The position numbers and the translations under genes were made by a program. A stretch of DNA of 64,000 bases, taken from contig JAQGHM010000249.1 in the NCBI GenBank assembly GCA_028291615.1, positions 1 through 64,000 on the forward strand, in the 5' to 3' direction. Positions 1 to 64,000 of this stretch are shown piece by piece; positions within the stretch are counted from its first letter, which is position 1, and every line of letters begins with the position of its first letter. The notes under the pieces were generated by a model. The model saw only the letters and a program-made list of their open reading frames with translations, was not told the origin of the DNA and made no database searches. Origin of the DNA: Phycisphaerales bacterium (GTDB taxonomy: Bacteria > Planctomycetota > Phycisphaerae > Tepidisphaerales > Tepidisphaeraceae).

Positions 1-1
1 C

Positions 2-226
2 ATCTCCGTCTACAAGGGTAAGGGACGGCACACGACCACGTCGGCGCAGCGGTTCGCCCTCGACGGTGGCGGCTATGTGATCGATACACCGGGCGTAAAA
101 CTGTTCGGTCTGTGGAACGTCACGCGGGAGAATCTGCCCGAATTCTTCCCCGACGTGGGGGCGGGCACGGCACCGGCGTGGCGGCAGGAGAGTTACGAGC
201 GAATCCTGGAGTCGCTGCCTGAGTGA
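2..226 (+). CDS. rsgA: RsgA (small-subunit ribosome biogenesis GTPase), 3' end only
   Basis: Seventy-four residues plus stop of a gene entering from the left edge. The switch segment GRHTTT is followed by the G3 motif DTPG (VIDTPGVKLFGLW), the order seen in the circularly permuted YjeQ/RsgA GTPases that mature the 30S subunit. The P-loop would lie upstream of the window. After DTPG there are only about 45 residues to the stop. The Cys/His zinc cluster normally found here (C-x5-7-C-x-H...C) is missing, although the final helix (WRQESYERILESL) is recognisable. The family call is secure from the two motifs; the missing zinc finger is read directly and is treated as a finding. Confidence 0.88.
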   Translation: MSVYKGKGRHTTTSAQRFALDGGGYVIDTPGVKLFGLWNVTRENLPEFFPDVGAGTAPAWRQESYERILESLPE

Positions 227-233
227 AGGGGCG

Positions 234-3200
234 TCAGGCGAACGTGCCTTCAATTGCGGAAAGTAAGTCGTCCGGTTCGGTCTTCGCGCGGTCGAAGCCC
301 GCGCCGCCGTCGATCGTGTCGGGCTGGGAGTCGAGGGCATAGATCTGGTCATTGCCGGCGTCACCGAAGACGTGATCTGCGCCGGGGCCGGGGTTGAGGT
401 AATCGTTGCCGTTGCCGCCGGAGAGGGTGTCGTCACCGCGGCCACCGAAGAGCGTGTCGCGCCCGTTGCCGCCGGAGATCGAGTCAGCCGCCCACCCGCC
501 CAGCGCCAAATCGTCGCCATCGCCACCATCGATAGTCGCGGGAATGTTCATGGCGGAGGCGTCGATGCGGTCGTCACCGGCGAAGGCGCGGATTTCGACG
601 CGGGAGAAGAGAGCGGGATTGAAGCGACCGGGGAGGCTGACGACTTCGATGCCGTCTGAGTGCCGGCGGAGAAGGATGTGGTCGGGGCCGGGCGTGCCGG
701 TGACGCGCAGGACGCCGCGATCGATGCGGGCGGTAATGGCGGGGGATTGCTCACCGAGGAAACGAGTGAGGGTAGCAGTGAGGTCGCCCGCGAAGGCGAA
801 GGTGGCCACGGTAACGCTGCCATCGGGTGCGATTAGCGCGTCCTCCAAGAACTGATCAAACCCGGCTGCGCCATGCCCGATAGCATGATCACCGTAAGCC
901 GTATCCATGGCGCCGGCGGAGGTGAGGCGGATCGTGGCTGCGCCCACCTCGCCGCTATCAAACGTCTCAGAGCCGCCAGCGATCACCGAGCCATCGGCGC
1001 GGATGGCGACCGCCACGAAGCGGCTGGAGTCGGTCCCGTCCAACGCGGGAAAGGACAGTCCGCCATACCCAAATGTCGGATCGAGGGCGCCGTCGCGTCG
1101 GAGACGGGCCAGAATTGGTTGAGTCGGTCCGTGGGGGTCTGGGGAGCCCTCGCCGACCAGCACGATTTGGCCGTACGGGGTGAACGTGGCGGAATGGGCA
1201 CCGCTGTAGTTGTTTTCGCCCGGAGGGGCGGGGAACGTCACGGCGCCAGCCGCGCCGAAACTGACGTCGGTTTTTCCGTCCGCAGTGAAGCGCGCGACGG
1301 CGAAGTCAGATGTCGGGTGCAACGACCCCATGCCGTAGGCCAAGTACCCGACCGCGACCAGATTGCCATCGGGGGCAATCTGTACACTGCTGAGGAAGGC
1401 GCCGCTGTCCGGCTGACGAGTGAAGAGGAACTTGGCCTCGCCGCCCGCTCCGACCCCCGCACCAAATGTCTTATCGCGTTGCCCGGCCGCATCAAAACGG
1501 CGAAGGACGAAGGCGCCGCCGTCGCGGCCAGCGATAATGATCCTGTTACCTTGGAGGGCGATGCCCGTCGCGCCCATGCCGGGGTCAAGTAGCCCGTGGT
1601 CCGCGAAGTCGGTGTCGAGCGTGCCGGCGGACGTCACGCGGACTATCACACTTTGCGGCGGGCGCGGTGAGTCGAACGAGGTGATCAAGCCGATCAGTCC
1701 TCCACGAGCGTCTATCCGGAGTCCCTCAGGTCCGGAATATCCGAATGCGCTGCCGAGGCGCACGCGAAGGACGCCGCCGGAGCCGAACGTGGGGTCGGGC
1801 AGCCCATCAGGTGTGAACCGGAGGATGACTGCGACTTCCTCGGCTTGCCGGTAGGTACAGAGCGCGACGATCTTACCGTCCATCTGTCGAGCAATCTGGA
1901 CGCCGTGGAACTGCACCTGCCGCCGGAATTCGGTTGTGGTGATTCCGTCAACGGCGAACGATCGATCGGACGAGCCGTCGGACTTTAGCAGGGCTAGGCC
2001 AAATCGCGTCGCGGGCGGACATTCGGCGGTGCCGGGGGCGCTTCCGACGATCAGGAGAGAACCGCCGACGAAGACCGCAGCGCTTGCGGCATTCGGGTCG
2101 GCTTCTGCACTGGCGGGGTTGGAATTGGGTGGCTTGGGGGCGAAGGTAATGCGGGCGACGCCCGAGGCGCCGTAGCCGCGGTCCAATCGTCCACGCTGGC
2201 GAAAAGCGGCGGCGATCGCAACACCCGCATGCCCCGACGCGGCGCCGGACGCGCCGGCGACGATCAGCCGGCCGTCCGGCGCGACGACTAGATCGGCGGC
2301 GGTCTCGGTCGCGCCAAGGTCGAGCCTCACCTGACCAGCAACGCCGAACGTGGCAAGCGGCTGGCCGTCGGCCGAATAGCGGGCGAGCACGACGTCGCCG
2401 GCCGAGTCGCCCGCCAGGACGATCGAACCATCGGCCAGGACCACCACGGCGCGCGCGACCTCGGCGGCCTTTCCAAAATCGGTGGCGGTCCAACCGTCGC
2501 GACCGAACGCGCGGGTCGCGTAGCCGTCCGCCGTGATCTTGAAGAGCAGGACGTCATCCCCCACCCGCCCGACCGCGATTGAGCTCCCGTCAGGCAGGGA
2601 AGTGAGACGCTCGACCGAGGCGTTGTCGAAGTGCTTGAGCTTCAGCGTGCGAAAGGCGTCAGCGTAGGCGGGGTCGACTGCGCCGTCGGGGAGGAGGTGG
2701 ATGTAGGCGGCCTTGGCAGACGTGAGTTGGGAACGATTATCGAGGTTGTCGTAGCGATCGAGTGAGGCGCCGATCAGGAGACTCTGGTCGGGCAAGAGCG
2801 TCGCGCTGTTGATGGAAGCGGAGTTTCCCGTGTTGTTGTTAGAGACGACGGTGATGCCGCCGCGGCCGAACAGGGTATCGGGTGTGCCGTCAGGTCGGAG
2901 GGCCAGAACACTGACGTCGTCGCCGATGTCGGTGACGACGAGGATGCGACCCGACGCTTGGACGACGGCGGCCTTGACGTCGCCGAACGTCAGGGCGCCG
3001 TGATAGAAGGTCGTGTCGAGGGAAAGGTCAACGCGGCCGGCGTGACCGAACGTTGAATCGAGTCTCCCGTCGGTCTGATAGCGCGCCAGAAGAGGTGCGC
3101 CGGAGCCGGTACCTGTGTTAGTTCCCGCGACCAGCAACTTGCCGTCTGGTTGAACCACGACGGCCGAAGGGCTGGCAAGAATCGGCGCGTCCAGGGACCG

Positions 3201-3284
3201 CGCAGCCGTTCCCAGGTCGCCGAACGAGACGTCGAGCTGACCGGCGAACAGCAGCAGCCGGGATTCCATTCGCTCGACCCGCAT
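234..3284 (-). CDS. Delta-60 repeat surface protein with LEPR-XLL-like N-terminus and C-terminal RTX repeats
   Basis: About 1016 residues. The start is ATG at 3284, with AAGG about 7 nt upstream; a GTG lies one codon earlier. The N-terminus carries MESRLLLFAG, a variant of the planctomycetal LEPR-XLL motif, immediately followed by the first delta-60 repeat (LDVSFGDLG). Delta-60 units of the form LD-x2-FG-x2-G recur about every 50-60 residues through roughly residue 850 and probably form a beta-propeller-like array. The last 100 residues contain hemolysin-type calcium-binding nonapeptides (GGDGDDLALGG, GGRGDDTLSGG). Likely a large secreted or surface protein; the ligand is unknown. It stands alone, with 7 bp to the convergent rsgA end and a divergent infA unit upstream. 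Confidence 0.85.
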   Translation of the reverse strand: MRVERMESRLLLFAGQLDVSFGDLGTAARSLDAPILASPSAVVVQPDGKLLVAGTNTGTGSGAPLLARYQTDGRLDSTFGHAGRVDLSLDTTFYHGALTFGDVKAAVVQASGRILVVTDIGDDVSVLALRPDGTPDTLFGRGGITVVSNNNTGNSASINSATLLPDQSLLIGASLDRYDNLDNRSQLTSAKAAYIHLLPDGAVDPAYADAFRTLKLKHFDNASVERLTSLPDGSSIAVGRVGDDVLLFKITADGYATRAFGRDGWTATDFGKAAEVARAVVVLADGSIVLAGDSAGDVVLARYSADGQPLATFGVAGQVRLDLGATETAADLVVAPDGRLIVAGASGAASGHAGVAIAAAFRQRGRLDRGYGASGVARITFAPKPPNSNPASAEADPNAASAAVFVGGSLLIVGSAPGTAECPPATRFGLALLKSDGSSDRSFAVDGITTTEFRRQVQFHGVQIARQMDGKIVALCTYRQAEEVAVILRFTPDGLPDPTFGSGGVLRVRLGSAFGYSGPEGLRIDARGGLIGLITSFDSPRPPQSVIVRVTSAGTLDTDFADHGLLDPGMGATGIALQGNRIIIAGRDGGAFVLRRFDAAGQRDKTFGAGVGAGGEAKFLFTRQPDSGAFLSSVQIAPDGNLVAVGYLAYGMGSLHPTSDFAVARFTADGKTDVSFGAAGAVTFPAPPGENNYSGAHSATFTPYGQIVLVGEGSPDPHGPTQPILARLRRDGALDPTFGYGGLSFPALDGTDSSRFVAVAIRADGSVIAGGSETFDSGEVGAATIRLTSAGAMDTAYGDHAIGHGAAGFDQFLEDALIAPDGSVTVATFAFAGDLTATLTRFLGEQSPAITARIDRGVLRVTGTPGPDHILLRRHSDGIEVVSLPGRFNPALFSRVEIRAFAGDDRIDASAMNIPATIDGGDGDDLALGGWAADSISGGNGRDTLFGGRGDDTLSGGNGNDYLNPGPGADHVFGDAGNDQIYALDSQPDTIDGGAGFDRAKTEPDDLLSAIEGTFA

Positions 3285-3406
3285 CACGGCACCTTGAGTT
3301 TCAAGCAGAGACTATAAGGAGCGGACGTTCTTCTCGAACGGCGCATTACCCATGCATCTCTGGATTGTACGGCCGCGCTCGTTGTCCGGGGCCGGAACCG
3401 TCCGGG

Positions 3407-3434
3407 TTGTGAACTTCCCGGGATCGGGTAGGAT
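3407..3434 (+). promoter_or_regulatory. Candidate sigma-70 promoter for infA
   Basis: TTGTGA, a 16-bp spacer and TAGGAT lie about 50 bp upstream of the infA start. Position and spacing suit a housekeeping promoter. Read by eye only. Confidence 0.45.
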
Positions 3435-3481
3435 ACCCCGTTGGTTTGATCCCCTTGTGCGAGTTTACGGAGAAGATCTGC

Positions 3482-3703
3482 GTGGCCAAATCTGAGCCGA
3501 TTGAAGTTGAAGCGACCGTCGTTACCGCGCTGCCCAACGCGATGTTCAAGCTGCGGCTCGACAATTCCGAGGCTGAGATTCTCGGCATCGTCTCGGGCAA
3601 AATGCGCAAGCACTTCATCCGTATCCTGCCGGGGGACCGGGTCAAGGTCGAGCTTTCGCCTTACGACCTGAGTAAGGGGCGGATCGTTTTCCGTCAGAAG
3701 TAA
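3482..3703 (+). CDS. infA: Translation initiation factor IF-1
   Basis: The 73-residue product carries the near-invariant IF-1 block [11 protein letters not shown]...[19 protein letters not shown], then [14 protein letters not shown]. It is a single S1-like OB fold that binds the A site of the 30S subunit with IF-2 and IF-3. I start it at GTG (3482, [10 protein letters not shown]) because GGAG lies about 9 nt upstream and the length then matches the usual 72-73 residues. A further upstream ATG (3446) would add 12 residues with no family counterpart. It is monocistronic here, convergent with the channel gene 11 bp downstream, and not in a ribosomal-protein operon. Confidence 0.96.
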
Positions 3704-3714
3704 CATCGCTCGCC

Positions 3715-4302
<588 letters not shown>

Positions 4303-4420
4303 TGCGGTGCCTTGCTGGTGAAACTGAATTACGACCTGATGCGTGGGTGAGAGTCTTATGCGAAATGTCGCGCGCCGCAAGGCGGGACGGGGTGGCTTCG
4401 TTTTGCGCCGGCGCGCGAGA

Positions 4421-4456
4421 TTGTGGCGCGGTGTGGGTTTTTGTGGCGCGGTGTGG
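4421..4456. repeat. Short direct repeat in a gene-free stretch (4303-4695)
   Basis: TTGTGGCGCGGTGTGG occurs twice, at 4421-4436 and 4441-4456, a 20-bp period. It is the only structure I see in the roughly 390 bp between the channel gene start and the next gene's end. The stretch is GC-rich and G-biased on the plus strand; its open frames have no recognisable product. Confidence 0.5.
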
Positions 4457-4696
4457 CGCCGGGGCGTGGGGATGCGGGGCGGGTTGTCGAGGCGCATGGT
4501 TGGTCCTCCCTATTACTGGGGGCGGTGCGCGCCGAGGACCTTGATTGCGCAGCAGGGGCGGGAAATGTGGGTTTTTGCCGGTGAAATCGCGGGAAGATTT
4601 TTTATTTTCTTAGTTGGGGGGAGGTGCGCGGGCGGACCGCTGAGGAGCCTGGTGCGGTGGCTTGCCCGGCCGTGATTAGGGAGAAAAGATGCGGGG

Positions 4697-6304
4697 TTAT
4701 GTGCCGCTATTGTAGTAGTCCTTCGCGCTTTTGCTCAGGGTGAGGGTAAGGAGTATTGCGATCGGGTAGGCGATGCCGATTGCGGAGATGGTCAGGGCGG
4801 CTTGGGCCATGCCTTTGAAGCTGCTGGTCATCGATTGGGCGAAGCCGTTGGGATCGTTGCTGGCGGCGAGAGTTTGCATGATCCAGGCGAAGCCGATGAT
4901 GGCGGCTGTGCCGCAGGCGATTTTTACCAGGGCGTAGATGACGAAAAGCTTGCGCGGTGCGCCGGAGGAGCGGAGGCTTAGGATGGCGATGACGAGGAGG
5001 TAGATGGCGAGCAGGGCGCTTAGGGCGGCGTCGATGATGCCTAGCGTGCAGGCGCCTTTATCGACGCTGATCGAGCCCATGACGAATGGAGTTACGGCAC
5101 CGCTGGGTAATGTGGTGGGGGCGACGGTGGGGGCCGCCGGCATCGGGCCGACGAGATTGCCTTGGGGGTCGAGGGCGAGCTTGCCCATGGTGAAGGTGAT
5201 GGTGACCGAGCCGTCGGACTGGACGGCGGCGGATTTTACCTGGGCGGTGAGGCCGGGGATGGTGGAGGAATCGGTGATCCAGTTGGCGCTGGTCGGGGAC
5301 TGCATGAGGGAGTTGAGGGTGGAAAGTTGGGCGGTGGTGACGCGGTTGTTGCCGAGTTGCTGTACCCGCGCGAGGAGGGCCTGGGCTTGTTCATCTTCGA
5401 GGCCGTTGCTGACGGGGATGGGGGGCGCGGCGGGTTCGTCGGTGACGGGCTCGGTGGTGTGCGTGGTGAGGTTGGGGCTGTAGTCGTCGGGTTTGAAGAT
5501 GGCGGCGTCGTCCTTGAGGATGAGGCGGCCGGGGAGGGGGTTGTTCTTGAAGACGAAGAAGTCGGGACTGGCGCTACCGGCGGTAGCGAATTCCTGGCCG
5601 ACCTGTGCGATCAGGGGGGCGACGGATTTGTTGGTGATGGTTTGATCGTCAACGATTTTTCGGCCGTGTTCGGCGAGGAAGCCGTCGAGTTGCAGCTCGC
5701 GCTTGGGGGAGAGGCGGCGGTTCATCTTGATGCGCAGGGCGCGGGCGATGACCTCACGCTCGCTGGCAGCTAAGCCGTCGGCGGTGACGGTGATGCCTTG
5801 GGATGCGGTTTTTGGAAGTGTGATCGTTGGGGCGGTCCGGGCGAAGGCGCCGGTGCGTTTGGCGTAGGTGGTGACCGCGACGGCGGTGCATCCGCTGAAG
5901 ACGCTGGTGATGAAGCTGAGGGCGGCGACGATGATGGCGGTGATGGCCAGGGCGGTGATGACACCGGGGCGCTGGTAGCCGGCGACTCCGCGATTGCGAT
6001 AGGCGAGCGGGTCGGCGGGCCAGGCTGGGGGCAAGGTGGCGGCGGGGGGATATGCGGGCGGGTAGTAAGACTGCGGGATCGGCGGGGGAGACATGGTCAT
6101 CGAAGGCGGCACCCCTGCGTCGCCGGGCGGTGGCGCATAGACCTGCGCGAAGGGGGCGGGGGCGATGACGCCTGGCTCGGAGATGGGCATGACTGGGGTG
6201 GAATCGAGGTTGGCTAGGTCGTCGGGCGGTTGTTCGATCGGGATGACGGGGCGCGGCGCCGGCGGGATCGGTGGGGGCGGAGGCGGCAGGGGTTCTTCCG
6301 GCAT
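4697..6304 (-). CDS. Proline-rich, four-helix membrane protein of unknown function
   Basis: About 535 residues. The N-terminus is a long cytoplasmic-looking Pro-rich tract (EEPLPPPPPPIPPAPRP and PPAYPPAATLPPAW). A hydrophobic helix (VITALAITAIIVAALSFITS) follows near residue 115, then a soluble mid-region of about 250 residues, and three C-terminal helices (LSALLAIYLLVIAILSL; LVKIACGTAAIIGFAW; AIGIAYPIAILLTLTL). I do not recognise the family. A perfect TATAAT lies 7 nt before the ATG at 6304 and there is no Shine-Dalgarno, so I use that ATG rather than the one at 6313. It is divergent from alr with about 100 bp between starts. Confidence 0.7.
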   Translation of the reverse strand: MPEEPLPPPPPPIPPAPRPVIPIEQPPDDLANLDSTPVMPISEPGVIAPAPFAQVYAPPPGDAGVPPSMTMSPPPIPQSYYPPAYPPAATLPPAWPADPLAYRNRGVAGYQRPGVITALAITAIIVAALSFITSVFSGCTAVAVTTYAKRTGAFARTAPTITLPKTASQGITVTADGLAASEREVIARALRIKMNRRLSPKRELQLDGFLAEHGRKIVDDQTITNKSVAPLIAQVGQEFATAGSASPDFFVFKNNPLPGRLILKDDAAIFKPDDYSPNLTTHTTEPVTDEPAAPPIPVSNGLEDEQAQALLARVQQLGNNRVTTAQLSTLNSLMQSPTSANWITDSSTIPGLTAQVKSAAVQSDGSVTITFTMGKLALDPQGNLVGPMPAAPTVAPTTLPSGAVTPFVMGSISVDKGACTLGIIDAALSALLAIYLLVIAILSLRSSGAPRKLFVIYALVKIACGTAAIIGFAWIMQTLAASNDPNGFAQSMTSSFKGMAQAALTISAIGIAYPIAILLTLTLSKSAKDYYNSGT

Positions 6305-6311
6305 GGCGGGC

Positions 6312-6341
6312 ATTATAGCGGCTGGGGTCGATTGCCCCCAA
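6312..6341 (-). promoter_or_regulatory. Candidate promoter for the Pro-rich membrane protein (possibly leaderless)
   Basis: On the minus strand TTGGGG, an 18-bp spacer and a perfect TATAAT end 8 nt before the ATG at 6304. Transcription starting 7-8 nt after the -10 would begin at the start codon itself. Confidence 0.45.
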
Positions 6342-6359
6342 AACCTCGACCGCTATACT
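6332..6359 (+). promoter_or_regulatory. Candidate sigma-70 promoter for alr
   Basis: TTGCCC, a 16-bp spacer and TATACT lie about 45 bp upstream of the alr start and are interleaved with the promoter of the divergent gene. Visual call only. Confidence 0.4.
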
Positions 6360-6404
6360 GCCGATGAACGGAGTATGAGACCGACTCTGGCATGGAGCCT
6401 TCGC

Positions 6405-7595
6405 ATGGATGCGAAAATTTCCCTGGGCGAGCCGCGCGTATTAGTTTCGCGCCAGGCATTGCTGCATAATGCGTCGGTCGTGCGCAGGGCGGTGGGGCCG
6501 GGGGTGAAGATCTGCGCGATGATCAAGGCGGATGCCTATGGGCATGGGGCGGATATCGTCGCGGATACGCTCGCGAATTTTTCCACGCGAAGATATGAAG
6601 CGCCGCTGGTGGATGCGCTGGCGGTTGCGTCGATCGACGAGGCCGAACGTCTGCCGCACACGATCTTGCCAGTTTACATTTTTCGGCCGGTGGAGAATTG
6701 CTTTCTGGGGCGGCAGCGGTCGCGGATCGAGCAGGCGATCCGCAATGGCTGGATCATGACGCTCTGCTCGAGCTCGGCGGCGGACGACGTGGCACGGATC
6801 GCAACGTCGATCGGGAAGCGGGCGGCGATCCAGTTGATGGTCGATACGGGGATGACGCGCTCGGGCGTCACGGGGGAAGAACTGGGGGGGCTGCTTGACA
6901 CGATTGAAGCGCACGCGTCGCTGAAACTGGTTGGGTTGTGCACGCATTTCGCGTGCGCGGAAGATTTGGGAAACGCTGCGACGGCCGAGCAACTGCAATT
7001 ATTTAACGCTGCGACTGACGCGGTTGCGCCGCGATTGAAGAATAAGGTGATTCGTCACGCTGCTAATTCTGCGGCGCTGTTTCTGCGGCCGGAGACGCAT
7101 CTGGACATGGTTCGGCCGGGGATTGCTCTTTATGGCGTGGACCCTAGTTTGGCGCCGTCGTCGGAGCGGTTGCTTAAGCCGGTGATGAAGTGGACTGCGC
7201 CGCTGGTGCAGATCCATGACGTGAAGGCGGGGGCGATGGTGGGATATGGGCAGACCTGGCGGGCGACGCGCGATACGCGGATCGGGATTGTGCCAGTCGG
7301 GTATGCCGACGGGTATCCTCGGTGTTTGACTAATCGGGGCGTGATGGTGGTGCAGGGGCAGGCGTGTCCGGTGGCTGGGCGCATCAGCATGGATCTGACG
7401 ACGATCGACCTGGTGAATGCGCCGCATGCGGTGCTGGGGGATGAGGTGATCGTGCTGGATTCGGATCCGCTGTCGCCTGCGAGCGTGTATGAATTGGCGC
7501 GGCTTGCTAGCACGATCCCGTACGAAATTACCAGCGGGATTGGGCAGCGGATTCATCGCGTGCCGATTGAGATTGAGCAGGGCGTGCCGGCTTAG
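6405..7595 (+). CDS. alr: Alanine racemase
   Basis: The 396-residue PLP enzyme interconverts L- and D-alanine for peptidoglycan. The PLP lysine is K41 in ICAMIKADAYGHG. The second catalytic residue is Y281 in VGYGQTW, and GRISMDLTTID is also typical of the family. The fold is an N-terminal TIM barrel (about 10-245) and a C-terminal beta domain. The frame is open from 6165, but the upstream part is Gly-rich antisense of the neighbouring gene. ATG 6405 has GGAG 7 nt upstream and gives the usual length. D-alanine synthesis fits with peptidoglycan being present in planctomycetes. Confidence 0.95.
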   Translation: MDAKISLGEPRVLVSRQALLHNASVVRRAVGPGVKICAMIKADAYGHGADIVADTLANFSTRRYEAPLVDALAVASIDEAERLPHTILPVYIFRPVENCFLGRQRSRIEQAIRNGWIMTLCSSSAADDVARIATSIGKRAAIQLMVDTGMTRSGVTGEELGGLLDTIEAHASLKLVGLCTHFACAEDLGNAATAEQLQLFNAATDAVAPRLKNKVIRHAANSAALFLRPETHLDMVRPGIALYGVDPSLAPSSERLLKPVMKWTAPLVQIHDVKAGAMVGYGQTWRATRDTRIGIVPVGYADGYPRCLTNRGVMVVQGQACPVAGRISMDLTTIDLVNAPHAVLGDEVIVLDSDPLSPASVYELARLASTIPYEITSGIGQRIHRVPIEIEQGVPA

Positions 7596-7660
7596 GCGGG
7601 ACTTGGCGTCAGCGCATTGCGGCGTTACAACCTGCGCTCCAAAATCAACAGGAGCGCATC

Positions 7661-8443
7661 ATGGGTTCATATCCGGGTCTGGACGTAACGAATAAAGTTT
7701 GCCTCGTCACTGGCGGCACCAGCGGCATTGGGCGGGCAATTGCGCTGGGGTTTGCGGAGGCGGGGGCGAAGGTGGTGGCTGGGTCGACCAATCCGGATAA
7801 GGTTTCGGCTATTAAGAAGGAACTGGGGGCGGGGCATGAGGCGGTGACGATCAATGTTGCCGACGCGGCTTCGGTTGCGGCGGCGGTGGATTTTGCGGTG
7901 AAGAAGTTTGGGCGGCTTGATGTGATCGTGAATGCCGCGGGGGTGATCAAGCGGCAACCGTCGCTGGAGATGTCGGTCGAGGAGTTCCGGCGGATCGTGG
8001 ACGTGAACCTGACTGGGAGCTTTTTGGTCGCGCAGGCTGCGGCTCGGGTGATGAAGGATCAGACGCCGGATGCGCGGAACGAGCGCGGGAACATCATCCT
8101 GATCGCGAGCTTGAATTCATACATCAGCCTGGTGGAGGTGCTGGCGTATGCGGCGAGCAAGTCGGGCGTGCTGGGGCTGGTGCGCGGGTTGGCGAATGAG
8201 TGGGCGCCGCTGGGGATTCGGGTGAATGCGATTGCGCCGGGGGTTTTTCCGACGGATTTGAATCGGCCGCTGATCGAGGGGACCGAGCGCGGGCGGATGC
8301 TGAAGTGGCACACGCCGATGGGGCGGTTTGGGGAGGCGGAAGAATTGGTGGGGGCGGCGATTTACCTGGCTAGCCCGTCGGCGAGTTATACGAGCGGGCA
8401 TACGATTATTGTGGATGGGGGGTTTTTGTCGAAGGGGGTTTAG
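7661..8443 (+). CDS. SDR-family dehydrogenase, gluconate 5-dehydrogenase/KduD-like
   Basis: The 260-residue classical short-chain dehydrogenase has the dinucleotide motif TGGTSGIG (17-24), NAAG (91-94) and a catalytic set S150, Y163 and K167 (YAASK). The C-terminal GGFLSKGV is typical of the family. The PGVFPTDLN...TPMGRFG pattern resembles sugar-acid dehydrogenases such as gluconate 5-dehydrogenase and 2-deoxy-D-gluconate 3-dehydrogenase, but the substrate cannot be fixed from sequence. AGGAG precedes the ATG at the proper distance. It follows alr by 65 bp on the same strand and ends at a clear terminator. Confidence 0.88.
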   Translation: MGSYPGLDVTNKVCLVTGGTSGIGRAIALGFAEAGAKVVAGSTNPDKVSAIKKELGAGHEAVTINVADAASVAAAVDFAVKKFGRLDVIVNAAGVIKRQPSLEMSVEEFRRIVDVNLTGSFLVAQAAARVMKDQTPDARNERGNIILIASLNSYISLVEVLAYAASKSGVLGLVRGLANEWAPLGIRVNAIAPGVFPTDLNRPLIEGTERGRMLKWHTPMGRFGEAEELVGAAIYLASPSASYTSGHTIIVDGGFLSKGV

Positions 8444-8481
8444 GGAAGCCAGAATTCCGAAGTCTGAAATTAGAAAAAAGG

Positions 8482-8515
8482 AACGCCCCTGGCGGATCGG
8501 CCGGGGGCGTTTTCA
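8482..8515. terminator. Bidirectional rho-independent terminator
   Basis: A 12-bp stem (AACGCCCCTGGC with its complement, one G-T pair) and a 6-nt loop are flanked by A-rich sequence on one side and TTTT on the other. It lies between the convergent SDR and BI-1 genes and could serve both. Confidence 0.8.
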
Positions 8516-8539
8516 ATTTTACAGTGTTCGACGAACTGC

Positions 8540-9262
8540 TTACCGGCGGTCGCCCATGATCCGCAGGATCGACATGAAGAGGTTGATGAACGAAATGTAC
8601 AGCACGAGCGAGCCGTAGATTGCGTATCGCGCGGCCATCTCGGTGTTATGTCCGAACTCGGTCGCCATGGCCTTGAGCTGTTGGGTTTCGTAGGCGGTGA
8701 TCCCGATGAAGATCGCGAGGATGCCGTAGGTGATTAACCAATCCAGCGCGTTGCTGGCCACGAAGATGTTGACGATCGACGCGAGCAGGAGGCCCCAGAA
8801 GCACATGATGAGGATGCCGCCGATGCGCGTCAGGTCGCGGCGGGTGACCATGCCGTAAATGCTCATCCCTGCGAACGTGCCGCCGGTGACGACGAATGCC
8901 GATGCCAGCGTCTTGGCCGGGTAGATCACGAAGATGTACGAGATCATCGCGCCGATCAGGGCCGCGTAGAGGAGGAAGAGGGCGGTGGCGACGTTGGCGT
9001 TGATCGAACGGAATGACCGTTGAACGCCAATGGCAATGCCGAATGCGCCCAGGGCGCAGGCGATCGCCACCATCGGGTTGCCGAAGAACATCTTCATCAG
9101 CGACGGCGTGTGTGACACGTACCACGCGACCGCGGCGGTGACGGCGAGGCCGACGGCCATCCATGCATAGACGACGTTGAAGAATTTGGAGACGGAACGA
9201 TCGTCTGCTCCATATTCCAGCTCCCAGGATTTCTGTGCGCCAGGCTGGGGAAACATGCTCAT
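8540..9262 (-). CDS. Bax inhibitor-1/YccA family membrane protein
   Basis: The 240-residue protein has seven hydrophobic helices and a short polar N-terminus (SWELEYGADDRSVSKFFNVVY). The family features are the first helix starting FNVVYAWMAVGLAVTA, a central ISYIFVIYP, and the end segment ITAYETQQLKAM before the last helices. Bacterial members act as pH-sensitive calcium leak channels or modulate FtsH; which applies here is unknown. ATG 9262 has AGGGAG 6 nt upstream. It is divergent from the PEP-CTERM protein. Confidence 0.92.
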   Translation of the reverse strand: MSMFPQPGAQKSWELEYGADDRSVSKFFNVVYAWMAVGLAVTAAVAWYVSHTPSLMKMFFGNPMVAIACALGAFGIAIGVQRSFRSINANVATALFLLYAALIGAMISYIFVIYPAKTLASAFVVTGGTFAGMSIYGMVTRRDLTRIGGILIMCFWGLLLASIVNIFVASNALDWLITYGILAIFIGITAYETQQLKAMATEFGHNTEMAARYAIYGSLVLYISFINLFMSILRIMGDRR

Positions 9263-9392
9263 TTGAATCTCCCTGTTCTTAAAAGAGGTATGACAATCTT
9301 ATCGGCGCGAAGGCCCCGGGTCTACCAATTTCGGATTCCTGTCGCCAATTTTGGGGGAGCGAGGTCACGTTTCGGTTAAACTTCACTTCGTG

Positions 9393-10895
9393 ATGCGATT
9401 CTGGAGTTACCGATCATGGTGCATCCCACTCCTGCTGGCGGCTGGGCATTGCGCCCTGGCCAGCGACCGGGACCTGATCGGTTATACCGCGCTCGCCGCT
9501 CGCGCCGGGTCGCTGCAGGCTGATGGCGCGGGCATTCCGGTGGCGCAGGTGGAGGCGTTTGCGCCGGGCACTTCGGATTATGCGCCCAATACCGCGCTTA
9601 CCTCATTCGCGGGGAAGACCTTTACGTTTCGGTCGGGCGCGTCGGCGATCAGTTCGCATGCGTCACAGGTTGCGGGGCTGTACTACGGCAGCATCGCCAG
9701 TCCCGCGCCCGATGTGCCGGTTGTCTCGCTCTTCTCGGCTGAGAGCTTTATCACCGGCCTGCTGCGGAGCGGCCGGGCCAACCGCGCGCCGGGCGGGGTG
9801 GGGGCGTCGGTGGTGAACAACAGTTGGATCGCCGATCTCAGCGACGACGCTGCGAACTTTGATGTGCTGCATCGGTTGGATGACCTGATCAATCGCGACG
9901 ATGTGCTGGTCTTCAACGCCGTTTCCAATACGGCTTCAGATCCGTTTCCGAAGCTGTTGGCGGCCAGTTACAACGGCGTGTCGGTCGGCACGCTGACCGG
10001 GACGCGCGGGCCGTTGCTTTACGACGGCGCGGTAGCGCGGATCAAGCCCGACCTGGTGGTGAATACGGGCATCACGAGCAATTCCAGCGCGCTGGCCGCC
10101 GGCGCGGGGGCACTGCTGCGCTCCGAGGCGAAGGTGCGCGGGTTGCCGGCGAGTGAATTGGCGACCAAGGCGATGCTGATGGCCGGCGCGCAGCGCGACG
10201 TGAACTGGCATCGCGGGCGGTTGAGCGGCGCCGACAACGTCACCGCGCCGCTGGATTTTCAGCAGGGGGCGGGGCAACTGCGCGTGGATCATTCGTTCGA
10301 CATTCTTACCGCGGGCAAGCAAAGCGCGGGCACGTCGATCGCGCCGGCTGGCGGCTGGGATTACGCCCGCACCGCGCGGGGGACGTCGGATGCGAGCTAT
10401 TACCTGCACGTCGATCAGACGCAGCCGAACTGGGCGGCATTTTTGACGTGGAACCGATCGATCGCCGGCGTTCAACCCGACGGCCACTACAGCACGGCCG
10501 CGACGCTTGCTGATTTTGACCTCAGCCTTTACCTCAGCCGGCGGAGCGGGCGGCGGTTGGTCGCGCAGTCCGACAGTCCGGGTGACAACGTCGAAAGCCT
10601 GACGCTAACCGGCCTTGCGCCGGGTGATTATCAGCTCGTACTGACGAGCGATATTCGCAGCTACTACGGCCTTGCCTGGTACGAGGATACGTCGCTATCA
10701 ACGGGATTAGCTGCGCCATTGTTCATCAATTCTGGCGCGATGGACGGAATGAACGGTTCATTCATCTCAGCCGTGCCCGAGCCGTCGTCGGTATGGCTGA
10801 CGCTGGCGAGCACCGCCGTGATGCTCCTGGGACGACGCCGAACGAGATCATGCGTTGAACAGGGTCGCCGGCGGGCAAACGATCGTGTCGCATGA
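9393..10895 (+). CDS. Subtilase-like PEP-CTERM exported protein with Glu in place of catalytic Asp
   Basis: About 500 residues: a signal peptide (CIPLLLAAGHCALAS), a subtilisin-fold-like region, a beta-rich domain, and a C-terminal PEP-CTERM anchor (VPEPSSVWLTLASTA followed by an Arg-rich tail) processed by exosortase in known systems. In the S8-like region the His is H89 (SSHASQVAGL), the oxyanion Asn lies in VVNNSW (142-145), and the Ser is S231/S232 (NSSALAAGAGALL). The strand that normally carries Asp reads VAQVEAF, with E54 in its place. The ATG at 9393 gives a proper signal peptide; an upstream TTG frame does not. The stop overlaps the next start as ATGA. Confidence 0.78.
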   Translation: MRFWSYRSWCIPLLLAAGHCALASDRDLIGYTALAARAGSLQADGAGIPVAQVEAFAPGTSDYAPNTALTSFAGKTFTFRSGASAISSHASQVAGLYYGSIASPAPDVPVVSLFSAESFITGLLRSGRANRAPGGVGASVVNNSWIADLSDDAANFDVLHRLDDLINRDDVLVFNAVSNTASDPFPKLLAASYNGVSVGTLTGTRGPLLYDGAVARIKPDLVVNTGITSNSSALAAGAGALLRSEAKVRGLPASELATKAMLMAGAQRDVNWHRGRLSGADNVTAPLDFQQGAGQLRVDHSFDILTAGKQSAGTSIAPAGGWDYARTARGTSDASYYLHVDQTQPNWAAFLTWNRSIAGVQPDGHYSTAATLADFDLSLYLSRRSGRRLVAQSDSPGDNVESLTLTGLAPGDYQLVLTSDIRSYYGLAWYEDTSLSTGLAAPLFINSGAMDGMNGSFISAVPEPSSVWLTLASTAVMLLGRRRTRSCVEQGRRRANDRVA

Positions 10896-11206
10896 TCGGC
10901 GTCTACATCGTTACCGCGTTTATCTTGATCGGCGCCGTGCTGATGGTGGTTTTTTCCCATCACCGGTTTTTCAAGATGACTTCGTCCACCTCCGGAGAGG
11001 TCGTGCGCTCTGAGCAGCGCGAGGTGCGCGACGAGAACGAGCGCCGCGATGAGACGGTCGTCTCCGTCCGCTACACGGTTCACGGGAAACCCTACGAGAT
11101 CGAGCGGGTGATGCGGGGACGGCTGGCGGATCGCCTGACGCCGGGGAGGAAGGTCGTGATTCGGTATAATCCGGCGGAGCCGGATATGGCGGATTTGGCG
11201 CTGTGA
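10892..11206 (+). CDS. DUF3592-like small membrane protein
   Basis: The 104-residue product has one N-terminal helix (VYIVTAFILIGAVLMVVF), then a soluble domain with VVSVRYTVHGKPYEIERV and PGRKVVIRYNPAEPDMADL, the pattern of DUF3592 proteins. The function of that family is unknown. Its ATG overlaps the stop codon of the PEP-CTERM gene (ATGA), so translation is probably coupled and the two proteins may act together. Confidence 0.75.
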   Translation: MIGVYIVTAFILIGAVLMVVFSHHRFFKMTSSTSGEVVRSEQREVRDENERRDETVVSVRYTVHGKPYEIERVMRGRLADRLTPGRKVVIRYNPAEPDMADLAL

Positions 11207-11230
11207 CCGCACGATTCGCCCCGCACGTGG

Positions 11231-11236
11231 TATAAT
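11231..11236 (+). promoter_or_regulatory. Perfect -10 hexamer just upstream of the Uma2 start
   Basis: TATAAT is separated by 7 nt from the ATG at 11244 and no Shine-Dalgarno is present. I see no good -35. If used, the mRNA would be leaderless. Confidence 0.35.
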
Positions 11237-11243
11237 GGATGCC

Positions 11244-11864
11244 ATGAGTCGAAGTGCCATTTCACGATCTCCGACCGTCGCGGAACCCGCCTGGGACATC
11301 GCGCGGCTTTTCCCGTATCAGGGATACTGGTCGGAAGACGACTACCTGGAGCTGGACACCAATCATCTCGTTGAATTCACCGATGGCTATGTCGAGGTGC
11401 TGCCGATGCCGAAGACCTCGCACCAGCGGATGGTGGCGTACTTGTACGGGCAGTTGCTGGCGTTCATAACTGCTCAGAATCTCGGCACGGTGCTTTTTGC
11501 CCCGCTTCGGGTGCGGCTGCGAAGAAACAAATTTCGCGAGCCGGACGTGGTGTTCATGCTATCCGAGCACGCCAACCGGATTGGTGAAGAATTTTGGCAA
11601 GGGGCGGACCTGGTGATGGAAGTCGTCAGCGACGACCCGGAATCACGCGAGCGGGACCTAGTCAAAAAGCGTAAGGCCTATGCGTCTGCTGGTATTCCCG
11701 AGTATTGGATCGTTGATGCGCAGGAGCGGAGAATCACGGTGCTGAAACTCGCCGGCAAGGTTTATGCAGTTCACGGCGAATATGGCGCTGGCGCACGGGC
11801 TGAATCGGCGCTGCTTAAGGGGTTTGCGGTGGAGGCTTCAGAGGTGCTGCGACTCGCAGAGTGA
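11244..11864 (+). CDS. Uma2-family (DUF820) PD-(D/E)XK nuclease-fold protein
   Basis: The 206-residue product has the Uma2 core: FREPDVVFM, then LVMEVVSDDPESRERDLVKK, then YASAGIPEYWIVD. These contain the D...E-x...K-type positions of the restriction-endonuclease-like fold. Family members are abundant in cyanobacteria and planctomycetes, and their role is not established. ATG 11244 is preferred over ATG 11235 because of the -10 position. A second Uma2 gene lies at 53597-54247; the two share the core but differ clearly outside it. Confidence 0.85.
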   Translation: MSRSAISRSPTVAEPAWDIARLFPYQGYWSEDDYLELDTNHLVEFTDGYVEVLPMPKTSHQRMVAYLYGQLLAFITAQNLGTVLFAPLRVRLRRNKFREPDVVFMLSEHANRIGEEFWQGADLVMEVVSDDPESRERDLVKKRKAYASAGIPEYWIVDAQERRITVLKLAGKVYAVHGEYGAGARAESALLKGFAVEASEVLRLAE

Positions 11865-11897
11865 TTGTGCGTCCTGCCGAGGATTTCTAAAAACAAG

Positions 11898-11928
11898 AGA
11901 GCCCGATCGTAGGACGCGATCGGGCTCT
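11898..11928. terminator. Bidirectional terminator between Uma2 and ahcY
   Basis: A perfect 12-bp stem (AGAGCCCGATCG), a 7-nt loop, and an A-rich tract on the left that reads as TTGTTTTTAG after the stem on the minus strand. It is best suited to ending ahcY transcription. Confidence 0.8.
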
Positions 11929-11952
11929 TCTGATCGTTGGAATGACCTGCAA

Positions 11953-13479
<1,527 letters not shown>

Positions 13480-13517
13480 CTACTGGTTATCAGCACGTTT
13501 CAAGTTCACGCCACACT

Positions 13518-14471
13518 TCAAGCCTTCTCTGCGCTGGCGACGAACAGCGCCGGCCCCTTTGCATTCTGATCCGGCGGCAGGGGGGTAACGTTGACGTTTT
13601 TAAATCCCGCCGCCGTCAGCATTCGCTCGATTTCGCTCGCCTCAAACCCGGACCACTTCTGTCCTAGCTGCCGGCGAAAATCCTCGCGGTCATGCCGCAA
13701 CAAATCCACCACCACCGCGCGCCCGCCCGGTTCAATTACCCGAGCCATTTCATCGAGCGCGATCTGCGGCTCGGGCACGTACGTGAGCGCCAGGATCATC
13801 AGCGCTGCATCCGCCTCGGCATCCTTCAGCGGCAATGCCTCTAACTCGCCGCGGCGCAGATCCAGGTTTGTTTGTCCGTTTGCGCGCTTTTTTGCAGCTT
13901 TGAGCATTTCTGTGGAATTATCCACACCAATTACGTTGGCCACATACCGCGCCATTAGCGCCGCCAACTCTCCCGCGCCGCAGCCTAAATCCGCTACGAC
14001 GCTGCTCCCCGGCAAGAGCGGCAAAACCGCGTGCAGGTCGAAGCGGCCGCCGTACAGCTCGTTGCGGATTCGATCCCATTCTCCCGCGGCCCCGGCAAAA
14101 AATGTCTGGCTGTCGTTTTCCCGCTGTGAAAGTCGCCGTTGCAAGCGCAATTCGTCCTGTGCCAGGGTCGCCCAGCTTTCCATCTGCTCGCGCGCCAGCA
14201 GCCACAGCTTGCGTGCAGCCGGGGCCAGCTCGTCCAGGATCATTTCATACAGATGGTTCGTCCCCTGCCGCCGACTCTGCACCCACCGCTGGTCCAGGAG
14301 CAGCTTTAGGTGGCGGCTAACCGTCGATTGGGGGGTTTGCAGCACGTCGCAAAGATCCGCGACGCCCAGTTCGTGACGCTCCAAGATGCGCAGCAGGCGC
14401 AGCCGCATGGGGTCGGCGAGGCAGTCCATCCACGCCAGCAGGGCATCAGGTTGGGAAGCGGTTTTGACCAT
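13518..14471 (-). CDS. ArsR-type HTH regulator fused to a SAM-dependent methyltransferase
   Basis: About 317 residues. Residues 1-100 form an ArsR winged helix (CLADPMRLRLLRILERHELGV, then VLQTPQSTVSRHLKLLLDQ). No metal-binding CxCxxC is seen in the recognition region. Residues 140-315 form a class I methyltransferase with motif I VADLGCGAGELAALMA and motif ALTYVPEPQIALDEMARV. Upstream of ahcY, such a protein is a good candidate to sense SAM or SAH through its methyltransferase domain and control the methyl cycle; that role is inferred. ATG 14471 gives a compact ArsR start. A 10-bp palindrome lies 5 bp before it. Confidence 0.85.
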   Translation of the reverse strand: MVKTASQPDALLAWMDCLADPMRLRLLRILERHELGVADLCDVLQTPQSTVSRHLKLLLDQRWVQSRRQGTNHLYEMILDELAPAARKLWLLAREQMESWATLAQDELRLQRRLSQRENDSQTFFAGAAGEWDRIRNELYGGRFDLHAVLPLLPGSSVVADLGCGAGELAALMARYVANVIGVDNSTEMLKAAKKRANGQTNLDLRRGELEALPLKDAEADAALMILALTYVPEPQIALDEMARVIEPGGRAVVVDLLRHDREDFRRQLGQKWSGFEASEIERMLTAAGFKNVNVTPLPPDQNAKGPALFVASAEKA

Positions 14472-14476
14472 CCGTT

Positions 14477-14486
14477 TATCCGGATA
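14477..14486. promoter_or_regulatory. Palindrome upstream of the ArsR-methyltransferase gene, possible autoregulatory operator
   Basis: TATCCGGATA is a perfect 10-bp palindrome in the AT-rich gap between two divergent genes. ArsR proteins bind short AT-rich dyads overlapping their own promoters, so this is the natural candidate operator. Confidence 0.35.
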
Positions 14487-14605
14487 TATTGTTAATCGCG
14501 AACTCAACTTTGTCAAGATGTCGAGCTGGGAAATGCCCACCAACTTTCCATTTTGAACCGCGTATATGCCGACAAGGTATAATGAATGGAGTTGTTATCG
14601 GCACC

Positions 14606-15895
14606 ATGACTAAACACCACGTTAAATACCTCCTGATCGGTGGCGGCGTCGCGAGCAGCGCCGCGGCCGAAGCGATCCGCGAGCACGATCGCGAAGGGGA
14701 AGTGCTCCTCATTACCCAGGAGCCGACCCGGCCTTACCACCGCCCGCCGCTTTCCAAGGAAGGGTTGCGCAATCGTCAGCCGCGCGCCGCCTTTTTTACC
14801 CAGCCGCCGGGTTGGTTCGAGTCGCATGCCGTCGAGCTGCGCACCGGGCGCCGCGCCTCGCATCTCGATACCTCGCGTCAGGCGGTGACACTCGATGATG
14901 GCAAGGAAATTTCTTTCGATCACCTTCTCCTGGCCACCGGCGCACTCCCACGGCATCTGACCGTTCCGGGTCACGATCTGCCCAGCCTCCATTACCTGCG
15001 CACGTTCGACGATCTCGAACGGCTGCACAACGCAATCGATCAGGCCAAGGCCGAAGGGCGCGCGCATACCCGCGCCGGATCGCCTGCGCGTCGCGGTCGC
15101 GTTGTCGTTATCGGATCGGGGCTGCTTGGGGTCGAACTCGCTGCCTCGCTTACGCAGATGGGCCTTGAGGTGGACCTGCTCGTCAAGGGCGAGCACCTCT
15201 GGTCGCGCTTCGCCGGGGAGACCACCGCCAAGTGGGCCAGCCGCTTTCTTGAACAGCATGGCGTCGCTGTCCATCCGCACGGTGCGCCGCTGCGCCTCGA
15301 AGGGGACGGCCGCGTTCAGCGCGTGATCCTTCCCGACCAAAGCGTGCTTCCGTGCGATTTCGCCATCGCTGCCATCGGCGCGATCGCCAGCAAGGAACTT
15401 CTCCGCGGCACCCCGATCTCCGCTGAGAAGGCCATCCTTACCGACGAGTATTGCCAGACCAACGTTCCGGGCATTTACGCCGCCGGCGATTGCGCCGCCC
15501 TCTTTGATCCGCTCTTCGGCAAGCACCGCCTGCTCGATCACTTCGACAGTGCCAAGAGCGTTGGCGCGCTCGCGGGCCGAAACATGACCGGCGCGCAGGA
15601 AGCTTACGCCGACGTCAGCCACTTCTGGTCCGAGCTGTTCGACGTCACCCTCCACGCGTGGGGCGAATCCCGCCACGTCCATCACCGACTGGTCCGTGGC
15701 AACCCCAGCCCAGAATCCCCCGACTTCATCGAGTTCGGCCTGGCCGCTGATAACCGCATCTCGCAGGTTGTCGCCGTCAACCACGTGGGCGATCACGAGA
15801 CGCTCAAGCAACTGGTGAAGAACCGCGCGTCTATCACCGACCGCGAAGAACTATTAAAAGACCCCGGCTCCGATTTGGCGCAGCTCCTGGCGTAG
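14606..15895 (+). CDS. FAD/NAD(P)-dependent pyridine nucleotide-disulfide-type oxidoreductase
   Basis: About 429 residues. An N-terminal FAD Rossmann motif (LLIGGGVASSAAAEAI, with RPYHRPPLSKEGL), a NAD motif (VVVIGSGLLGVELAASL) and the second FAD motif GIYAAGDCAAL place it with ferredoxin/rubredoxin reductase-like flavoproteins, also related to the AIF group. No redox-active CxxC is visible, so it probably passes electrons to a ferredoxin-like partner. TATAAT at 14578 with TTGAAC 19 bp upstream would start transcription near 14590, favouring ATG 14606 over ATG 14582. It is divergent from the ArsR-methyltransferase gene. Confidence 0.85.
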   Translation: MTKHHVKYLLIGGGVASSAAAEAIREHDREGEVLLITQEPTRPYHRPPLSKEGLRNRQPRAAFFTQPPGWFESHAVELRTGRRASHLDTSRQAVTLDDGKEISFDHLLLATGALPRHLTVPGHDLPSLHYLRTFDDLERLHNAIDQAKAEGRAHTRAGSPARRGRVVVIGSGLLGVELAASLTQMGLEVDLLVKGEHLWSRFAGETTAKWASRFLEQHGVAVHPHGAPLRLEGDGRVQRVILPDQSVLPCDFAIAAIGAIASKELLRGTPISAEKAILTDEYCQTNVPGIYAAGDCAALFDPLFGKHRLLDHFDSAKSVGALAGRNMTGAQEAYADVSHFWSELFDVTLHAWGESRHVHHRLVRGNPSPESPDFIEFGLAADNRISQVVAVNHVGDHETLKQLVKNRASITDREELLKDPGSDLAQLLA

Positions 15896-16399
15896 TTACG
15901 GTTCTTTTCCCTCGCCCGGCGGAATCTCCGGCTCTTCTTCCTCCACCAGGTCCTGTGCCAGGCGCCCCAGGAAGAACTGCAGCTCCTGCTCGGCGAAGGT
16001 CTTGGGCAGGGGATCGCGCAAGTCGTACTGGTGCGAGTGATCCTCCATCCGTTCTTCGCCGCGCTTTTCCCCCTCGGTCATGATGTGGTGCTCGAACGTC
16101 ACGCAGTCCTCGTGGCTTTGCATGATGACCAGTTCGCCCCACCGCCAGGCCAGGTGCACGCGCAGCGCGAGCTGGTTTCCCCAGGTGGATACGCGATGAA
16201 CGATGCGGTTCTTCGCCAGCATCTTCACGAGGTCGTCCACCACCGGAAAGACCGCGTCCTGCAGGAAATCCGTGTAGTTCTTGTTGTACTCCGACTGATG
16301 CTCCATCGCCTCGCGCTCGGCGTCGAGCTTCTCGGGGGTCACGTCCTTGAAGGGGACGACCCGCCCCAACCACCACTGCGCAAATGCCTTATCGAACAT
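15896..16399 (-). CDS. Conserved-looking soluble protein of unknown function
   Basis: About 167 residues, rich in charged and aromatic residues (MFDKAFAQWWLGRVVPFKD...) with an acidic C-terminus (LVEEEEPEIPPGEGKEP). No signal peptide or membrane helix, and no family recognised. The end abuts the reductase stop. TATGAT on the minus strand sits 7 nt before the ATG at 16399 with no Shine-Dalgarno, so that start is chosen over the ATGs at 16408-16411. Confidence 0.65.
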   Translation of the reverse strand: MFDKAFAQWWLGRVVPFKDVTPEKLDAEREAMEHQSEYNKNYTDFLQDAVFPVVDDLVKMLAKNRIVHRVSTWGNQLALRVHLAWRWGELVIMQSHEDCVTFEHHIMTEGEKRGEERMEDHSHQYDLRDPLPKTFAEQELQFFLGRLAQDLVEEEEPEIPPGEGKEP

Positions 16400-16465
16400 G
16401 AGTGACATCATAACGCACGTGCCGCCCACGCGACACCGCCGCCGCTCCGGGGTAAAACAATGGCC

Positions 16466-17899
16466 ATGCGCCAACCAACTATTCGCTGCGCGTTGCTGGT
16501 CGCCCTTGCTGCTTTAATCGTGTTCACGACGTGCCCCACTCGCGCCGCTGAGCGCTTTCCGAACATCGTGATGATTTTCGTGGACGACATGGGGTACGGC
16601 GATCTCACCTGCTACGGCTCGAAAGGTCCGGCCACGCCCAACCTCGACCGCATGGCCAGCCAAGGCGTCCGCTTCACCGATTTCTACGTCGCTCAGGCCG
16701 TCTGCTCCGCCTCCCGCGCCGCGCTGCTGACCGGCTGCTACAACGTCCGCCTCGGCATCCTCGGCGCGCTCGCGCCCAATGCAAAGATCGGCCTCAATCC
16801 CAATGAGTTCAACCTCGCCCGCGTCTGCAAATCCAAAGGGTACTCTACCGCCATCTTCGGCAAGTGGCATCTCGGCAGCCTGCCGCAGTTTCTCCCGCTG
16901 AACCAAGGTTTCGACCAGTACGCCGGGCTGCCGTACTCCAACGACATGTGGCCCAAGCATCCGGAGAATCCCAAGGCGTATCCGCCGCTGCCGCTTTACG
17001 AACAGGACAAGGTCCTCGAGACCAATCCGAGCATGGACATGCTCACTGGCTTTTACACCGACCACGCCGTGCGATTCATTGAAGCCAACAAAGATAAGCC
17101 GTTCTTCCTCTACGTCCCGCACAGCATGCCGCACGTCCCGTTGGGGGCTGGGCCAAACTTCAAGGGCAAATCGGGCTTTGGCCTTTACGGCGACGTCGTC
17201 TCCGAACTCGATTGGTCGGTCGGTCAGATCCTCGAAGCCATCAAGCGCAACAATCTCGACGAGAACACGCTGGTGATGTTCGCCTCCGATAACGGCCCCT
17301 GGACCACTTACGGCGACCACGCCGGCTCCGCCGGGCCATTGCGCGAGGCCAAGGGCACCAGCTTTGAAGGGGGCATCCGCGAACCGTTCATCGCCCGCTG
17401 GCCCGGGAAGATCCCCGCTGGAAAAGTCTGCAGGGAACCCGCGATGACGATCGATATCCTCCCCACGATCGCCAAACTGCTCGATGTGGAACTCCCCAAA
17501 GATAAGAAGATCGACGGCAAAGACATCTGGCCGCTGATTACTTCCCAACCCGGTGCTAAAAGCCCGCAGGAGGCCTACTACATCTATTGGAACGAGCACC
17601 TCGAAGCTGTCCGCGCCGGGAAGTACAAGCTTCACTTCCCCCACGACTATCGCGAGACCCCAAAAGTCCGCGCTACCGGCGGCATCCCCACCAAAGCCGG
17701 CGTTGGTCACATCGATATCGCGCTTTTCGACCTCGAAACCGACCCCGGCGAAACCACCGACCTCGCCGCCCAGTACCCCGAAGTCGTTAAGCGCCTGCAA
17801 GGCCTCGCTGACACAATGCGCGCCGACCTCGGCGACTCCGCCACCAAGCAAAAGGGCTCCGGAAGACGGGAACCCGGACGCGCCGATGCTCCGAAATGA
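16466..17899 (+). CDS. Exported sulfatase (arylsulfatase/GALNS-like)
   Basis: About 477 residues with a Sec signal (ALLVALAALIVFTTCPTRAA). The alkaline-phosphatase-fold sulfatase motifs are present: metal Asp pair in IFVDDMGYGDL, the formylglycine site CSASRAALLTG with the modified Cys, GKWHLG, and FASDNGPW. The C-x-A-x-R form replaces the common C-x-P-x-R core. Overall order resembles N-acetylgalactosamine-6-sulfatase and arylsulfatase A enzymes, so the substrate is probably a sulfated polysaccharide. The ATG at 16460 is two codons upstream. No maturase or FGE gene lies in the window. Confidence 0.92.
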   Translation: MRQPTIRCALLVALAALIVFTTCPTRAAERFPNIVMIFVDDMGYGDLTCYGSKGPATPNLDRMASQGVRFTDFYVAQAVCSASRAALLTGCYNVRLGILGALAPNAKIGLNPNEFNLARVCKSKGYSTAIFGKWHLGSLPQFLPLNQGFDQYAGLPYSNDMWPKHPENPKAYPPLPLYEQDKVLETNPSMDMLTGFYTDHAVRFIEANKDKPFFLYVPHSMPHVPLGAGPNFKGKSGFGLYGDVVSELDWSVGQILEAIKRNNLDENTLVMFASDNGPWTTYGDHAGSAGPLREAKGTSFEGGIREPFIARWPGKIPAGKVCREPAMTIDILPTIAKLLDVELPKDKKIDGKDIWPLITSQPGAKSPQEAYYIYWNEHLEAVRAGKYKLHFPHDYRETPKVRATGGIPTKAGVGHIDIALFDLETDPGETTDLAAQYPEVVKRLQGLADTMRADLGDSATKQKGSGRREPGRADAPK

Positions 17900-18017
17900 T
17901 CGAAGCCCGCCCGACAGTCCGATAAAAACTTTATAGCTCCGCCCCACGGCCAGTCGATGCTGACGATGCACCGCGTTTCGGTGCACCACGTCCGATAAAC
18001 CTCCACCGGAGTGCCTT

Positions 18018-19031
18018 ATGAAGTCGTCGTTGAACCTCCGCGCCGCCACAACTGCCGCTGCCTCGTGTGTTGCGATTTTCGCCGCTACCGGCTGCGTGTC
18101 GCAGAAGGAATTTTCCCAGGCTTGCCGCGAACGCGACCAGGTCGCCGCTGCCCTCACTACCACCCGCGCCGACCGCGCCCGCCTGACCACGGAGCTGACC
18201 GAGACCTGGGCCCAGCGCGACGCGGCGTGGCAGGACAACGAGGACCTGTCGGTGGTCCTGCAAGCTGCGCTCGATCGCTCCAGCGCCCTCGACCGCCGCT
18301 CCACCGAGACCCAGACCGCCCTTGACGAAGCCAAAACCTCGCTCGCCAGCGCCCGCCGCGAGTTGACCACCACGCGACAGTCGCTCGCCGCGATCGAGCA
18401 CGCCAGCGCCACCGCACGGGAGCAACTCGCCGCCACTCAGAAGCGCGCCGAGGATCTCGATACCGCCGTCCGCGCCAGCCAGGCCGCCCTCGCCCAACTC
18501 CGCACGCTGGCCCGCGCCCAGGCCGAAGAAGCCTCCGCCCGCATCAAGCAGTTCCAGTTGGATCTCGCCGAAGCCGCCAAAGATCAGGCCGCATTGGTCA
18601 TGACCCGCGAGAAACTCACGCGCGCAGAGCAGTCCGACGCCCAGGCCCGCGAAAGTCTTGCCCAGGCGCAGGAGAGCCGCGCCCAGCTCGCCTCGAAGCT
18701 CGAAAGCGCCACCGCCCAGATCACGCAGTTCAAGAACGACGCCCAGACCCGCGACGTCCAGAGCGTCGCCGCCCGCATCGCCCAGGCCCAGGTCGCCGCG
18801 TCGGCCACTCGGAAAATCCAGGCCGAGCTCGATGCCGCGCGCACGAAGCAGGCCGAGATCCAGCGCGCCGCCGACGGCGCCAAAGCCCAACTCGCCGGCA
18901 GCGAAAAACGTGTCGCCGACCTGGAGTTGAAAGTCCGCACGCTTGCCGCCCAGCCGAAGCGCACCCCCGCCGTCGAAGGGGACGCCAAGACCGCCTCCGA
19001 CTCAACTGCCGCCGTCAATCCGGAGAACTGA
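18018..19031 (+). CDS. Coiled-coil lipoprotein
   Basis: The 337-residue product has a lipobox (IFAATGC) after a Thr/Ala-rich signal segment, then almost uninterrupted heptad-rich helix of Ala, Glu, Gln, Arg and Leu to the C-terminus. Low-complexity composition rules out confident family assignment; it may span the periplasm or tether the envelope. GGAG is 6 nt before the ATG. The gene ends at a strong terminator. Confidence 0.8.
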   Translation: MKSSLNLRAATTAAASCVAIFAATGCVSQKEFSQACRERDQVAAALTTTRADRARLTTELTETWAQRDAAWQDNEDLSVVLQAALDRSSALDRRSTETQTALDEAKTSLASARRELTTTRQSLAAIEHASATAREQLAATQKRAEDLDTAVRASQAALAQLRTLARAQAEEASARIKQFQLDLAEAAKDQAALVMTREKLTRAEQSDAQARESLAQAQESRAQLASKLESATAQITQFKNDAQTRDVQSVAARIAQAQVAASATRKIQAELDAARTKQAEIQRAADGAKAQLAGSEKRVADLELKVRTLAAQPKRTPAVEGDAKTASDSTAAVNPEN

Positions 19032-19054
19032 TCGCGTCACGCCATTGCATATTG

Positions 19055-19092
19055 GAAGACGGGCGACCCCAAGCGGGTCGCCCGTCTTCGTT
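19055..19092 (+). terminator. Rho-independent terminator after the coiled-coil lipoprotein gene
   Basis: A perfect 15-bp GC-rich stem (GAAGACGGGCGACCC) with a 5-nt loop (CAAGC), then GTTCC. The T-tract is weak. Confidence 0.75.
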
Positions 19093-19165
19093 CCATTGCG
19101 CAAGGGCCCGCTGCCACGCCGAGGGCGTGTGCGACATTTTTCCCGCTGCGCGCCTATGATTGGCC

Positions 19166-20149
19166 ATGAGCAGTGCAACGCTTAATTCCGAAGTAAATCC
19201 GAAGGCCCTCTCCGACGACGATGAGATACTCGACGCCTATTCCCGCGCTGTGACCGGCGCGGTGGAGGAGATCGGGCCAGCGGTGGTCAACGTCGAAGTA
19301 CAGGGGAAAAACGGCCGTCCGGCGGGCAGCGGCTCGGGCTTTATCTTCACGCCAGACGGCTTCATCCTGACCAATAGTCACGTTGTGCACGGGGCAGCGA
19401 AGATCGGCATTCTCCTCGCGGACGGTCGCAAATTGGCCGCCGAGCTGATCGGTGATGATCCGGAAACGGACCTTGCGATCGTGCGTATCGATGCGCCGGA
19501 TCTGGCTTGGGCACGGCTCGGCGATTCATCGGCTTTGCGCGTGGGGCAGTTGGTGGTCGCTGTGGGGAATCCGCTGGGCTTTTCCGCCACGGTGACTGCG
19601 GGCGTGGTCAGTGCGCTGGCGCGGTCGTTTCGCTCAGCCACCGGCCGGCTGATCGACAACGTTATCCAAACCGACGCCGCGCTTAACCCGGGTAATTCCG
19701 GCGGGCCGCTGGTGACCTCGCGCGGGGACGTGGTGGGTGTTAACACCGCGATCATCCCGATGGCGCAGGGGATCTGCTTTGCTATTCCGTCGAACACCGC
19801 GCAGTTCGTTGCCAGCCGATTGATGCGCGACGGGCGGGTGCGGCGGTCGTATATCGGCGTGGGCGGGCAGAACGTGCCGCTCCACCGCCGCGTGGTCCGC
19901 TTCCACCAGTTGGAACATGAGACCGGCGTGCGCGTGACGCAGATCGAGCCGAGTAGCCCCGCCGCCAATGCAGGGTTGCTGGAGGGGGACACGATCGTGG
20001 CATTTGCCGGGCGGAGCGTGACGGGCATTGACGACCTGCACCGCCTGCTGACCGAGGAGCGCGTTGCCGCGGCGTCGGCGCTGACGATTCTGCGCGGAGT
20101 CGAGAAGTTGACGCTGACGATCGTGCCGGCGGAGTCACGCCGTGGGTAA
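19166..20149 (+). CDS. HtrA/DegP-type trypsin-like serine protease with one PDZ domain
   Basis: About 327 residues. The catalytic triad is readable: H72 (TNSHVV), D102 (TDLAIV) and S178 (GNSGGP). A single PDZ domain follows from about residue 235 (RVTQIEPSSPAANAGL). There is no signal peptide or membrane helix, so unlike DegP it looks cytoplasmic unless exported another way. TATGAT lies 5 nt before the ATG and there is no Shine-Dalgarno, another possible leaderless start. Confidence 0.92.
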   Translation: MSSATLNSEVNPKALSDDDEILDAYSRAVTGAVEEIGPAVVNVEVQGKNGRPAGSGSGFIFTPDGFILTNSHVVHGAAKIGILLADGRKLAAELIGDDPETDLAIVRIDAPDLAWARLGDSSALRVGQLVVAVGNPLGFSATVTAGVVSALARSFRSATGRLIDNVIQTDAALNPGNSGGPLVTSRGDVVGVNTAIIPMAQGICFAIPSNTAQFVASRLMRDGRVRRSYIGVGGQNVPLHRRVVRFHQLEHETGVRVTQIEPSSPAANAGLLEGDTIVAFAGRSVTGIDDLHRLLTEERVAAASALTILRGVEKLTLTIVPAESRRG

Positions 20150-20180
20150 TTCGATCGCGATGGCGCGTTGATTGGAATCG

Positions 20181-20272
20181 TCATCCTGAGCTTGCGAAGG
20201 ATCTGGTCGGCAGCAAAAGTCGGTCTACTGCCCGCCAGATCCTTCGGTCGTTGAAACTCCCTCAGGATGAGT
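20181..20272. repeat. Long imperfect hairpin element (REP-like)
   Basis: TCATCCTGAG and CGAAGGATCTGG on the left pair with CCAGATCCTTCG and CTCAGGATGA on the right across a loop of about 30 nt. It occupies most of the 243-bp gap between the protease and the next gene and resembles dispersed palindromic repeats. Confidence 0.6.
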
Positions 20273-20392
20273 GTAAATCGCAGGACGCCCACAACAAATT
20301 CGCGCGCCCTTCATCAGCGCATCGCAAGCTCGGCGGTATCATGCATGTTCTCGATATCGCGTGCGAGGCGTTTGGCTTGAAGGAGACCGCGT

Positions 20393-23173
20393 TTGAATTA
20401 TTACCGTTTCTCATCGGGTTGCGTCTGGGTAGCGCTGTTGGCTTTGGCGGGGTGCGGCGCGGGAAAGGCGCAGCCATCCGCCGATGCCGCGGACGAGGGT
20501 AATCCGCGCCTTTCCACCGGCCGCTCGATCAACCCGCAGTCGATCGCGAGCCAGGACGTGGGAAGTTTGCCGGTCAACATGATCGTGTCGGCTGACGGCC
20601 AGTATGCGATCAGCAGCGACGGCGGATATCGCCAGTCGCTCTGGGCCACGCGCATCAGCGATGGCACGGGGGTGTCGCACGTGCCGTTCCCTCACAAAAC
20701 GGTAAAGACGGCGACGACGCAGGAGAAATCGCACGGGCTCTATTACGGCCTGGCTGCCGGTGAGGGCGTGATCTATGCCGCGCAGGGGGCGCACGATTCC
20801 ATCGCCGTCCTGAGTCTTTCCGCGGATGGGACATTGAAAAAGGATCGGGTCATCGCCACGAAGCAGGGCGACTTTCCGGCTGGCCTGACGATCGACGGCC
20901 AGGGGCGTCTTTATGTTGCCAATAACGATCCCGTTGGCTTGCCGCCCAACTTCAAGCCATCCAGCGTGACGATCTACGACGCCGCCGCCGGTAAGGAACT
21001 TGGTCGCTATGCCTTCGCCGACAGCTTCGGCGGCACGCCCAACTTTCCGCTCGCCATTACCGTGACCAAGGACGGCAGGAAGTGCTACGTCGCCAGCGAG
21101 CGTGACGGGGCGGTCTACGTGCTCGACACCTCCGATCCGGCGGCGATCAAGCAGACGGCGAAGATTGAGACCGGCTCGCACCCGATCGCGCTGCTGCTGA
21201 ACAAGGCGCAGACGCGCCTCTTCGTTGCCAACGCGCACAGCGACACGATCTCCTTCGTCGATACCGCGACCGATGCCGTCGCGACGACGATCCTGCTGCG
21301 GCCGGACATCGCGCGGTCGCTCGGCGGCGCGACGCCCACGGGCCTTGCGCTGTCGCCCGATGAGAAGTTCCTCTATGCCACGCTGGGGGACATGAACGCC
21401 GTTGCGGTGATCGACGTGCCGGACAAGGAACTCGAAGGGTACATCCCGGCCGGTTGGTATCCGACGTCGGTGCTGGTCTCGCCCGATGGCAAGCGGCTGC
21501 TGGTGGCCAACGCGAAGGGGACGCGGGCGCGATATCCCAATCCGCCGATTGCGCCCAAGGGGAAGCAGACCGACCCGAAGCGCAAGGACAATCCCAACAA
21601 CCTGATCGAAGGAAACGTGATCACGCTGGCCGTCCCCGCCAAGGCCGAGCTTAAGCAGCAGACTGAAGCCGTGATGGCCTACGCCCGCCTGACGCCGCAG
21701 TACATCAATGATAATAACCCGCTGAACAGCATCGGCCTGCAGGCCGGCAAGATCAAGCACGTCATCTACATCGTGAAAGAGAACCGGACGTATGACCACG
21801 TGCTCGGCGACCTGCCGCAGGGGAACGGCGATCCGGCGTACACGCTTTACGGCCGCGAGATCACCCCCAACCTGCACGCGCTGGCCGAGCGATTCGTCCT
21901 CATGGACAACTTCTACGACAGCGGCGAGGTGAGCGGCGACGGCTGGACCTGGAGCACCCAGGCGATGGCCAACGAGTACACCACCCGCAACGTGCCGTAC
22001 CAGTACAGCAGCCGCGGGCGGGTCTTCGATTACGAGGGGACCAACAACGACTGGTTGACCGGCGGCTTTCCTGCGACCGATCCGGATGGCAAGCCGCTGT
22101 CCGATCTCCCGGCCTTCAAGGATGGCGCCAAGGCGTTTCCGGATGTCGCCGAAGCTCCGGGCGGACACCTCTGGGACCTGGCCGCGAAGCATGGCATCTC
22201 CTATCGCAACTACGGCATGTTCAGCTCCAACGGCATCGTCACCAAGGACGGGAAGCAGGTCATCCCGGACAACTATCCCGCCAGCACCGGCCTGCAACCC
22301 GCCGGCCGCGACCTCTCGGGCATCACCAACATCGACTTCCGCAAGTTCGACCTGGACTACCCCGACAGCGAAGCTTGGCAGATGCATTACGAGCGGACGA
22401 AGGACGAGCGGTTCAAGTGGCCGCGGATCAAGTACGGCAAGTACGAATCGATCAGCCGCTTCACCGAGTGGAATCGCGAGTTTCAGCAGATGCTGAAGAA
22501 GGATCCCGCGGGCAGCGCGGTGCCGAGCCTCATGTTTGTCCGCATGGGTTCGGATCACACCCATGGCGCGAATCCGAACAAGAAATCTCCCAAGGCGATG
22601 GTCGCCGACAATGACTTTGGCGTCGGCCAGCTCGTCGAGACGATCAGCCAGAGCCCCATCTGGAAAGAGACCGCGATCTTCATCCTCGAGGATGATGCGC
22701 AGGACGGTCCCGATCACGTCGACGCGCATCGCAGCACCTGCTACGTGATCAGCCCATGGATCAAGAAGGCCAGCGTCGACCACACGTTTCACAACACCGC
22801 GAGTTGTCTGCGCACGATGGAGATGCTGCTGGGCCTCTCGCCGATGTGCCAGTACGACGCGATCGCCACGCCGATGGGCAACTGGAACGACCGCCCCGCC
22901 AACGACGCGCCGTACAAGGCGATTCTCCCGCCCGCGAGCGTCATGATCCTGACCAACCCCGCGGCCAACGAGGTCAAACCGAGCAGCCCGGAGCAGCGCG
23001 TGCTGGAGGAAAGTTTGAAGATGGATTTCACGGTGGCCGACCGCGCCCCGGCGGATAAGCTCAACACGATCCTCTGGCAAATGGAACGCGGCCCGCAGGC
23101 GAAGATGCCGTTCACGCCCAGGGGCATCGCGGGAGTGACGGTGCCCAAGACGAAGGATGATGACGACGATTGA
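20393..23173 (+). CDS. Lipoprotein with YncE-like beta-propeller and phosphoesterase domain
   Basis: About 926 residues. A lipobox (ALLALAGC) follows a TTG start with AAGGAG 7 nt upstream. Residues 40-400 are YncE-like propeller repeats (VYVLDTSDPAAI, LFVANAHSDTISFVDT, LYATLGDMNAVAVIDV). Residues 430-880 resemble the phosphoesterase/phospholipase C superfamily, with KHVIYIVKENRTYDHVLGDL at the front, metal-ligand blocks near NFYDSGEVSGDGW, and FILEDDAQDGPDHVDAHR. The two-domain design is known in bacteria. The substrate is unknown; it is likely anchored in the envelope. Confidence 0.87.
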   Translation: MNYYRFSSGCVWVALLALAGCGAGKAQPSADAADEGNPRLSTGRSINPQSIASQDVGSLPVNMIVSADGQYAISSDGGYRQSLWATRISDGTGVSHVPFPHKTVKTATTQEKSHGLYYGLAAGEGVIYAAQGAHDSIAVLSLSADGTLKKDRVIATKQGDFPAGLTIDGQGRLYVANNDPVGLPPNFKPSSVTIYDAAAGKELGRYAFADSFGGTPNFPLAITVTKDGRKCYVASERDGAVYVLDTSDPAAIKQTAKIETGSHPIALLLNKAQTRLFVANAHSDTISFVDTATDAVATTILLRPDIARSLGGATPTGLALSPDEKFLYATLGDMNAVAVIDVPDKELEGYIPAGWYPTSVLVSPDGKRLLVANAKGTRARYPNPPIAPKGKQTDPKRKDNPNNLIEGNVITLAVPAKAELKQQTEAVMAYARLTPQYINDNNPLNSIGLQAGKIKHVIYIVKENRTYDHVLGDLPQGNGDPAYTLYGREITPNLHALAERFVLMDNFYDSGEVSGDGWTWSTQAMANEYTTRNVPYQYSSRGRVFDYEGTNNDWLTGGFPATDPDGKPLSDLPAFKDGAKAFPDVAEAPGGHLWDLAAKHGISYRNYGMFSSNGIVTKDGKQVIPDNYPASTGLQPAGRDLSGITNIDFRKFDLDYPDSEAWQMHYERTKDERFKWPRIKYGKYESISRFTEWNREFQQMLKKDPAGSAVPSLMFVRMGSDHTHGANPNKKSPKAMVADNDFGVGQLVETISQSPIWKETAIFILEDDAQDGPDHVDAHRSTCYVISPWIKKASVDHTFHNTASCLRTMEMLLGLSPMCQYDAIATPMGNWNDRPANDAPYKAILPPASVMILTNPAANEVKPSSPEQRVLEESLKMDFTVADRAPADKLNTILWQMERGPQAKMPFTPRGIAGVTVPKTKDDDDD

Positions 23174-23263
23174 TGTTCATCCGCCGTTCCCGTTAAGAGT
23201 TTCCTTTCGCTTCAAGCGCGATGCGGCGGTACGATCAGCCCATCCCGCACGAGGAAACCTCTC

Positions 23264-24715
23264 ATGAAAACCACGGCCTCGCTGCTCTTCTCCATTTCCG
23301 TGCTCTTCTCCACGCCCGGCCTGTATGCCCAGTCGGCCGCGCCGAGCGAGCCCGTTGGTGCGCCCGCCAACTGGACCGCCGCGCAGGACCACCAGAACAT
23401 GATGGCGCAGCTCGGCATCACCGCGCTCCGCCCCGGGCCCAGCGGCAAGGCGGGGGCGCCCAACGCTGCCAACTACGATGAATCAAAGGCCAACCCTTTC
23501 CCCGATCTGCCTGATCCGCTCACGCTTAGGAACGGCCAGAAGGTCACCAGCGCCGACGTCTGGTGGAACCAGCGCCGAGCGGAAATCGTCGAAGACTTCG
23601 AGCGCGAAGTGGTTGGCCGCATTCCCAAAGAGGTTCCGAAGGTGACCTGGACCGTGACTGCGCAGGTGCCGGACGGCGTCGTCGGCGACCTGAGCGTCGT
23701 CGGAAAGCAACTGGTCGGGCACGTCGACAACGCCGCCTTCCCTTCTATCAGCGTTGATATCCAGATGACGCTGGTGACGCCCGCGAGCGCCAAGGGGCCC
23801 GTCCCCGTCCTCATGATGTTCGGCGGTTTCGGCGGCGGCGGGCTGCCCAGGGCCAAGGGCGCACCGCCGGTGCCCGCGCGCGGGGGCGTCGGTGGCGCAA
23901 TCGCGGGCCCCTCCTCCACTGCGCAGCTCATCGCCGCGGGATGGGGATACGCGACGATCACGCCGAACAGCATTCAGGCTGACAATGGCGCGGGCCTCAC
24001 CAAGGGCATAATCGGCCTGGTGAACAAGGGAAAGCCGCGCAAGCCCGACGATTGGGGCTCGCTTCGCGCCTGGGCTTGGGGGGCGGCGCGCGGCTTGGAC
24101 TATCTTGAAACCGATCCGGCCGTCGATGCGAAAAAGGTCGGCATCGAAGGGGTCTCGCGCTACGGCAAGGCGGCGCTGGTGACGATGGCGTTCGAGCCGC
24201 GCTTTGCGATCGTGCTGGTGGGCTCATCGGGCGAGGGGGGCGCTAAACTCCATCGCCGCAACTTCGGCGAAGCCGTCGAGAACCTCACCGCCTCGGGCGA
24301 ATACCACTGGATGGCCGGCAATTTCCTCAAGTATGGCGCGGCCCAGTCTTCCTTCGGTCCTAAGACCGCCAACGATCTTCCTGTCGATGCGCACGAGTTG
24401 ATCGCCCTCTGCGCCCCGCGCCCGACGTTCATCAGTTACGGCGTGCCGGAGAAAGGCGACTCCAAATGGCTCGATCAGCCGGGCAGTTACATGGCCACCG
24501 TCGCCGCCGGCCCGGTCTTCCGGCTCCTGAGCGCTAAGGACATCGGTGACGCTGGCGACTACCGCACGGCGAAGATGCCGCCGGTCAACACCGGCCTGCT
24601 CGATGGGCAACTGGCCTGGCGGCAGCACGATGGGGGGCATGAGGACCGCTCCAATATGAAGTACTTCATCGAGTGGGCGGATAAGCAACTCAACCACTCG
24701 CCGTCAGCGCCATAG
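23264..24715 (+). CDS. Exported CE15-like (glucuronoyl) esterase
   Basis: The 483-residue alpha/beta hydrolase has a signal peptide (SLLFSISVLFSTPGLYAQS). The nucleophile S298 lies in GVSRYGKAAL, the G-x-S-R-x-G-K form distinctive of carbohydrate esterase family 15, and the His lies in HDGGHEDRSNM near the end. CE15 enzymes cut ester bonds between glucuronoxylan and lignin alcohols. GAGG lies about 9 nt before the ATG. It follows the phosphoesterase gene by 90 bp on the same strand and is convergent with rtcA. Confidence 0.85.
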   Translation: MKTTASLLFSISVLFSTPGLYAQSAAPSEPVGAPANWTAAQDHQNMMAQLGITALRPGPSGKAGAPNAANYDESKANPFPDLPDPLTLRNGQKVTSADVWWNQRRAEIVEDFEREVVGRIPKEVPKVTWTVTAQVPDGVVGDLSVVGKQLVGHVDNAAFPSISVDIQMTLVTPASAKGPVPVLMMFGGFGGGGLPRAKGAPPVPARGGVGGAIAGPSSTAQLIAAGWGYATITPNSIQADNGAGLTKGIIGLVNKGKPRKPDDWGSLRAWAWGAARGLDYLETDPAVDAKKVGIEGVSRYGKAALVTMAFEPRFAIVLVGSSGEGGAKLHRRNFGEAVENLTASGEYHWMAGNFLKYGAAQSSFGPKTANDLPVDAHELIALCAPRPTFISYGVPEKGDSKWLDQPGSYMATVAAGPVFRLLSAKDIGDAGDYRTAKMPPVNTGLLDGQLAWRQHDGGHEDRSNMKYFIEWADKQLNHSPSAP

Positions 24716-24728
24716 CACCTCGACGCAA

Positions 24729-25760
24729 TCAACCCGCCCGACCCACACTCACGCGGTATTGCCGCCGCGAGATCTCACGCACGTCGATCGCCACGTCGAT
24801 GAATTGCCGCAACGTCTGGATGTTGGTGGTCGCGTGCAGCGACGGCGGGCCGGTGAGGTAGCTGCCGCTGCCCGCCAGCGCGAGAGGGAGGAGCAGTTGA
24901 TCCGCGAGATGCTCATCCACCGGCACGTCGCGGGCGATGTAGCGCTTGGCCTGCCGCGCCGCGTCCCGCGCAACGTCTTCCGCGGCGATTCCCCTCGCGC
25001 CAAACGCGGTGAAGACCACCATCAGGTGTTCCGATTCGACTTCCACGGTGACGACGTTGCCCGGGCCCTGGTCGGCGGGCAATTCCTCGATCACGAGATC
25101 GCGCTCTTTAAGCGTAAGCACGCGTGCGATCAGTTTGAGCTCGCGCTCCGCGATCGAGCGCGGAAGCCCCGCAATCGTCGCCCGCGCGAGCGTCCGGCGG
25201 ATCGGCCCGCGCTCGAGCAACTGGATCGGCTTAAGCGGCGCAGGCGTGATCCGCACCACCGCCCGCCCGCCGCCGCGCGGCACGAACCCCGCTCGCTCGA
25301 TCCGCAAGTCCACGCGCGGCCCCATGCGGTTGATCAGTGGCAGGAAGGTCTTCGACAGAAAGGGGAACGGCGGCGCGCCGAAGTTGTGCGTGCCGCCTTC
25401 GAGCGTGATGGTCGAGGGGCCGCTGGCCGTCATCAGCGGCGGCAGGATCGTCTGCAGCACCAGCATGGTCGAGCCGGCCGAGCCGACGTCGAAATGGTAG
25501 TCGCCGGCTTGGAGTTGCCGCGGCGCGAAGGTGACTTCCCGCGAGTCGAGCACTCCGCCGGTCACGTCGGCATTGGAAATCGCCGCCGCCGCCAGCACGC
25601 AGGTCAGGTGTTGGCGGCGCAGGCCGGGCTTGGGGCGGTTGGCGCGGATATCGTAAATGCGAAACGCCCGGCCGGTGAGGATGGAGAGGGCCAGCGACGA
25701 GCGCAGGATCTGTCCGCCCCCTTCGCCTGAGGAGCCGTCGATGAGCAGGGGGTTCGCCAT
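24729..25760 (-). CDS. rtcA: RNA 3'-terminal phosphate cyclase
   Basis: The 343-residue enzyme turns RNA 3'-phosphates into 2',3'-cyclic phosphates using ATP. Family blocks are IDGSSGEGGGQILRSSLALS, the EGGTHNFGAPPFPFL segment, and DEHLADQLLLPLALAG. The adenylated histidine is H309 in SLHATTNIQ. Length equals the usual 340. No rtcB or RtcR-type regulator is nearby, so it stands apart from the E. coli-type operon. Confidence 0.95.
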   Translation of the reverse strand: MANPLLIDGSSGEGGGQILRSSLALSILTGRAFRIYDIRANRPKPGLRRQHLTCVLAAAAISNADVTGGVLDSREVTFAPRQLQAGDYHFDVGSAGSTMLVLQTILPPLMTASGPSTITLEGGTHNFGAPPFPFLSKTFLPLINRMGPRVDLRIERAGFVPRGGGRAVVRITPAPLKPIQLLERGPIRRTLARATIAGLPRSIAERELKLIARVLTLKERDLVIEELPADQGPGNVVTVEVESEHLMVVFTAFGARGIAAEDVARDAARQAKRYIARDVPVDEHLADQLLLPLALAGSGSYLTGPPSLHATTNIQTLRQFIDVAIDVREISRRQYRVSVGRAG

Positions 25761-25881
25761 GGAAGTACTCAGTGAATTAGTCAGGGAACGCGGGAAGAAT
25801 ACGCAGCGTGCGGGGCGGTCTGACAGGCCATTTCCGCCCCGCCGATGTTATCATCGCGCCGGTTCCTACCGGAGGTCTCCC

Positions 25882-27345
25882 ATGCGGCGCTGCGCACGAT
25901 CATCGCTCCTCTTCGCGATCGCGGCCCTCCTCTGCGGCAGCGCGTCCGCCCCCGCCGCGCCCCCCGCCGCGGTCCCGCTGCCCTTCGCCACCGCCGACGG
26001 CTATCGCGGCATCTGGTACATGAACCAGCCGCAAGCGGACCGCTTCAAGTACAAGTACAGCGGCGGCTTCGCCACCTACCCGCAGCAGCACGTGCCGATG
26101 GCCGTCTACGCCGCCGCCGCGAACAAAACCTTCTTCTGCTACGGCGGGAAGACCGGCGAGGAAAACCGCATCTCCAACATGGTCTCGTACTACGACCACG
26201 CCACCGGCACCGTGCCCCGCCCCACGATCGTCCTCTCGCGCGATACCAACGATACGCACTACAACCCGACGTTGACGATCGACGCTAGTGGGTATGTCTA
26301 CCTCTTCTGCAACTCGCACGGCGCAGGCGGCGCGGCGAGCGGCAAGGCGCTGGCGAAGTCGCTCATCTTCCGCAGCGCCAAGCCCTACGCCATCGATGCC
26401 TTCGAGCAGGTTTACGAAGGAAACTTCTCCTATTCGCAGGCGTGGGCCGCGCCGGAGCGGGGCATCCTCTGGCTGCACACACGCTACGACGGCAACCATC
26501 GCCGCCTCTTCTTCTCCACCACCGAGGATGGCACCACCTGGTCCGACCCGACGCCGCTGGCGCGGATGGCATCGGGAAGCTATCAGATCAGTTGGGCCCA
26601 GAGCGGGCCGGGGACCGATGGCAAGAACGCGGGGCGCGTGGCCACCGCGCTGGATCACCACCCCGAGAAGGGGGGCCTCAACGCGCGCACCAACATCTAC
26701 TACCTGGAGACGAACGATTTCGGCAAGACCTGGACCACCGCCGCGGGCGCGAAGATCGACCTGCCGCTGACCGAGACCACCAACCCCGCCCGCATCCGCG
26801 ACTTTGAGAAGGAGGGGTTGCTGGTCTATCTCAAAGATCTCACCTTCGACGCCGCCGGCCATCCGGTCATCCTCTTCCTCACCAGCAAATCGTACAAGTC
26901 CGGCCCCGACGCCGGCCCGCGGCAGTGGCAGACCGCCCGCTGGACCGGTCGCGACTGGCGCTTCCAAGACTGCTTCACCTCCGACCACAACTACGACCAC
27001 GGCTCGCTCTATATCGAGCCCGACGGCGCGTCGCGCATCATCGCCCCGACCGCGCCCGGCCCCCAGCCCGACAGCACCGGTGGACAAATCACCGTACAGG
27101 TCAGTCGCGACGAAGGCCAAACCTGGCAGAAGGAACAAACGTTCCCGCTCGACAACGCCCGCAACCAGACCTACGTCCGCCGCCCCTGGCACGCGCACGA
27201 TGATTTCTACGGTTTCTGGGCCGATGGCAACGCGCTGGAGCCGTCGGAATCTGATCTCTATTTCTGTACGAAGGCGGGGAAGGTCTTCCGCCTGCCGCGG
27301 AGGATGACCGAGCAGACGGCCCGCCCACAGGCGGTTGGAAACTAG
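25882..27345 (+). CDS. Exported BNR_4-type (sialidase-like propeller) protein
   Basis: About 487 residues with a signal peptide (SSLLFAIAALLCGSASAPAA). The mature start DGYRGIWYMNQP and the later THYNPTLTIDASGYVYLF and TNIYYLETNDFGKTW match BNR_4 proteins, thought to be beta-propeller glycan-active or lyase-associated enzymes. GGAGG lies about 7 nt before ATG 25882. The open frame starts 75 codons earlier in antisense of rtcA. Proximity to the sulfatase and CE15 genes suggests a role in polysaccharide breakdown, but there is no single operon. Confidence 0.8.
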   Translation: MRRCARSSLLFAIAALLCGSASAPAAPPAAVPLPFATADGYRGIWYMNQPQADRFKYKYSGGFATYPQQHVPMAVYAAAANKTFFCYGGKTGEENRISNMVSYYDHATGTVPRPTIVLSRDTNDTHYNPTLTIDASGYVYLFCNSHGAGGAASGKALAKSLIFRSAKPYAIDAFEQVYEGNFSYSQAWAAPERGILWLHTRYDGNHRRLFFSTTEDGTTWSDPTPLARMASGSYQISWAQSGPGTDGKNAGRVATALDHHPEKGGLNARTNIYYLETNDFGKTWTTAAGAKIDLPLTETTNPARIRDFEKEGLLVYLKDLTFDAAGHPVILFLTSKSYKSGPDAGPRQWQTARWTGRDWRFQDCFTSDHNYDHGSLYIEPDGASRIIAPTAPGPQPDSTGGQITVQVSRDEGQTWQKEQTFPLDNARNQTYVRRPWHAHDDFYGFWADGNALEPSESDLYFCTKAGKVFRLPRRMTEQTARPQAVGN

Positions 27346-27494
27346 CGGACGAACCCTTCTCGCGCACGATCGCACGTCCCACCCCGCCCCGCTTGTTTTA
27401 TGCCGCAGTCGTGCCTATTGGGCCTTCACTCAATGCTATTGTGATCCGTTTGCAATTTGTCGATTGGAATCTGCCAGCGCGTTATGATTCGGCG

Positions 27495-28070
27495 GTGAAG
27501 CGATTCGCCCTGATGCTGTTCGACGTCGCGGCGGCAGGATCGCTGTTGCTTTGCGTGGCGGTGATCGTGCTCTGGGTGCTGGGCCGGTCGGCCAATCACG
27601 AGATCGGTCGGATGACGCCGCGCGCTTTTGACGAGATCGGCGTCTCCAGCGGAGAGCTCTTCGCGATCACGTATCGGGAACTCGAAGGCGACGTCTCCGT
27701 CGCGGCTCCGGCCGCTCCATGGCAATGGCAAATCGGGCCTGCCGTGGACTTCGGTAAACTGACCGCACTGGTCATTCCCGACGTCCCACCCCCGGTGGCC
27801 GGTTTCTACTTCGGCCGAATCGTCGTCAGAGGTGGCAAGACGACGATGATCTTCCTCCCAATGGCGCTGGTCGTCGCCCTCCTCGCCGTGATGCCCGTCG
27901 TCGCCACCACCCGGCGCCTCCGCCGCCATCGCGGTGCCCGTCGAAGGGCCGCGGGGCGCTGCCCGTCGTGCGGCTACGATCTCCGCGCAACACCGGGGCG
28001 CTGTCCGGAGTGCGGACAAACGGTACGCGCAGCCGCGGCGCCGGCTTCCCCTCTAGGCATCCGCCCTTAG
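27495..28070 (+). CDS. Small membrane protein with C-terminal planctomycetal zinc ribbon
   Basis: About 191 residues from a GTG start. The start VKRFALMLFDVAAAGSLLLC with an adjoining hydrophobic stretch looks like the first helix of a family common in planctomycetes. A second helix lies near residue 125. The C-terminus carries a zinc ribbon, CPSCGYDLRATPGRCPECG, with two C-x2-C pairs. TATGAT sits 6 nt before the GTG with no Shine-Dalgarno. The function of the family is unknown. About 210 bp of gene-free sequence follow (28071-28282), with degenerate CCTTCGTG-type repeat remnants. Confidence 0.7.
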   Translation: MKRFALMLFDVAAAGSLLLCVAVIVLWVLGRSANHEIGRMTPRAFDEIGVSSGELFAITYRELEGDVSVAAPAAPWQWQIGPAVDFGKLTALVIPDVPPPVAGFYFGRIVVRGGKTTMIFLPMALVVALLAVMPVVATTRRLRRHRGARRRAAGRCPSCGYDLRATPGRCPECGQTVRAAAAPASPLGIRP

Positions 28071-28282
28071 ACAATCGACTTTACCCCCGCCCCCTCGCTC
28101 CGGAACATCAAACCCCATTCTCTTGCTTCTCTTATCTGGCCCATCCGCCTTCATCTGTGGCCAGCCTTTCTTCGCTTTCCCCTTCGTGCCGCTCGCGCCT
28201 TCGTGGTTCAACTCTCCCGTCCGGATTGACATCCGCCCCCCCGCGCCGTGAACTATGTTCCATCTCAAACGAGGAGCAACAG

Positions 28283-28891
28283 ATGAAGCACGCGCTGACC
28301 GCCATTGCGTCGTTCCTGTTCCTGGCCCTTCTCTCCCTTCCCGCCCGCGCGGCGGATGCGAGGCCGGATGAGGAAGGGTTCATTCGCGACTGGCTCATGC
28401 TCGCCCCCGCCTCCATCGCCGACACCGGCGCTGATGAGATCGACAAGAAGCAGATCGCCGACGAGGGGGCGATCAAGCCCAAGGCGGGTGACAAGCAGAA
28501 GGTCGGCGACAAGGAACTGGAATGGAAAGCCATTCAGGCTGGCGACTATCACGTCGATTTCAATAAGACGCTCGGCAGCGACAACGAGAACGTCGTCGGT
28601 TACCTCGTCGCCTATGTCGTCGCTGACAAGGCGATGCCCGACCTGACGCTGCTCATGGGGTGCAACGACCAGGGTAAGGTCTATCTGAACCGCAAGGAAG
28701 TCGTGAAGAACACCGAGGGGCGCACGCTCGACAAGGATTCGGACAAGGCCGAGAAGCTCACGCTCAACAAGGGGGTCAACGTGATCGTCTTCAAGGTGAT
28801 CAACGAGTCGAACAACTGGGAGGGGTGCTTGCGCTTCAAGGATAAAGAGGGTAAGCCGGTGACCGGGTATACGGTGAAGACCGCGCCCTGA
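28283..28891 (+). CDS. Exported galactose-binding-fold-like protein
   Basis: The 202-residue product has a signal peptide (SFLFLALLSLPARAADA). The body reads as a beta-sandwich, with VVGYLVAYVVADKAMPDLTLLMGCNDQGKVYLN-type strands and a GVNVIVFKVINESNNWEGC segment, as in carbohydrate-binding-like domains attached to planctomycetal glycoside hydrolases. No catalytic motif is seen. GAGGAG lies 8 nt before the ATG. A near-perfect dyad follows the stop by 10 bp. Confidence 0.72.
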   Translation: MKHALTAIASFLFLALLSLPARAADARPDEEGFIRDWLMLAPASIADTGADEIDKKQIADEGAIKPKAGDKQKVGDKELEWKAIQAGDYHVDFNKTLGSDNENVVGYLVAYVVADKAMPDLTLLMGCNDQGKVYLNRKEVVKNTEGRTLDKDSDKAEKLTLNKGVNVIVFKVINESNNWEGCLRFKDKEGKPVTGYTVKTAP

Positions 28892-28901
28892 GCCCCAAGT
28901 T

Positions 28902-28972
28902 CACCACGGAGTCACGGAGAACACGGAGGAAAAGTCTTCGTTTCTCTCCGTGCTCTCCGTGACTCCGTGGTG
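28902..28972. repeat. Near-perfect 27-bp inverted repeat built of CACGGAG units
   Basis: The left arm (28902-28928) and right arm (28946-28972) match at 26 of 27 positions around a 17-nt loop. Each arm contains three CACGGAG-type words. It lies between two convergent genes and could also end transcription on both strands, though there is no T-tract. Related half-elements occur at 31869-31950 and 54918-54957. Confidence 0.75.
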
Positions 28973-29008
28973 GAAATTCATCCGTTGTAGAGATGCGCCT
29001 GGCGGAGC

Positions 29009-30295
29009 TCACGCGTCCTTCGCTTCCTTCCAGGTCGTCTCCAGTTCCGCGACTTTATCGGCCAGTTCCGAGACGATCCGATCGAGCTTGCGCGTGGCCT
29101 CCCCCTCGTGCGGCACGTTTGCGACAGGGTCTTTCGCCTCGCTCGCCTCTTCCCCCGCGAACGGATGGGCAACCTGGGCCGCATCGCACAAGTCAGGATC
29201 GTCGGCGGCAGCTTCGAAGCCGGGTTCGACGCCGGGGAGCGGATGCAGCGGCGCGGGACGATCGGGCTGCGTCCATTCCAGCCCGCCGCCGGTGGGCAGG
29301 GGGATGGAAACCAGGTCCGGCGAGTTGGACGCACGCGCGTCAGGGCAGATCGGCTCGACGGTGATCTCCTGCACCGCGGCGTCGATCACGCCCAGCGAGG
29401 GGAGGTCATCGTCCAGCTTGATCCGATCCGCAAGCTCAGGCTCGGGTGTCTCCACCGCGGCTTGCGACAGCGGATGATCGACCGGATCCGCCGCCTCTTC
29501 GGCCTCCGCATGATCGACGGTGATTGGTGCTTCCTCATCCAGCTCCGCCAGGTCGATCGCCCGCTCGACGGGACGATCTGCTGCGACGATCGCCATCCCC
29601 TCCACCTCGTAGCGGATGCGCGAGCGCCCGATGCGGATCTCATCCCCGGCCGCCAGTTCCTGCTGATGGACGGTCTGGTTGTTGACGAAGGCCCCGGCGC
29701 TGGAGTTGAGGTCGCGCAGGAAGCGCTTGCCATCCATCTCGAAGACCACCGCGTGCACCGGCGCCACCCGCTCATCGGACAAGGTCAGGTCGCAATCCTC
29801 GCGCTGCCCGATCAGGATCGCCCGCCCATCCAGCGCAATCCGCGTGGAATCGCCCAGCACCTGCAGCGTCGCCTCTGGAGCGGACAGCGGGGCGGGCGCG
29901 ATCGCCGGCGACGCCCCCGACTCTTCGGGCGACGTGTTGAAGCCGGAGGCGCAGTGCAGCGTGTAGGGCCCCACCCGCACCGCGTCTCCGTCCGTCAGTT
30001 CCGTCTCCGTCACCGGCATGTCATTGACGTAGAGGTGATTGCGGCTGGCCAGGTCCCGGATGTAAACCCCGCCGCGCTGGCGGACGATCAGCGCGTGCAC
30101 CTTGCTCACCTTGGTGGAATTCAGCGGCAGGTGCACGCCCAGCCGCCGGCCGATCACGCAGACCGCCTTGTTCAGCGCCACCGGCGATCGCAGCGCCGCG
30201 TCGCCGGCGATCTTGAGAACGGGGAAGTACTTCGCCGCCCACTTGCCCGAGGCCATCGTCTGGAGCGCGGGCTTCCGTGCCGTGTCTCTGGTCAT
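29009..30295 (-). CDS. Protein with two FHA domains
   Basis: About 428 residues. The FHA fold appears twice: residues 45-115 (VIGRRLGVHLPL, KVSKVHALI, DLASRNHLYVND) and 155-230 (LIGQREDCDLTL, RVAPVHAVVF, DLNSSAGAFVNN). FHA domains bind phosphothreonine and usually partner Ser/Thr kinases. The C-terminal 190 residues are acidic, low-complexity and end in a helical segment (SELADKVAELETTWKEAKDA). A good promoter places transcription start on ATG 30295. Confidence 0.85.
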   Translation of the reverse strand: MTRDTARKPALQTMASGKWAAKYFPVLKIAGDAALRSPVALNKAVCVIGRRLGVHLPLNSTKVSKVHALIVRQRGGVYIRDLASRNHLYVNDMPVTETELTDGDAVRVGPYTLHCASGFNTSPEESGASPAIAPAPLSAPEATLQVLGDSTRIALDGRAILIGQREDCDLTLSDERVAPVHAVVFEMDGKRFLRDLNSSAGAFVNNQTVHQQELAAGDEIRIGRSRIRYEVEGMAIVAADRPVERAIDLAELDEEAPITVDHAEAEEAADPVDHPLSQAAVETPEPELADRIKLDDDLPSLGVIDAAVQEITVEPICPDARASNSPDLVSIPLPTGGGLEWTQPDRPAPLHPLPGVEPGFEAAADDPDLCDAAQVAHPFAGEEASEAKDPVANVPHEGEATRKLDRIVSELADKVAELETTWKEAKDA

Positions 30296-30302
30296 CCCCG
30301 CG

Positions 30303-30331
30303 ACCATAGGGACCGCCGCGAGCGCTGACAA
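30303..30331 (-). promoter_or_regulatory. Candidate sigma-70 promoter of the FHA gene, leaderless geometry
   Basis: TTGTCA, an exact 17-bp spacer and TATGGT end 8 nt before the ATG. This is the best-formed of the promoters found next to SD-less starts in the window. Confidence 0.5.
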
Positions 30332-30446
30332 CCCCGGAAATGCCCCGGCGCGATCGGAGCGCCTGCCGCAACGAGCCGCGTCAGGCGGCGTGAGACGGGC
30401 TACGGCGGGCTTGACGGGGGTGTGCCGCGTCGGAGATTCTCCTGCA

Positions 30447-31307
30447 ATGGAATTTCGATTTCTGCCATGGATCGTCGCAGCCTTGTTGACCGGCGGCTGC
30501 GCCCGCGCTGAAGCGCCGCTGGAGCATCCCTACGCCGGCGTGACCTATCGCGCGGAGGTTCGCAAGGATCCCGCCCAGCATCTCTTCTGGGCGAACATCG
30601 ACCTGGCCGATCCGCACGTCTCCCTGCACGTGGCGCGCGGCGGCGACGATCCCGATGGTGAGGGCAAGTGGCAGACGACGCTCATGCCCCCCACGCAGAT
30701 CGCGAAGCGCGAGGGATTCGAGCTGACCGTCAACGGCGACTTCTTCATCGTGAAGAAGGAGGAGGCGAAGAAGGACGACCCCAAGGCCCCGGAGACGCCC
30801 GCCTACAGCGCCAACCAGTGGGCCGCCGTCGCCGGCCCCGCCGCCACCGACGGCAAGGTCTGGGCCGTCGCCCCCAAGCCGCGGCCCTGCCTGGTCCTCA
30901 AGAAATCCGGCAAGGTGACGATCCAGCCGCTCACCGAGCCCGGGCCCGACGACGTGCAGGTGATCGCCGGCAACGTGATGCTGGTCGAAGGGGGACAGAT
31001 GATTGCCCACCCCAACCCCGCCCGCCATCCGCGCACCGTCGTCGGCCTCGACGTCAAGGGGACCAAGCTGACGATCCTGGTCCTCGACGGCCGCAAGACC
31101 GGCGTCGCCGAGGGGATGAGTTATGCGGAGTTGTCGAAGGAGATGATCGCCGCCGGCTGCGACCGCGCCTTGAACCTCGACGGCGGCGGCAGCTCGGTGA
31201 TGGTCCTGCGCGACGGCGAGAAGTTCCTCGTCAAGAACCAGCCGAGCAACGAGAAGGAGCGGCCGGTGGCTAACGTGCTGGGCATCGACGTTAAGGACGC
31301 GAAGTAA
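30447..31307 (+). CDS. Phosphodiester glycosidase (NAGPA-domain) lipoprotein
   Basis: About 286 residues. A lipobox (ALLTGGC) follows a short signal. The NAGPA/DUF2233 core is clear: FELTVNGDFF, VIAGNVMLVEGGQ, RTVVGLDVKGTKLTILVLDG and the conserved NLDGGGSSVMVL loop. The family hydrolyses N-acetylglucosamine-1-phosphodiesters in lysosomes and related phosphoglycan bonds in bacteria. The open frame begins far upstream in antisense of the FHA gene; ATG 30447 begins the signal peptide. Confidence 0.87.
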   Translation: MEFRFLPWIVAALLTGGCARAEAPLEHPYAGVTYRAEVRKDPAQHLFWANIDLADPHVSLHVARGGDDPDGEGKWQTTLMPPTQIAKREGFELTVNGDFFIVKKEEAKKDDPKAPETPAYSANQWAAVAGPAATDGKVWAVAPKPRPCLVLKKSGKVTIQPLTEPGPDDVQVIAGNVMLVEGGQMIAHPNPARHPRTVVGLDVKGTKLTILVLDGRKTGVAEGMSYAELSKEMIAAGCDRALNLDGGGSSVMVLRDGEKFLVKNQPSNEKERPVANVLGIDVKDAK

Positions 31308-31360
31308 TCGCACCGGCTGGGTCGGCCGCCGGTCTTGTCGTTCGCGCGGAAGAAGCAGCG

Positions 31361-31390
31361 CCCGCGAATGAACGCGAATGGACGCGAATG
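31361..31390. repeat. Three tandem 10-bp units (RACGCGAATG)
   Basis: CCCGCGAATG, AACGCGAATG and GACGCGAATG are consecutive. They open the gene-free zone 31308-31941. Confidence 0.7.
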
Positions 31391-31429
31391 TGAATTGAAC
31401 GGCGCGACTTGGCGTGAACGACGGACAAC

Positions 31430-31701
31430 TTCCCCAAGTAAGCGCGTCATTTCCCCGAGCAAGCGGCTTACTTCCCGGAGCAAGCGACTAATTTCCCCAA
31501 GTAAGCCGCTTATCTCCCCAAATAGGCGACTTACTTCCCCAAATAACTCTCGTACTTCCCCAAGTAAGTCGCTTACTCCCCCTAAGTAAGTCGCTTACTC
31601 CCCTAGATAAGTCTCTTACTTCCCCAAGTAAGCGGCTTATCTCCCTAAGTAAGTCTCTTACTTCCCCAAGTAAGCCGCGCATCTCCCCAAATAAAGCCGC
31701 C
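31430..31701. repeat. Tandem array of about 13 palindromic 21-bp units
   Basis: Each unit contains the dyad AAGTAAG-YCG-CTTACTT separated from the next by CCCC. Unit starts are 31430, 31451, 31472, 31493, 31514, 31535, 31556, 31577 (22 nt), 31599, 31620, 31641, 31662 and 31683 (partial). The units are degenerate, but 11 of the 12 complete units keep exactly 21 bp. Frames read as 7-residue repeats on both strands, but the 22-nt unit breaks them and no start signal is present, so I treat the array as non-coding. See findings. Confidence 0.88.
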
Positions 31702-31744
31702 TTTTGTCGGGTTTTTGAGTTTGTGTGGGGAACGGCCCGCGCCG

Positions 31745-31788
31745 GCGACTTATTGAACGGCAAAAATCCGTTCAAGTGCCCAAGTCGC
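31745..31788. repeat. Hairpin downstream of the 21-bp array
   Basis: TTGAACGG (31753) and CCGTTCAA (31768) form an 8-bp stem with a 7-nt loop. Outer arms GCGACTT and AAGTCGC extend it after a bulge. The GCGACTT word also resembles the array unit. Confidence 0.55.
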
Positions 31789-31868
31789 GTGGGGGGCGGG
31801 CCGATCTTCACGACAGCGCGGCGCGCGGGCGAATGAATTCGAACCCTCGATCGACCGCGCAGTAATGA

Positions 31869-31950
31869 ATTCCTCCGTGTCCTCTGTGCCTCCGTGGTGG
31901 AATTCTTCTTCCGCTTCTTCGTGCCTTCGCGCCTTCGTCGTTCAATCCCT
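31869..31950. repeat. Degenerate CCTCCGTG/CCTTCGTG interspersed repeat
   Basis: The stretch holds TCCTCCGTG, GCCTCCGTGGTGGAA and then CTTCGTGCCTTCGCGCC and CTTCGTCGTTCAA. It resembles one arm of the dyad at 28902-28972 and the block inside the decarboxylase gene at 54918. It overlaps the last codons of the next gene by 9 bp. Confidence 0.55.
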
Positions 31951-32400
31951 TCGCCGCGCCAGGTACCGCGCCAGCCAGAGTCCCGCGCAGAGCCCCACCG
32001 CCGCGGCGATCTCCCGCCAATCCGGGGAGAAGATCAGCACGAAGCCGCGCCCCTTCACCATCGCTGCGAAACTCGACACGCAGAGCGGCATCATGAACAG
32101 CCGCACGGTCGGCCAGAACCCGATCAGCACCCGCTGCGGCCCCGAGCGCGTCGTGTTGATGTAGAGCGCGAACCCGATGATCGCGCAAAGCCCGAAGCTG
32201 GTCGCCCAAACCTGTGGGCTCGGATCGAAATACCGCACCAGCACCACCAGGTACCAGATGAAGTAGCACCAGAGGATGAGCCGCCCGGTGCTGAGATTGC
32301 GGAGATAGCGCGCGATCACGCGGCGGATGATCGCGGCGGGCGACGGTGATTTCAAATCGCGATTAGATCGCCCCCGCCTCCCCGACGTGCTGCGCCGCAT
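31942..32400 (-). CDS. Small four-helix membrane protein
   Basis: Up to 152 residues with hydrophobic segments LILWCYFIWYLVVLVRYF, TSFGLCAIIGFALYI, LFMMPLCVSSFAAMV and IAAAVGLCAGLWLARYL. No family recognised. The ATG at 32400 overlaps the end of the upstream gene by 38 bp; a GTG at 32319 just before the first helix is an alternative. Its last codons are formed by interspersed-repeat sequence. Confidence 0.65.
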   Translation of the reverse strand: MRRSTSGRRGRSNRDLKSPSPAAIIRRVIARYLRNLSTGRLILWCYFIWYLVVLVRYFDPSPQVWATSFGLCAIIGFALYINTTRSGPQRVLIGFWPTVRLFMMPLCVSSFAAMVKGRGFVLIFSPDWREIAAAVGLCAGLWLARYLARRRD

Positions 32401-33649
32401 CGTGCGGGAACCGCCCCGTCTCGATCAGCGTCTTCATCCGCAGCAGGTCATCGTCCATCTCGCTCTTCGCATCCGCCCCGAACAGCCGCGCCACCGCCTC
32501 CCCGATCGCCCCGCCGGGCGGCGTATAACAAAGGTGCACGTCCACCCGCGTGCTGCCATCGGGATTTTCCTGGAAGCGCACCTTCCCTTCGTTGGCCACC
32601 GTCGAGTCAGGGAAGCTCCGCCAGGCGATGAGGCGATTGGGTTCCCAGTCGGTCAGGTAGGCGTCCCACTCGACGGTCGTTCCCGCCGGGCCGTCCACCG
32701 TCCAGTGCGACGTGCCGTCGCCGCAGTCGCATACTTCCTTCACGTGCTTCATGAAGAGCGGGAAGTTGTCGTAGTTGGCCCAGAAGTCGAAGACGATCTC
32801 CGGCGGCGCGTCGATGTTGATGATCTTCTGCACGTGCACCGCATCCGCGGCGTCGCCGATGCCGGCCAGTTCCCGGGCCGAGCGGTTGCTCGCCGCCCGC
32901 ACGAAGAGCGCGAACCCCGCCGTGCCGATCAGCGCCGCGGGAAGCGTGCGCTTGCTCAGGCAGTAGCTCATGCACCCGATGCCCGTGACGCCCGCGATCA
33001 GGCGCGTGGCGGGCGACCATCGTTCCCGCGCGACGTCCGCCCGTCGCCGCCCTCCGCCCTGCAGCGCGGGGATATCCGGCAGCGGGTGCGGCTCGAGATC
33101 ATTCACCACGGCCCGCACGCCGCGCGTCTTCCAGACCGCGCGCAGCACGTCATCCACCTCATCTGCCAGCACCGGCCCGCTGAGCATCACCACGCCCATG
33201 TCCGACTCGACGTTGATCGCCCGCGGGTGCGAGGCAACATGCCCCAGCCGCGCCCGCACGCGATCTTCAATCACGTAATCGGGCGCATCGTCGTCGGTGT
33301 AGAGCGCCCGCAGGCTGGCCCAGAAACCGCGGGTGCGGTTGGCGATGTCGCGCGCCGCGACGTCGCTCGCTTCGCCCACCTTGCGCGCCGAACGGTAGAG
33401 TCGCTGCCCCGCAACATGCCGGCGGCGACGGCCGGTGGTGGGGTCGAAGAGGTAAGCCAGCGCCGCCCCCATCGCCAGCGCCCCGCACATCAGGCCGGTC
33501 GCGGCGCTGCGTGAGATCGTGTCACCCTGCCGCGCCAAACCCAGCGCTCCCAGCGCCCGCGACGTCAACCTGTCGCGACGTTCTGGTGCGAAGAGGCCGC
33601 TTGCTTTCTTCATCAGACGATCGGTCGAGACGCAATCACGTGTCATCAT
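32363..33649 (-). CDS. BON-domain and SRPBCC (polyketide cyclase-like) fusion protein
   Basis: About 428 residues. ATG 33649 has GGAG 7 nt upstream; the frame is open another 26 codons. A hydrophobic segment near residue 50 (GLMCGALAMGAALAYLFDP) is followed by a BON-like domain at about 115-185 (VIEDRVRARLGHVASHPRAI, VVMLSGPVL). A second hydrophobic pair and an SRPBCC domain follow at about 270-400 (IINIDAPPEIVFDFWANYDN, then SHWTVDGPAGTTVEWDA). The same layout is known in stress-related membrane proteins. It overlaps the small membrane protein gene downstream, so the two are probably co-transcribed. Confidence 0.82.
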   Translation of the reverse strand: MMTRDCVSTDRLMKKASGLFAPERRDRLTSRALGALGLARQGDTISRSAATGLMCGALAMGAALAYLFDPTTGRRRRHVAGQRLYRSARKVGEASDVAARDIANRTRGFWASLRALYTDDDAPDYVIEDRVRARLGHVASHPRAINVESDMGVVMLSGPVLADEVDDVLRAVWKTRGVRAVVNDLEPHPLPDIPALQGGGRRRADVARERWSPATRLIAGVTGIGCMSYCLSKRTLPAALIGTAGFALFVRAASNRSARELAGIGDAADAVHVQKIINIDAPPEIVFDFWANYDNFPLFMKHVKEVCDCGDGTSHWTVDGPAGTTVEWDAYLTDWEPNRLIAWRSFPDSTVANEGKVRFQENPDGSTRVDVHLCYTPPGGAIGEAVARLFGADAKSEMDDDLLRMKTLIETGRFPHDAAQHVGEAGAI

Positions 33650-33787
33650 GGCATAACTCCGTTGCGTTAGTCCCCTGGCAGCCCCCGAAACCGCATTTGC
33701 TGCAAAGCGGGTGCCGATCTTCACCACCTTGCGACGCCGCGCGCGGCTTGCGAGCGCGGATAGGGTGGCATACCCTCACGCCCATCG

Positions 33788-36514
33788 ATGGACCCCCTGA
33801 TCCAACACAATACGACTGAGGGCGCGGATGGGACTGTTGGGACGTCCGCGCCCATTGAGCCCGCCAAGCCGCAAGCTGCCGCCGCGCCGACCGCCACCAC
33901 CCCGGCGATGAAGCAATACCTGCAGTTCAAGGCCCAGTACCCCAACTACGTCCTCTTCTTCCGCATGGGGGACTTCTACGAGATGTTCTGGGAGGACGCC
34001 CGCCTGTGTCACAAGGTACTCGGCGTCACGCTCACCTCGCGCAGTCGCGGCGGGCCGGAGGCGGCGGACGCGATCCCGATGGCGGGTGTCCCCTTCCACA
34101 GCGTCGATGGTTACCTCCGCAAGATGATCGCGGCTGGGTACAAGGTCGCGATCTGCGAGCAGATGGAAGATCCCGCCACCGCCAAGGGCGTCATCAAGCG
34201 CGAGGTCGTCCGCCTGATGACGCCCGGCACGCTCACCGACGAGCCGCTGCTCGATGGCCGCACCGACAATTATCTGGCCGCCGTCGCCTTCAACATCACC
34301 AAGGCCGACGGCTTCAAGACCGGCCTCGCGTGGGTCGAGCTCTCCACCGGCAACTGCGTCGCCACCAGCGCGTCGCAAGGCCAGGTGCTCGACGAGATCG
34401 CCCGCCTCCGCCCCGCTGAGATCCTCGTCCCCGAGCACGCCAGCGGCCAACCCCACGAGATCGCCAAGGCGATCGAAGCCCTCGGCATCAAGGCGATCAC
34501 GCAGCGCCCCGGCTGGCAATTCACACAGCACCACGCCCGCGAGCAGGTGCAGAAGCAGTGGCAGGCCTCCACCACCGCCGGCTTTGGCTTCGCCGATGAC
34601 GACCCCGGCGTCTTCGCTGTCGCCGCCGTCCTCTCCTATCTCGAAGAAACCCAGCGCGCATCCATGGGCCACCTCCGCGCCCTCCGCCGCCATTGCGTGG
34701 ACGATCACCTCATGATCGACCCCGCCTCCTGGCGAAGCCTCGAAGTCGATCGCACCGTCCGCAGCGGCGGCACTGAGGGAACGCTGCTGAGCGCCATCGA
34801 CCGCACGCGCTCGGCGATGGGTGGGCGCCTCCTCCGCCAGTGGCTGCGCTCGCCGCTGCGCGACATCGAGCACATCGTCGCCCGCCAGGAGGCGATCGCG
34901 GCGCTCCTCGATTCCCCCGCCGATCTCAAGTTCGTCGTCACCGAGATGGACCGCGTCTGCGACATCGAGCGCATCGTCGCGCGGCTCGCGGTGAACCGCG
35001 CCAACCCGCGCGACCTTGCGGGCCTGGCCAAGTGCCTCAGCGATCTCCCCCGCGCCGGCGGCCTCTTCGAACGCCTTGAAAAGCTCCCGAAGTTCAGCGA
35101 GGTTGCCCCCGAGCTGCTCTCGCTCAAATCCTTCTGCGCCGATCAGGGCAAATTCATCGCCTCCGCCATCCTCGCCGAGCCCGCCCCCCACCTGCGCGAG
35201 GGGGGAGTCATCGCCGACGGCTTCGACCCCGAGCTCGATCGCCTCCGCGACATCGCCACCAACTCCCAGGCGTGGCTCGCCAAATATCAGGCCCGCCTCG
35301 CCCAGGAGACCGGCATCGACCGCCTGAAGGTCTCCTACAACAAGGTGTTTGGCTACTACATCGAGGTCAGCAACACGCACAAGGAAAAGGTCCCCGCTGC
35401 CTGGACCCGCAAGCAAACCACGACCAACGCCGAGCGCTACATCACCGACGAGCTTAAGACCTTTGAAGGCGACGCGCTGGGGGCGCGCGACAAGTCGATC
35501 GGCCTGGAGCAGACGCTGTTCGAGAATGTCCGGCAAACGCTTCTCCCCGCGGTAGCGCAGTTTCAAGAACTCGCCGCCGCCCTGGGCCGCCTCGACGTCC
35601 TCGCCGGTCTCGCCGTCCTCGCACAGGAGCGCCGCTACTGCCGCCCTGAGATCACCGACGAGCGCGTGCTCGAAGTTGTGGATGGCCGCCACCCCGTTCT
35701 CGACCAGCAGCTCGGCGCGGAGTTCGTCGCCAATGACGTCAAGTTCGCCGAGACCGATACCCTCGCCCTCATCACCGGCCCCAACATGGCCGGTAAAAGC
35801 ACCTACATCCGCCAGGTCGCCCTCTGCGTCCTGCTCGCCCAGGTCGGCTCCTACGTCCCCGCCAAGAGCGCCAAGGTCGGCGTAGTCGATCGCCTCTTCA
35901 CCCGCATCGGCGCCTCCGACGAACTGCACTCCGGCCAATCGACCTTCATGGTCGAGATGACCGAGACCGCCAACATCCTCAACAACGCCACCGACCGGAG
36001 TTTAGTCATCCTCGATGAGATCGGCCGCGGCACCAGCACGCTTGACGGCCTCAGCCTCGCCTGGGCCATCGCCGAGCACATCGCCAGCACCATCCGCTGC
36101 CGCACCCTCTTCGCCACGCACTACCACGAGCTCACCGACCTCGCCCAGCGCTTCAAGGGCGTGCGGAATCTGAACGTCGCGGTGCGCGAGTGGGAGGACC
36201 AGGTCGTCTTTCTCCACCGCATCGTCGAAGGCGGCACCGACCGCAGCTACGGCATCCACGTCGCGCGGCTGGCGGGCGTGCCTAAGGGTGTTCTCGAACG
36301 AGCGCGGCAGCTTCTGTCCGAACTGGCTGTCCATCACGTTTCGTTGAAGAAGGGCTTGAAGAATCGGAAGGTCGAGAACGATCTTCAGATGCCGCTCTTC
36401 GAAGACCCCAGCGTGGAACTCCTCAAGTCGCTGGCCGGCCTCAACCTCGATTCGCTGTCGCCGCTGCAGGCGTTCGAACTGCTGCGCGAATGGAAGGCAA
36501 AGTGGGGCAAGTAG
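33788..36514 (+). CDS. mutS: DNA mismatch repair protein MutS
   Basis: The 908-residue product binds mismatches through F63 and E65 (GDFYEMF). The ATPase has Walker A GPNMAGKS at 664-671, then LVILDEIGRGTSTLDG (Walker B) and FATHYHELTDL. Domain order is mismatch recognition, connector, core/lever, clamp and ABC ATPase. The first 40 residues are an Ala/Pro/Thr-rich extension not needed for the fold. mutL is not in the window. Confidence 0.97.
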   Translation: MDPLIQHNTTEGADGTVGTSAPIEPAKPQAAAAPTATTPAMKQYLQFKAQYPNYVLFFRMGDFYEMFWEDARLCHKVLGVTLTSRSRGGPEAADAIPMAGVPFHSVDGYLRKMIAAGYKVAICEQMEDPATAKGVIKREVVRLMTPGTLTDEPLLDGRTDNYLAAVAFNITKADGFKTGLAWVELSTGNCVATSASQGQVLDEIARLRPAEILVPEHASGQPHEIAKAIEALGIKAITQRPGWQFTQHHAREQVQKQWQASTTAGFGFADDDPGVFAVAAVLSYLEETQRASMGHLRALRRHCVDDHLMIDPASWRSLEVDRTVRSGGTEGTLLSAIDRTRSAMGGRLLRQWLRSPLRDIEHIVARQEAIAALLDSPADLKFVVTEMDRVCDIERIVARLAVNRANPRDLAGLAKCLSDLPRAGGLFERLEKLPKFSEVAPELLSLKSFCADQGKFIASAILAEPAPHLREGGVIADGFDPELDRLRDIATNSQAWLAKYQARLAQETGIDRLKVSYNKVFGYYIEVSNTHKEKVPAAWTRKQTTTNAERYITDELKTFEGDALGARDKSIGLEQTLFENVRQTLLPAVAQFQELAAALGRLDVLAGLAVLAQERRYCRPEITDERVLEVVDGRHPVLDQQLGAEFVANDVKFAETDTLALITGPNMAGKSTYIRQVALCVLLAQVGSYVPAKSAKVGVVDRLFTRIGASDELHSGQSTFMVEMTETANILNNATDRSLVILDEIGRGTSTLDGLSLAWAIAEHIASTIRCRTLFATHYHELTDLAQRFKGVRNLNVAVREWEDQVVFLHRIVEGGTDRSYGIHVARLAGVPKGVLERARQLLSELAVHHVSLKKGLKNRKVENDLQMPLFEDPSVELLKSLAGLNLDSLSPLQAFELLREWKAKWGK

Positions 36515-36661
36515 CTCGTAGCCAAATGGCCGAGTTCGCTCCCTGAGGCAGGAAGGAGTTTTGCACCCCAAAGGGGCGGCGCAACCCCCCGCACACGCCC
36601 GCCCAACTCCACCCAACCTCCGTTCCCCCCCCGATGCATCGATTCGCACCGAGGCCGCGCG

Positions 36662-39600
36662 CTACACCGTCGAGAAGGCGCTCGTCGGGATCACCTGTCG
36701 CGGCATGGTCAGGCTGCTCCACGAGAGTTGCAGGCTGGCGCTGCCATACGCTTCGAAGTATTCGAGGCGGAGGCTGTACTTCTTGCCCGCCTCAAGGTGG
36801 AAGATGGCCGAGCGGTCGGTGGCGGGGTGGCGGGTCCAGTCGTTGATCAGGAGCTGGCCATCGATCCAGAGGCGCACGCCGTCGTCGGCGCGGGTGTAGA
36901 TCGTGTAGTTGCCGGTCGCGGGAGCTTGGAGGAAGCCATCGAAGCGCGCGGAAAAGGTGTCAGGCGCGATCGCGGGAAGCGGCGAGCCGATGCCCCAGTT
37001 GAAGTTGACGTCGCTGACGAAGGCGCTGATCGCGGGGCCAGTCAGATCCTGGGTGTCGTAATAGGTCGCAACCAGGCCGCGCTTGCCAGCCGCCGGTACC
37101 AGGCGAAGCCAATTGAAGTTCCCGGTGACGCCGCTGCGCCCGATCGTGAGCATGTTGAGGCGCAGGAAGTGGAAGCCCACGGACAGCGGCACGCCGCTCT
37201 TCGTGATGGTGCGCCAATTCTGGAACCCACCGGTGTCGGGAACGGTGATCGGGCCGCTGACTTCCTGATCGTCCACGGAGATGGAGAACGTGCCGCCCGC
37301 GCCGAGGCTGGCGACGCGGGCTTCCAAATCGTAGACCCCGGACTCGGTGACGTTGATGCCGTAATCAAGCCACTCGCCCGCCTGGGTGGAGCGGACCATG
37401 TAGCCGCCGCCAGTGTCTTTAGAGACATCAAGATCGACGTCGGCGTCGATGCGGTAGACGTTGCCGGCATTGCCGGGGCTGGCGTCGTGGTAGCTGACGC
37501 CGTCGAGGCCGTTGCCGTGGCTATGGAGGTCGGCGCCGTTGACGCCGCGATCGAAATTCTCGGCTTCGATGATGCCCCCGGGGATGGCGATGGGCTGGTC
37601 GCCGAAAGGGGTGGTGAAGACGCTGTTGAACCGCGCGAGCGCGAACTGTCCGCCCGCGCCGCCCGCGATGAGGTACCGGTTGCTGCCGTCGAGGACGAGG
37701 CCGCCGGGCGTCGCGAAGGGGGGCACGGTGATGTTGGCGACGCCATTGGTTCCGAAGAAGGGATTCACCTGGCCATTCTGGTAGGTGGTTAGCGAAAGCG
37801 TGTCCGGCCCCGAAGCCCCGGCGACGACGGTCGAGCCCCAGCGATCGATGATCAGGCGAGTCACCGGGAAGGGGAGCGGCGTGGTGCCGTTGACGCCGAA
37901 GAAGGTGGTGTCGATCTCGCCCCGCCGGTTGAAGCGGGTGAGGCGCATGTCATTGTTTTCGCCGGACGCCGCGACGATCGCGCCGTCTTCCTGCACGGCG
38001 ATGGCGACGGCGGCGTTGCTGGTCGGGCCGTTGGTGACGATGACCTCGCCACCATTACCGAAGGAGGGATCGAGAATCCCAGAGAAGTGGAAACGCACGA
38101 GCGCGAGCTGGGTGGTGAAGGGTTGGCTGCGGCTGGGGTAGTTGGCCCCGCCGACGATGATGCGGCTGTCGGGCGTGATGGCGATCGAGTAGGGACTGAA
38201 GTCGCCGAGGTCGGCGGTGGTGACGCCGTTGACGCCGAAGGTCGGGTCGAACTTGCCATCGGGCGTCATGCGCGCGACGGCGAGCGCGGATGGGCCCACG
38301 TTGGCGCTGACGCCGGCGATGAGCAGGCGGCCGTCGGCCATGCGGGCGATGTTCGCGCCACCGCGCTGGGCGAAGAGATTGGGATCGGCGACACCGTTGA
38401 CGCCAAAGGTGGTGTCGAGCTTGCCATTGGCATTGAACTGCATGAATCGCGTGCGCTGATCCGTTCCGATGAAGGCGATGACGATGCGACCATCCGACCG
38501 GACGAAGACACGCGTGGGTTCACCAAGGCCGGCCTGGACCTGGCCGCCGACGCCGAAGGTCGGGTCGAGCACGCCGGAGGGAAGGTAGCGGGCGATGGCG
38601 ATGTTCTGGCCATTGCCGAGCGGACCGGCCTGGGCGGTGCCGACGGCAACGATTTTTCCGTCGGATTGCATGGCCACATCGAGCGCGCGAGAGGCGACGG
38701 CGCTCAGGAAGTCCGTGGTGACCAGACCGCCGCGGCCGAAGGTGGTGTCGATCGCGCCGGTGGCCTGATAGCGGACGACGTTGAAGTCTGGGTTGGCGGT
38801 GGCGTCGCTGCCGGCGGCGAGGATCGAGCCGTCAGATCGGACGGCAAAACCAGCGAGCGTTTGTGCGCCGGCGCGAGCGTCGAGTGCGACCCCGTTCTGA
38901 CCGAAGGTGGCGTCGATCGAACCGTTGGCGTTAAAGCGAAGCAGCGCGCGGTCGCTGTCAGTGGATGGGTTTCCGGAGTTGCTGACGGTCGCGCCCAGGA
39001 GGAGTTTATCGCCGGAAAGGACGATCAGGCGATTCGCTTGATCCGACGGTGTGAGGTCTTTGCGGACGAGACCGGCGACGCCGAAGGCGGCATCAGGTTG
39101 TCCGCTCGCGGTGAAACGCCGCAACGTGAAGGCGGCGGCGTCATTGCCTGCGACGATGATGTTGCCGGATGCGAGCAGTGCAGCGGAGGCGATGTGCTCG
39201 CCATTAGCGGAGATGATCGTCTTCCCGCCGACGCCGAACGTGGGGTCGAGCTTGCCGCTCGCATCGTACCGGGCCAGGAGGACACTGCTGCTGGCCGCGC
39301 CGATGCTGGTGTCGCCGACCGCCAGGATCTTATTGCCCATGGCGAGGAAGTCTCGCGGCGCGTCGGCCGCGCCGGCGATGTCACTGACGACGATGCCGCC
39401 GGTGCCGAAGGTGGGGTCGAGCGCTCCGGCAGGGGTGTAGCGCGCAAGGGCGAAATCGGCCGGCGTGGGGCCGGGAGATTGCGTCGATCCACCGACAATG
39501 ATCTTTCCGTCCGCGAGAACGAGAACGCGCTGGGCGAAGTCGTAGCCCTCGATACGGGTCGTGACGACGCCGTTGTTGCCGAAGCCGGCGTCGAGCGAAC

Positions 39601-40069
39601 CGTTAACGTTGTAGCGGACGAGGGCAAACGCATATTCAAGCGCGCCGTTGGCAGCGACGTTGGAGCTAAACCCAGCGGCGAGGATCTTGCCGTCGCTTTG
39701 GAGGGTGATGTCGTTGATCACGTCGTCGAGGCGAATATCCGTGCGGACGCGGCCCTTGTCGCCAAAGGTGGTGTCGAGCGTGCCGTCGGGGTTGTAGCGC
39801 GCGAGGGCGAAGTCGCTTTCGACGCGATCGGTAGACGTGCCGCCGACGATGAACTTACCGTCAGCCTGCACGGCGACGTCGGCGGGCGCGTCGGAGCGCG
39901 ACCCGAGGAAGGCCGTGAGCACTTTGCCGCCCGAGCCGAAGGAGGGATCAGGCATGCCGCCACTGAGGAGGCGGCGGTTTTCAAGGCATTCGAAGATCCC
40001 ACGACGGCTGGCACTGGGGCGACCGATCATGGGACCGTTTCCAAGCGCGGCGGGGTTCCGTGTTCGCAT
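36662..40069 (-). CDS. Delta-60 repeat protein with LEPR-XLL motif, CBM6 and PA14 domains
   Basis: The 1135-residue product starts with a basic segment and ECLENRRLLSG, the LEPR-XLL motif, about 25 residues in. Delta-60 repeats (PDPSFGSGGKV, LDTTFGDKGRV and many more) run to about residue 850. A CBM6-type domain follows (GIIEAENFDRGVNG, GEWLDYGINV, FQNWRTI), then a PA14 domain (GLVATYYDTQDLTG, YTIYTRADDGVRLWIDGQ, YSLRLEYFE). Probably exported and glycan-binding. AAGGAAAGG sits just upstream of the ATG. The 146 bp to mutS hold nothing obvious. Confidence 0.87.
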   Translation of the reverse strand: MRTRNPAALGNGPMIGRPSASRRGIFECLENRRLLSGGMPDPSFGSGGKVLTAFLGSRSDAPADVAVQADGKFIVGGTSTDRVESDFALARYNPDGTLDTTFGDKGRVRTDIRLDDVINDITLQSDGKILAAGFSSNVAANGALEYAFALVRYNVNGSLDAGFGNNGVVTTRIEGYDFAQRVLVLADGKIIVGGSTQSPGPTPADFALARYTPAGALDPTFGTGGIVVSDIAGAADAPRDFLAMGNKILAVGDTSIGAASSSVLLARYDASGKLDPTFGVGGKTIISANGEHIASAALLASGNIIVAGNDAAAFTLRRFTASGQPDAAFGVAGLVRKDLTPSDQANRLIVLSGDKLLLGATVSNSGNPSTDSDRALLRFNANGSIDATFGQNGVALDARAGAQTLAGFAVRSDGSILAAGSDATANPDFNVVRYQATGAIDTTFGRGGLVTTDFLSAVASRALDVAMQSDGKIVAVGTAQAGPLGNGQNIAIARYLPSGVLDPTFGVGGQVQAGLGEPTRVFVRSDGRIVIAFIGTDQRTRFMQFNANGKLDTTFGVNGVADPNLFAQRGGANIARMADGRLLIAGVSANVGPSALAVARMTPDGKFDPTFGVNGVTTADLGDFSPYSIAITPDSRIIVGGANYPSRSQPFTTQLALVRFHFSGILDPSFGNGGEVIVTNGPTSNAAVAIAVQEDGAIVAASGENNDMRLTRFNRRGEIDTTFFGVNGTTPLPFPVTRLIIDRWGSTVVAGASGPDTLSLTTYQNGQVNPFFGTNGVANITVPPFATPGGLVLDGSNRYLIAGGAGGQFALARFNSVFTTPFGDQPIAIPGGIIEAENFDRGVNGADLHSHGNGLDGVSYHDASPGNAGNVYRIDADVDLDVSKDTGGGYMVRSTQAGEWLDYGINVTESGVYDLEARVASLGAGGTFSISVDDQEVSGPITVPDTGGFQNWRTITKSGVPLSVGFHFLRLNMLTIGRSGVTGNFNWLRLVPAAGKRGLVATYYDTQDLTGPAISAFVSDVNFNWGIGSPLPAIAPDTFSARFDGFLQAPATGNYTIYTRADDGVRLWIDGQLLINDWTRHPATDRSAIFHLEAGKKYSLRLEYFEAYGSASLQLSWSSLTMPRQVIPTSAFSTV

Positions 40070-40332
40070 GACGACCTTTCCTTTGGTCAGTGAACTTCCG
40101 TGTGATGCTCAGATATGTATTTCGCGCGAACGACAGCGATGGACATGAGAGGCTTCTCTAAATTATGGACGCTGCAACTGGCCCATCGCGCTACAAAAAT
40201 GATTTGGGAACGAATGCGTGAGGTGCGGAAATTCAGGTTGTGCGCTCGTGCCCCGCGCGAGCGGTCGGCGCACGTCCGATAAGGAAGCGGTCCCATAAGA
40301 GCGTCGAGGTCAGCCAAGCCCGGGCCCGTTGG

Positions 40333-40360
40333 TTGTTAAATTGGGATGGATGGGTAGAAT
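40333..40360 (+). promoter_or_regulatory. Candidate promoter in the gene-free stretch 40070-40597
   Basis: TTGTTA, a 16-bp spacer and TAGAAT point toward the FlgM-like gene, with a leader of about 230 nt. Apart from this I see no gene, RNA or repeat in the 528 bp. Confidence 0.3.
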
Positions 40361-40597
40361 AAACAGCTTCTGATGAGGGCAAAATGCGCCGATGCGCGGG
40401 ATTATTTTGCGCGACGGGTGGTTCCAGCGAGTGTAAGTCTTTGTAAATTATGAGGATGGGTTGAGCGGAGGTCGGGCTCACGGGGCTCAAGAATTGCTCT
40501 GGGACGTTCCGATACTTTTCTTACCGGCGAAGGCGCTGGTGGCGGCGATGGAATCGACCGGCCGGACAGGAAACACTTTTAACTCGGGGTCCGAAAT

Positions 40598-40876
40598 ATG
40601 AATCCGATCAACAACGTTGGCAGCAACAGTCCGATCCAGAAGATCACCTCCACGCCGGTGCAGAAGGAGACGCCCGCCGCCGCACCGAGCAAGCCGTCAT
40701 TGGCGGATCGCGTGGAACTCTCGGGTGTGGGGCATTTGCTGGGGGCGCTGAAATCGAACGACATCCGCGCCGACAAGGTGGCGGCGGTGAAGGCGCAGAT
40801 CGATGCGGGGACTTACGAGGATGACAAGAAGATCGATGTGGCGGTGGATCGGCTGCTCGAGGATCTGAGCAAGTAA
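40598..40876 (+). CDS. FlgM-like anti-sigma factor
   Basis: The 92-residue product has a disordered Pro/Ser/Thr-rich N-terminus. The C-terminal half, DIRADKVAAVKAQIDAGTY and then DVAVDRLLEDL, matches FlgM, which holds sigma-28 inactive until the flagellar hook is complete. Length fits. No flagellar gene lies in the window, so the partner is unknown. No strong Shine-Dalgarno before the ATG. Confidence 0.78.
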   Translation: MNPINNVGSNSPIQKITSTPVQKETPAAAPSKPSLADRVELSGVGHLLGALKSNDIRADKVAAVKAQIDAGTYEDDKKIDVAVDRLLEDLSK

Positions 40877-40885
40877 CCAGAGCCT

Positions 40886-41239
40886 TCATTTGACTGGGTG
40901 AAGTTCGCACCAGTCTTCTTTGCAGAAGAGGACGTTGCGCTCGGAGACGTAGACGGGGGGGATCAGTTGCAGTTCCTTGTAGATCGCGTGCGGGTCGAAG
41001 GCCGGCTGGAGGTGGATCTCCAGCGGCATGTCGGGTCCGTGCTGGCCGACGCGGTAGACCTGGTGGCCGGCGGCTTCGAGGTATTGCAGTGCCGGCTTGA
41101 GGTGTTCGCAGACGTTTTCGTTGGCGTAGGCGGTGTCGTGGCTGGCCTTGCCGCGATGGCGGGCGCGCACGACGACGACCATGACGATCGCGGCGAGGAG
41201 CACGGCGAGCACTTGGAGGATGTCGGTGAGGTGGGGCAT
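40886..41239 (-). CDS. Single-pass membrane protein of unknown function
   Basis: The 117-residue product has an N-terminal helix (ILQVLAVLLAAIVMVVVV), then a soluble domain (HLKPALQYLEAAGHQVYRVG, PVYVSERNVLFCKEDWCELH). No family recognised. It is convergent with the FlgM-like gene (9 bp) and preceded by a dyad repeat. Confidence 0.65.
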   Translation of the reverse strand: MPHLTDILQVLAVLLAAIVMVVVVRARHRGKASHDTAYANENVCEHLKPALQYLEAAGHQVYRVGQHGPDMPLEIHLQPAFDPHAIYKELQLIPPVYVSERNVLFCKEDWCELHPVK

Positions 41240-41248
41240 GGGGATGCA

Positions 41249-41317
41249 TGAAACATGAAGACGTGAAACATGAAGAGGCGTGATCGACGCTCTTCACGTT
41301 TCATGTTTCATGTTTCA
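41249..41317. repeat. TGAAACATG-type inverted repeat overlapping the argJ stop codon
   Basis: The left side is built of TGAAACATGAAG and CGTGAAACATGAAGAG; the right side is its approximate complement (CTCTTCACG, TTTCATGTTTCATGTTTCA). The loop is about 12 nt. The right end supplies the TGA stop of argJ. Confidence 0.65.
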
Positions 41318-42535
41318 GGTGTGGTAATCCGCGTTGATCGTCACGTAATCTTTCGAGAGATCGCAGGTCCATACGGTGGCGTCGGACTTGCCTAACCGGC
41401 AGGTGAGATCGACTTTGACTTCGGGGGCTTTGAGGGAATCGCTTACTGCGACCGCATCGAACGGGAGCGGCTGACCGTTCTTGAAGACGACGGTGCCCTG
41501 TAAAGTGAGCGTGGCCTTGTCGGGGTCGAAGGGGACGCCTGCCAAGCCGGCGGCGGAGACGATGCGGCCCCAGTTGGGGTCGTTGCCGTTCATGGCGCAT
41601 TTGACCAAGGGGGAGTTGGCGATGGCGCGGGCCATGGCTTGCGCGTGCTTGGTCGTCTTGGCTTGGCGGACGGTGATGGTGACGACCTTGGTAGCGCCTT
41701 CGCCGTCGGCGGCGATCTGGTAGGCGAGGAACTGGCAGACGTTTTTCATCGCGGCGGCGAAGGAGGCGATCGCTTTGGCGCCGGCGATTTTTGCGCCCGA
41801 TACGCCCGACGCGAGCAGCACGGCGGTGTCGTTGGTGCTGGTGTGGTCGTCGATGGTGACGGAGTTGAACGATTCGTCAGTCGCCTGCTGCATCAGCTTT
41901 TTCAGCACTGGAGCGGTAATGAGCGCGTCGGTGGTGAGGTAGGCGAGCAGGGTGGCATGCGGGGCGGCGGTGGCCATGCGCGGGCCGATCATGCCGGCGC
42001 CTTTGCAGACGCCGGCGAGGGTGACGGTCTGCTTGCCGATCGTGAAGGTGGTGGCGGCGGTTTTTCGGCGGGTGTCGGTGGTCATGATCGCGTCGCCGAA
42101 GAGGTGGGCGTGCTCGGCGGAATCGCCGAGGTATAGGCCGGCCTCGGCGATGCCGCGCTCGATCTTCTGCATCGGCAGGAGGTGGCCGATGATGCCGGTG
42201 GAGGAGGGGAGGATCTCGGTCGGTTTGCAGCGGGCGACGTTTGCGGCGAGATCGCACATGCGCAGGGCGTCCTTTTCGCCTTGCTTGCCGGTGCAGGCGT
42301 TGGCGTTGCCGGAGTTGACGACGACGCCGCGGAGTTTGCCCGAGGCGATGTGCTTGCGCCCGATCTTCACCGGGGCGGCAAAGACCTTGTTGGTGGTGAA
42401 GGCGGCGGCAGCGGTTGCGGCGGTGGCGGCGCGGCAGATGAGGAGGCCGATATCGGGGGTCTGGCGGGTCTTGATGCCGGCGTAGATCCCGGAGGCGACG
42501 AAGCCTTTGGGGGAGAGCAGGTGGAGGTCGGACAT
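41315..42535 (-). CDS. argJ: Bifunctional ornithine acetyltransferase/N-acetylglutamate synthase
   Basis: The 406-residue product transfers acetyl from N-acetylornithine to glutamate in the cyclic arginine pathway. Family motifs are VVVNSGNANACTG, EILPSSTGIIG, VCKGAGMIGP and SFNSVTIDDHTSTND. ArgJ cleaves itself before a Thr. Here two A-T sites lie nearby, A188-T189 (PRMATAAP) and A194-T195 (PHATLLAYLTTDA); the second aligns with the usual cleavage site, so five or six residues are inserted before it. Whether it has synthase activity as well cannot be read. Confidence 0.94.
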   Translation of the reverse strand: MSDLHLLSPKGFVASGIYAGIKTRQTPDIGLLICRAATAATAAAAFTTNKVFAAPVKIGRKHIASGKLRGVVVNSGNANACTGKQGEKDALRMCDLAANVARCKPTEILPSSTGIIGHLLPMQKIERGIAEAGLYLGDSAEHAHLFGDAIMTTDTRRKTAATTFTIGKQTVTLAGVCKGAGMIGPRMATAAPHATLLAYLTTDALITAPVLKKLMQQATDESFNSVTIDDHTSTNDTAVLLASGVSGAKIAGAKAIASFAAAMKNVCQFLAYQIAADGEGATKVVTITVRQAKTTKHAQAMARAIANSPLVKCAMNGNDPNWGRIVSAAGLAGVPFDPDKATLTLQGTVVFKNGQPLPFDAVAVSDSLKAPEVKVDLTCRLGKSDATVWTCDLSKDYVTINADYHT

Positions 42536-42672
42536 TGGCGCGTTCCAAGGTTAAAGCAGGGGCGGGAGAGTACGGGAAAGGGGCGGGTTTTTCCAGACGA
42601 ATGCCTGCGTGGTCGGTCATTACCGGTGGCCGTTCCGTAATTCGACTCGATCAGGACTTGGACGCGCGGCAG

Positions 42673-43521
42673 TTAGACCGGTCGGTCAGAGATAGGCACG
42701 TGCAGCGTCAGCAGCGCGTCGATCCGCCGGTACTCTCGTGAATGAGAACGGTCGAGCACGTCCGTCAAGGCGGTTGCGTCGTTCTTCCCGCCGCCGGTAA
42801 AGAGGACGTCGGCGCCCGCACCGCCATCGAGAAAATCGTTGCCGTCCTGGCCGAGGAGGCGGTCGTCACCCGCGCCCCCGACGAGCGTATCGTCTCCTTG
42901 TTGGCCGAAGAGCCAGTCGTCGCCGTTGCCGCCGTCGATCAAGTCATCGCCGCGTCCCCCCAGGAGCGTGTCCTTGCCGCCCATGCCGAGGATCGTGTCG
43001 CGCCCCGGCCCGCCCCACGCGCGGTCGTCGGCATCGGTAAGTTGGATGAAATCGCGGCCGGCGCCGCCGTTGGCGTGGCAGGAGCCGTTGGTCGCGATAA
43101 TTGTGTCGTTTCCGGTGTTCCCCTCAAGCTCGCTGAGGATGCTGCCCGACCCGCGCAGCGTGTCCTCCCCCGCGCCGCCCGATCCGACGAAGCGGGCGCT
43201 GTTGCTCTCGAGCAGGTCGTTCCCGTCGCCCCCGATCATCTCGACGCTGATCCCATTGTAGACGTCGTTGAAGCGGATCGTGTCATTGCCACCCATGCCG
43301 TCCAATCGCACCCATTGGATGCGATGCGCCGGGCGCTTGGAATCAAAGTTATACAAGAGCGGAACTTCATTATTGACGCTGATCTTCACGCCGCCGGGAA
43401 CGACGTTTAGGACAATCAGATCGTCGCCTGGGTTAGCCTCGACTCTCAGAATGCCGGCGTCCTTAAAACCCGCCGTGGTCAGGAGCGTCCGGGATTCCAG
43501 GGATTCGCATCGCGCGATCAT
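42673..43521 (-). CDS. RTX (hemolysin-type calcium-binding) protein with LEPR-XLL-like motif
   Basis: About 282 residues. The start is ATG 43521 with AAGGAGG at ideal distance; the longer open frame is not supported. The N-terminus is MIARCESLESRTLLTTAG, a LEPR-XLL variant. From about residue 95 onward, RTX nonapeptides follow (GGDGNDLLES, GGRGDDLIDGGNGDD, GGAGDDRLLGQDGND). Calcium-dependent beta-roll, secreted or surface-bound. Confidence 0.87.
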   Translation of the reverse strand: MIARCESLESRTLLTTAGFKDAGILRVEANPGDDLIVLNVVPGGVKISVNNEVPLLYNFDSKRPAHRIQWVRLDGMGGNDTIRFNDVYNGISVEMIGGDGNDLLESNSARFVGSGGAGEDTLRGSGSILSELEGNTGNDTIIATNGSCHANGGAGRDFIQLTDADDRAWGGPGRDTILGMGGKDTLLGGRGDDLIDGGNGDDWLFGQQGDDTLVGGAGDDRLLGQDGNDFLDGGAGADVLFTGGGKNDATALTDVLDRSHSREYRRIDALLTLHVPISDRPV

Positions 43522-43599
43522 TTGAGCCCTCCTTTGATTGGCTGGAACCATGGTAATGTACAGTCTGCCAAATGGCACGAATATTCCGTCAACCGCACC

Positions 43600-43818
43600 A
43601 TGAAGCCGAAACGAAAACGCCGCCCCCGCCGCCCCAGGGATGAAGGGCGTTACACCTGCCCCACCTGCGGGGAATCGATCGTCATCCCGCTGGATCGTTC
43701 GGGCGGGGCAGATCAGTCGTATGGGGAGGACTGCCCCGTCTGCTGCAATCCGAACTTGATTCACGTGGAGTTCGACCCGGCGTGGGAGACGCCGCGCGTC
43801 TGGGCGGAGGCAGAATGA
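43600..43818 (+). CDS. CPXCG-motif cysteine-rich protein
   Basis: The 72-residue product has a basic N-terminus, then YTCPTCGESIVIPLD and YGEDCPVCCNPNLIHVEFD, giving two C-x2-C knuckles that likely bind zinc. This matches the short CPXCG family of unknown role. It is divergent from the RTX gene by 78 bp; the 20 bp after it lead to a convergent gene. Confidence 0.82.
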   Translation: MKPKRKRRPRRPRDEGRYTCPTCGESIVIPLDRSGGADQSYGEDCPVCCNPNLIHVEFDPAWETPRVWAEAE

Positions 43819-43838
43819 CGGCGGAGGGGCTGCACCGA

Positions 43839-45410
43839 TTATTCTTGTTCGCTGCGGAGGACTGGGAGGTTGGGGATGGTTAGCGTGCCGTTCCAAATCT
43901 CGTACAGGTCGATGGTGTCGCGGGCGACGGTGGGGCTGGCGCGGAGGACGATGGCGATGGCGGAAGGGGGGGCGGGTACGTCGTTGGTATTGATGCCAAA
44001 ATTGTGGTCTTCCCCGGCGTTGGAATAGACGCTGCCGATCCGGTGCTCCTTGTTGGCGTAAAGGGCGAAGACCTCGAAGGCGATGTTGACGGGCGGGGAC
44101 CTGATCGCGATCGTCATCGCGAGGCGGTCGTATCCCTTGTCGCTGGCGCGCACGTCGTTCACGTTAATCGATTGCCGGATGGCGTCGACTGCGGCGGGGT
44201 CGTCGATCAGGGTGATGTCGTCGCGCGTCGTGGCGGGGAGGGCAAGGAACGGGGCCGAGAGCGTGATCGTGCGGGACCAAAAGGGCGTGGCCGTGTGCTC
44301 GTCCGGAGCCGGATACGCGCCGACAAACGCGGAGGTTTTTAGCGTCACGTGCACGACGTGCTTGCCCGGCTGCTCGACGGCGATCGAACCGCCGCTGGCG
44401 CCGCCCATGAAGCCGTTGCCGGTGATGGAGCTGCCCTGGGGTTGCGGCGGGTTGTCATCGACGGCGATGGCGAGGAGTTGGTCGCGGGACCACCAGCCGC
44501 GGTCGGGGCCTTTGCCGCCGTAATGTACCGAGAATGGGAGACGCTGGCCGGCGATCATCTCCTGGCGAACCTTGAGCGAAGGGGACATCGCCTGGGTGAA
44601 GAATCGTTCGTGGTGGGCGGGGGCAAGCTGGTTGGCGGCGGCGCGGTCGCCCAGGAAATTCAGCAGCCAGTGGATCGCGAGCGATCTCGCGCTGGCGGCC
44701 TGGGCGCCCAGCGCCAGTTGTTCGAGCTGATCCAATTGAGATGGGCTTAGCAGCGCGTGACCCATTAGGTCGTCCAGGTCGCTCCCGGCGACCACGACCG
44801 GGACGTAGTTATTCCCCTGCAGGTCGGCGAGGAGGCTGGTGAAGACGACGTTCTTCTGTGCGTCGCTGAGTTTGGCGTATCGCGCGACGACGTGATTGCG
44901 GAAGGCATCGTCGCCGCTGCGGGCGATGATGCGGACGATGGCGGCGTCGAGCTTCGCCTTGTCGGCGTCGGAGAGCTGATGGGTGGCGAAGCGGCGGGTG
45001 AGCTCAAGCCAGGCGCGGTCGCGCGTCTGGGCGTCGGTCGATTCGAAGTTGTGCAGCACCCAGAAGAGCGGCTTGTGCGCGTCCCAGTCGATTTCGAGGA
45101 GGCCGGGTTTGAAGCCGACCGTGGTGCAGCCAATGCCAATCAGCGCGACGATGATGCCTAGGAACGCGAGAGATTTGCGGCGGACGCGGCGGCCTTTGAC
45201 GATCGTGCGCGAGGTGAGGAAGTTGCCGCACTCGGGGCAGCGGTCGGTCTGGATCCCTTCGAGGCTGTACCCGCAGCGGCGGCAATGCGGGGCCTTGCCG
45301 GTGCCGCGCGGGAACCAGCCGTAGCGAATCAGGAAGGCGGCCACGTGCACCAGCAGGATGCCGAGGAAGAGCGGGCCGGCAAGGATCGTGGATGAGGCTG
45401 ACGGATTCAT
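43839..45410 (-). CDS. Membrane protein with N-terminal zinc ribbon, unknown function
   Basis: The 523-residue product has a first helix (AGPLFLGILLVHVAAFLI), a zinc ribbon (CRRCGYSLEGIQTDRCPECG), and a second helix (SLAFLGIIVALIGIGC). A large, probably extracytoplasmic, helical-repeat region follows (residues 105-290), and then a beta-rich C-terminus. The ribbon is the same type as in the protein at 27495-28070. Function not recognised. Divergent from the TraB-like gene by about 210 bp that hold a TATAAT at 45523. Confidence 0.72.
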   Translation of the reverse strand: MNPSASSTILAGPLFLGILLVHVAAFLIRYGWFPRGTGKAPHCRRCGYSLEGIQTDRCPECGNFLTSRTIVKGRRVRRKSLAFLGIIVALIGIGCTTVGFKPGLLEIDWDAHKPLFWVLHNFESTDAQTRDRAWLELTRRFATHQLSDADKAKLDAAIVRIIARSGDDAFRNHVVARYAKLSDAQKNVVFTSLLADLQGNNYVPVVVAGSDLDDLMGHALLSPSQLDQLEQLALGAQAASARSLAIHWLLNFLGDRAAANQLAPAHHERFFTQAMSPSLKVRQEMIAGQRLPFSVHYGGKGPDRGWWSRDQLLAIAVDDNPPQPQGSSITGNGFMGGASGGSIAVEQPGKHVVHVTLKTSAFVGAYPAPDEHTATPFWSRTITLSAPFLALPATTRDDITLIDDPAAVDAIRQSINVNDVRASDKGYDRLAMTIAIRSPPVNIAFEVFALYANKEHRIGSVYSNAGEDHNFGINTNDVPAPPSAIAIVLRASPTVARDTIDLYEIWNGTLTIPNLPVLRSEQE

Positions 45411-45619
45411 GGAGGTGGGATTGGCAAGGTATCAGGTTCGCCCGCCGGACGCACGGATCAGGTGACTGTAAGGCAGGTTGTGTTCGGTCGGGAAGTGGAA
45501 AGGTTGTCGCTTGGGGCCGCGTTATAATAATGGGCCTAAACTTCCTTGCCGTTTGCGTTGGCCAATGGCAAACTGGTTGGTGCGCCTTGGGAAGGTTGGA
45601 CTTAGCTTAGGAGTCCGTT

Positions 45620-46645
45620 ATGTGCCGTCATCGCTGCCGTCGTCTGCCGCTCGCGCTGGTGCTCGTCCCGCTGCTCGCTAATTTGCCGGCCTATGCAGCC
45701 GACGTGAAGCAGGGGACCGAGCCAACCAAGTTCCTCCGCTTTGTCGAAGAAGGTCGCGACGGCGGTCGGTTGGAGACCGGCGTTGTTACTTACAAGAACG
45801 ACAAGGGGGTGACCGTGCAGCTTGTCGGGGCGGTGCACATCGCTGATCCCGGTTATTACGAAGCGCTGAACAAGCAATTCGAAGGGTACGATGCGCTGCT
45901 GTACGAGATGGTCAAGCCCAAGGACATGGGCGCGCCCGGCCGCGATCGCGAGCAAGCGAACGGGATCAGCCTGGTGCACATCCTGCAGAAGGGGATGAAG
46001 ACGTTCCTGGATCTCGATTATCAGCTCGATGGGATCGACTACACGAAGAAGAACTTCGTGCACGCGGACCTGACGGCGGAAGAGTTCAACCGGATGCAGG
46101 ATGAGCGGGGCGAATCGATCTTCGGCCTGATGCTGCAGCAGATGATCAAGGAACTGATGAAGGGAGACAACGGCCGGGCGCAGGAGATGGATCCGATGCA
46201 GCTCCTGGCGGCGCTCTCCAGCGAGGACAGCGCGCGGCAGCTCAAGCTGATCCTGGCGAAGCAGTTCGAGAACATGGATGAGATGGTCGCGGGGCTGGAA
46301 GGGCCCAACGGCTCGGTGCTGGTGACTGAGCGGAACAAGGCGGCGCTCAAGGTCTTAAAGGACACGATGGCGGCGGGGAAGAAGAATATCGGCATCTTCT
46401 ACGGCGCGGCCCACATGAAGGACATGGAAAAGCGGATGACCGAGGAGATGGGGTTCAAGCGGACGGGGGTGGAATATCGCGTCGCGTGGGATCTATCGCC
46501 CCGCGGGGCAGCGAAGGGCGCGGCCGGGAACGGGGCCGGCGGCCGCGGCGGGCAGATCGATGATCGGGACGAGCTGATCAAGAAGCTCATGGACAAGATC
46601 GATCACCTGGAAAAGCGGCTGGACGATGCGGAGAAGAAGAAGTAG
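45620..46645 (+). CDS. Exported TraB/TIKI-like protein
   Basis: The 341-residue product has a signal peptide (LPLALVLVPLLANLPAYA). Two G-x2-H motifs, QLVGAVHIAD and FYGAAHMKD, with a Glu in LLYEMV, are the presumed metal-binding pattern of the TraB/TIKI superfamily, some members of which are metalloproteases. The C-terminus is Gly-rich, then a coiled coil (IKKLMDKIDHLEKRLDDAEK). TAGGAG precedes the ATG by 6 nt. Confidence 0.82.
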   Translation: MCRHRCRRLPLALVLVPLLANLPAYAADVKQGTEPTKFLRFVEEGRDGGRLETGVVTYKNDKGVTVQLVGAVHIADPGYYEALNKQFEGYDALLYEMVKPKDMGAPGRDREQANGISLVHILQKGMKTFLDLDYQLDGIDYTKKNFVHADLTAEEFNRMQDERGESIFGLMLQQMIKELMKGDNGRAQEMDPMQLLAALSSEDSARQLKLILAKQFENMDEMVAGLEGPNGSVLVTERNKAALKVLKDTMAAGKKNIGIFYGAAHMKDMEKRMTEEMGFKRTGVEYRVAWDLSPRGAAKGAAGNGAGGRGGQIDDRDELIKKLMDKIDHLEKRLDDAEKKK

Positions 46646-46698
46646 CGGGGCGGCGATGTGTGACCCAGCGCCGGCCGGGGGCGTGATGTCAGTTCGTT

Positions 46699-46977
46699 TC
46701 AGTTGATGCTGGCTCGGGCCGCAGTTGCCGCCATTACCGCCGCGCGCTTGCGCAGGATGATAATGGTTGAGCCGGCTTGCCTCGCCTCGTGCAGGCCGGC
46801 GAGCATGCTGAAGACACAGAAGCACTCCTGTTCTTCGTGGGGTTCCCAGACGCCGACCGTCTCCGCATTCTTGCGAACGCCCCAACTGCCGTCGGCGAAG
46901 CGGATCAGCTCGATGTTGTCCTGTTGATCGGTCTGGCAGGAGATTGCCGTCTTGCCGATGCCCTTGAATTGTTCCAT
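46699..46977 (-). CDS. Small soluble protein of unknown function
   Basis: The 92-residue product (MEQFKGIGKTAISCQTD...) contains WGVRKNAETVGVWEPHEEQE and ends in a helical Ala-rich segment. GGAAG lies 6 nt before the ATG. No family recognised; the codon pattern and Shine-Dalgarno favour a real gene. Confidence 0.6.
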   Translation of the reverse strand: MEQFKGIGKTAISCQTDQQDNIELIRFADGSWGVRKNAETVGVWEPHEEQECFCVFSMLAGLHEARQAGSTIIILRKRAAVMAATAARASIN

Positions 46978-47105
46978 TTGTTTCTTCCGTTACGCAGTGA
47001 TCCCACGACCCAGCAATCACACGGTAGCGGAACGGGGGACCGTGCGGGATGAGGAAGTTAGGAAGTGCGCCCGCGTTAATACCTGACGCCGCGCCCTCGC
47101 GGCAT

Positions 47106-47927
47106 CTACTGCGCCAGCAGGCTCATGATGAGGCTGACGCGCTGGGCGTCTACGGGGTTGGCAGCGTTGTTGTTTTGCTTGAACGCGCTGCCGATGATGA
47201 AGCCGTCAGCATGGGGGTGATGCTGGGAAAGCGAGCGTTCGTCAACGCCGCTGCCGATGAAGACCGGCGCTGCGCCGGCTGCGCGTTTGACGCGCTGCAC
47301 GTGGGCGGGATCGGTCGCCTTGCCGGTGCCGCTGCCCGAGACGATCAGCGCATCGGCGAGACCGCGCAGCAGCGTGTCTTCGACTTCGGATTCGAGGGAG
47401 GTGGGCGTGGGCGGGGCGAGGGGGGCGGAGTGCTTCACATCGACATCCGCGAAGATCTTCACGTGCTGCGCGCGGAGCATCGCGCGATCGCGCAGCAGGT
47501 CGTGGGCGATCCCCTGGAGGATGCCCTGGTCGGCCACGCGCGCGCCGCAAAGGATGTTGACGCGGATGAAGTGCGCCCCGACCGCGGCGGCGATCGCCAG
47601 CGCGGATTGGCCGTCGTTCCGCAGCACGTTGATGCCGAGCGGAAGTTCGGCGAAGCGCTGGCGCACGTCGGCGGCGAGCGCGGTCATGACGGCAACCGTG
47701 TGCGCGGGGACGCGGCCGGGGTAGAAGGGGACGTCGCCGAAATTTTCCAGCATGAGGCCGTGAACACCGCCGGCAGCGAGTGCGTCGGCGTCGCGCAGGA
47801 CGGCGTCGCGGATGGGGTCGAACGTCATCGAAGAGGCGGCGAACCGCGGCGCGCCGGGGAGCGGGGGCAGGTGCAACATTCCGATGACGACTTTGGGGAC
47901 GTTCGACCAATGGGGCAGGAAGGGCAT
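47106..47927 (-). CDS. BtpA/SgcQ-family TIM-barrel protein
   Basis: The 273-residue product has VVIGMLHLPPLPGAP at the start, GGVHGLMLENFGDVPF, GINVLRNDGQSALAIA and VSGSGTGKATD, the BtpA signature. BtpA was named for photosystem I assembly in cyanobacteria, but non-photosynthetic members (SgcQ) sit with sugar-uptake genes and act as putative nucleosidases or isomerases. The role here is unknown. TACACT lies 6 nt before the ATG. Confidence 0.87.
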   Translation of the reverse strand: MPFLPHWSNVPKVVIGMLHLPPLPGAPRFAASSMTFDPIRDAVLRDADALAAGGVHGLMLENFGDVPFYPGRVPAHTVAVMTALAADVRQRFAELPLGINVLRNDGQSALAIAAAVGAHFIRVNILCGARVADQGILQGIAHDLLRDRAMLRAQHVKIFADVDVKHSAPLAPPTPTSLESEVEDTLLRGLADALIVSGSGTGKATDPAHVQRVKRAAGAAPVFIGSGVDERSLSQHHPHADGFIIGSAFKQNNNAANPVDAQRVSLIMSLLAQ

Positions 47928-47981
47928 GGGCGGAGTGTATCAATAGTCGGAATCCTGCGTGAGTCGGCGGCGCTTCGTGTC

Positions 47982-48011
47982 TTGACCGGTTTAGCCTGTC
48001 TTGGTTAGTCT
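47982..48011 (+). promoter_or_regulatory. Candidate promoter of the ELW-DGT/dockerin protein
   Basis: TTGACC, an 18-bp spacer and TAGTCT lie about 32 bp before the ATG at 48043. Confidence 0.4.
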
Positions 48012-48042
48012 GAGAGCGGCCGATTTAAGGGAGCAATGCAGG

Positions 48043-51000
48043 ATGGGCAGAAGAAGGGATGGACATCCGATGCGAAGTCGATGCCGGGTGAGCGACGCGC
48101 AGCCTCTCGAGCCGCGGTTGCTCATGGCGCGTGTGGAACTGGTCTATGAGCCGGACACCAGCACCGCGTCGGCGTTCCCGAGCACCGGTTACCAGATCGT
48201 GATGAACGGGCAGAACGCCTATTTCACTGCGGCATGGACGCGCGATGGCAATAGCGGTGGGCGCGAGCTCTGGACAAGCGACGGCACCGCCGCTGGCACG
48301 CACCTAGTCAAGGACATCATCCCCGGCTCGGGCGGCATTACCAACGACACGATACTCCCGCTGGGCCCTGTCACTCTCTTCGACGTCATCATCCCCTACG
48401 GTACCACGTCTCGTGAAACCTGGCGCACTGACGGTACGGAAGCGGGCACGTATCCCCTGACGCAAAACACCAGCAACCGCTGGGACTTTGTTCTCAGGGC
48501 CGGCGCCGCCCGCGTCGGCAACCTCGTTTACGGCCGGCTCCGCAACCGCGACAGCGGCCTCTACGCGCTGGGCGTGACCGACGGCACCCCCGCCGGCACG
48601 CAGCCGATCTCCAATACCTTTGCGGACTACGTGGGTGATTTTCAGGTGGTGGACGGCGTGATTTATTTCACCGCCCCCGACGCCACCGCCGGCCGGGAGC
48701 TCTGGCGCAGCGACGGCACCGCCGCCAACACCGTTCGCGTCGCCGACATCCGCCCCGGCACGACGGGCTCGGCCCCGAGTAATCTCGTCGCCGCCAACCA
48801 CCAGCTTTTCTTCCTCGCTGACGACGGCACGACCGGGCGCGAGTGGTGGGTCACGAGTCCGAACGGCGCCACGTACGAAGTGGCCAACCTCGCGACAGGG
48901 GCCGGCTCGATCAGCATCAACGGGACCGCCGCGATCGCCGGACCCACCCCCGACTCCAGCGGCATCCTCCTCTTCTATACCCCCGGCATCGGCACGTCCG
49001 GAAAGACGATCTGGCGCAGCGACGGCACCGCCGCGGGCACCTACCCGATCAAGCCGATGACCGACACGGTGTTCGAAATCAGCCCCAACGGCAAACAAGC
49101 GTACTTTTTTAGTCACAGCACGTTCTGGAAAACCGACGGCACCTCGGCGGGGACCGCAATCGTCCAGGATGGCACGGGCTACATCCCCACTGTCACCGGT
49201 TACGGCCTGCTCGGCAGCAAGTTGCTCTTCAACGGCAGCACCCCGAATCAGGGCTCGGAGCTATGGATTTCCGACGGCACTTCCGCCGGCACCACACTCC
49301 TCAAGGACATCGTCCCAGGCAGCGGCAGTTCCAGCCCTTGGCTTATAGCATCCAACCTCACGGGCGGCCGCACGTTCTTTTCTGCCGATGCGCGAGATGG
49401 AAAGGGATCCGAGCTATGGGCCACCGACGGCACCGCGGGCGGGACTTATGCCGTGGCGGACGTCGACAAGGTGACGCCCAGCTCGCAGCCGTGGGCGCTG
49501 ACGAAGGTGGGGAATCAGGCGCTTTATTACGTTCAGCAGATCGGCTCCAACCATGGCTTGTGGAAGACCGACGGCACGGCGCAGGGCACAAGCCGCATCA
49601 CCGATGTCTATCTCCCGGTGAATCCCTCGAACAAGCAGCAGGCGGCTGCCCTGGGCGATCGATTCTTCTTCTCAGGCCAGTCCCCGGCGGCAGTGCTTGG
49701 GTACGAGCTGTTCATCAGCGACGGTACGGTCGCTGGCACACACCTGGTGAAGGATCTGCAACCAGGCAGCGACAGCTCGAGCCCGCGGAACATGACGGTG
49801 GTCGGGCAGGAGCTGTATTTTCTGGCCGGATCGAATTACGGCCTCTACCGCACCAACGCCAGCGGTTCGGACCCCGAGCTGGTGGCGAGTGGCGTGCCGG
49901 ACAACCTCAACACCATGGCGGTGGTGGGCGATTACCTCTACTACGCCACCGGATCGACAATCGCCGCGGACGACCTGTGGCGCGTCAAGGCGGGTTCGCC
50001 GGCCGAGCACGTCGCGACGATGGACATCATCGAAGGTGTCTACAACATTCATAATCGACTCATTGTGCAGACGCGGACGGTGGAGGCGTCGGAGTCGTCT
50101 CTTTACGAGAGCGACGGCACAGCGGGGGGGACGCGGCAGATCGCTTACCTGGGCTTTCCACACATCGCGATCGGACCGCTGCAGGCGACGCCGTTCGGGG
50201 CGGTCTTTCGCGCGGGGTCGGAGGCGTATGCGACGGATCTCACGACCGCCGGCACGCGCCGTATCGTCAACAACAAGTTCCTCTACGGCGTTCGCGTTTA
50301 TCACGGGCAGACGTACCTGCAACTGTCATCCGCCGGCCAGATGACGGCCAGCGACGGCCTGTACATCACCGATGGCACCGAGGCGGGGACGCGGCAACTC
50401 AAAGCAGGTTTCTTCTATCTGGAAAACAAGGAAGAGATCGACGGGCGGATGTACTTCGAGGGGTACGGCTTCAACGAGGGGGCATTCGCCCTTTGGGAAT
50501 CGGATGGGACGGCAGACGGCACGCGGCAAGTGACGTTGATCGCGCCGGGACCGATCGAAAGTACGCCGCAGCCGCTGGTCGATCTGAATCGCACGCTGCT
50601 GATGGTGGCGGACGATCACGGAGATCATGGGCAGGAGATTTGGCGGGTGAATCCGGACGTGGTGGCGCCGACGGCCAGCGCGCCGGAGTTTCGGCCGGGC
50701 GACGGCGGCAGGCCTGCGATTCGCGTTCACTTCAGTGAGCGCGTCGCGGCGTCGCTGACGGGAGGGAGCTTTCAACTTACAAACGTGACGACCGGGCAGG
50801 GCGTTCCGGCCGGTGCGGCGCGAGTCGATTACGATTCGGTGACGGACACGGCGTCGTTCACGTTCACGCGCGGGTTGGCGGATGGGAACTATCATCTGAC
50901 GCTCCCCACCGCCGGCGCGAGCGATGCCTCGGGTAATGCCTTGGCGAGTGCGGCGACGCTGGATTTTTACGTATTCGGCGGCGACGCCAATCGCGATCGC

Positions 51001-51351
51001 AAGGTGGACTTCAATGACCTGGCGGCGCTGGCGCAGAACTACAACACCAGCGGCGGGAAGACGTGGGCGCAGGGTGATTTCAATGGCGACGGCGGCGTGG
51101 ACTTTCTCGACCTCGCGATGCTGGCGCAGCGCTACAACACTGCGCTTCCTGCGCCTGGCGCCACGATGGCGCTGCCGGCTCTGGCGTCGTCGTTCGCGGC
51201 GGATTGGGCGGCGGTGACGACTGCGCCGGTTGCGACGCTCCCTGCCAAAGTGGATACGAAGAAAGTTAAGCCGAAGCCGGTTTTTTCAATTCAGCCGGTG
51301 GTCAAGCCCGCGCCGCCCACGAAGAAAGCGCTGATGCTGAAGCGAAAGTAG
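48043..51351 (+). CDS. LEPR-XLL protein with ELW-x-DGT repeats, Ig-like domain and dockerin
   Basis: About 1102 residues. LEPRLLMARVEL follows a short basic start. About a dozen repeats of the type ELWTSDGTAAGTHLVKDI run to about residue 870 and probably form propellers. Residues 880-970 resemble a bacterial Ig-like domain (PAIRVHFSERVAASLTGGSF). The C-terminus has two dockerin/EF-hand loops (DANRDRKVDFNDLAAL, DFNGDGGVDFLDLAML) and then a basic tail. AAGGGAG lies 9 nt before the ATG. Confidence 0.87.
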   Translation: MGRRRDGHPMRSRCRVSDAQPLEPRLLMARVELVYEPDTSTASAFPSTGYQIVMNGQNAYFTAAWTRDGNSGGRELWTSDGTAAGTHLVKDIIPGSGGITNDTILPLGPVTLFDVIIPYGTTSRETWRTDGTEAGTYPLTQNTSNRWDFVLRAGAARVGNLVYGRLRNRDSGLYALGVTDGTPAGTQPISNTFADYVGDFQVVDGVIYFTAPDATAGRELWRSDGTAANTVRVADIRPGTTGSAPSNLVAANHQLFFLADDGTTGREWWVTSPNGATYEVANLATGAGSISINGTAAIAGPTPDSSGILLFYTPGIGTSGKTIWRSDGTAAGTYPIKPMTDTVFEISPNGKQAYFFSHSTFWKTDGTSAGTAIVQDGTGYIPTVTGYGLLGSKLLFNGSTPNQGSELWISDGTSAGTTLLKDIVPGSGSSSPWLIASNLTGGRTFFSADARDGKGSELWATDGTAGGTYAVADVDKVTPSSQPWALTKVGNQALYYVQQIGSNHGLWKTDGTAQGTSRITDVYLPVNPSNKQQAAALGDRFFFSGQSPAAVLGYELFISDGTVAGTHLVKDLQPGSDSSSPRNMTVVGQELYFLAGSNYGLYRTNASGSDPELVASGVPDNLNTMAVVGDYLYYATGSTIAADDLWRVKAGSPAEHVATMDIIEGVYNIHNRLIVQTRTVEASESSLYESDGTAGGTRQIAYLGFPHIAIGPLQATPFGAVFRAGSEAYATDLTTAGTRRIVNNKFLYGVRVYHGQTYLQLSSAGQMTASDGLYITDGTEAGTRQLKAGFFYLENKEEIDGRMYFEGYGFNEGAFALWESDGTADGTRQVTLIAPGPIESTPQPLVDLNRTLLMVADDHGDHGQEIWRVNPDVVAPTASAPEFRPGDGGRPAIRVHFSERVAASLTGGSFQLTNVTTGQGVPAGAARVDYDSVTDTASFTFTRGLADGNYHLTLPTAGASDASGNALASAATLDFYVFGGDANRDRKVDFNDLAALAQNYNTSGGKTWAQGDFNGDGGVDFLDLAMLAQRYNTALPAPGATMALPALASSFAADWAAVTTAPVATLPAKVDTKKVKPKPVFSIQPVVKPAPPTKKALMLKRK

Positions 51352-51382
51352 GCTGCTCTTTCAAGGATGGGTGGCGTTTGTC

Positions 51383-51910
51383 CTATTGCTTGTTCGGGCC
51401 GCCGCTGACGGATTGGAGGATGGTGACGAAGGGGAGTTGGAGCAGGGCGTAGATCAGCACCAGCAATAGACCGATCAACAGCACGGTAACGAAGATGCTG
51501 ACGCCCCACCCTGAGCCGGGCCGTCGCGGAGGCCAGGGGCGAAGCCGCGCTACTGCGACGGGGATTGCCAATGCGAGAGCCCAAACGATCAGCCAGCCAT
51601 AGTCGTGCCCAAACGTGCGGCTGACGATTAAGACGTATACGGTCAGCGTGGGCAGCTTGGTGCCAAAGTCTCTGAAAATCTCCTCGAACCTGGGCACGAC
51701 CGCGACCATCAGCCACGTGAACACGCCGGCGAACAGGCAAAGGCCCGCGGCAAGCGGGACGTGGATGAACGGGCGGGGCGAGACTGCGCTTGCGCTGCGG
51801 TAATCCAGGAGCGGTTGGGCGGTCGACGGGGCACGCGCGAAATCGGCGATCATCTCGCTCGACAGCCGGCGCGAGTTCCACCGGAACTTCGATCGGACGC
51901 GTTCGCCCAT
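51383..51910 (-). CDS. Short GspF-like (type II secretion F) membrane protein
   Basis: The 175-residue product has three hydrophobic helices. VVPRFEEIFRDFGTKLPTLT followed by VYVLIVSRTFGHDYGWL is close to the signature of GspF/PilC inner-membrane proteins, but only about one of the usual two repeats is present (full proteins are near 400 residues). It may be a degenerate or specialised derivative. No secretin or ATPase gene lies nearby. The gene follows the GH57 gene in the same direction by 37 bp. Confidence 0.65.
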   Translation of the reverse strand: MGERVRSKFRWNSRRLSSEMIADFARAPSTAQPLLDYRSASAVSPRPFIHVPLAAGLCLFAGVFTWLMVAVVPRFEEIFRDFGTKLPTLTVYVLIVSRTFGHDYGWLIVWALALAIPVAVARLRPWPPRRPGSGWGVSIFVTVLLIGLLLVLIYALLQLPFVTILQSVSGGPNKQ

Positions 51911-51947
51911 GCTGCTGCGATTGGAGAGGTGGCGGCGTCATTCGCGG

Positions 51948-53123
51948 CTACTCTTTGAGACGCGAGCGGACATTGTCGAGAACGTTCATGAAGTTGATAT
52001 ACGAATCGTAGGGCGATTCGTAGGGGCTGAAGTACTTGTGGACGTCGCCGTCTGACCAGTACTTGGTGCACATGTAGTAGAAGTGGTCGCTGGTGGTGAG
52101 CTTGCGCCAGTCGGCTAGCAGGGCCTGATCGCCCTTTTCCTTTAGCGAGCCTTCGAGCTTGTATAACTCGTGGAGGGCGTTGGACTGCATCGCGTTACCA
52201 AGCCATGCCGACAGATCCCGCTCGGTGTCGGCCCAGGAGATCATGTGGGGGACGTCGATCTCGCCGGCGGGTTCGAAGGCGTCGATCATCTGGCTTGGGG
52301 TGAGGAAGCGGTTCTCCGACGTCTTGAGGATCTCGTCAGGCAGGTGGGACATGAAGTCGAAGATGCCGGTCTCGGCCCACTGGTGCTCGCCGATGGTTTC
52401 GTAATCCATGAAGAGGTTGCAGGCGACGCCGTTGCCGTTGATCTGGTTGATCCAGCGGGCGAACTTGTCAGCCGTCAGCGGGTATTGCTCCCAGTTGACG
52501 TTGGAGAAACGGAAGGCGATGTCGTCGCTGAGGCGATAGTTCTTCAGCAGCAGCTTGAGGTTGGGGGCGTGCGGCGGGCGGTAGACGAAGTTGGGGCTGC
52601 GGTAGCCGAGGATGTGGTCGGCGCCTTCGGTGAGGATGGCGTCGTAGCCCATGTGGCTGACGAAATGGGCGAGGTCGTTGTTGTAGATCAGCTCGGTATT
52701 GCGGAAGACGCGCGGTTCCTGGCCGAAGAGTTCCTTGATGCGCTTACGGTGGAGTTCGACCTGGGCGCGGAACTCTTCGCGCGAGTATAGGAAGGCGAGC
52801 GAATGGTAGTAGGTCTCGTTGAGGAACTCGACGCACCCGGTCTGGTTCAGTTCATGGAAGCTGTCGAGGACTTCGGGGGCGGTTTCGGCGAATTGCTCGA
52901 GGGCGACGCCGGAGATCGAGAAGGCGACGCGGAAGCGGCCATCGTGCTTGCGGATGTTATCCAGGAGCATCCGGTTGGCGGGGAGGTAGCACTTGTTGGC
53001 CACCTTTTTGATCAGTTCCGGGTTCTTGAGGTCGTCGAAATAATTTTGATCTGTGTCGAAGACGCTGTACCGTCTGAGTCGGAAGGGCTGGTGAACTTGG
53101 AAGTAAAAGCAGACTGCGGGCAT
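51948..53123 (-). CDS. Glycoside hydrolase family 57 (alpha-amylase-like)
   Basis: The 391-residue product has GH57 region 1 FQVHQP (8-13). The presumed nucleophile is E144 in FRNTELIYNND, and the acid/base is D240 in FMDYETIGEH. No signal peptide, so it probably works on cytoplasmic glycogen or starch. It is slightly short for the family but all core blocks are there. AGGA precedes the ATG. Confidence 0.9.
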   Translation of the reverse strand: MPAVCFYFQVHQPFRLRRYSVFDTDQNYFDDLKNPELIKKVANKCYLPANRMLLDNIRKHDGRFRVAFSISGVALEQFAETAPEVLDSFHELNQTGCVEFLNETYYHSLAFLYSREEFRAQVELHRKRIKELFGQEPRVFRNTELIYNNDLAHFVSHMGYDAILTEGADHILGYRSPNFVYRPPHAPNLKLLLKNYRLSDDIAFRFSNVNWEQYPLTADKFARWINQINGNGVACNLFMDYETIGEHQWAETGIFDFMSHLPDEILKTSENRFLTPSQMIDAFEPAGEIDVPHMISWADTERDLSAWLGNAMQSNALHELYKLEGSLKEKGDQALLADWRKLTTSDHFYYMCTKYWSDGDVHKYFSPYESPYDSYINFMNVLDNVRSRLKE

Positions 53124-53190
53124 GTTTTTGGGGTCCTGTCGTCTGGTGGGGCATTGTACAGGTGTGTGGTAATCGGTCTAGGAGAGATTC

Positions 53191-53589
53191 ATGCGAAACG
53201 TTTTTAATGCAATGGCGTTCGTGGCAATTCTGTTGATGGTGGGGCGCGTGTGCGATGCGGCGGGGCGCGACGCGTTTGAGGGGATGTGGAAGGTGACGGT
53301 CACGCCGGATGACGGCGGGAAGGCGTACGAGGACACGCTGACGTTTAAGACGGGAAAGTTCACGTCCGAGAATGGGAAGAAGCACGAATTTGCAGAGACG
53401 GAGTACGAGGGCGACTTCCGCGGCGGGCAGATTGGCACGTTCACCGCGACGGCCAAGAGCAAGAAAGAGGGGTCAGCGAAGTGGAGCGGCACGCTGGCGG
53501 CCGGGCAGATCCAGGGGACGCTGGCATGGACGAAGGCGGACGGGAGCGTGGTGAATTACACGTATATGGGGACGCGGAAGGAGAAGTGA
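53191..53589 (+). CDS. Small exported beta-rich protein
   Basis: The 132-residue product has a signal peptide (NAMAFVAILLMVGRVCDAA) and a body of alternating strands (FEGMWKVTVTPDDGGKAYED, GQIGTFTATAKSK, GSVVNYTYMG), consistent with a small beta-barrel or lipocalin-like fold. No family assigned. AGGAG precedes the ATG. Confidence 0.72.
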   Translation: MRNVFNAMAFVAILLMVGRVCDAAGRDAFEGMWKVTVTPDDGGKAYEDTLTFKTGKFTSENGKKHEFAETEYEGDFRGGQIGTFTATAKSKKEGSAKWSGTLAAGQIQGTLAWTKADGSVVNYTYMGTRKEK

Positions 53590-53596
53590 GCGGCGC

Positions 53597-54247
53597 TTAC
53601 CCCAGTACGCCAAGTTCCTTCAGGACCGCAAATGACTTTGGCAGGGGTTTGCGCCAGAGCCAGGCGCCTTTCAGGTAAAAACCTGGGAGGACGACCGAAT
53701 GCCAGGTATCCTTAATGGGCTCAACCTCGACGTATGTTCCGCGGCTCAGCGAGTAGAGTTCGACCTGTCGCGATAGCGGATCGATGATCCAGTATTCGCG
53801 CACGCCCGCCTTCTGGTACTCGAGGAATTTCTTACGACGATCGCGGGTCTGGCTGTCGGCGGAGACGATTTCGAGAGCCAGATCCGGCGCACCCTCCAGG
53901 TGCGTTTGCTTGATGAGGTTCTGGCGGGCCTTTGCGATGAACATTAAGTCGGGCATGCGCCGGCGCTTTTGGCGGGCGAAGCGGACCATGAATTGCGACC
54001 CCTTGACCAGCCCCAGATCGTGTTCTTCGCAGAAGACACGGAGAATGGTGAGAAGCCAGTTGTTCAGGTCATCTTCGGCAGCGCTGACAGGGGCCATGGT
54101 GATTACCTTCCCGTTTTCCCATTCGGCCCGGATGTTTTCACCCGCATAAGCCCAGGCGACGAACTCGATTTCGGTCATGACGGGACGGGGCGGCGCGGGA
54201 ATCCAGTCGCGCTCTTTCTGAACGGGTTTTGGGTTGATCGTCAGCAT
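53597..54247 (-). CDS. Uma2-family (DUF820) protein
   Basis: The 216-residue product has the core MPDLMFIAKARQN, LALEIVSADSQTRDRRKKF, YQKAGVREYWIIDP. It lacks visible transposon or toxin-antitoxin partners. It is convergent with the small exported gene by 7 bp. A GTG one codon upstream is an alternative start. Compared with the copy at 11244, the N-terminal region is different. Confidence 0.85.
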   Translation of the reverse strand: MLTINPKPVQKERDWIPAPPRPVMTEIEFVAWAYAGENIRAEWENGKVITMAPVSAAEDDLNNWLLTILRVFCEEHDLGLVKGSQFMVRFARQKRRRMPDLMFIAKARQNLIKQTHLEGAPDLALEIVSADSQTRDRRKKFLEYQKAGVREYWIIDPLSRQVELYSLSRGTYVEVEPIKDTWHSVVLPGFYLKGAWLWRKPLPKSFAVLKELGVLG

Positions 54248-54278
54248 CACTGGCCTCGGGCAAAGTATAGGCGGGCGA

Positions 54279-56108
54279 TCACTTTTTCACACCCCGCAAC
54301 CGCGAAAGCTCCGCCGACATACTTGCCAGTTGCGGGCTCATGTCGTTCCTTGGCAGGCGGACTTCGATGACCTGCAGCGTACGGCTGCCCATGGCGCGGC
54401 GGATTGCGCCGTCGAGCTCGCCCTTGGTCTTGGCGACGGTGGATTCGCCGCCGCCGACCAGCTCGCAGATCTTACCGTAGTTCCACTGGCTGATGACGTT
54501 AAACGAACCGTCTCGGATCTTGCGCATCGTTCCGTACCCCTCATTGTTGAGGATGAGGATGATCGGGCTTTGGCCCAGGCGCGTGGCGGTGGAGATTTCA
54601 GTGCCTGTCATCTGGAACGCTCCATCGCCGACCAAAACGAGGGGCCGAAGGGCGGGGTTGGCCATGGCGACGCCGATGCCGGCGGGGACGGCGAAGCCCA
54701 TCGAAAGGTAATAGGCCGGCGCGATGAACTCGGCGCGCTTGGCGGTGCGAATGCCGACGGCGCCGAAGAGCGCATCGCCGACGTCGCTGACAACGCAGCA
54801 GTTGTCGTCGAGGTGGAGCGAGAGGATGCGGATGACCTCGCCCATGGTGAGCGGCTCGGTCAACTCAGCCTTGGCGAGCGGCTTGGGCTCGCGATGGGGG
54901 TTGGGATGTTTAAATGGGAAGGCACGAAGGGACGAAGGCACGGAGGCACGAAGGGTTTTGGACGAGCCAATTTTGAAAGCCGCGATTCCCTTGAGGTAGT
55001 CGTCAAACTCGACATCGTCGTAGTGGTGGTAGCAGACTTTGATCGCCTCGGTGGTGGCGAGGATGGTGCGGCTACGATCGAGCTTGGCGGTGTAGATGCC
55101 CAGGTTCATGTCGGTGATGAACGAGCCGAGCATGAGGACGCAGTCGGAGGATTCGACGTAATCGCGGACGTGCTGGTCGGAGGACATCGCGCCGCCGTAG
55201 ACGCCAAGGTAGAGCGGGTGGTTCTCGGCCACGGCCGATTTGCTGAGCAGGTCCGCGGCGATGGGGATATTGAATTTCTCGGCGATCTGGACGGCGAGGT
55301 CGGTGAGCCCATAACGGTGGAGTTCGACGCCGGCGAGGATGATGGGCTTCTTTGCCTTCGCGAGCATCTCGTGGGTTTCATCGAGGGCGGCGCGAAGCGT
55401 TTCGGGATCGGACTCATTGCGGAGCGGGGCGTCGTGAGCGCTAAGTTGATCGACCGGAACGGGGATCTCGCGATCGACCATGTCGTGGGGGACTTCGATG
55501 TAGACCGGGCGCTTGTGGCGGAGACAGGCGTCGATGCAGCGGATGATTTCGCCGGCGGCGCGTTCTTCATCGAGGAGGACCGCGCTGGCGACGGTGACCT
55601 CGTCGTAGACGAGGCGCTGGGTTTCGAAGGTCTTGACCTTGTGGTGGAGCAGGGGGTCTTTCTCGCGATCCTTGCGGCCGGGCGCGCCGCTGATGACAAC
55701 CACCGGCGATTTTTCCGCGTACGCGCCGGCGATCGCGTTAAGGACGTTGAGACCGCCTACACAGTAGGTAACGCAGACCAGGCCGATGCCGTTGAGGCGC
55801 GAGTAGGCGTCGGCGGCGAAACCCGCGCCGGGCTCGTGCGTCATCGTAATGCTCTGAATCGGAGATTTTTCGAGCCAGGCAAAGGTGGGTAGGGCGAAGT
55901 CGCCGGGCACGCCGAACGAGTGGCGCACGCCGCGCCGGTGGAGATAGGCGAAAAGGAACTCGCCCATAGGCATACGCGCGCGGAACTGAAACGGCGCCGG
56001 CGCGCGGGCGGCCTTGCGGGCGCTGGCGATGGCAATGGCGGCGGTGGCCTTGGCGTGACCGTTCCCATTCGCGGAATCATGGGCGAGTTTGCGGACCTTG
56101 GCGGGCAT
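54279..56108 (-). CDS. ThDP-dependent 2-keto-acid decarboxylase (pyruvate/indolepyruvate decarboxylase type)
   Basis: The 609-residue product has the N-terminal Pyr domain (SFGVPGDFALPTF, MTHEPGAGFAADAYSRLNG) and the PP domain with the ThDP motif VGDGAFQMTGTEISTATRLG and NNEGYGTMR. It is longer than the usual 550 by an Ala-rich leader of about 35 residues and a Ser/Arg-rich insert near residues 384-397 (TLRASVPSSLRAFPF) made by repeat DNA. AAGGAG lies 4-5 nt before the ATG. Substrate (pyruvate, indolepyruvate or phenylpyruvate) is not resolved. Confidence 0.88.
   Translation of the reverse strand: MPAKVRKLAHDSANGNGHAKATAAIAIASARKAARAPAPFQFRARMPMGEFLFAYLHRRGVRHSFGVPGDFALPTFAWLEKSPIQSITMTHEPGAGFAADAYSRLNGIGLVCVTYCVGGLNVLNAIAGAYAEKSPVVVISGAPGRKDREKDPLLHHKVKTFETQRLVYDEVTVASAVLLDEERAAGEIIRCIDACLRHKRPVYIEVPHDMVDREIPVPVDQLSAHDAPLRNESDPETLRAALDETHEMLAKAKKPIILAGVELHRYGLTDLAVQIAEKFNIPIAADLLSKSAVAENHPLYLGVYGGAMSSDQHVRDYVESSDCVLMLGSFITDMNLGIYTAKLDRSRTILATTEAIKVCYHHYDDVEFDDYLKGIAAFKIGSSKTLRASVPSSLRAFPFKHPNPHREPKPLAKAELTEPLTMGEVIRILSLHLDDNCCVVSDVGDALFGAVGIRTAKRAEFIAPAYYLSMGFAVPAGIGVAMANPALRPLVLVGDGAFQMTGTEISTATRLGQSPIILILNNEGYGTMRKIRDGSFNVISQWNYGKICELVGGGESTVAKTKGELDGAIRRAMGSRTLQVIEVRLPRNDMSPQLASMSAELSRLRGVKK
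54918..54957. repeat. CCTTCGTGCC-type repeat inside the decarboxylase gene
   Basis: Units GGCACGAAGG, GACGAAGGCA, CGGAGGCACGAAGG are read in frame in the minus strand as a Ser/Arg/Ala linker. The same words occur in intergenic copies at 28181 and 31911. Confidence 0.6.
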
Positions 56109-56227
56109 TGGGCTCCTTAATATCTAAAGCATCGACTCACCGACGCTAATAGATTATACGATTGGGGCGAGTTGCGGGTCGCATGCGAAAACCCCCGATT
56201 TGGGCAATCTGAAAGCAAAGGACACCG

Positions 56228-57034
56228 ATGCCAACCGTCAGCTTTATCAGCGCCAATTACGTCGCCCGTGCTTTGAGTTACAAGGGGCCGGCGGATTGGA
56301 TGCCCAACAACGATGCGACGATTAAAGCGGCGTCGGCGGAGCATTTTCTGGCGGTCGTGCAGGAGGTCGCAGCGGCGGGGTTTGAAGCGATCGACATCTG
56401 GACCGCGCATTGCCACTGGCAGCATCACGATCGCGAGGATTACCTCGAGCAGGTGAAGGGGTTCTGCTCACAGTTCGACCTGACGATCACCAGCTACGCC
56501 GGCGGGTTCCAGGCGAACGAGGCCAAAGATATCGACGCGCCGTTTCGCTTCATGAAGCAACTGGGGGCGACGCTGTTCGCGGGCGGCATTCATGGACTGC
56601 CGCCCGCCGACCTCGCGCCGATGGTGAATGAGATCTGCCATCGTTACGGTTCGCGCTGGGCGTTTGAGAATCACCCGGAGAAGACGGTCGACGAGATCTT
56701 CGCCAAGATCGACGGCGGGCGGCACGACCGCGTCGGCGTGGCGCTCGACACAGGTTGGTGCGGCACACAGGCGATGGACGCGCTGGACGCGGTCAAGCGC
56801 GTGCGCGAGGCCGACAAGCTCTTCATCGTGCACCTGAAGGACGTGGTTGCCGTGGGCGCGCACGACACCTGCGCGATTGGCGAGGGAATTGTCCCGTGCG
56901 AACGCGTCGTGCGTTACCTGGTGCAGTCGGGATGGGAGGGAGATATCGCGATCGAGCACGAGCCGTACGATCGGGACCCGATGCCGGAGATCGTGCGGAG
57001 TTTTGCGCGCGTGAAGGAATGGTTGAAGGGATGA
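56228..57034 (+). CDS. Sugar phosphate isomerase/epimerase-like TIM-barrel protein
   Basis: The 268-residue product belongs to the AP-endonuclease-2-type TIM barrel family: DIWTAHCHWQHHD, WAFENHPEKTVDEIFA, GVALDTGWCGTQ, FIVHLKDVVAVGAHD and IAIEHEPYDRDP give the metal ligands (E, D, H, E). Such enzymes act on sugars or inositols. AAAGGA precedes the ATG. Confidence 0.85.
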   Translation: MPTVSFISANYVARALSYKGPADWMPNNDATIKAASAEHFLAVVQEVAAAGFEAIDIWTAHCHWQHHDREDYLEQVKGFCSQFDLTITSYAGGFQANEAKDIDAPFRFMKQLGATLFAGGIHGLPPADLAPMVNEICHRYGSRWAFENHPEKTVDEIFAKIDGGRHDRVGVALDTGWCGTQAMDALDAVKRVREADKLFIVHLKDVVAVGAHDTCAIGEGIVPCERVVRYLVQSGWEGDIAIEHEPYDRDPMPEIVRSFARVKEWLKG

Positions 57035-57045
57035 GGCGAAGTTAA

Positions 57046-58647
57046 TCAAGGCGTCTTGGGAGCAGCAGCGGTGACATCGATCACGCGCTTCTGAGGATCG
57101 ACTGCGGTCACCTTTCCAAAGTCGATGTTTTTCACCAGCGCGTCGAGATCAGGCACGGGGGCGAGGTAGATGCTCAGGGTGGCGTTGCTGCGGCTCATGA
57201 TCGTGGACGTTGCGCCGCTCAGCACCTTCAGGCGGTCGAAGATCTCCTGCTTGTTCCCTTCCGACACGTTATCGACGAAGACGCGCACCACGCGGTTGAC
57301 GCCGTGGTCGCGCACCATGCGATCGTAAAAATTGTCGCGCGTCGGCGGAACACGGTCGAACGGAAACCGGCCGGGAATCCTCGCCATGTTCTCGGGAACC
57401 AGCGTGTAGACGTCGCCGGACGGCGGGAACGGGAAGGTGGGGTGATCGGCAGGCGCAGGCGCGACTCGATTGACGACAACAGGGCGATCGACCGGCGGCC
57501 GCTCGTTAATCGTTACGGCATCACTGGGCGTCGCCCGCGTGGCCGGCGCCGTAGCAGGTCCGGTCGAGGCCATCGGGCGCGGGTCACCCTTCGGCAGGGC
57601 CTCGGGACCGCGATGAGTGAAAATGAAGATCCCGACGGCGGCGATCATGGCCAGCGTGACGGCGCCGACCGCCATCTTCCACGCCGTCGTCGGGCCGCGC
57701 GCGTCGAGTCGTTCCAGTTCCTGCCGCACATCCGCCACGCCCGCGTACCGATTCTGCGGCAGCGTTTCAAGACAGCGGAGCACGACGCGGTTGAGGCGCG
57801 CGTCCGCGGCGGGCGGGGCGAAGCGGCCCAGCGGCAACTGCCCGCTCAGCATCTCGTACAGCACAACGCCCAGCGCATACACATCCGCGCGGGCGTCAAC
57901 TTCGTTCGGTTTCTGCCGTTGTTCCGGGGCCATGTAATCCGGCGTACCCATCAGCCGGTTGGGTGCGGTCATGGAGAAATCAGTGGGCCGGCGCTGGATG
58001 AGTTTGGCGAGGCCGAAGTCGGCAACGCGGACGCGCACGCCGCCGCTCGCACGCTCTTCGAGCAGGATATTCTCCGGCTTGATGTCGCGGTGGATCACCC
58101 CGCGGCCATGAGCGTATTCCAGCGCATCGCAGACCTGCCTCGCGATATCAACGGCCTCGACCTGCGGCATCGGCCCGCGCTCAATTCGCTGTCGCAGGCT
58201 TTGCCCCGCGATCAGCTCCATAACGAGGTGGCAGTAGCGACTTGACTCGCCGAACTCGTAAGCCGCCACGATATTGGGATGGCTGAGGTTCGCCAGGATG
58301 CGGGCCTCGTTGGCGAAGCGCTCGGCGAAGCTGGGGTCTTCGTACGCTTCGCGCGGGAAGAGCTTCACGGCGACCGGGCGGTCGAGGCTCCGCTGGCGGG
58401 CCTTGTAAACGAACCCCATGCCGCCGCGCCCGATCAGTTCGATCACTTCGAGCCCAACCAGGAGACCGCCCAGGTCATCGGCATCGGGTGGATCGAAGTT
58501 GCGCAGCCCGCCGCGGAATGCCGCGCTGCCGCTCCCGCCGCCAACCAAGGCGCTCCGCATCAGGCAGCGCGGGCAAAGGCCCAGCGTGCGCGCGTCGGTC
58601 GGCACTCCCTGACCGCATTCAGAACATTTGGCGAGATTGAGCACCAT
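57046..58647 (-). CDS. Membrane Ser/Thr protein kinase
   Basis: The 533-residue product has an N-terminal zinc ribbon (CSECGQG...CPRC). The kinase domain spans about 66-315: Gly loop [12 protein letters not shown]95, HRDIKPEN (186-193, with catalytic D188) and DFG (210-212). A membrane helix at 322-345 ([18 protein letters not shown]) places the last 190 residues outside; their function is unknown. It starts 9 bp after the sigma gene, in the same operon. Confidence 0.93.
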
Positions 58648-58656
58648 AAGGCCGTC

Positions 58657-59442
58657 TCAGTTCCCCAGCGCCGCGAACAATTCGGCAATCTCCTGATCCA
58701 CGTCGGCTTCGTCCGTCACCGTCGCGGCGATCTCACGCCGCAGGGCCGCGCGATACCGTTCGCGCAAGCGATGCACGGCCACCTTCACCGCCCCTTCGGT
58801 CATGCCCAGCCGCTTGCCCGTCTGCGCGTAAGACGGCGCGCCAACTTCGCCGACCAAGTACACCTTGAGCGCCGCGAACAACTCGCCGCGGCCTGATTGC
58901 GTGAACTCCGCAGCAACGTCCGCCAGCGTCCGCTCCAGCACCGTCAATGCCCACCGCCGTTCAAATACCTTCTGCGCCGTCAACTCGTGCCCCGGCTCGA
59001 GACTGTAGCGGCCTTCAGCGTCCACGAAATCGATCGACAGCGGCGCTTTGCCGCCGCCGCGCTTTTGCGCCTGCGTCTTATCCCATTCATTGGCCAGAAA
59101 TCGCTTCAGGCAGACGAGCAGGAACGTGCGGAACTTTCCCTTGTCCGGACCCACGTCATCGATGTAACGCTTCTCCAGCATCCGGGCGAAAAATTCCTGG
59201 GTCAGATCCTGCGCGGCCTCGTGCGACCGCCCCTGGCGGCGGACGTAGGCGTAGATCGGGTACCAATAAGTGCCGCAGAGTTCCGACAGCGCGCCCGCAG
59301 ACCGCGGCGATGTCTCGTCCGCGGCGGTCAACACCATGCTCCAGCGCGTCGTGGCGAATCGCCCGTTTTCCACCGACAGGTTCCTTCTCGATCGGGGCTT
59401 GTTAACCTCGGGCAGCGTAAGGAACGCAATGGCGGATCGCAA
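58657..59442 (-). CDS. ECF-type sigma factor linked to the kinase
   Basis: About 261 residues. A TTG start with GGGAG 6 nt upstream. Region 2 begins TTRWSMVLTAADE and includes YVRRQGRSHEAAQDLTQEFF; region 4 is SYAQTGKRLGMTEGAVKVAVHRLRER. The inter-region linker is longer than usual. This matches the planctomycetal ECF sigma factors found with Ser/Thr kinases; phosphorylation by the kinase downstream is plausible but inferred. Confidence 0.88.
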   Translation of the reverse strand: MRSAIAFLTLPEVNKPRSRRNLSVENGRFATTRWSMVLTAADETSPRSAGALSELCGTYWYPIYAYVRRQGRSHEAAQDLTQEFFARMLEKRYIDDVGPDKGKFRTFLLVCLKRFLANEWDKTQAQKRGGGKAPLSIDFVDAEGRYSLEPGHELTAQKVFERRWALTVLERTLADVAAEFTQSGRGELFAALKVYLVGEVGAPSYAQTGKRLGMTEGAVKVAVHRLRERYRAALRREIAATVTDEADVDQEIAELFAALGN

Positions 59443-59613
59443 GCGAAACTCCCGCGGTTAGATAAGCAGGGGGCGGCGGGCGTTACACGGCGCGGAATTT
59501 TGGGCAGAATTATCCTAAGAAACCGGCAGGCCCGTGCGTCAAAGGGGGTGAATCGCACGCAACGGCGGCCAAGAGTCGAGACGCAACGCGCAGCCATTTA
59601 ATTTCGGAGAAGG

Positions 59614-60147
59614 ATGCACGCGGCCACGCCCGAGCCCCCTGACGCTGACGCCGCCGACGACGATTGGGTCAGTCCGCTGGTCGCCCGCTACGAGGGCCCG
59701 CTGATCCTCTACGCCGAGCGGCTTCTGGGCGAACCGCCCCGCGCCCGCGACGTGGTGCAGGAGACGTTCCTCAGGCTTTGCCGCACCCCGCGCGGCGACA
59801 TCGCCGGACACGAGGCGGCCTGGCTCTACACCGTCTGCCGGCGAGCGGCGCTGGACGTCAAACGCAAGGAGCGACGCATGACACTCATGACCGACCAGAC
59901 CGCCGCCACTTTCCCCAGCCCATCGCCCGATCCCGCAACCGCGATCGAGCGCAGCGAATCCGCCGCCGAGGTGATGCGCATGCTCGACCGCCTTCCCGAA
60001 AACCAGAAGGAAGCGATCACTCTGAAGTTCGGCCACGGCCTCTCCTATAGGGAGATCGCCGAGATCACCGGCCACACCGTGAGCAACGTCGGCTTCCTCA
60101 TTCACACGGGACTCAAGACCGTCCGCCAGCGACTGATGCCGGTTTGA
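59614..60147 (+). CDS. ECF sigma factor of the VWA protein operon
   Basis: The 177-residue product has a short classical ECF form: region 2 EPPRARDVVQETFLRL, HEAAWLYTVCRRAALD; region 4 RLPENQKEAITLKFGHGLSY followed by REIAEITGHTVSNVG. GGAGAAGG is just upstream of the ATG. It is divergent from the kinase-linked sigma gene with 171 bp between. The next gene begins 25 bp after the stop. Confidence 0.92.
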   Translation: MHAATPEPPDADAADDDWVSPLVARYEGPLILYAERLLGEPPRARDVVQETFLRLCRTPRGDIAGHEAAWLYTVCRRAALDVKRKERRMTLMTDQTAATFPSPSPDPATAIERSESAAEVMRMLDRLPENQKEAITLKFGHGLSYREIAEITGHTVSNVGFLIHTGLKTVRQRLMPV

Positions 60148-60172
60148 AACTTTGAAATTCGGAGCAACCCCC

Positions 60173-63160
60173 ATGACAAATCCAATGACACATGATGACC
60201 CCAGGCTTACCGCGTATGCGCTGAATGAACTCGAAGACGCCGATCGCGCCGCGGTCGAGGCATTCCTCGCCGGCGACGAGACGGCGCGGCGCTTTGTCGA
60301 AGAGACACGGCAGACCGCGGCGATGCTCTCCCGCACCCTGCAAAGCGTTCCAACGCCGACGCTGACGGTGGAACAGCGGCAGGCGATCACGGCGGCGGCG
60401 GCTGCGCCCGCAGCGGGGACGCGCGCTTTGAATTATCAGTCGACCGCGCAACGATCCCGCGCCCCGTGGGCGCGGTGGGCACTGGCGACCGCCGCCTGCG
60501 CGGCGCTGGCCGCGGGCGGGTTTGCGATGTTGCGCGGGCCGCGGGCAATGATGCCGCGCGGGACCGTGGTAGGCCCGGCGTCGCAGCCGCAAGTTGACGC
60601 GGAGTCGCGTCGTATCACGATAGCCGCCTTATCCGAGCGATCGCAGGAGCAGACCCGCAAGCGCAACTACGAGCAGGCGTTGGGGATCCTCCAGCAGATC
60701 CTGGACCTCGACCCGAGCAACGACTACGCCCGCGGCGCTTACCCGCTGGTGTATGACCTCTTTCAACGCTATGCCGTCCGCGAACATCGCGAACTGCGGA
60801 ACCGCGAGTTCACCAACCAGTTGAACCAGGCTGAGGAGAAGAAGATCCCGTACGAGGACATCCTGCGATATCCCGAGAACTGGCCAGACTTATCGCTCAG
60901 TGATCTTGGAACTGGCGGAACCGGCGGTGGCGGCGGTGGGCGGGCCGGTCGCGGTGCCAGCGGTGGTCAGACCAGTAATGATTTCTTAAATGCGTCCGAC
61001 CCAGCCGCCGTCTCCTTGGAATACCACGTGGACGCGACCTCGGCGAACCCTTCACAACCCGGTCAGCAGGCCAGTTCCGGCAATGCGCTTTCGAAATCCG
61101 GAGCGGGCACGGTCACATTCCGTAATGTGACCGGCGCCGTTCCTTCGACGAGTGGCGGCTTCCTCACCCTCGGAGACAAGTCCCAGCCTGTTGACGGGAC
61201 GGGATTGATCGTGAGCAGTGGCGCCGTCAATGCAAGCACCACGGCCGGGGTCACGTTTGACATCGAGCAGAAATCATCGGGCAACGGCACCGTTATGTTG
61301 TCGGGCGTCAATAACTACACCGGCACGACCACAATCAACGGTGGAACGCTCGTCACTGGCGGCAACGCACTTCCTAAATGGGCCGGTGATTCAGTCTTAC
61401 TTCCCGGTACAGACTGGGGCGAAGCAAGTAAGGATGGGGGCAAGGCCGTTCCGCAGGGACTGAAGCCAAATTCAACGCCTGCAATTGCCACGACACGATT
61501 ACCGGCATCCATTGAAATTCGCAAAGACGATACGAGATATCGCTTTTCAGAAGGTCTTCGCTCCGCCCGCGAAGCATTGGCTCGCAACGACCAAGCCGGG
61601 GCACGCGCTGCCGTCGCGCAGACGCGTGGGCTGATGGACAACATAGCCGATCGTTATACCCCCGCCGAACTCGGTGAATTCACCGTCGCCCTCCGCCAGG
61701 TCGAGGCCGCCATCCCGGGCACCGAGTCCTATGCGCTGATCAACGACAACCCCTTCAACGCCGTCATCGATCAGCCGCTTTCCACATTCTCCATCGATGT
61801 TGACACCGCCTCCTACGCCAACATCCGCCGATTCATCGATCAAGGCCAACTCCCACCGCCCGATGCGGTGCGGATCGAAGAGATGCTGAATTACTTCCCC
61901 TATTCCTACGAAAAGCCCGCGCCCGATTCGAAAGAGCCCTTCAAGGCCGCTGTAGAAGTGGCAGGTTGCCCGTGGAACTCTGCGCATCGCCTCGCCCGCG
62001 TCGCGATCAAGGGAAGGGAAATCGCCCACGACAAGCGGCCGGTCTCCAACCTCGTCTTCCTGGTCGATGTCTCCGGCTCGATGAACGAGCCGAAGAAACT
62101 GCCGCTGGTCAAGGAGGGGCTCAAGCTGATGGTCAACGAGCTGACCGAGAACGACCGCATCTCGATCGTCGTCTACGCCGGCAACGCCGGCCTGGTGCTT
62201 CCCTCCACCTGCGCCGATCCCAAGAGCAAGGACACCATCCTCGCCGCGATCGACAACCTCTCCGCCGGCGGTTCGACTAACGGCGGCCAGGGCATCGAGC
62301 TCGCCTACAAGATCGCCACCGACAACTTCATCAAAGGCGGCACCAACCGCGTCCTGCTCGCCACCGACGGCGACTGGAACGTCGGCGTTACCGATCAGTC
62401 CTCCCTCATCAACCTGATCCAGGACAAAGCAAAATCAGGCGTCTTCCTTTCCGTGCTCGGCTACGGGTTTGGAAATCTGAAAGACTCGACGATGGAAAAA
62501 CTCGCCGACAAGGGCAACGGCCACTACGCCTACATCGACAGCATCAAGGAAGCCCGCAAAGTGCTCGTTGAAGAGATGAGCGGCACGCTCGTGACCATCG
62601 CCAAGGACGTCAAGATTCAGGTCGAGTTCAACCCCGCCAAGGTCGAGAGCTACCGCCTGATCGGCTATGAGAACCGCATGCTCCGCAAGGAAGACTTCAA
62701 CAATGACAAGATCGACGCCGGCGAGATCGGCGCTGGGCACTGTGTGACCGCGCTGTACGAGCTGGTGCCCGCCACCAAGGCGTCCGCCCCTACCACGCGC
62801 CCAGTCGCAGCGACGCAACCCGAGGTCGATGCCCTGAAATATCAGAAGCACGAGCTCGTCGACAGCGGCGACCTGATGACGCTCAAGCTGCGTTTCAAGC
62901 AACCCGATGGCGACACCAGCACCAAGATTGAAATCCCCGCGACCGACAAGGGTGTCTCGTATTCAAAGGCCAGCGAAGACTTCAAATTCACCGCCGCCGT
63001 CGCGCAGTTCGGAATGATTCTCCGTAACTCACCGCACAAGGGGACCGCCAGCCTCGACGGCGTGATCGAGCTCGCTGACGAAGGAAAAGGAAAGGACGAA
63101 AAAGGATATCGCGGTGAATTCGTCGAACTCGCCAGGAAGGCCAAAGCGCTGAGCAAATAG
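60173..63160 (+). CDS. VWA (YfbK-type) protein with anti-sigma-like N-terminus and autotransporter-type beta-repeat insert
   Basis: About 995 residues. Residues 1-55 (DDPRLTAYALNELEDADR) resemble the anti-sigma zinc-finger domain without its cysteines. A membrane helix lies at about 101-118, then a TPR-like segment. Residues 246-420 are Gly/Ser/Thr-rich with a strand repeat GTVMLSGVNNYTGTTTINGG. A YfbK N-domain (NPFNAVIDQPLSTFSIDVDT) is followed by the VWA domain with MIDAS motif DVSGSMN at 632 and a DUF3520-like C-terminus. It probably controls the sigma factor from the membrane. GGAG precedes ATG 60173. Confidence 0.88.
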   Translation: MTNPMTHDDPRLTAYALNELEDADRAAVEAFLAGDETARRFVEETRQTAAMLSRTLQSVPTPTLTVEQRQAITAAAAAPAAGTRALNYQSTAQRSRAPWARWALATAACAALAAGGFAMLRGPRAMMPRGTVVGPASQPQVDAESRRITIAALSERSQEQTRKRNYEQALGILQQILDLDPSNDYARGAYPLVYDLFQRYAVREHRELRNREFTNQLNQAEEKKIPYEDILRYPENWPDLSLSDLGTGGTGGGGGGRAGRGASGGQTSNDFLNASDPAAVSLEYHVDATSANPSQPGQQASSGNALSKSGAGTVTFRNVTGAVPSTSGGFLTLGDKSQPVDGTGLIVSSGAVNASTTAGVTFDIEQKSSGNGTVMLSGVNNYTGTTTINGGTLVTGGNALPKWAGDSVLLPGTDWGEASKDGGKAVPQGLKPNSTPAIATTRLPASIEIRKDDTRYRFSEGLRSAREALARNDQAGARAAVAQTRGLMDNIADRYTPAELGEFTVALRQVEAAIPGTESYALINDNPFNAVIDQPLSTFSIDVDTASYANIRRFIDQGQLPPPDAVRIEEMLNYFPYSYEKPAPDSKEPFKAAVEVAGCPWNSAHRLARVAIKGREIAHDKRPVSNLVFLVDVSGSMNEPKKLPLVKEGLKLMVNELTENDRISIVVYAGNAGLVLPSTCADPKSKDTILAAIDNLSAGGSTNGGQGIELAYKIATDNFIKGGTNRVLLATDGDWNVGVTDQSSLINLIQDKAKSGVFLSVLGYGFGNLKDSTMEKLADKGNGHYAYIDSIKEARKVLVEEMSGTLVTIAKDVKIQVEFNPAKVESYRLIGYENRMLRKEDFNNDKIDAGEIGAGHCVTALYELVPATKASAPTTRPVAATQPEVDALKYQKHELVDSGDLMTLKLRFKQPDGDTSTKIEIPATDKGVSYSKASEDFKFTAAVAQFGMILRNSPHKGTASLDGVIELADEGKGKDEKGYRGEFVELARKAKALSK

Positions 63161-63183
63161 CGCCGTCGGAAAATCTTGAGCAC

Positions 63184-63284
63184 ACGCCGCCGCTGAATCC
63201 TCGCGCGAACCGTAGCGCGGATCCGGGAAAGAAGACCCCCCGGATCCGCGACGCGCGAGGGCTCAACGGCGGCGTTCTCTTTTT
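63184..63284 (+). terminator. Large rho-independent terminator after the VWA gene
   Basis: A stem of about 38-44 nt per arm: ACGCCGCCG, CCTCGCGCG and CGCGGATCCGGG on the left pair with their complements on the right after small bulges. The right arm is followed by TTCTCTTTTTT. Confidence 0.88.
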
Positions 63285-63432
63285 TCCTGCCCTTGTCGCA
63301 AAGAAGTATTTGCAGGCATATGTCAGCTTTTTCGACGCACTTCGCAACGTCTTGGGTTATCCTTTGGGGCCATGGATCGGTAAGCGCCTGCCTGTGATGG
63401 CGCCGGGAGGAGTGGAAAGGAGTCTTCCGCTG

Positions 63433-63954
63433 ATGGCGACGATTCTGATCATCGACGACGAGGCCGCTTGCAGGAACCCGCTCGCACGGCTGCTGCAGAT
63501 CGAGGGTTATGAAATCACCCAGGCCGCTGACGGCCTCGAAGCATTGCAGCGTCTTGAAGAACGCCCGCACGACCTGCTGCTGCTCGACCTCCTGATGCCA
63601 CGGATGGACGGCGTCACGTTCCTCGAACGCCTCCGCGGCGACCCCCGCTTCGCCGATATCCCCGTCTTCCTGATCACCGCCAACCATGACCCGCGCATGC
63701 TCAACCGCGCCAAAGAGCTGGGCATTCAGCAATACCTCTTCAAAGGCGACGTCCCCTTCATGCGCATGCTCGAGCTGATCAAGAAGACGCTGGGCGAACC
63801 CTACACCCCGATCCGCCGCGGCCGCCGACCCAAAAATCCGCAGGCCCAGCCACCCCCACAGCACGACGGCAACGGATCATCCGCGAAGACCGGCCGGGCC
63901 AACTTCGACTCAAGCGACGACGCCCCCGCCGACGCGGAATTCACGCGCGATTGA
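63433..63954 (+). CDS. Single-domain response regulator (receiver) with disordered tail
   Basis: About 173 residues. The receiver fold shows IIDDE at the start, the phospho-acceptor Asp in LLLLDLLMPRMDG, T in VFLITAN, and K in QYLFKGD. No DNA-binding output domain; the last 50 residues are polar and basic or acidic. AAAGGAG lies about 10 nt before the ATG. The cognate kinase is not in the window. The last 46 bp after it may hold the end of a leftward gene; too short to call. Confidence 0.88.
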   Translation: MATILIIDDEAACRNPLARLLQIEGYEITQAADGLEALQRLEERPHDLLLLDLLMPRMDGVTFLERLRGDPRFADIPVFLITANHDPRMLNRAKELGIQQYLFKGDVPFMRMLELIKKTLGEPYTPIRRGRRPKNPQAQPPPQHDGNGSSAKTGRANFDSSDDAPADAEFTRD

Positions 63955-64000
63955 GTCGAATCGCCGAGATCAAATCACCCCGGCCATCCCCGTCTCGATC

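Follow-up and report, generated by a model that had tools for sequence, protein, structure and literature searches.

Organization of the locus

The window, i.e., the whole stretch of 64,000 nucleotides that was analyzed, belongs to a draft genome of 6.9 Mb (400 contigs, 87% complete) of an uncultured bacterium, probably a planctomycete of the class Phycisphaerae. A tandem array occupies part of the 634-bp gap between two convergent genes (31308-31941), in agreement with the repeat zone of approximately 630 bp described in the initial annotation. The gap was delimited by a codon-usage gene caller, and the intergenic status of the array rests on this home-made model, not on curated annotation. 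Farther neighbors encode an FHA-domain protein, a BON/polyketide-cyclase protein, and MutS (mutS), as assigned with Pfam; no tRNA or Rfam matches were found in the window. The features of the locus and the arrays discussed below are listed in Table 1.

Table 1. Features of the locus and of further 21-bp arrays
Feature	Position	Strand	Basis or remark
Upstream convergent gene, NAGPA (phosphodiester glycosidase) domain protein	30447..31307	+	Pfam PF09992, E = 1.4e-28
Left flank, fragment of an intergenic element dispersed in the genome, with (CGCGAATGNN)x3 and TTGAACGGCGCGACTT	31348..31413	.	blastn
21-bp tandem array, 12 complete units and 1 partial, unit AAGTAAG-NCG-CTTACTT-CCCC	31430..31701	.	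TRF, unit table, profile search
Lone 22-bp unit, linker CCCCCT	31562..31583	.	sequence; AAGTAAG at 31562 and 31584
Hairpin GCGACTT (31745-31751) / AAGTCGC (31782-31788) enclosing TTGAACGG...CCGTTCAA	31745..31788	.	DNA fold z = -3.5
Right flank, dispersed element of ~70 bp, CTCCGTG and CTTCGTG words at 8-9 bp spacing	31864..31941	.	copies in L051 and L112
Downstream convergent gene, probable membrane protein, no Pfam family	31942..32400	-	ORF, gene model, Pfam; start at 32355 in the gene caller
ATGCATGC arrays, variable 13-bp spacers	G021 contigs C17, C26, C30, C33, C52, C61; L160 12628-12816 of the same genome as the window
CGAGTACAAAATCG 21-bp array	L051 5948-6060		250 bp from a copy of the right-flank element of the window

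TRF reports the array with a period of 21 and 11.8 copies (score 204, 31428-31675), as well as in a 63-bp reading with a score of 244 and in a 42-bp reading, the whole lying at 31428-31700. Counted from AAG, the units start at 31436, 31457, 31478, 31499, 31520, 31541, 31562, 31584, 31605, 31626, 31647, and 31668, and the partial unit at 31689: the step is 21 bp throughout except for a single one of 22 bp (31562 to 31584). Sequence identity reaches 0.68 at lag 21, compared with 0.12-0.43 at lags 2-20 and 22-41, and a 7-bp rhythm is absent (identity of 0.13 at lag 7). Both the dyad-bearing 21-bp array and the constant length of all its complete units but one, as initially proposed, are thus confirmed. 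Because the repeated unit contains a palindrome, a second dyad (CTTACTT-CCCC-AAGTAAG) is necessarily formed, and each unit carries two dyad axes 10.5 bp apart. In the 1.9 Mb (27%) of the genome that was read base by base, no intergenic tandem array scores higher.

The hairpin with the GCGACTT word, noticed earlier beside the array, is supported by its predicted fold and represents the sole copy of the TTGAACGG/CCGTTCAA pair in the 1.9 Mb. The left flank, in which three CGCGAATGNN words follow each other at 10-bp spacing (31363-31390), has blastn copies in L096 (88.7% over 62 bp) and L160 (86.6% over 67 bp), both without the array. The right-flank element abuts the 3' end of the minus-strand gene and recurs in L051 (5626-5695, 94% over 70 bp) and L112. 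Since the flanks belong to dispersed elements and the left-flank copies lack the array, the array itself probably grew locally. Triplets of CACGAAG or CACGGAG words with 8-9 bp spacing are also found in the window (28905-28969 and 31870-31940) and in L149, L160, and L162; they lie near gene ends and often face an inverted triplet 50-120 bp away.

Divergence of the units

The similarity between units is about 0.7 (0.67-0.76) irrespective of the distance between them, as expected after one expansion followed by independent drift. Over 12 units, about 46 substitutions, mostly transitions, stand against one length change. The deviations per column amount to 5.3 in the 3-bp dyad center, 1.4 and 2.3 in the two arms, and 1.0 in the CCCC linker. 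The excess variation of the center is marginal (p = 0.046 for such a block) and provides weak evidence for constraint on the arms and the linker; none of the 8-column blocks of the unit is unusually conserved (p = 0.82).

No change in one arm of the dyad is balanced by a change in the other: there are no double changes in 84 pair cells, and 58 Watson-Crick pairs are observed vs 62 when arms are shuffled between units. A conserved RNA or DNA hairpin was therefore rejected, and there is no support for selection maintaining the dyad through its pairing.

Searches for related sequences

With up to two mismatches, CTTACTTCCCCAAGTAAG is found in the 6.9-Mb draft genome only within the array, and it is absent from all 60 relatives searched. 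A profile of two adjacent units matches only the array among 397 genomes of the class, bar one weak partial match in G144 (E = 0.005, 23 positions) that is not credited as a homolog. The sole exact match in a collection of species-representative genomes is an isolated chance occurrence of the word in a Hydrococcus MAG, where it lies within an open coding stretch. Pairs of AAGTAAG occur in the 60 relatives at scattered spacings, and the few 21-bp cases outside the array are single pairs. No related array was found in 72,556 plasmid records or in phage records. The loci of NAGPA relatives, with flanks of up to 1.5 kb, contain neither a 21-bp array of this kind nor synteny of the remaining neighbors. 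The search for the dyad word in the genome and its relatives, proposed as a check in the initial annotation, thus places the array at a single locus of one draft genome; no second member of the genus is among the genomes searched.

Helical periodicity and curvature

The A+T content of the array follows the helical turn rather than the unit: its power is 37.8 at 10.5 bp vs 0.7 at 21 bp, with a peak at 10.5-10.6 bp, and none of 2000 column permutations reaches the power at 10.5 bp. Among 252-bp stretches of the 1.9 Mb, the array is also the strongest for this periodicity (40.4, next 14.4). Predicted static curvature is ordinary (94th percentile at 126 bp and 32nd at 252 bp, computed with wedge parameters); the rhythm is thus in keeping with DNA that bends easily, or with a protein that repeatedly contacts the same face, rather than with a permanent bend. 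Static curvature was accordingly rejected as a common property of the 21-bp arrays as far as the window array is concerned; the CGAGTACAAAATCG array in L051 lies in the segment of 252 bp with the highest predicted static curvature in the 1.9 Mb. The A+T rhythm is not common to the other 21-bp arrays either, so the property they have in common is the step, not the composition.

Other 21-bp arrays in the genome and the family

The periods of intergenic arrays in the 1.9 Mb show one peak at 7 and multiples of 7 and another at 20-21; no array has a period of 22-23. In a scan of 240 kb of DNA called intergenic for chains in which a 6-mer stands in register three or more times and the primitive period is 16 or longer, six loci have a 21-bp period (the window array, L160, L051, L072, L084, and the marginal L037) and one locus has a period of 60; as 27% of the genome was read, the counts of other arrays are lower bounds. 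Coding chains are spread over 18-63 bp, mainly at multiples of 3. An independent score-based scan yields the same peak, and its top three long-period arrays are all of 21 bp; on shuffled DNA, it yields 1-2 arrays in total.

The words of the 21-bp intergenic arrays are unrelated (AAGTAAG, ATGCATGC, TCCATTGG, and CGAGTACAAAATCG). Unrelated arrays therefore exist, yet they keep 21 bp and do not have the random lengths that the initial annotation had named as a counterargument. A whole-genome pattern search finds TCCATTGG arrays on three contigs, with 21-bp steps and one step of 22 bp, two of these contigs appearing to be copies. These arrays lie near contig starts (L072 88-243, C318, and C350); C36 and C350 are apparently near-identical, which would fit a segment present in duplicate at which the assembly is interrupted. 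Arrays of ATGCATGC with a 21-bp step occur on one contig of the same genome and on six contigs of G021, which represents another genus of the same family. Pairs of ATGCATGC at exactly 21 bp are limited to 2 of the 397 class genomes (G000 and G021), the other genomes containing single pairs at scattered spacings. The ATGCATGC cores are more conserved than the spacers, both in L160 (permutation p = 0.0067) and in L185 (p = 0.0006, ascertained pair left out). Some spacers of the array on C30 of G021 are inverted relative to their neighbors (GATGTCACGTT / AACGTGACATC).

Errors of the step are mainly of one base pair (20 or 22 bp) across the arrays, which preserves the helical phase but not the reading frame and thus speaks for phased sites. 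The recurrence of the same 21-bp step in unrelated-looking arrays of the genome and of one relative suggests that helical spacing is what matters, probably in a role that involves a protein or DNA shape. It also makes the helical argument stronger than the window alone could make it. The two-turn register, by which all dyads had been proposed to face the same side, appears meaningful in view of this shared step and of the 10.5-bp A+T rhythm of the window array.

Two further observations concern neighboring kinds of repeats. The 21-bp repeat at L084 16827-16956 may encode a Met/His-rich small protein with PMHGMEQ repeats starting from an ATG, although the gene model does not call it. Three ATGCACG words spaced exactly 10 bp apart mark a dispersed intergenic element, which is present at 24 places in the genome (e.g., L037 16657, L040 3036, L105 10643, and L145 18563), often preceding GCGCGCC/CGCCA repeats at 10-20 bp. 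Genus g2 has the element in both of its genomes, at 5 and 4 places, and the remaining 23 family genomes searched lack it; the reversed-pattern control gives 0.

Interpretation of the array

The array is tentatively regarded, at slightly less than even chances, as a non-coding, helically phased element of DNA architecture or protein binding that originated in place, next to an intergenic element with dispersed copies. A 21-bp dyad unit, made of A+T-rich arms (AAGTAAG and CTTACTT) parted by a G+C-rich 3-bp center and by CCCC, would have been amplified in tandem inside the intergenic repeat zone and would since have drifted by point mutation with its length kept. A+T-rich and G+C-rich blocks would thereby alternate every 10.5 bp over some 26 helical turns, so that every arm is presented on the same face. 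A dimeric or nucleoid-type DNA-binding protein might read the regularly spaced sites, or the DNA itself might bend or wrap, and a local nucleoprotein or bent segment could form at the junction of the convergent genes. The same architecture, built with other words, may be represented by the ATGCATGC, TCCATTGG, and CGAGTACAAAATCG arrays elsewhere in the genome, and by ATGCATGC in the other genus of the family. The window array would then belong functionally with these arrays and would be bound by a protein. Several observations count against phased sites: the array occurs in a single draft genome among those searched, two copies of its left-flank element lack it, the other 21-bp arrays do not have its A+T rhythm, its predicted static curvature is ordinary, the excess variation of the dyad center is marginal, no block of the unit is unusually conserved, the arms show no compensatory changes, and no candidate binding protein was found.

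A neutral minisatellite is a close second and nearly as likely. In such a case, slippage or template switching would have amplified a 21-bp segment containing the dyad in tandem a single time, and the resulting array would now be decaying; the shared 21-bp period would stem from a mutational process that favors a particular step rather than from selection. Restriction to one genome, the arrayless left-flank copies in L096 and L160, the prevalence of transitions, and the flat relation of similarity to distance all agree with a decaying satellite, as does the typically short and species-specific character of bacterial satellites (PMC6749651). By itself, however, a satellite leaves unexplained why 21 bp is common to unrelated intergenic arrays and why the ATGCATGC cores are conserved over their spacers, and the share of indels is low for it (one length change against some 46 substitutions in 12 units). 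The broader possibility that intergenic arrays of this lineage, built from unrelated dyad words but all fixed at the two-turn step of 21 bp (with a one-turn version of 10 bp on the related word ATGCACG), serve as chromosome landmarks for a family of proteins sensing helical spacing as well as sequence is considered rather unlikely.

The remaining explanations are considerably less probable. A coding region for a heptapeptide-repeat protein, broken at the CCCCC run by a sequencing error or a real frameshift, is the least credible of them. Twenty-one base pairs correspond to seven codons, and frames are open on both strands, with S-P-S-K-R-L-T as a candidate heptapeptide on the plus strand and L-L-G-E-V-R-D or L-T-W-G-S-K-R on the minus strand. 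Contrary to the initial annotation, the 22-nt unit does not break each frame: the plus-strand ORF (31335-31589) ends there and, minus the extra base, would continue beyond the array, whereas the minus-strand ORF (31488-31811) passes it, switching from LLGEVRD to LTWGSKR. Some 21-bp repeats of the genome, such as the PMHGMEQ frame in L084, may indeed be coding. The array, however, is left intergenic by the codon-usage model, its ORFs have no Pfam match, and the deviations in the SPSKRLT frame (17 in third positions vs 9 and 20) show no third-position bias. A search for a sigma-70-like promoter found none, and steps of 20 and 22 bp occur in arrays of the sister type too. A gene is thus improbable here, and the initial preference for a non-coding element is upheld by the gene model, Pfam, and codon positions. 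An improbable explanation, too, is a transcribed structural RNA or a transcription barrier, in which the repeats fold in either direction as a long imperfect hairpin that stops or stabilizes transcripts of the convergent genes. The fold is strong (-89.5 kcal/mol vs -39.9 for shuffles, z = -12), and the location between convergent genes with a second hairpin nearby would suit it; but any array of dyads automatically folds strongly, pairs are not kept by compensation, and Rfam has no match. No terminator-like site was found at the array or the hairpin, only chance-level matches at 31315-31375.

The 21-bp step shared among unrelated sequences points to an action on DNA geometry, not on one sequence. 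Behind it would stand either a mutational process that advances by two helical turns or a family of binding sites kept in phase, in bacteria that have been little studied; neither is described in this group in the literature searched, where no description of 21-bp phased arrays in Planctomycetes was found. Owing to its very pure 10.5-bp A+T rhythm, the window array constitutes a good bait for a binding protein.

Comparison with known systems

Iterons of plasmid and some chromosomal replication origins are helically phased direct repeats with a length of about 17-22 bp. The array likewise consists of phased direct repeats, but no replication-initiator domain was found by Pfam in the nearest genes, and the plasmid records contain no relative of it. 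Partition sites of the parC/parS type consist of repeats or dyads in phase, which a dimeric protein recognizes; here, no parA/parB-type domain is found by Pfam in the nearest genes. While the initial annotation was right to place a protein-binding array or satellite before a gene, the iteron or partition type that it suggested is not supported, the nearest genes encoding FHA-domain, NAGPA-domain, BON/polyketide-cyclase, and MutS proteins and one protein of no known family.

Heptameric short tandem repeats are abundant in bacteria (PMC4692102) and common in the intergenic DNA of this genome, but the array has no 7-bp rhythm. It resembles REP, BIME, and REPIN sequences (PMC2817692, PMC3733652, PMC3116915) as intergenic short palindromes in regular clusters; those, however, comprise many dispersed copies of one palindrome, whereas the word of the array is confined to one locus. 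Like bacterial non-coding satellites, the array is short, non-coding, and species-specific, and lies in a genome that contains several such arrays: it is composed of head-to-tail units of near-constant length, and its sequence is species-restricted among the genomes searched. Satellites with long repeats and periods that are multiples of 3 have mostly been ascribed to coding regions (Subirana and Messeguer 2019, PMC6749651). In this genome, by contrast, it is intergenic arrays of unrelated words, with dyads, that cluster at 21 bp.
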